From Competibacteraceae bacterium UBA2788 (lineage in GTDB: Bacteria > Pseudomonadota > Gammaproteobacteria > Competibacterales > Competibacteraceae): 13,141 bases of DNA. The stretch covers positions 1 to 13,141 of the forward strand of contig DEHY01000070.1 of NCBI GenBank assembly GCA_002352185.1, written 5' to 3'. Below are positions 1 through 13,141 of this stretch, in pieces (the first letter of the stretch is position 1; every line of letters starts with the position of its first letter). The notes beneath the pieces were generated by a model. It saw nothing but the letters and a program-made list of their open reading frames with translations. It was not told the DNA's origin and ran no database searches. The position numbers and the translations under genes are program-made.

Positions 1-23
1 CAGATTATGCAGGCTGAGCAAGG

Positions 24-1322
24 TCATGGATGGGATACTGCGTCAGGATCTGTCAGAAGAGAGACCTGCTTTGGCCGCACGGCCTGCCACTGATAGCGAA
101 CCGGCTTGCTGAGCTTGATCGCCTGTCCTTCCGCCATGGCGCGTTTCAACCAAGCGTGCAATTGCGGTTTGCTAATTTCGAGACCGGTCAGCAGTTCCTG
201 ATCAGTGATCGGGGTCTTTGCGGTCAAGGTTCGCAACCGACGCAAAAACAATTGATAAAAACTCAGACTGTCCAGAAGGGCGTCCGCCACCAGAGAGGTT
301 GTTGCACCCGGCGTCAGCGCGGCTGGCGCGGGTTCGGCGATCAAGTCCAGCGTCGACTCAACCCCAAGCCTTGCATCCCGAGTACTAGCCGTCGCACTTT
401 CCCAAACCAACAAAGTTGCCAAATCACCGGGTTCTTCCGGCAACTCGCGCCCTCCACGCCGGATCAATTCGACATTGCCGGATGCGGGATCGGGATGCGG
501 TTTGACCCACAGCGACGTCCAGCCGTGCTTGAGATTTTCCACCGCGCCGTTCCAGGTGCCACCCCGCTCCCGGTCCACCGCAATAACGATGGCGGCATCG
601 GCCAGGCAGTAGATGTATTTGTTGCGGGCCATGGCGTTACCCACCTCGAAACCCGATTCCGGGTTGAAGGGTGATAGCAGCGCCAAGTTGCCGCTGATCA
701 GTCCTGGGCGGAATTTAGCCGAGGTGGCGGCGCGCAATAGACTGTCGGCGAGAACCCCAATCGCCGTGCCTTCCTGCGCCAGCGCACCCAGCATCGCCGT
801 TTCATCCACACCCCGCGCTCCGCCGGAAATAATCGATAAGCCCTGTACTGCCGCTGCTCCGCCAAAACGGGCGGTCAGCGTCAGATCACCCTGGCTGGCG
901 TGGCGCGAACCGATCACCGCAATCCCGCCCCGATCCAGCAACCGGCGGTTGCCGCACCCGAACAGCACCGGTGGCGAATCGACCTGAAGCTGTCTCTTCA
1001 ACCGTCCGGGATAGTCGGCATCCGCCCGAATCAGAATCCACAGGCCGGCGCGCTGCCACTTTTCCACCGCCAGTCCCAAGGCGCCGGCGCGATTCAGCAG
1101 TGCCTGAATGCGTTCCAGGGTTACGGTGCGATCCAGCCAGCCGTCAAGTAACGGGGCGAGATCGTCGCGTAGCAACCTTTCCGGAGTGATCCCGCGTTCC
1201 TTCAACCAGCGAGCAAAGCGCCCCCATTCGGTCGGCGACAAGGGGCGCGGTTCACTTTGGGCAGGTCGGGCAAGATAAGCGGTTAATAATAAAACCGCCT
1301 GGGCTTGAGCGTGCAAATCCAT
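24..1322 (-). CDS. rqlI: DprA-like protein, RqlI/PsyrA-type antitoxin of a RecQ-like helicase module
   Basis: A 432-residue protein with a DprA/Smf-like Rossmann domain in the middle. Seen: an AVIGSRHAS strand-turn near residue 135, an IISGGARGVDETA nucleotide-binding segment near 165, and the MARNKYIYCLADAAIVI segment near 230 that corresponds to the RNR...L region of DprA. The N-terminal ~110 residues are helical. The last ~70 residues resemble a winged helix (SFYQLFLRRL to YQWQA). The ATG at 1322 is chosen because it lies 1 nt after the rqlH stop and 8 nt from a GGTGGGGA ribosome site; the longer reading from a GTG at 1379 would overlap rqlH by 56 nt. Known: in E. coli RqlI restrains the genotoxic RecQ-like helicase RqlH, and PsyrA is the antitoxin of PsyrTA. 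Inferred: this protein controls the helicase encoded just upstream. A housekeeping competence DprA is less likely given the partner. Confidence 0.85.
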   Translation of the reverse strand: MDLHAQAQAVLLLTAYLARPAQSEPRPLSPTEWGRFARWLKERGITPERLLRDDLAPLLDGWLDRTVTLERIQALLNRAGALGLAVEKWQRAGLWILIRADADYPGRLKRQLQVDSPPVLFGCGNRRLLDRGGIAVIGSRHASQGDLTLTARFGGAAAVQGLSIISGGARGVDETAMLGALAQEGTAIGVLADSLLRAATSAKFRPGLISGNLALLSPFNPESGFEVGNAMARNKYIYCLADAAIVIAVDRERGGTWNGAVENLKHGWTSLWVKPHPDPASGNVELIRRGGRELPEEPGDLATLLVWESATASTRDARLGVESTLDLIAEPAPAALTPGATTSLVADALLDSLSFYQLFLRRLRTLTAKTPITDQELLTGLEISKPQLHAWLKRAMAEGQAIKLSKPVRYQWQAVRPKQVSLLTDPDAVSHP

Positions 1323-1323
1323 G

Positions 1324-3450
1324 TCAATAATCCCCACCGCCAGCGGTGGTCGCCAGCGCCACCGGCCATACTGGCCCACTCCCCGCCTGTCGCAACAGGG
1401 CCGCCACGACCGTCAAGGTCCAGGTCGAATCCACCATATCATCCACCAGCAACACCGGCCCGGTCGGGATAGCAGTGCCCACCGCAAACGCGCCATCGAG
1501 GTTGCGACATTGGTGGTAACGATTCTGCTGAAATTTTTGGGGCTGATTGTTCTGTACCTTGATAACGGCAGATACGAACGGCAACCGCAGCCGGGCGGCC
1601 AGACGGCGGGCGAAATCCGGCACCAGAACAGGATGGTTGCGGGACGGGACGCAGGTGACCCATGTCGGCGGGGGGTCGGGACGCCAGCGTTGCCCGATCA
1701 TCTCGGCCATGGCGTCCACCAACTCGTCGCGGAAATGGCCGGCCCGTTTGTCCTCGGCCACCCATCGCCCCCAACCGGCATCGCCCCAGCGCGCCAACAC
1801 CCGCCCGGTTTCGGCCTGCCTATCCGCTTTCAGGTTGCCCTGAAACGGATAAACGGTGAAAGCGCCTTTGGCTACCTGCTTTTTGCACTCCAGCGGCAGC
1901 TCGGAATGCTGAAGATAGCGCGCCGCCTCCAGCGCCAGGGTCCGCGAGAAACTCTCCCCGACCACCGGTTGCCCCAGACACCGGGCGCAGCGGCCGCACG
2001 GTTGCGGGTTTTCGTCGTCCAGCGCCGTGGCGAGAAAGCGCATCAGGCAATTCGGGCTATCGATATACGCCTGGACTTCGCGCCACTCCTGCTCGCGCTG
2101 CCAGGTCAGACGCTGGATGCGCTCGTGATCCAGGCGATAGGCCACCGGGGTGCGCCGCCAGCGGGAACCGTCCTTGATAACCGGCGCCGGATTTTCAACA
2201 CTCAGGAATTTCAAAACGTACTCGATCTGCTTGCTTCGTCTGAGATTGACTACTGCTTCCAGCTCGATAACCGTCAGGCCATCAGACTGGCCCAGCGCGT
2301 GCAGAATTGCGTTAACCTGAGTCTCATCGGGAAAGGCGCTCTGGCGGAAAAAGTCGTGAATTTCAGCATCCTCCTGTCCTGCCAGCAAAATCCCCACCGC
2401 ATAGGCAATGGCGCGACCGGCACGACCGACCTGTTGGTAGTAGGCAATGATGGAACCGGGCGCCTGATAGTGAACGACGAAACCCAAATCCGGCTTGTCA
2501 TAGCCCATGCCCAGCGCCGTGGTCGCCACCAGCGCCTTAATCTGGTTGGTCAGCAATAAGGTTTCCAGATGTTGCCGGTAGGCGTTGGCGTCTGTGAAAC
2601 CCTCGGCCACGCTATCGCTGTGATAGGCGCGGGCTGAAATACCATTCTGGTTCAGCCAGTCGGCCACCTGTTCGGCATCCCGACGAGTCAAGGTATATAC
2701 AATGCCGGTACCGGGCAGTTCCGGCAGATGTTCCGCCAGCCAAGCCAGTCGCGCCGCCTGATCGGGCAAGCGCAAGGTTTGCAAGGCTAGGGTTTCGCGC
2801 ATCAGCGAGCCGCGCTGGATATTGATATGGCCCAACTGCTGCCCAATATCGGTCAACACCCGGTTATTGGCGGTCGCCGTAGTTCCCAATACCGGCATGT
2901 TGGGCGGCATTCGCCGCAATACATTAACCAGGCGGCGATAATCCGGGCGGAAATCATGACCCCAGTCGGAAATGCAATGGGCCTCATCCACCACCAGCAG
3001 ACCGAGCCGCTGAGTAATCGGCAACAGCACAGTACGCACGAATTCATCATTCGCCAGGCGCTCGGGGGAAATCAATACTGCATCAGCTTCATCGTTCAGA
3101 ATGGCGCACGTGAGCGGCGACCAGTCGCTGCGGTTGGCGGAATTGATGGTCAGCGCCCGGACGCCCAGTCGCTCAGCAGCTTCGATCTGATTACGCATCA
3201 GGGCCAGCAACGGCGAGACAATCAGAGTCGGTCCCAACCCTCGGTCCCGCAACAGGCGAGCTGCGATGAAATACACCATGCTCTTGCCCCAACCGGTGCG
3301 CTGCACTACCAGCAATTTCTCTCGACGGTTAACCAAAGCGTTAATTGCTTCCCACTGGCCGGGGTGGAAATCAGCGAGGGGTTGCGCGAGCGCCTGACGT
3401 AACCGTTGGAGAGCAAGCTGACGTTGGTTTTGGGGGTGCGAATCAGTCAT
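1324..3450 (-). CDS. rqlH: RecQ-like DNA helicase with C-terminal phosphoribosyltransferase domain (RqlH/PsyrT type)
   Basis: A 708-residue superfamily 2 helicase. Seen: motif I TGWGKS (52-57), DEAH box (155-158) followed by the RecQ aromatic-rich loop SDWGHDFRP (161-169), motif III TTATA (190-194), and motif VI QQVGRAGR (339-346). Four cysteines spaced C-X16-C-X2-C-X2-C (468-491) match the RecQ zinc-binding subdomain. No HRDC domain is visible. Instead residues ~595-705 form a phosphoribosyltransferase-like domain with VLLVDDMVDSTWT (666-678) in the position of the PRPP loop. This helicase-PRTase architecture is that of RqlH of extraintestinal E. coli and PsyrT of Pseudomonas syringae, the toxic partner of a DprA-like protein. 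The ATG at 3450 has GGAG 8 nt upstream. It begins 24 nt after the livM stop, so it is probably read through from the liv genes. A housekeeping RecQ is unlikely given the PRTase tail and the partner. Confidence 0.9.
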   Translation of the reverse strand: MTDSHPQNQRQLALQRLRQALAQPLADFHPGQWEAINALVNRREKLLVVQRTGWGKSMVYFIAARLLRDRGLGPTLIVSPLLALMRNQIEAAERLGVRALTINSANRSDWSPLTCAILNDEADAVLISPERLANDEFVRTVLLPITQRLGLLVVDEAHCISDWGHDFRPDYRRLVNVLRRMPPNMPVLGTTATANNRVLTDIGQQLGHINIQRGSLMRETLALQTLRLPDQAARLAWLAEHLPELPGTGIVYTLTRRDAEQVADWLNQNGISARAYHSDSVAEGFTDANAYRQHLETLLLTNQIKALVATTALGMGYDKPDLGFVVHYQAPGSIIAYYQQVGRAGRAIAYAVGILLAGQEDAEIHDFFRQSAFPDETQVNAILHALGQSDGLTVIELEAVVNLRRSKQIEYVLKFLSVENPAPVIKDGSRWRRTPVAYRLDHERIQRLTWQREQEWREVQAYIDSPNCLMRFLATALDDENPQPCGRCARCLGQPVVGESFSRTLALEAARYLQHSELPLECKKQVAKGAFTVYPFQGNLKADRQAETGRVLARWGDAGWGRWVAEDKRAGHFRDELVDAMAEMIGQRWRPDPPPTWVTCVPSRNHPVLVPDFARRLAARLRLPFVSAVIKVQNNQPQKFQQNRYHQCRNLDGAFAVGTAIPTGPVLLVDDMVDSTWTLTVVAALLRQAGSGPVWPVALATTAGGGDY
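1331..1338 (-). promoter_or_regulatory. Ribosome binding site that sets the rqlI start
   Basis: On the minus strand GGTGGGGA lies 8 nt before the ATG at 1322, inside the last codons of rqlH. The arrangement GGGGA, TGA stop of rqlH, one C, then ATG indicates translational coupling of the two proteins and supports the shorter start over the GTG at 1379. Confidence 0.6.
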
Positions 3451-3458
3451 TACTACCG

Positions 3459-3462
3459 CTCC
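3459..3462 (-). promoter_or_regulatory. Ribosome binding site of the RecQ-like helicase gene
   Basis: GGAG on the minus strand, 8 nt before the ATG at 3450, in the 24-nt gap after the livM stop codon. The gap is too short for a usual independent promoter, so any promoter for the helicase pair would have to lie inside livM or further upstream. Confidence 0.45.
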
Positions 3463-3474
3463 GTAAATAACTCG

Positions 3475-4401
3475 CTATCCAAACCGCCTTCCCCTTGCCG
3501 ACAGCAATCCCTGTGGCCGGACCACCATCATCACCATCATCACCAGCCCGAACACCAGCATTCGCGCACTGGAAAATTCCCGGAACAGTTCCGGCAGACC
3601 GATGACCAGAAACGCGGCCAGCAACACTCCGGGAATACTGCCTGCCCCGCCGAGAATCACGATCATGAACAGCACCACCGATTCCCAGAAGCTGAACGAC
3701 TCCGGCGAAATAATGGTCATCTTGGCGGCGAACAGACAGCCCGCCATGCCCGCCCAGAATGCGCCCAGGCCAAATGCCGCCAATTTGTAGTACGCGGTAT
3801 TGATGCCGCTGCCTTCCGCCGCTACGGCATCCTCGCGCAAATAATTCAGCGCCCGCCCAAACCGCGACTGCTTGAGCCGCAGAAACAGGAAAATAGTTAG
3901 TCCAACAAAGCCCCAGATCAAATAAAAAAATTGTTGCGGCTGGCGAATAACGAAACCAAAGAAATTCGGGCGGCTGATGCCGAAAATGCCGTTGGCCCCG
4001 CCGGTGATTCCGAACACGTCATTAACCAGGGCGATGCGGACGATTTCGCCAACGCCAATGGTGACAATCAGCAGATAATCGCCGCGCAAATGCACGACGG
4101 GCCGCGCCACCGCCAGCGCAAACAGTCCGGCAACCAGCCCGCTCAGCGGCAGCGTCCACAAGATTGGAATTTGATAACGGGTATTGAGAATCGCAGCCGT
4201 GTATGCGCCCATTGCATAGAACGCGGCATGGCCCATGTTGAACAGCCCCGCCTCGCCCAGAATCAGGTTGAGACCAAGCGCAAGCAATGCGTACAAGCCT
4301 ACGCTATTCAGCACGTCCACCCAGTAAGCGTTGAGCAGCAGCGGCGCAACCATCAGCAACGCGGCGCACAGGCCCGCAATCCACCCATCAGTGCGGTTCA
4401 T
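3475..4401 (-). CDS. livM: Branched-chain amino acid ABC transporter permease, LivM type
   Basis: A 308-residue inner-membrane permease of the LivM family. About eight to nine hydrophobic segments are visible, starting with GLCAALLMVAPLLLNAYW. Family signatures seen: LNLILGEAGLFNMGHAAFYAMGAY near residue 45-68, and LRGDYLLIVTIGVGEIVRI near 105-123. The ATG at 4401 overlaps the livH stop as ATGA, which fits the LivM N-terminus; an ORF extending upstream to 4470 would add residues that are only the out-of-frame end of livH. Known: LivH and LivM form the membrane channel of the high-affinity Leu/Ile/Val importer with ATPases LivG and LivF and a periplasmic binding protein. The ATPase genes do not follow livM here; the next gene is the RecQ-like helicase. 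The exact substrate cannot be read from sequence; related systems import amides, urea or other amino acids. Confidence 0.9.
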   Translation of the reverse strand: MNRTDGWIAGLCAALLMVAPLLLNAYWVDVLNSVGLYALLALGLNLILGEAGLFNMGHAAFYAMGAYTAAILNTRYQIPILWTLPLSGLVAGLFALAVARPVVHLRGDYLLIVTIGVGEIVRIALVNDVFGITGGANGIFGISRPNFFGFVIRQPQQFFYLIWGFVGLTIFLFLRLKQSRFGRALNYLREDAVAAEGSGINTAYYKLAAFGLGAFWAGMAGCLFAAKMTIISPESFSFWESVVLFMIVILGGAGSIPGVLLAAFLVIGLPELFREFSSARMLVFGLVMMVMMVVRPQGLLSARGRRFG

Positions 4402-5303
4402 ACTTTGTCCGCCACCCGCTCGCCGAGCAGGCCGGTGGGGCGCACCATCAGAATCAGGATCAGTACGCAAAACGCAATCGCATCCTTCCAGGCGATGGAG
4501 AGGTAGGCTGCACCCATGGCTTCAATCACGCCCAGCAGCAGGCCGCCGACCATCGCGCCGGGAATGTTGCCGATGCCGCCGAGAATCGCAGCGGTGAACG
4601 CCTTCATGCCGTAGATCCAGCCCATGGTGAAATTGATCTGGCCGTAATACAGCCCGATCATCAATCCCGCTGCGCCGCCCAGCGCCGGCCCCACCAGGAA
4701 CACCAGCAGAATCACCCGGTTGACGTCAATACCCATCAGCCGCGCCGCGCCCTGATCAATCGCCGCCGCACGGATGGCGGCGCCGATCCGGGTTTTCTGA
4801 ATAAACAGGTACAGCGCGATCATCATCAGCACCGAGGCCAGCACAATCAGCACCCGCATCAATGGGATATAGAAACCGAACAGATCAAGCGTCGCCGTCG
4901 GCAATACCCCGTCGGGGTACACCTGAAAGCGCGCGCCGTAAATCAGCATCAGGGTGTTTTGCAGAAAGATGGAAGCGCCCAGCGCCGACACCACGGCGGA
5001 TAGTCGCGGCGATTCGCGCAAGGGCCGGTAGGCGGCCCGTTCCAGAATCGCGCCCAGCACCGCCACCAGACCCATCACCATCAGCACCAAAACCAGTACG
5101 CCCAGCGCGAACCCCAGCCGGTCCGTCAGCGCCAGCGAAGTGAGCAGGGTCAGGCCCAGATAGGCGCCGTAGGTGAACAAGTCGCCGTGAGCAAAGTTGA
5201 TGAGCTTGAGTACGCCATAAACCATGGTGTAGCCCAAAGCGATCAGCGCATAAATGCCGCCGACGGCCAGGCCATTCGTGAGTTGCTGGAGGAATTCTTC
5301 CAC
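4398..5303 (-). CDS. livH: Branched-chain amino acid ABC transporter permease, LivH type
   Basis: A 301-residue inner-membrane permease. Seen: FLQQLTNGLAVGGIYALIALGYTMVYGVLKLINFAHGD at the N-terminus, which is the standard LivH opening, and the cytoplasmic coupling loop TRIGAAIRAAAIDQGAARLMGID in the second half. Length agrees with LivH proteins of about 290-310 residues. The start is uncertain: the frame is open up to a TTG at 5354, but that would overlap hicA; the GTG at 5303 gives a family-length protein and lies 14 nt after the hicA stop. A TTG at 5321 overlapping the hicA TGA is another option. No clear Shine-Dalgarno is present for any of these, so translation may depend on ribosomes finishing hicA. 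The 3' end overlaps livM by 4 nt (ATGA). Confidence 0.88.
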   Translation of the reverse strand: MEEFLQQLTNGLAVGGIYALIALGYTMVYGVLKLINFAHGDLFTYGAYLGLTLLTSLALTDRLGFALGVLVLVLMVMGLVAVLGAILERAAYRPLRESPRLSAVVSALGASIFLQNTLMLIYGARFQVYPDGVLPTATLDLFGFYIPLMRVLIVLASVLMMIALYLFIQKTRIGAAIRAAAIDQGAARLMGIDVNRVILLVFLVGPALGGAAGLMIGLYYGQINFTMGWIYGMKAFTAAILGGIGNIPGAMVGGLLLGVIEAMGAAYLSIAWKDAIAFCVLILILMVRPTGLLGERVADKV

Positions 5304-5317
5304 GAGATTGTCGAACT

Positions 5318-5509
5318 TCAAGCCGAAGGAAAAGGAACGCCGAGTTGCCTGCAAAGACTCGCTACCGTGAAATCCGCAATCTCACGATGACGAGGAATGG
5401 AAGCGCGGCGGTTATTGGCTGGATTCTCCCAGATGGAATGCTCGCCACCTTCCCGCAATAGCCGGCAGCCGTACTGACTCAAATGGCGCAATACATCACG
5501 CCGTTTCAC
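5318..5509 (-). CDS. hicA: HicA-family mRNA interferase toxin
   Basis: A 63-residue protein matching the HicA family over its whole length. Seen: MKRRDVLRHLSQYGCRLLRE, then GGEHSIWENP with the single histidine (H24) that is catalytic in HicA toxins, then IPRHREIADFTVASLCRQLG, the typical end of the double-stranded-RNA-binding-like fold. The start codon is GTG at 5509, overlapping the hicB stop as GTGA, so the toxin is translationally coupled to the antitoxin. Known: HicA cleaves mRNAs in the cell and is blocked by HicB. The frame is intact and the key histidine is present, so the toxin looks functional. It lies between hicB and livH, inside the liv gene cluster, with only 14 nt to the proposed livH start. 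Confidence 0.88.
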   Translation of the reverse strand: MKRRDVLRHLSQYGCRLLREGGEHSIWENPANNRRASIPRHREIADFTVASLCRQLGVPFPSA

Positions 5510-5790
5510 GCAGCTGTAGTTTCCGGGACTATATGCACATGAGAGGCTGCGGTCAGCAAAAGATGAATCGGTTCTTCCAAATCCGCTTCAGGGTGAGTGC
5601 AAGCAGGTTCAGGGCGCGGTAACGATTCACCTTGCAACAGACAGACTTCCGCCATATCCACCAGCGCGCTCGCCAATAACCGGCGCGCTTCCGGGAGATC
5701 CTGGGCACAGGTCATCACACCGGGAAAATCCAGCACCTCGGCATGAACTCCAGCATCGAGAAACTTGTACATCGCTTGGTAAGTCAGCAT
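5506..5790 (-). CDS. hicB: HicB-family antitoxin
   Basis: A 94-residue protein with the partial RNase H-like fold of HicB. Seen: YKFLDAGVHAEVLDFPGVMTCAQDLPEARRLLASAL near residues 8-43, where DFPGV and the following acidic/alanine-rich helix match the family (usual form: FPDLPGC...A...A...). There is no obvious C-terminal ribbon-helix-helix or HTH domain, so this is a short HicB, and autoregulation may differ from that of the longer forms. The ATG at 5790 is chosen because the upstream extension (to 5931) runs through the end of the livK gene and the hairpin at 5809-5840. An ATG at 5772 is also possible. No strong Shine-Dalgarno is seen; GGACGG lies just upstream. It precedes hicA with a 4-nt overlap, the reverse of the E. 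coli hicAB order but common in other hicBA loci. Confidence 0.82.
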   Translation of the reverse strand: MLTYQAMYKFLDAGVHAEVLDFPGVMTCAQDLPEARRLLASALVDMAEVCLLQGESLPRPEPACTHPEADLEEPIHLLLTAASHVHIVPETTAA

Positions 5791-5808
5791 GGCCGTCCGC
5801 GCAGTTAA

Positions 5809-5840
5809 GGCGGTTCTCCATAACAAACCGGAGAACCGCC
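5809..5840 (-). repeat. Perfect 11-bp inverted repeat (stem-loop) just after the livK stop
   Basis: GGCGGTTCTCC at 5809-5819 and GGAGAACCGCC at 5830-5840 form a perfect 11-bp stem with a 10-nt loop, starting 8 nt after the livK stop. On the minus strand it is followed by only two T residues, so it does not look like a complete Rho-independent terminator. Such hairpins after a binding-protein gene often protect the upstream mRNA from 3' exonucleases and lower expression of the following genes (established for other transport operons). Here it would separate high livK expression from hicBA and livHM. Confidence 0.7.
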
Positions 5841-5848
5841 GGTATTGA

Positions 5849-6976
5849 CTATTTCTGCAACACGAATTTTCCTTCAGCATCCACTTGGTAGACCCGATAG
5901 ACATCTCCTTCACGATCGCCCTTGGCGTCAAAGGAAATCGGGCCGCTCAGACCGGAAAAACTCTTGAGATCTTTGTGCAGATATTCAGCGATTTTGCCAC
6001 CCTCGGCGGATTTAGCGCCCGCCATGCCCGCTACCGCCACCCGGAAGCCATCACCGGCCAGCACCGCCCAGATCGAGGCCGGCGCTTCACCGTACTTCTT
6101 CTGATAATCCGCCAGAAACGCCCTGGCTTCCGGCGTATCCAAATCCTGCGGCACCGGCGGACTGAGAAAATAAAAGCCCTCGGCAGCTTCCTTGCCCGCG
6201 ATCTTGACCAAATCAGGGTTGTTGGTTGCATCGCCGCCGATGAACGGAACCTTCCAGTTCATTTCCTTCTTCTGCCGCAGCAACAGGCCCGCTTCGGGGT
6301 AATAGCCGGTGAACAGCACTACCTCGGGCTTGGCGCCCTTCAGTTTGGTCAGAATGGCGTTGTAGTCGCGCTCACCGGGGGTCAGGGCATCGAAAAACAC
6401 CACCTCCGTGCCTTTTTTCTTCAGCAGATCATTCGCTTCCTGAGCCAAACCCTTGGCGTAAGAGGTGCTGTCGTGCAGGATGGCGACCTTCTTGAAGCCC
6501 AGCTTCCCGATGGTTTGCGCCGCCATCCGACCCTGCTCATCATCGCGCGGCGCGGTACGGAAGAAGAGCTTGAAACCCTTCTCAGTCAGGCGGATCGCGG
6601 TAGAACCGTTGGCGATCTGCGGAATCCTGGCTTCGTCATAAATCGCCTGGCTGGCTTCAGTCACCGAGGAGCCGTAAGTGCCGACTACCGCCGCGACGCC
6701 TTGGGTCGTCAAGCGTTGCGCCGCCAATGAGGCGGTGCGTGGATCGCCGCCATCATCTTCGGTAATAACCTCGATTTTCCGGCCCAGAACGCCACCCTTG
6801 GCATTCTGCTGTTCGGCCAGTAATTCGACGATTTTTTTCATGCCCTGCCCTTCACTGGCCCAGGAACCGGTGAGCGGCGCCATCAGGCCAATCCTGACGG
6901 CGTCCGCCGCCTGCGCCATCCCGCCACCCAGCGCCAGACCTACCGCCGCGACCACCATCAATAATTTTTTGTTCAT
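5849..6976 (-). CDS. livK: Periplasmic branched-chain amino acid-binding protein, LivK/LivJ type
   Basis: A 375-residue solute-binding protein of the Leu/Ile/Val (peripla_BP_6) family. Seen: a signal peptide (MNKK, hydrophobic core to residue ~19, AQA cleavage site near residue 23), then AVRIGLMAPLTGSWASEGQGMKKIVELLAEQQN, the family's ligand-contact opening. Further family segments are VAAVVGTYGSSVTEASQAIYDEARIPQIANGS near residue 92 and VVLFTGYYPEAGLLLRQKKEMNW near 219. No lipobox cysteine is seen, so it is a free periplasmic protein. The ATG at 6976 has AAGGAG 8 nt upstream. It is the first liv gene of the minus-strand run and is separated from hicB by a stem-loop. Exact ligand is not certain: related proteins bind Leu, Ile, Val or other amino acids and amides. 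Confidence 0.9.
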   Translation of the reverse strand: MNKKLLMVVAAVGLALGGGMAQAADAVRIGLMAPLTGSWASEGQGMKKIVELLAEQQNAKGGVLGRKIEVITEDDGGDPRTASLAAQRLTTQGVAAVVGTYGSSVTEASQAIYDEARIPQIANGSTAIRLTEKGFKLFFRTAPRDDEQGRMAAQTIGKLGFKKVAILHDSTSYAKGLAQEANDLLKKKGTEVVFFDALTPGERDYNAILTKLKGAKPEVVLFTGYYPEAGLLLRQKKEMNWKVPFIGGDATNNPDLVKIAGKEAAEGFYFLSPPVPQDLDTPEARAFLADYQKKYGEAPASIWAVLAGDGFRVAVAGMAGAKSAEGGKIAEYLHKDLKSFSGLSGPISFDAKGDREGDVYRVYQVDAEGKFVLQK

Positions 6977-6984
6977 CGGTTCAT

Positions 6985-6990
6985 CTCCTT
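6985..6990 (-). promoter_or_regulatory. Strong ribosome binding site of livK
   Basis: A full AAGGAG on the minus strand, 8 nt before the livK ATG at 6976. It is clearly stronger than the sites before hicB and livH, in line with the higher amount of binding protein usually needed. Confidence 0.7.
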
Positions 6991-7020
6991 GTGGCTAAAA
7001 CCGGCTGTCGTCGTGGGATC

Positions 7021-7051
7021 GTTATCAGGGAGGCCGGTCTGATTGTGTAAA
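7021..7051 (-). promoter_or_regulatory. Possible sigma70-type promoter of the livK operon
   Basis: On the minus strand TTTACA (7046-7051) and GATAAC (7021-7026) match the -35 and -10 consensus at 5/6 and 4/6 positions, but with a long 19-bp spacer. They sit in the 114-bp gap between the ttcA stop and livK. Start of transcription would be near 7014, giving a leader of about 38 nt. Weak prediction. Confidence 0.3.
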
Positions 7052-7090
7052 CGAATGAAAATGAACAATAGCAGTGAATTTCAAAAAGCG

Positions 7091-8014
7091 TCAAACCTGC
7101 CACATCCTTGGCAACGGCACTCGGACCTCGGCGGGCGACAGCGTATCCCCATCGCCTTCCTCCACCTCATCGCAACCACCGCCGGGCAGCCACTCCGGCG
7201 CGACTCCGCCATTGCGTGCGCCCAAGCGGGCGAAATCGAACAGCGCGGCATCGGCCAGATGCGACGGCGCCACATTCTGGAGTGCGGCAAACAGACTCTC
7301 CACTCGTCCCGGAAACTGCTTCTCCCATTGCCGCAGCATCGCCTTGATCGCCTGGCGTTGCAGGTTTGGTTGAGAACCGCATAGATTGCAGGGAATGATC
7401 GGGAATTGCCGGGCCGCAGCGTAAGCAGTCAGGTCATGCTCCTTGCAATACGCCAGCGGTCGAATCACCACATGCTGACCATCATCGCTGAGCAGCTTGG
7501 GCGGCATCGCCTTGAGTTTGCCGCCGTGGAACAGATTCAGGAACAGGGTTTCGAGAATATCGTCGCGGTGATGACCCAAGGCGATCTTGGTCATGCCATG
7601 CTCAGCGGCGAAGGCGTAGAGAATCCCGCGCCGCAGCCGCGAACACAGCCCACAGGTGGTTTTACCTTCAGGGATAATCCGCCTGACCACGCTATAGGTA
7701 TCCTGCTCAATGATATGAAACGGGACACCGATGCTCCGCAGATAATCCGGCAGCACCTGTTCGGGAAAACCGGGCTGCTTCTGATCCAGATTGACCGCCA
7801 CCAGTTCGAACGCCACCGGCGCCCGCGCCTGCAAGTTGCGCAGGATATCAAGCAACGCGAAGGAGTCCTTGCCGCCGGACAGGCAAACCATCACCCGGTC
7901 GCCGTCCTCGATCAGGTTGAATTCCTGAATGGCGCGGCCTACGTTCCGCCGGAGCCGCTTCTGGAGCTTGTTGAAATTGATCTGCTGTTTCCGGATCGCT
8001 GCCGTCATCGTCAT
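7091..8014 (-). CDS. ttcA: tRNA 2-thiocytidine biosynthesis protein TtcA
   Basis: A 307-residue cytoplasmic tRNA-modifying enzyme that makes 2-thiocytidine at position 32 of certain tRNAs, using ATP and an iron-sulfur cluster. Seen: the PP-loop ATP pyrophosphatase motif SGGKDS near residue 46, the two CxxC pairs CGLC (~121-124) and CNLC (~209-212) that bind the [4Fe-4S] cluster, and strongly conserved family stretches [41 protein letters not shown] and [14 protein letters not shown]. Length matches E. coli TtcA (about 311). Two ATG codons are possible: 8014, or 8008, which has AAGG 8 nt upstream and may be the better start; a GTG at 8017 is less likely. It lies 114 bp upstream of livK in the same direction and diverges from the DUF465 gene. 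Confidence 0.95.
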
Positions 8015-8085
8015 CACCTTGAGCGCCTCGCTCGCACGGCGGGAGACTTTACCCGAAATTGGCCTGGTTGCGCCAAGGGCGCGGC

Positions 8086-8114
8086 TTGCCGGACGCCGGG
8101 CAGGGGGCTAGACT
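8086..8114 (+). promoter_or_regulatory. Possible sigma70-type promoter of the DUF465 gene
   Basis: TTGCCG at 8086-8091 and TAGACT at 8109-8114 are separated by exactly 17 bp, each matching 4 of 6 consensus positions. Transcription would start near 8121 and give a leader of about 95 nt that contains the stem-loops at 8128-8144 and 8154-8186. It lies in the 200-bp divergent gap between ttcA and this gene. Confidence 0.4.
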
Positions 8115-8127
8115 CCCCGGCGATGAC

Positions 8128-8144
8128 CACGGTTTTATACCGTG
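8128..8144 (+). repeat. Short inverted repeat in the DUF465 leader
   Basis: CACGGT (8128-8133) and ACCGTG (8139-8144) form a perfect 6-bp stem around the loop TTTAT. It could be an RNA hairpin just after the proposed transcription start, or a DNA operator. ACCGTGC occurs again at 8177-8183 within the next hairpin, so the two structures could compete. Confidence 0.45.
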
Positions 8145-8153
8145 CGTCGGGTT

Positions 8154-8186
8154 CCTGCCCGGTACCTGCTGGCCGTACCGTGCAGG
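8154..8186 (+). repeat. 11-bp stem-loop in the DUF465 leader
   Basis: CCTGC-C-CGGTAC (8154-8165) pairs with GTACCG-T-GCAGG (8175-8186): 11 base pairs with one C/T mismatch and a 9-nt loop. It ends 29 nt before the ATG at 8216. No T-run follows, so it is not an ordinary terminator; it may be part of a structured leader. Confidence 0.5.
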
Positions 8187-8215
8187 CTTGTATCCATCCG
8201 CCCGAGAACCCGGCC

Positions 8216-8422
8216 ATGGAGATGACTGAAATCGAAAATTACAAGCGTCAGCTCGGCGAACTGCGGGTCGAGCATCGAGATCTGGATCAAGTGATTGCCC
8301 GCTTGTCCGAAGACCCCCTGGTGGACGAGCTTCAGCTCAAGCGCTTGAAAAAGCGCAAGCTCATGCTCAAAGACATGATCGCTCATCTGGAAAACAAGCT
8401 GATTCCCGACCTCAACGCCTGA
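8216..8422 (+). CDS. Small DUF465 (YdcH-like) protein
   Basis: A 68-residue, highly charged helical protein of the DUF465/YdcH family (E. coli YdcH is a similar size). Seen: one long helix with heptad-like spacing, KRQLGELRVEHRDLDQVIARL, followed after a short SEDPLVDELQLKRL segment by LKKRKLMLKDMIAHLENKL; the KKRKLxLKDMI stretch is the conserved core of the family. Function of the family is unknown. The ATG at 8216 is chosen; a second ATG at 8222 is possible. The frame stays open far upstream (to 7406) only because it runs antisense to ttcA, so that extension is not real. It is monocistronic: divergent from ttcA and closed by the terminator at 8435-8474. Confidence 0.85.
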   Translation: MEMTEIENYKRQLGELRVEHRDLDQVIARLSEDPLVDELQLKRLKKRKLMLKDMIAHLENKLIPDLNA

Positions 8423-8430
8423 GCTGGCTC

Positions 8431-8474
8431 AAAAAGCGGGGCCACCCAGCCTTACCGCTCGTGGTGGCCCCGCT
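8431..8474. terminator. Rho-independent terminator between convergent genes
   Basis: AGCGGGGCCACC (8435-8446) and GGTGGCCCCGCT (8463-8474) form a perfect 12-bp GC-rich stem with a 16-nt loop. On the minus strand the stem runs into a T5 tract (AAAAA at 8431-8435 on the plus strand, its last base shared with the stem), so it is a good terminator for the phasin gene ending at 8504. On the plus strand CTCTATTTC follows, so it may also stop the DUF465 transcript, less efficiently. Confidence 0.85.
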
Positions 8475-8503
8475 CTCTATTTCAAGCTCAACCGCACTCG
8501 CTT

Positions 8504-9133
8504 TCAGATAGGATCGCCGTGCTTCTTGAGGTAGAGTATTCTGGCTTGCCCGATCCAGTCATCGCGGCGAACGCGCCCGCTGGAATGAATCACCTCTGAC
8601 TCGATCTGTTCGATATCGGCGTCAGTCAGCGCTGCGATTTGCCGGTAACTGCAAATGCCGGCGCCGATCAGCTTGCCTTCCAACACCGGGCCGATCCCGC
8701 TGATCAGTTTCAGATCATCGTTCTCGTCTGGCGCAACCGCCGCATCGGCGGCGCTCCGGTCGGCGGCCAGCGTCCTGAGCAGCCCATTCATCTCTTCCAG
8801 CCGCCTGGCGATGCCCTGCACATCATCGCGCGTGGGCACGCCCAGCCGCTTCAAGGCCCGCGCCACCCGCTCCTCGAACAATTGCTCCAGATTATCCATC
8901 GTGTCTGCCGCCTTGGCTTTAACCTCCTCGACCTTGCCGCGAACCTCATCCACTCGTTCTTTCACCTCGTCCACTGTCTCTTCGGCTAATTTCAGGGTTT
9001 GATCGCGCAGCTTCCCGCCCTCCTTGACCAGCGAACCCACCACCTTGCCCGCTTCTTCCTGGGCCTTGTCCACAGCAGCCTTAAGCTGATTGACCATGGA
9101 TTCAGGCGCCTGCTCTTCGGTATCGTTGCTCAT
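8504..9133 (-). CDS. Phasin-family (PhaF/PhaI-like) protein with C-terminal helix-hairpin-helix domain
   Basis: A 209-residue protein in two parts. Residues ~13-122 are a long amphipathic helical region ending in NLEQLFEERVARALKRLGVPTRDDVQGIARRLEEMN (81-116), the signature of polyhydroxyalkanoate granule-associated phasins (PF05597). After an alanine/acidic linker (127-138), residues 140-178 read DLKLISGIGPVLEGKLIGAGI..., a helix-hairpin-helix with the GIGPxLE turn, followed by RRDDWIGQARIL (189-200), a tail often found with such HhH modules. Phasins coat PHA granules; HhH domains usually bind DNA without sequence preference or mediate protein contacts. The ATG at 9133 is chosen for its AAGGAG 6 nt upstream; the open frame to 9226 has no support. 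Single gene, closed by the terminator at 8431-8474. No PHA synthase gene is in view, so a granule role is inferred from the family only. Confidence 0.8.
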   Translation of the reverse strand: MSNDTEEQAPESMVNQLKAAVDKAQEEAGKVVGSLVKEGGKLRDQTLKLAEETVDEVKERVDEVRGKVEEVKAKAADTMDNLEQLFEERVARALKRLGVPTRDDVQGIARRLEEMNGLLRTLAADRSAADAAVAPDENDDLKLISGIGPVLEGKLIGAGICSYRQIAALTDADIEQIESEVIHSSGRVRRDDWIGQARILYLKKHGDPI

Positions 9134-9139
9134 GTCGCA

Positions 9140-9145
9140 CTCCTT
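9140..9145 (-). promoter_or_regulatory. Ribosome binding site that sets the phasin start
   Basis: AAGGAG on the minus strand, 6 nt before the ATG at 9133. It decides in favour of the 209-residue protein over the 240-residue reading from 9226, whose added residues show no family similarity. Confidence 0.7.
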
Positions 9146-9177
9146 TCGGCTGTCGCCGGGGTTCCAGTTGATGACTG

Positions 9178-9207
9178 TATTTACTTTAGCCGCCAAAATT
9201 AGTGCAA
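9178..9207 (-). promoter_or_regulatory. Possible promoter of the phasin gene
   Basis: On the minus strand TTGCAC (9202-9207) and TAAATA (9178-9183) with an 18-bp spacer, in an AT-richer patch of the 247-bp divergent gap. The -10 match is weak (3 of 6), so this is a tentative call. Confidence 0.25.
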
Positions 9208-9380
9208 ACACCCCAACCTCTCGCATCCCCTGCTGCTTTATGCACTGGCGCGTTGCGTCCGTCCATCAGACCGCCGCTGTGATAAAGTAATCAGCAATAA
9301 ACAGCATTGCCGATCCGCCGACCCGACCCGCTACGGCTGGCGGGGCCGACCCCCTATCCAGAACCCTACTGATTCGTCCC

Positions 9381-12263
9381 ATGATCCTGAGCCGCTTCCT
9401 CAAGCCCAAGTGGCAACACGCCGACCCCGCAACTCGCCAGCAGGCCCTACAGGGATTGGAGCATACCGACCCGACGCTGAGCGAACTCGCCCGGCAGGAT
9501 CCCGATCCGTCCGTTCGCCGCGCCGCGCTGGAACGCCTTGGCGATCTCGATCTGCTGCAACGCCTCGCCCGCGAGGACGCCGACGCCAGCGTTCAAACCG
9601 CCGCCACGGCGCGTTATCGCGCCCTGCTGGCCGGACAAGCTGCGGGTCCGGGGCTGGCTAAACGACTGGAGCGGCTGCGGCATGACCTCGACGCTGATCT
9701 GGTGAACTACCTGTTGCGCCATGCCGTTGAGCCGGAAGTGCGGCTGGCCGCACTGGAACGGGTTGACGCAGAACCCGCCCTGGCTGAGATCGCACAACGC
9801 GATGCTCACCCGGAAGTGCGGCTGGCCGCGCTGGAGCGGGTTCACGATCCGGAACTGCTGGACCAGATCGCCCGCCAGAGCCGTAACCGTGATAAACGCC
9901 TGTATCGGCGGGCGCGAGAACGGCTGGACGCTTTGAACGCTGAACAAGCGGGCGCCGCACACCGAGAACGGCTGTGCGCTGAAATGGAGAATCTGCGCTG
10001 GGACGGCGAAAGCGGGATCAACGCGGCCCGGTTTCCCAAACTGGAGCAGGAATGGCGCGATCAGGAAGCCGCAGCATCACCCGAACTGCGCGAACGCTAC
10101 ACCCAGGCGCGTGCCGGCTTTCTGGCTGATCGCCAGACCAGCGCCGGACGCCGGAACCAACGGCTGGAACTGGTTGCTTCGCTGGAAACCTTGCTGGAAC
10201 GACTGCGCCACGAGACCGAACCCAGCGCCGAACTTAACGCGGCAATCCAGTACGCCACCCACGAAGCGCCGGCGGCCTGGGCACAGTTTGGCCCCGCTCA
10301 AGATGCCGAGATTCGGCGGCTGGAAGAGCGGTTCCAGCAATGGGTACACGACATCCGCGAACAGGAACGCACTCTGCAACGCAATCACGCCCGCGCCGAA
10401 CGGCTGCGCACGCTGTTGCAACAGGCTGAAACCTTGCTCCAGCAGCCCAGCGAAGTTCACGACGCCGAACTCAAACAACTGCGGCAACGCTGGGAGGGTC
10501 TGGAGCGTCCCGAATCCGAAGCGCTGGCCCACGAACTCCAGAGCAGCTTCGACGGCCTTCTGGACAGGCTGCGCGCCCGTCTGCAACGACAAATCCAGCA
10601 GCGGGATCAGGAATGGCGGGAGCTTCAGGATTTGGTCCGCCAGCTTGAGGTCGCCGCTGAGGAAGGTGAATTGCAACACGCCACCGAGTTTCAGGAACAG
10701 GCTCGCCACCGGCTCAAGCACAACATCGGCCTGAGTCGGGTGCAAATGGCGGCGATTGAGGAGCGCCTGCAAGCCTGTGCGGGCCGCCTCGGCGAACTGC
10801 GCGACTGGCGACGCTGGGGCGCTCATCAGGCCCGCGAACAGCTTTGCGCCACCGCTGAAGCCCTGATCGGTCTGGAAGCCGAACCCACTGAGATTGCCCA
10901 GCGCATCCAGCAGGCCCGTGACGCCTGGAAGGATTTGGACCACCACGAAGGCGCCGCACCCAAGGCATTGTGGAAGCGCTTCAACCACGCCTGCGAACGG
11001 GCCTACGCTCCCTGTCAGGCCTTTTTCGAGGCGCAGAACCGCGAGCGCCGGCAGAACCTGGAAAAGAAACAGGCGATTTGTGATCAGTTGGAGCAGTTTG
11101 AAACCGCCACCGACTGGGAACGGGTGGACTGGCGCGAAGCCGACCGGCTGCGCCGCCGCGCGCAGGAGCAATGGTATAAGAGCGGGCCGGTCAACCGCAC
11201 CGACCGCAAGACTCTGGACCGCCGCTTCCAGCAGGTTCTGCAACGGCTGGATGAACGCCTTGGCGCCGAACGTGACCACGAACTGCAACGACGCCAGCAA
11301 CTCATCCAGCAGGTTCAGGCGCTGGTAGACAGCCCCGATCTGCGCGCCGCCATCGAAATCGCCAAGAAAGCGCAAGCGCAATGGCATCCCACCGTGCAGG
11401 CTTCCCCCCGGCAGGAACAGGGGTTGTGGAAGGAATTTCGCGCCGCCTGTGACGCCGTGTTCGCCCGCCGCCACGCGGAGCAGCAGGCGCTTGACACCGA
11501 GCGGCAAGGTCACCTCCAACGCAAGCGGGAGCTATGCGCGGAAATTGAGGCGTTGGCTGCGACCACCGATCCCGAACAACGGGCTCAGGTACATGCCCGG
11601 TTGCAAATCGTCCAGCAGGAGTGGGAGGCGATTGGACCGGCGCCCAAACCCGACCAGCGCAGTCTCGACCAGCGCTTTGAAGCCGCCATCCACCAGATCG
11701 GTCAGCAGGAACAAACTCTGCGCCGAACTCGGGCCCGGGACGCCTTTCAGAATCTGCACCAGCGCGCCCGGTTATGCGCCCGGTTGGAAGCGTTGCTCGC
11801 CGCAACGCCAACCGCCGACGCCACCACCGCGCTGATCGCGGAGATCCGGGAAATCTGGTCAGCGTTGCCAGCGTTGCCAGCGGCGCAACTGGAACCGATC
11901 CAGCAACGCTTCGATACCGTCGTTCAGGCTCTGAGCGCTACCGATAATGCTAATCCAGCGCGAGAACTGCGCGCTCGCCTGGAACAGAATCTGGAACGCA
12001 AGCGCATTCATTGCGTCTCCATGGAAATCATCGCCGGAGTGGAATCACCGCCGGATTGCGCCCAGTTGCGGATGGAGTATCAGGTCGCCCGTTTATCGGC
12101 ATCGTTGACCGGCGGCGGCGCCAAGGCTGACACAGTCCATGATCCCCGCGCCTTGCGTGACCAGTGGTGTCTGACCGGGGCGCTGCCCGCCGAGGACGAG
12201 GCGGCGCTGGACACCCGTTTCCTGCGCGCCCTGCATGTCTGGTGGCAACGGGAGGAGGCCTGA
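9381..12263 (+). CDS. Large HEAT-repeat and DUF349 coiled-coil protein
   Basis: A 960-residue soluble protein with no signal peptide or membrane segment. Residues ~15-170 hold HEAT-like repeats: VRRAALERL (45-53), EVRLAALERV (119-128) and again EVRLAALERV (145-154), the last two exactly 26 residues apart. Residues ~190-930 are rich in Gln, Arg, Glu and Ala, and form long coiled coils with repeated DUF349 units, each with a tryptophan-anchored opening followed by W/L-x-RF: for example ARDAWKDLD...LWKRFNHAC, AQEQWYKSG...LDRRFQQVL, AQAQWHPTV...LWKEFRAAC, VQQEWEAIG...LDQRFEAAI and IREIWSALP...IQQRFDTVV. DUF349 has no established function; proteins of this build are common in Gammaproteobacteria. 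The ATG at 9381 is the natural family start, although no clear Shine-Dalgarno precedes it. The EamA gene follows after 14 nt. Confidence 0.85.
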   Translation: MILSRFLKPKWQHADPATRQQALQGLEHTDPTLSELARQDPDPSVRRAALERLGDLDLLQRLAREDADASVQTAATARYRALLAGQAAGPGLAKRLERLRHDLDADLVNYLLRHAVEPEVRLAALERVDAEPALAEIAQRDAHPEVRLAALERVHDPELLDQIARQSRNRDKRLYRRARERLDALNAEQAGAAHRERLCAEMENLRWDGESGINAARFPKLEQEWRDQEAAASPELRERYTQARAGFLADRQTSAGRRNQRLELVASLETLLERLRHETEPSAELNAAIQYATHEAPAAWAQFGPAQDAEIRRLEERFQQWVHDIREQERTLQRNHARAERLRTLLQQAETLLQQPSEVHDAELKQLRQRWEGLERPESEALAHELQSSFDGLLDRLRARLQRQIQQRDQEWRELQDLVRQLEVAAEEGELQHATEFQEQARHRLKHNIGLSRVQMAAIEERLQACAGRLGELRDWRRWGAHQAREQLCATAEALIGLEAEPTEIAQRIQQARDAWKDLDHHEGAAPKALWKRFNHACERAYAPCQAFFEAQNRERRQNLEKKQAICDQLEQFETATDWERVDWREADRLRRRAQEQWYKSGPVNRTDRKTLDRRFQQVLQRLDERLGAERDHELQRRQQLIQQVQALVDSPDLRAAIEIAKKAQAQWHPTVQASPRQEQGLWKEFRAACDAVFARRHAEQQALDTERQGHLQRKRELCAEIEALAATTDPEQRAQVHARLQIVQQEWEAIGPAPKPDQRSLDQRFEAAIHQIGQQEQTLRRTRARDAFQNLHQRARLCARLEALLAATPTADATTALIAEIREIWSALPALPAAQLEPIQQRFDTVVQALSATDNANPARELRARLEQNLERKRIHCVSMEIIAGVESPPDCAQLRMEYQVARLSASLTGGGAKADTVHDPRALRDQWCLTGALPAEDEAALDTRFLRALHVWWQREEA
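9732..9842 (+). repeat. 26-codon tandem repeat inside the DUF349 gene
   Basis: CCGGAAGTGCGGCTGGCCGC occurs at 9732 and again at 9810, 78 nt apart, each followed by a nearly identical CTGGA(A/G)CGGGTT. Near-identity in DNA, not only in protein, suggests a fairly recent in-frame duplication or conversion of one HEAT-like repeat. Confidence 0.75.
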
Positions 12264-12277
12264 TTCCGCTCGGCGGC

Positions 12278-13141
12278 ATGAAACCCGGCGATCTGGCGCT
12301 GGTTCTGCTGGCCAATGCCGCCTGGTCGCTGAATTTTCTGGCGGGCAAGGCCGGCGTTGAACACTTTCCCCCGCTGCTGTTTACGACGCTGCGCTTCGCG
12401 ATCCTGCTGCTCGTGCTGCTGCCCTGGCTGCGCTGGCTGCCGGGAAAAATGCGCCAGGTGCTGGAAATCAGCTTCCTGCTGGGCGTCCTGCACTTCGGCA
12501 TGATCTTCGTCGGGCTGAAAGCCAGTGGCGACATTGCCTCCGTCGCTATCGCCAGTCAGTTGTACGTACCCTTCTCAGCGCTGCTGGCGGTGGTTTGGCT
12601 GGGTGAGCGCCTGGATCGCCGACGGATCACCGGTATCGCCGCCGCCTTTGCCGGAGTGCTGGTGATCGGCTTCGATCCGACAGTATTTGCTCATCTCGAC
12701 GCCCTGGCGTGGATCGCCGGCGCGGCGCTGATGATGGCGGTCGCCACCATTCTGATGCGCCGTTTGGTGGGTGTGAGCGTGTTTACGTTGCAGGCCTGGA
12801 TCGGCGCGGTGGCTACGCCTTGTCTGCTGCTCCTGTCGCTGCTGCTGGAACGGGGACAAATGACGGCGCTGCACTCGGCAAGCTGGCTGAATTTCGCAAT
12901 GCCCTTCTACTCGGCTATCGGAGCCTCGCTGGTGGGTCACGGCATCGTCTACCACCTGCTGACCCGTTATCCGGTCAGCCTGATCACCCCGTTGCTGCTG
13001 CTGGCGCCGGTGCTGGCGGTGACTTTCGGCGTATTGCTATGGGGCGATGTCCTGACCTGGAAATTGATCCTGGGTGGCGTCATGACCCTGGCGGGCATTG
13101 CCGTCATCACCGTGCCGCCACGCCGCCGCGCCGTAACGGGA
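12278..13141 (+). CDS. EamA-family (drug/metabolite superfamily) transporter, 3' end cut by window
   Basis: An open frame of 288 codons from ATG 12278 with no stop before the window end, so nearly complete for a family of about 290-300 residues. Seen: ten hydrophobic segments in two repeated halves of five, the EamA layout; the opening LALVLLANAAWSLNFLAGKAGVEHFPPLLFTTLRF matches the usual W-x-x-N-F...K...PP...RF pattern, and the second half has VGHGIVYHLLTRYPVSLITPLLLLAPVLAV, close to the same region of E. coli EamA (YdeD), an exporter of O-acetylserine and cysteine. It is an inner-membrane exporter; the substrate is not certain. It begins 14 nt after the DUF349 stop, so it is probably in the same transcript. 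GGAGGAGG lies about 18 nt before the ATG, rather far for a ribosome site. The C-terminal residues and stop are outside the window. Confidence 0.85.
   Translation, partial: MKPGDLALVLLANAAWSLNFLAGKAGVEHFPPLLFTTLRFAILLLVLLPWLRWLPGKMRQVLEISFLLGVLHFGMIFVGLKASGDIASVAIASQLYVPFSALLAVVWLGERLDRRRITGIAAAFAGVLVIGFDPTVFAHLDALAWIAGAALMMAVATILMRRLVGVSVFTLQAWIGAVATPCLLLLSLLLERGQMTALHSASWLNFAMPFYSAIGASLVGHGIVYHLLTRYPVSLITPLLLLAPVLAVTFGVLLWGDVLTWKLILGGVMTLAGIAVITVPPRRRAVTG

Follow-up and report, generated by a model that had tools for sequence, protein, structure and literature searches.

The window, by which we mean the whole 13,141-nt stretch analysed, begins at base 1 of its contig in a Contendobacter-like Competibacteraceae genome (3.2 Mb in 234 contigs) and contains an intact PsyrTA/RqlHI module in a livKHMGF operon, where it separates livM from livG. 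We interpret the module as a phosphoribosyltransferase (PRTase) toxin held by its partner PsyrA until DNA metabolism is disturbed, and give this reading a probability of roughly 0.8. Near protein relatives carry the names Candidatus Contendobacter, Contendibacter and Competibacter. Earlier publications describe the RqlHI/PsyrTA family, its toxicity and how it resembles ComFA/ComFC/DprA (PMC4670107, PMC5512222, PMC9122126); apparently new, within the scope of the open-licence literature, are the liv and Hsp70 sites with empty or decayed counterparts and the family-wide loop counts. A clean intact Competibacteraceae module, natural empty sites and a decayed copy together make gain and loss visible, and the PRPP-loop signature pinpoints the residues with which to decide between enzyme and sensor for the PRTase, the main question for this family.

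The psyrTA gene pair and its place in the liv operon

Both genes are encoded on the minus strand. psyrT (rqlH-type; 1324..3450) specifies a 708-aa RecQ-family helicase with a C-terminal PRTase, and psyrA (rqlI-type; 24..1322), directly downstream and separated from the psyrT stop by 1 nt, specifies a DprA-like partner, 432 aa long when read from the ATG at 1322; starting at the in-frame GTG at 1379 would add 19 residues. The original prediction, made from the DNA letters alone, had named a RqlHI/PsyrTA-type composition and proposed a search with defence-system profiles. That search identified both proteins as PsyrTA, with PsyrT matching PADLOC PDLC03928 over residues 9-704 of 708 (E 4.6e-299) and PsyrA matching PDLC03927 end to end (E 1.1e-147), and full-length matches of this strength rule out chance. 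The expected DprA-like gene 1 nt after the helicase is confirmed by ORF spacing, Pfam PF02481 and the PsyrA profile, and the expected RecQ motifs, zinc cysteines and PRTase-like end are all present (K56, DEAH, four Cys and LLVDDMVDSTWTL).

The helicase core (residues 26-376; 2323..3375, minus strand) is matched by TIGR01389, TIGR00614 and Pfam DEAD and Helicase_C, the matches running from residue 26 to 363 or 376. PsyrT falls far short of the RecQ equivalog TIGR01389 (263 bits, cut-off 640) and passes the broader subfamily model TIGR00614 (242 bits, cut-off 220), as a RecQ-family motor should. Among 93 distinct relatives, window included, the Walker A K56 is found in 91 and DEAH (155-158) in all, and QxxGRxGR at 339-346 is conserved. 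The zinc-binding cysteines form the motif C468-x16-C485-x2-C488-x2-C491 (1978..2049, minus strand). The motif has been lost in a well-supported PsyrT group of 16 loci from many phyla, among them L091 from the same host family as the window; two members of the group, L067 and L073, have Cys at 485 only.

The ComFC/ShosT-like PRTase domain occupies residues 515-708 (1327..1908, minus strand) and contains the PRPP loop at residues 667-679 (1414..1452, minus strand). Judged by alignment columns, the loop is nearly invariant: in 93 distinct rows, from which L014 and L032 (psyrT split in frame) and the partial L110 were left out, D670 is kept in 92, D671 in 92, D674 in 85, S675 in 90, W677 in 93 and T678 in 90. 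In 58 of 96 rows R, K, T or A stands in place of the usual loop Gly, and the invariant Trp follows. The predicted structure of the domain is nearest to ComFC and ShosT, in keeping with a ComFC fold; Foldseek alone placed APRT and PurF first, with ComFC first in a second look only, and a sequence-only PDB search with the PRTase profile matched PRPP synthetases, PurF and HPRT, ComFC not being among the matches.

PsyrA comprises a DprA Rossmann-type domain (residues 89-290; 453..1058, minus strand; PF02481, E 4.3e-36) and a C-terminal winged-helix-like unit (residues 354-414; 81..263, minus strand), and its model, predicted as a single chain like that of PsyrT, is nearest to DprA and ShosA. It misses the DprA equivalog TIGR00732 by far (84 bits, cut-off 191). 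Two longer relatives, P0216 (585 aa) and P0227 (600 aa), appear by eye to repeat the winged-helix-like unit about three times. Another, P0123, is identical to the window PsyrA to about residue 337 and then differs and ends earlier, as if frameshifted; the window psyrA reads through to 432.

Upstream, the livM ORF (3475..4470, minus strand; Pfam BPD_transp_2, with PRK11301 below its cut-off) stops 24 nt before the psyrT ATG. Downstream, the ATG of livG overlaps the psyrA stop (ATGA), and its first nine codons, MTLLSLHNL (1..27, minus strand), are in the window. The same overlap is found in a genome of the same genus (G006, locus L114), where the downstream ORF is a branched-chain amino-acid ABC ATPase and the order is livK, livH, livM, psyrT, psyrA, livG, Uma2, livF, EamA and adenylosuccinate lyase. 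The site is empty in G011, G017 and G018, livM being followed directly by livG. In four further genomes of the genus (G002, G004, G005 and G007) a different sequence, similar among the four, comes after livM, and the fetched stretch contains no livG. The site is a transporter operon, not a defence island, and is no sign of defence. A foreign base composition was considered and rejected, as GC is 60.6% in psyrT plus psyrA and 60.9% in the rest. Between livH and livK, a small ORF (5506-5931, minus strand) has a weak UPF0150-like match below cut-off, and its second half is conserved in several relatives.

Other insertion sites

In five of the nine PsyrT genomes (G004, G007, G018, G025 and G036) psyrTA is located between two Hsp70-like genes. 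The downstream gene matches Pfam HSP70, and over stretches the upstream gene shares 41-49% identity with it. This site is empty in G017 and G011, and G018 has psyrTA at the Hsp70 site and an empty liv site. In G005 (L186, G005:C19) it holds a decayed copy in which psyrT is reduced to residues 491-583 and psyrA to residues 83-425, so that the helicase core and PRPP loop are gone and most of psyrA is retained. The Hsp70-like genes of the window genome are on separate contigs, which makes the site unreadable there. Occupied, empty and decayed sites point to gain, loss or relocation of psyrTA within the family, where it sits inside co-directional gene groups. PsyrTA inside a liv or Hsp70 gene group was not found in the open-licence literature searched.

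Elsewhere, psyrTA occurs in type I restriction operons, flanked by hsdS and hsdR (L007, L013, L066 and L103, in Vibrio furnissii, Providencia heimbachae, Shewanella surugensis and an E. coli conjugative plasmid), with L008 and L009 having only short HsdM or HsdS remnants upstream. In two Pseudomonas and one Verrucomicrobia (L010, L012 and L037) its neighbours are a DUF1156 methylase-like gene on one side and a DUF499 gene on the other, with a remnant at L015. PADLOC matches among the flanks (E<=1e-10; 76 same-strand ORFs hand-picked from 140; among the matches listed, 25 of 248 models) were to single models for type I specificity, type I REase, HmaC and DUF499, with at most 4 members each. Tight co-directional flanks as a general rule were weakly supported: by rough ORF calling, which left out L014, L016, L032 and L103 and had no chance control, a same-strand neighbour lies within 60 nt upstream in 24 of 68 loci, downstream in 15 of 67 and on both sides in 8 of 61.

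These host sites (liv transporter, Hsp70-like pair, type I restriction and DUF1156/DUF499 system) and the peculiar PRPP loop, with its extra Asp and invariant Trp, allow a wider proposal, which we consider doubtful. PsyrTA would be a compact cassette that sits between co-directional operon genes with tight or overlapping junctions and makes its own expression depend on the operon around it; if a phage or a deletion shut off or removed that operon, toxin and antitoxin would fall out of balance, and the ComFC-derived PRTase, with a PRPP loop of its own, would act on purine metabolism.

Proposed mechanism and its alternatives

Of the known systems, PsyrTA of Pseudomonas syringae and RqlHI of E. 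coli share with the window gene order, helicase-PRTase fusion, DprA-like partner and PADLOC profiles, and the window PsyrT is 62.1% identical to that of an E. coli plasmid; the window copy differs in lying inside a liv operon. ShosTA also has a DprA-like partner, but ShosT (237 positions in the PADLOC model, 424 residues in the solved chain) is a PRTase toxin not known to carry a helicase, whereas the window PRTase is fused to a RecQ-family helicase. The helicase-PRTase fusion is shared with RqlH of Mycobacterium smegmatis, which is reported to occur without RqlI (PMC4670107).

In the mechanism we propose, the RecQ-type motor of PsyrT would bind DNA and move on it, and the ComFC/ShosT-like PRTase would bind PRPP and, if unrestrained, target the nucleotide pool, or nucleotides at DNA, with DNA damage, filamentation and SOS induction as the outcome. 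PsyrA, a DprA-like putative DNA-binding protein, would bind PsyrT and keep the PRTase inactive, the effector thus being held by PsyrA and also by the motor. When DNA metabolism is disturbed, for instance by phage, the PRTase would be released and the cell arrested or killed. PRTase-dependent toxicity, restraint by RqlI, physical interaction and ShosT chemistry are taken from published relatives; by analogy the window copy most likely acts likewise, with DNA disturbance as the trigger.

In E. coli, RqlH alone is reported to cause SOS induction, filamentation and growth inhibition, and RqlI to bind and restrain it (PMC4670107); the laboratory strain MG1655 is reported to have neither gene (PMC4670107). 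Without its PRTase, RqlH no longer inhibited growth or induced SOS (Russell and Mulvey 2015, PMC4670107); mutation of the DIVD quartet had the same effect, with a modest loss of viable cells remaining, and the PRTase on its own was not toxic (PMC4670107). The helicase mutants K49A and D148A showed more SOS induction and filamentation, and their cultures, of normal density, contained fewer viable cells (PMC4670107). The residues concerned correspond to K56, D155 and D671-M-V-D674 of the window PsyrT. The K49 and D148 numbering is exact in relatives L103 and L007, where the quartet starts at 674 and 663, respectively, so D663 of F11 is not pinned to one Asp. According to a review, ShosT acts as both phosphoribosyl transferase and pyrophosphatase and upsets purine metabolism, and ShosA binds DNA (PMC12593503). 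PsyrTA of strain NILS69 reportedly gave no detectable phage protection in its native host, and the expressing strain grew poorly (PMC12409345).

An unlikely alternative is that PsyrT and PsyrA are a DNA-repair or DNA-uptake helper, handling single-stranded DNA like ComFA (helicase), ComFC (PRTase) and DprA and toxic only when out of balance. The predicted folds nearest to ComFC and DprA, the published parallel (PMC4670107, PMC5512222), the reported interaction of ComFC and ComFA with DprA (PMC9005727, citing Diallo 2017) and the occurrence of partnerless PsyrT genes are consistent with such a role. However, the window genome also has ComF-like, DprA-like and RecQ-like genes by profile match, and full-length PsyrT is patchy, being found in 9 of 59 genomes (the window's own counted), unlike a housekeeping helper. 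Compared with the competence proteins, the window has a RecQ-type motor fused to its PRTase and another PRPP loop, DDMVDSTWT, which is not of the stand-alone ComF kind (DDxxTTGxT). Fifteen loci with ShosT hits were read by pattern; two (L154 and L162) gave no loop, and 12 of the other 13 have DDVxTTGxT, the loop of stand-alone ComF, L148 differing. The window genome's own ComF-like locus, L163, gave no PRPP loop by this pattern reading.

Rather less probable still is a PRTase that serves as a PRPP or nucleotide sensor and switches the helicase, which would then be the effector. ComFC binds PRPP and nucleotides, its physiological ligand being described as unsettled (PMC9005727), and the replaced loop Gly followed by an invariant Trp would suit a sensor. 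The acidic loop residues are nevertheless retained, the RqlH helicase mutants are no milder while the loop mutants are without growth inhibition and SOS induction (PMC4670107), and the related ShosT is reported as an enzyme (PMC12593503), all of which speaks against a sensor.

Pairing and distribution

The pairing was surveyed by scanning genome contigs for the best 80 of 587 PsyrT relatives, and at 76 of these 80 loci PsyrT is followed on its own strand by a match to the PsyrA profile, the weakest being L020 and L021 (86 and 103 bits). There is no PsyrA match at L026, L049 and L072, nor at L031, where the contig stops 87 nt past PsyrT. The survey ran closest-first, so paired copies are over-represented; published figures are 43.5% of strains with both genes and 55.3% with RqlH alone (Russell and Mulvey 2015, PMC4670107). 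That an ordinary RecQ and DprA are neighbours by accident, which for the original prediction would have shown as best matches to housekeeping RecQ and DprA or as a lack of conserved co-occurrence, deserves practically no credence and is already refuted: RecQ and DprA folds are common to both and TIGR00614 passes, but both equivalog cut-offs are missed, the PsyrT and PsyrA profiles match end to end, and the genes keep together in these best 80 relatives.

PsyrT distances and PsyrA distances rise together across 83 pairs (r 0.79; none of 999 permutations reached this), a value that leaves co-evolution and shared inheritance unseparated. Specific co-variation of PsyrA with the PRTase was not supported, the partial correlation being 0.25 given the helicase, against 0.41 for the helicase given the PRTase. 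The idea that partnerless PsyrT has a broken PRPP loop received a mixed answer and was not adopted. D674 is kept in 6 of 9 unpaired rows, so an intact loop does not need an adjacent PsyrA in every case; it is absent in three (Glu in L049, Gly in L107 and L109) and in 5 of 83 paired rows (Asn in L020, L021 and L088, Arg in L029, Gly in L067), giving a Fisher p of 0.03, uncorrected for kinship and with L031 also left out because its contig ends.

Eleven plasmid records have at least 80% PsyrT coverage, and of the seven fetched L103 is paired and L104-L109 are without a PsyrA match. A phage or prophage origin was rejected, since none of the 29 phage records matching reached 80% PsyrT coverage and PHROGs matches were partial. 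ShosTA in the host family was likewise set aside, as ShosT hits across the 59 genomes were weak (best 8.7e-11) and their loops mostly ComF-like. Many genomes of the family have RecQ-like ORFs of about 1180-1480 aa (682 in the window genome) that match PsyrT residues 7-490. In E. coli NZ_CP124405.1 (H55), the annotation places an IS3-like element inside the psyrTA match and also names a ComF family protein, as if the element had split psyrT.
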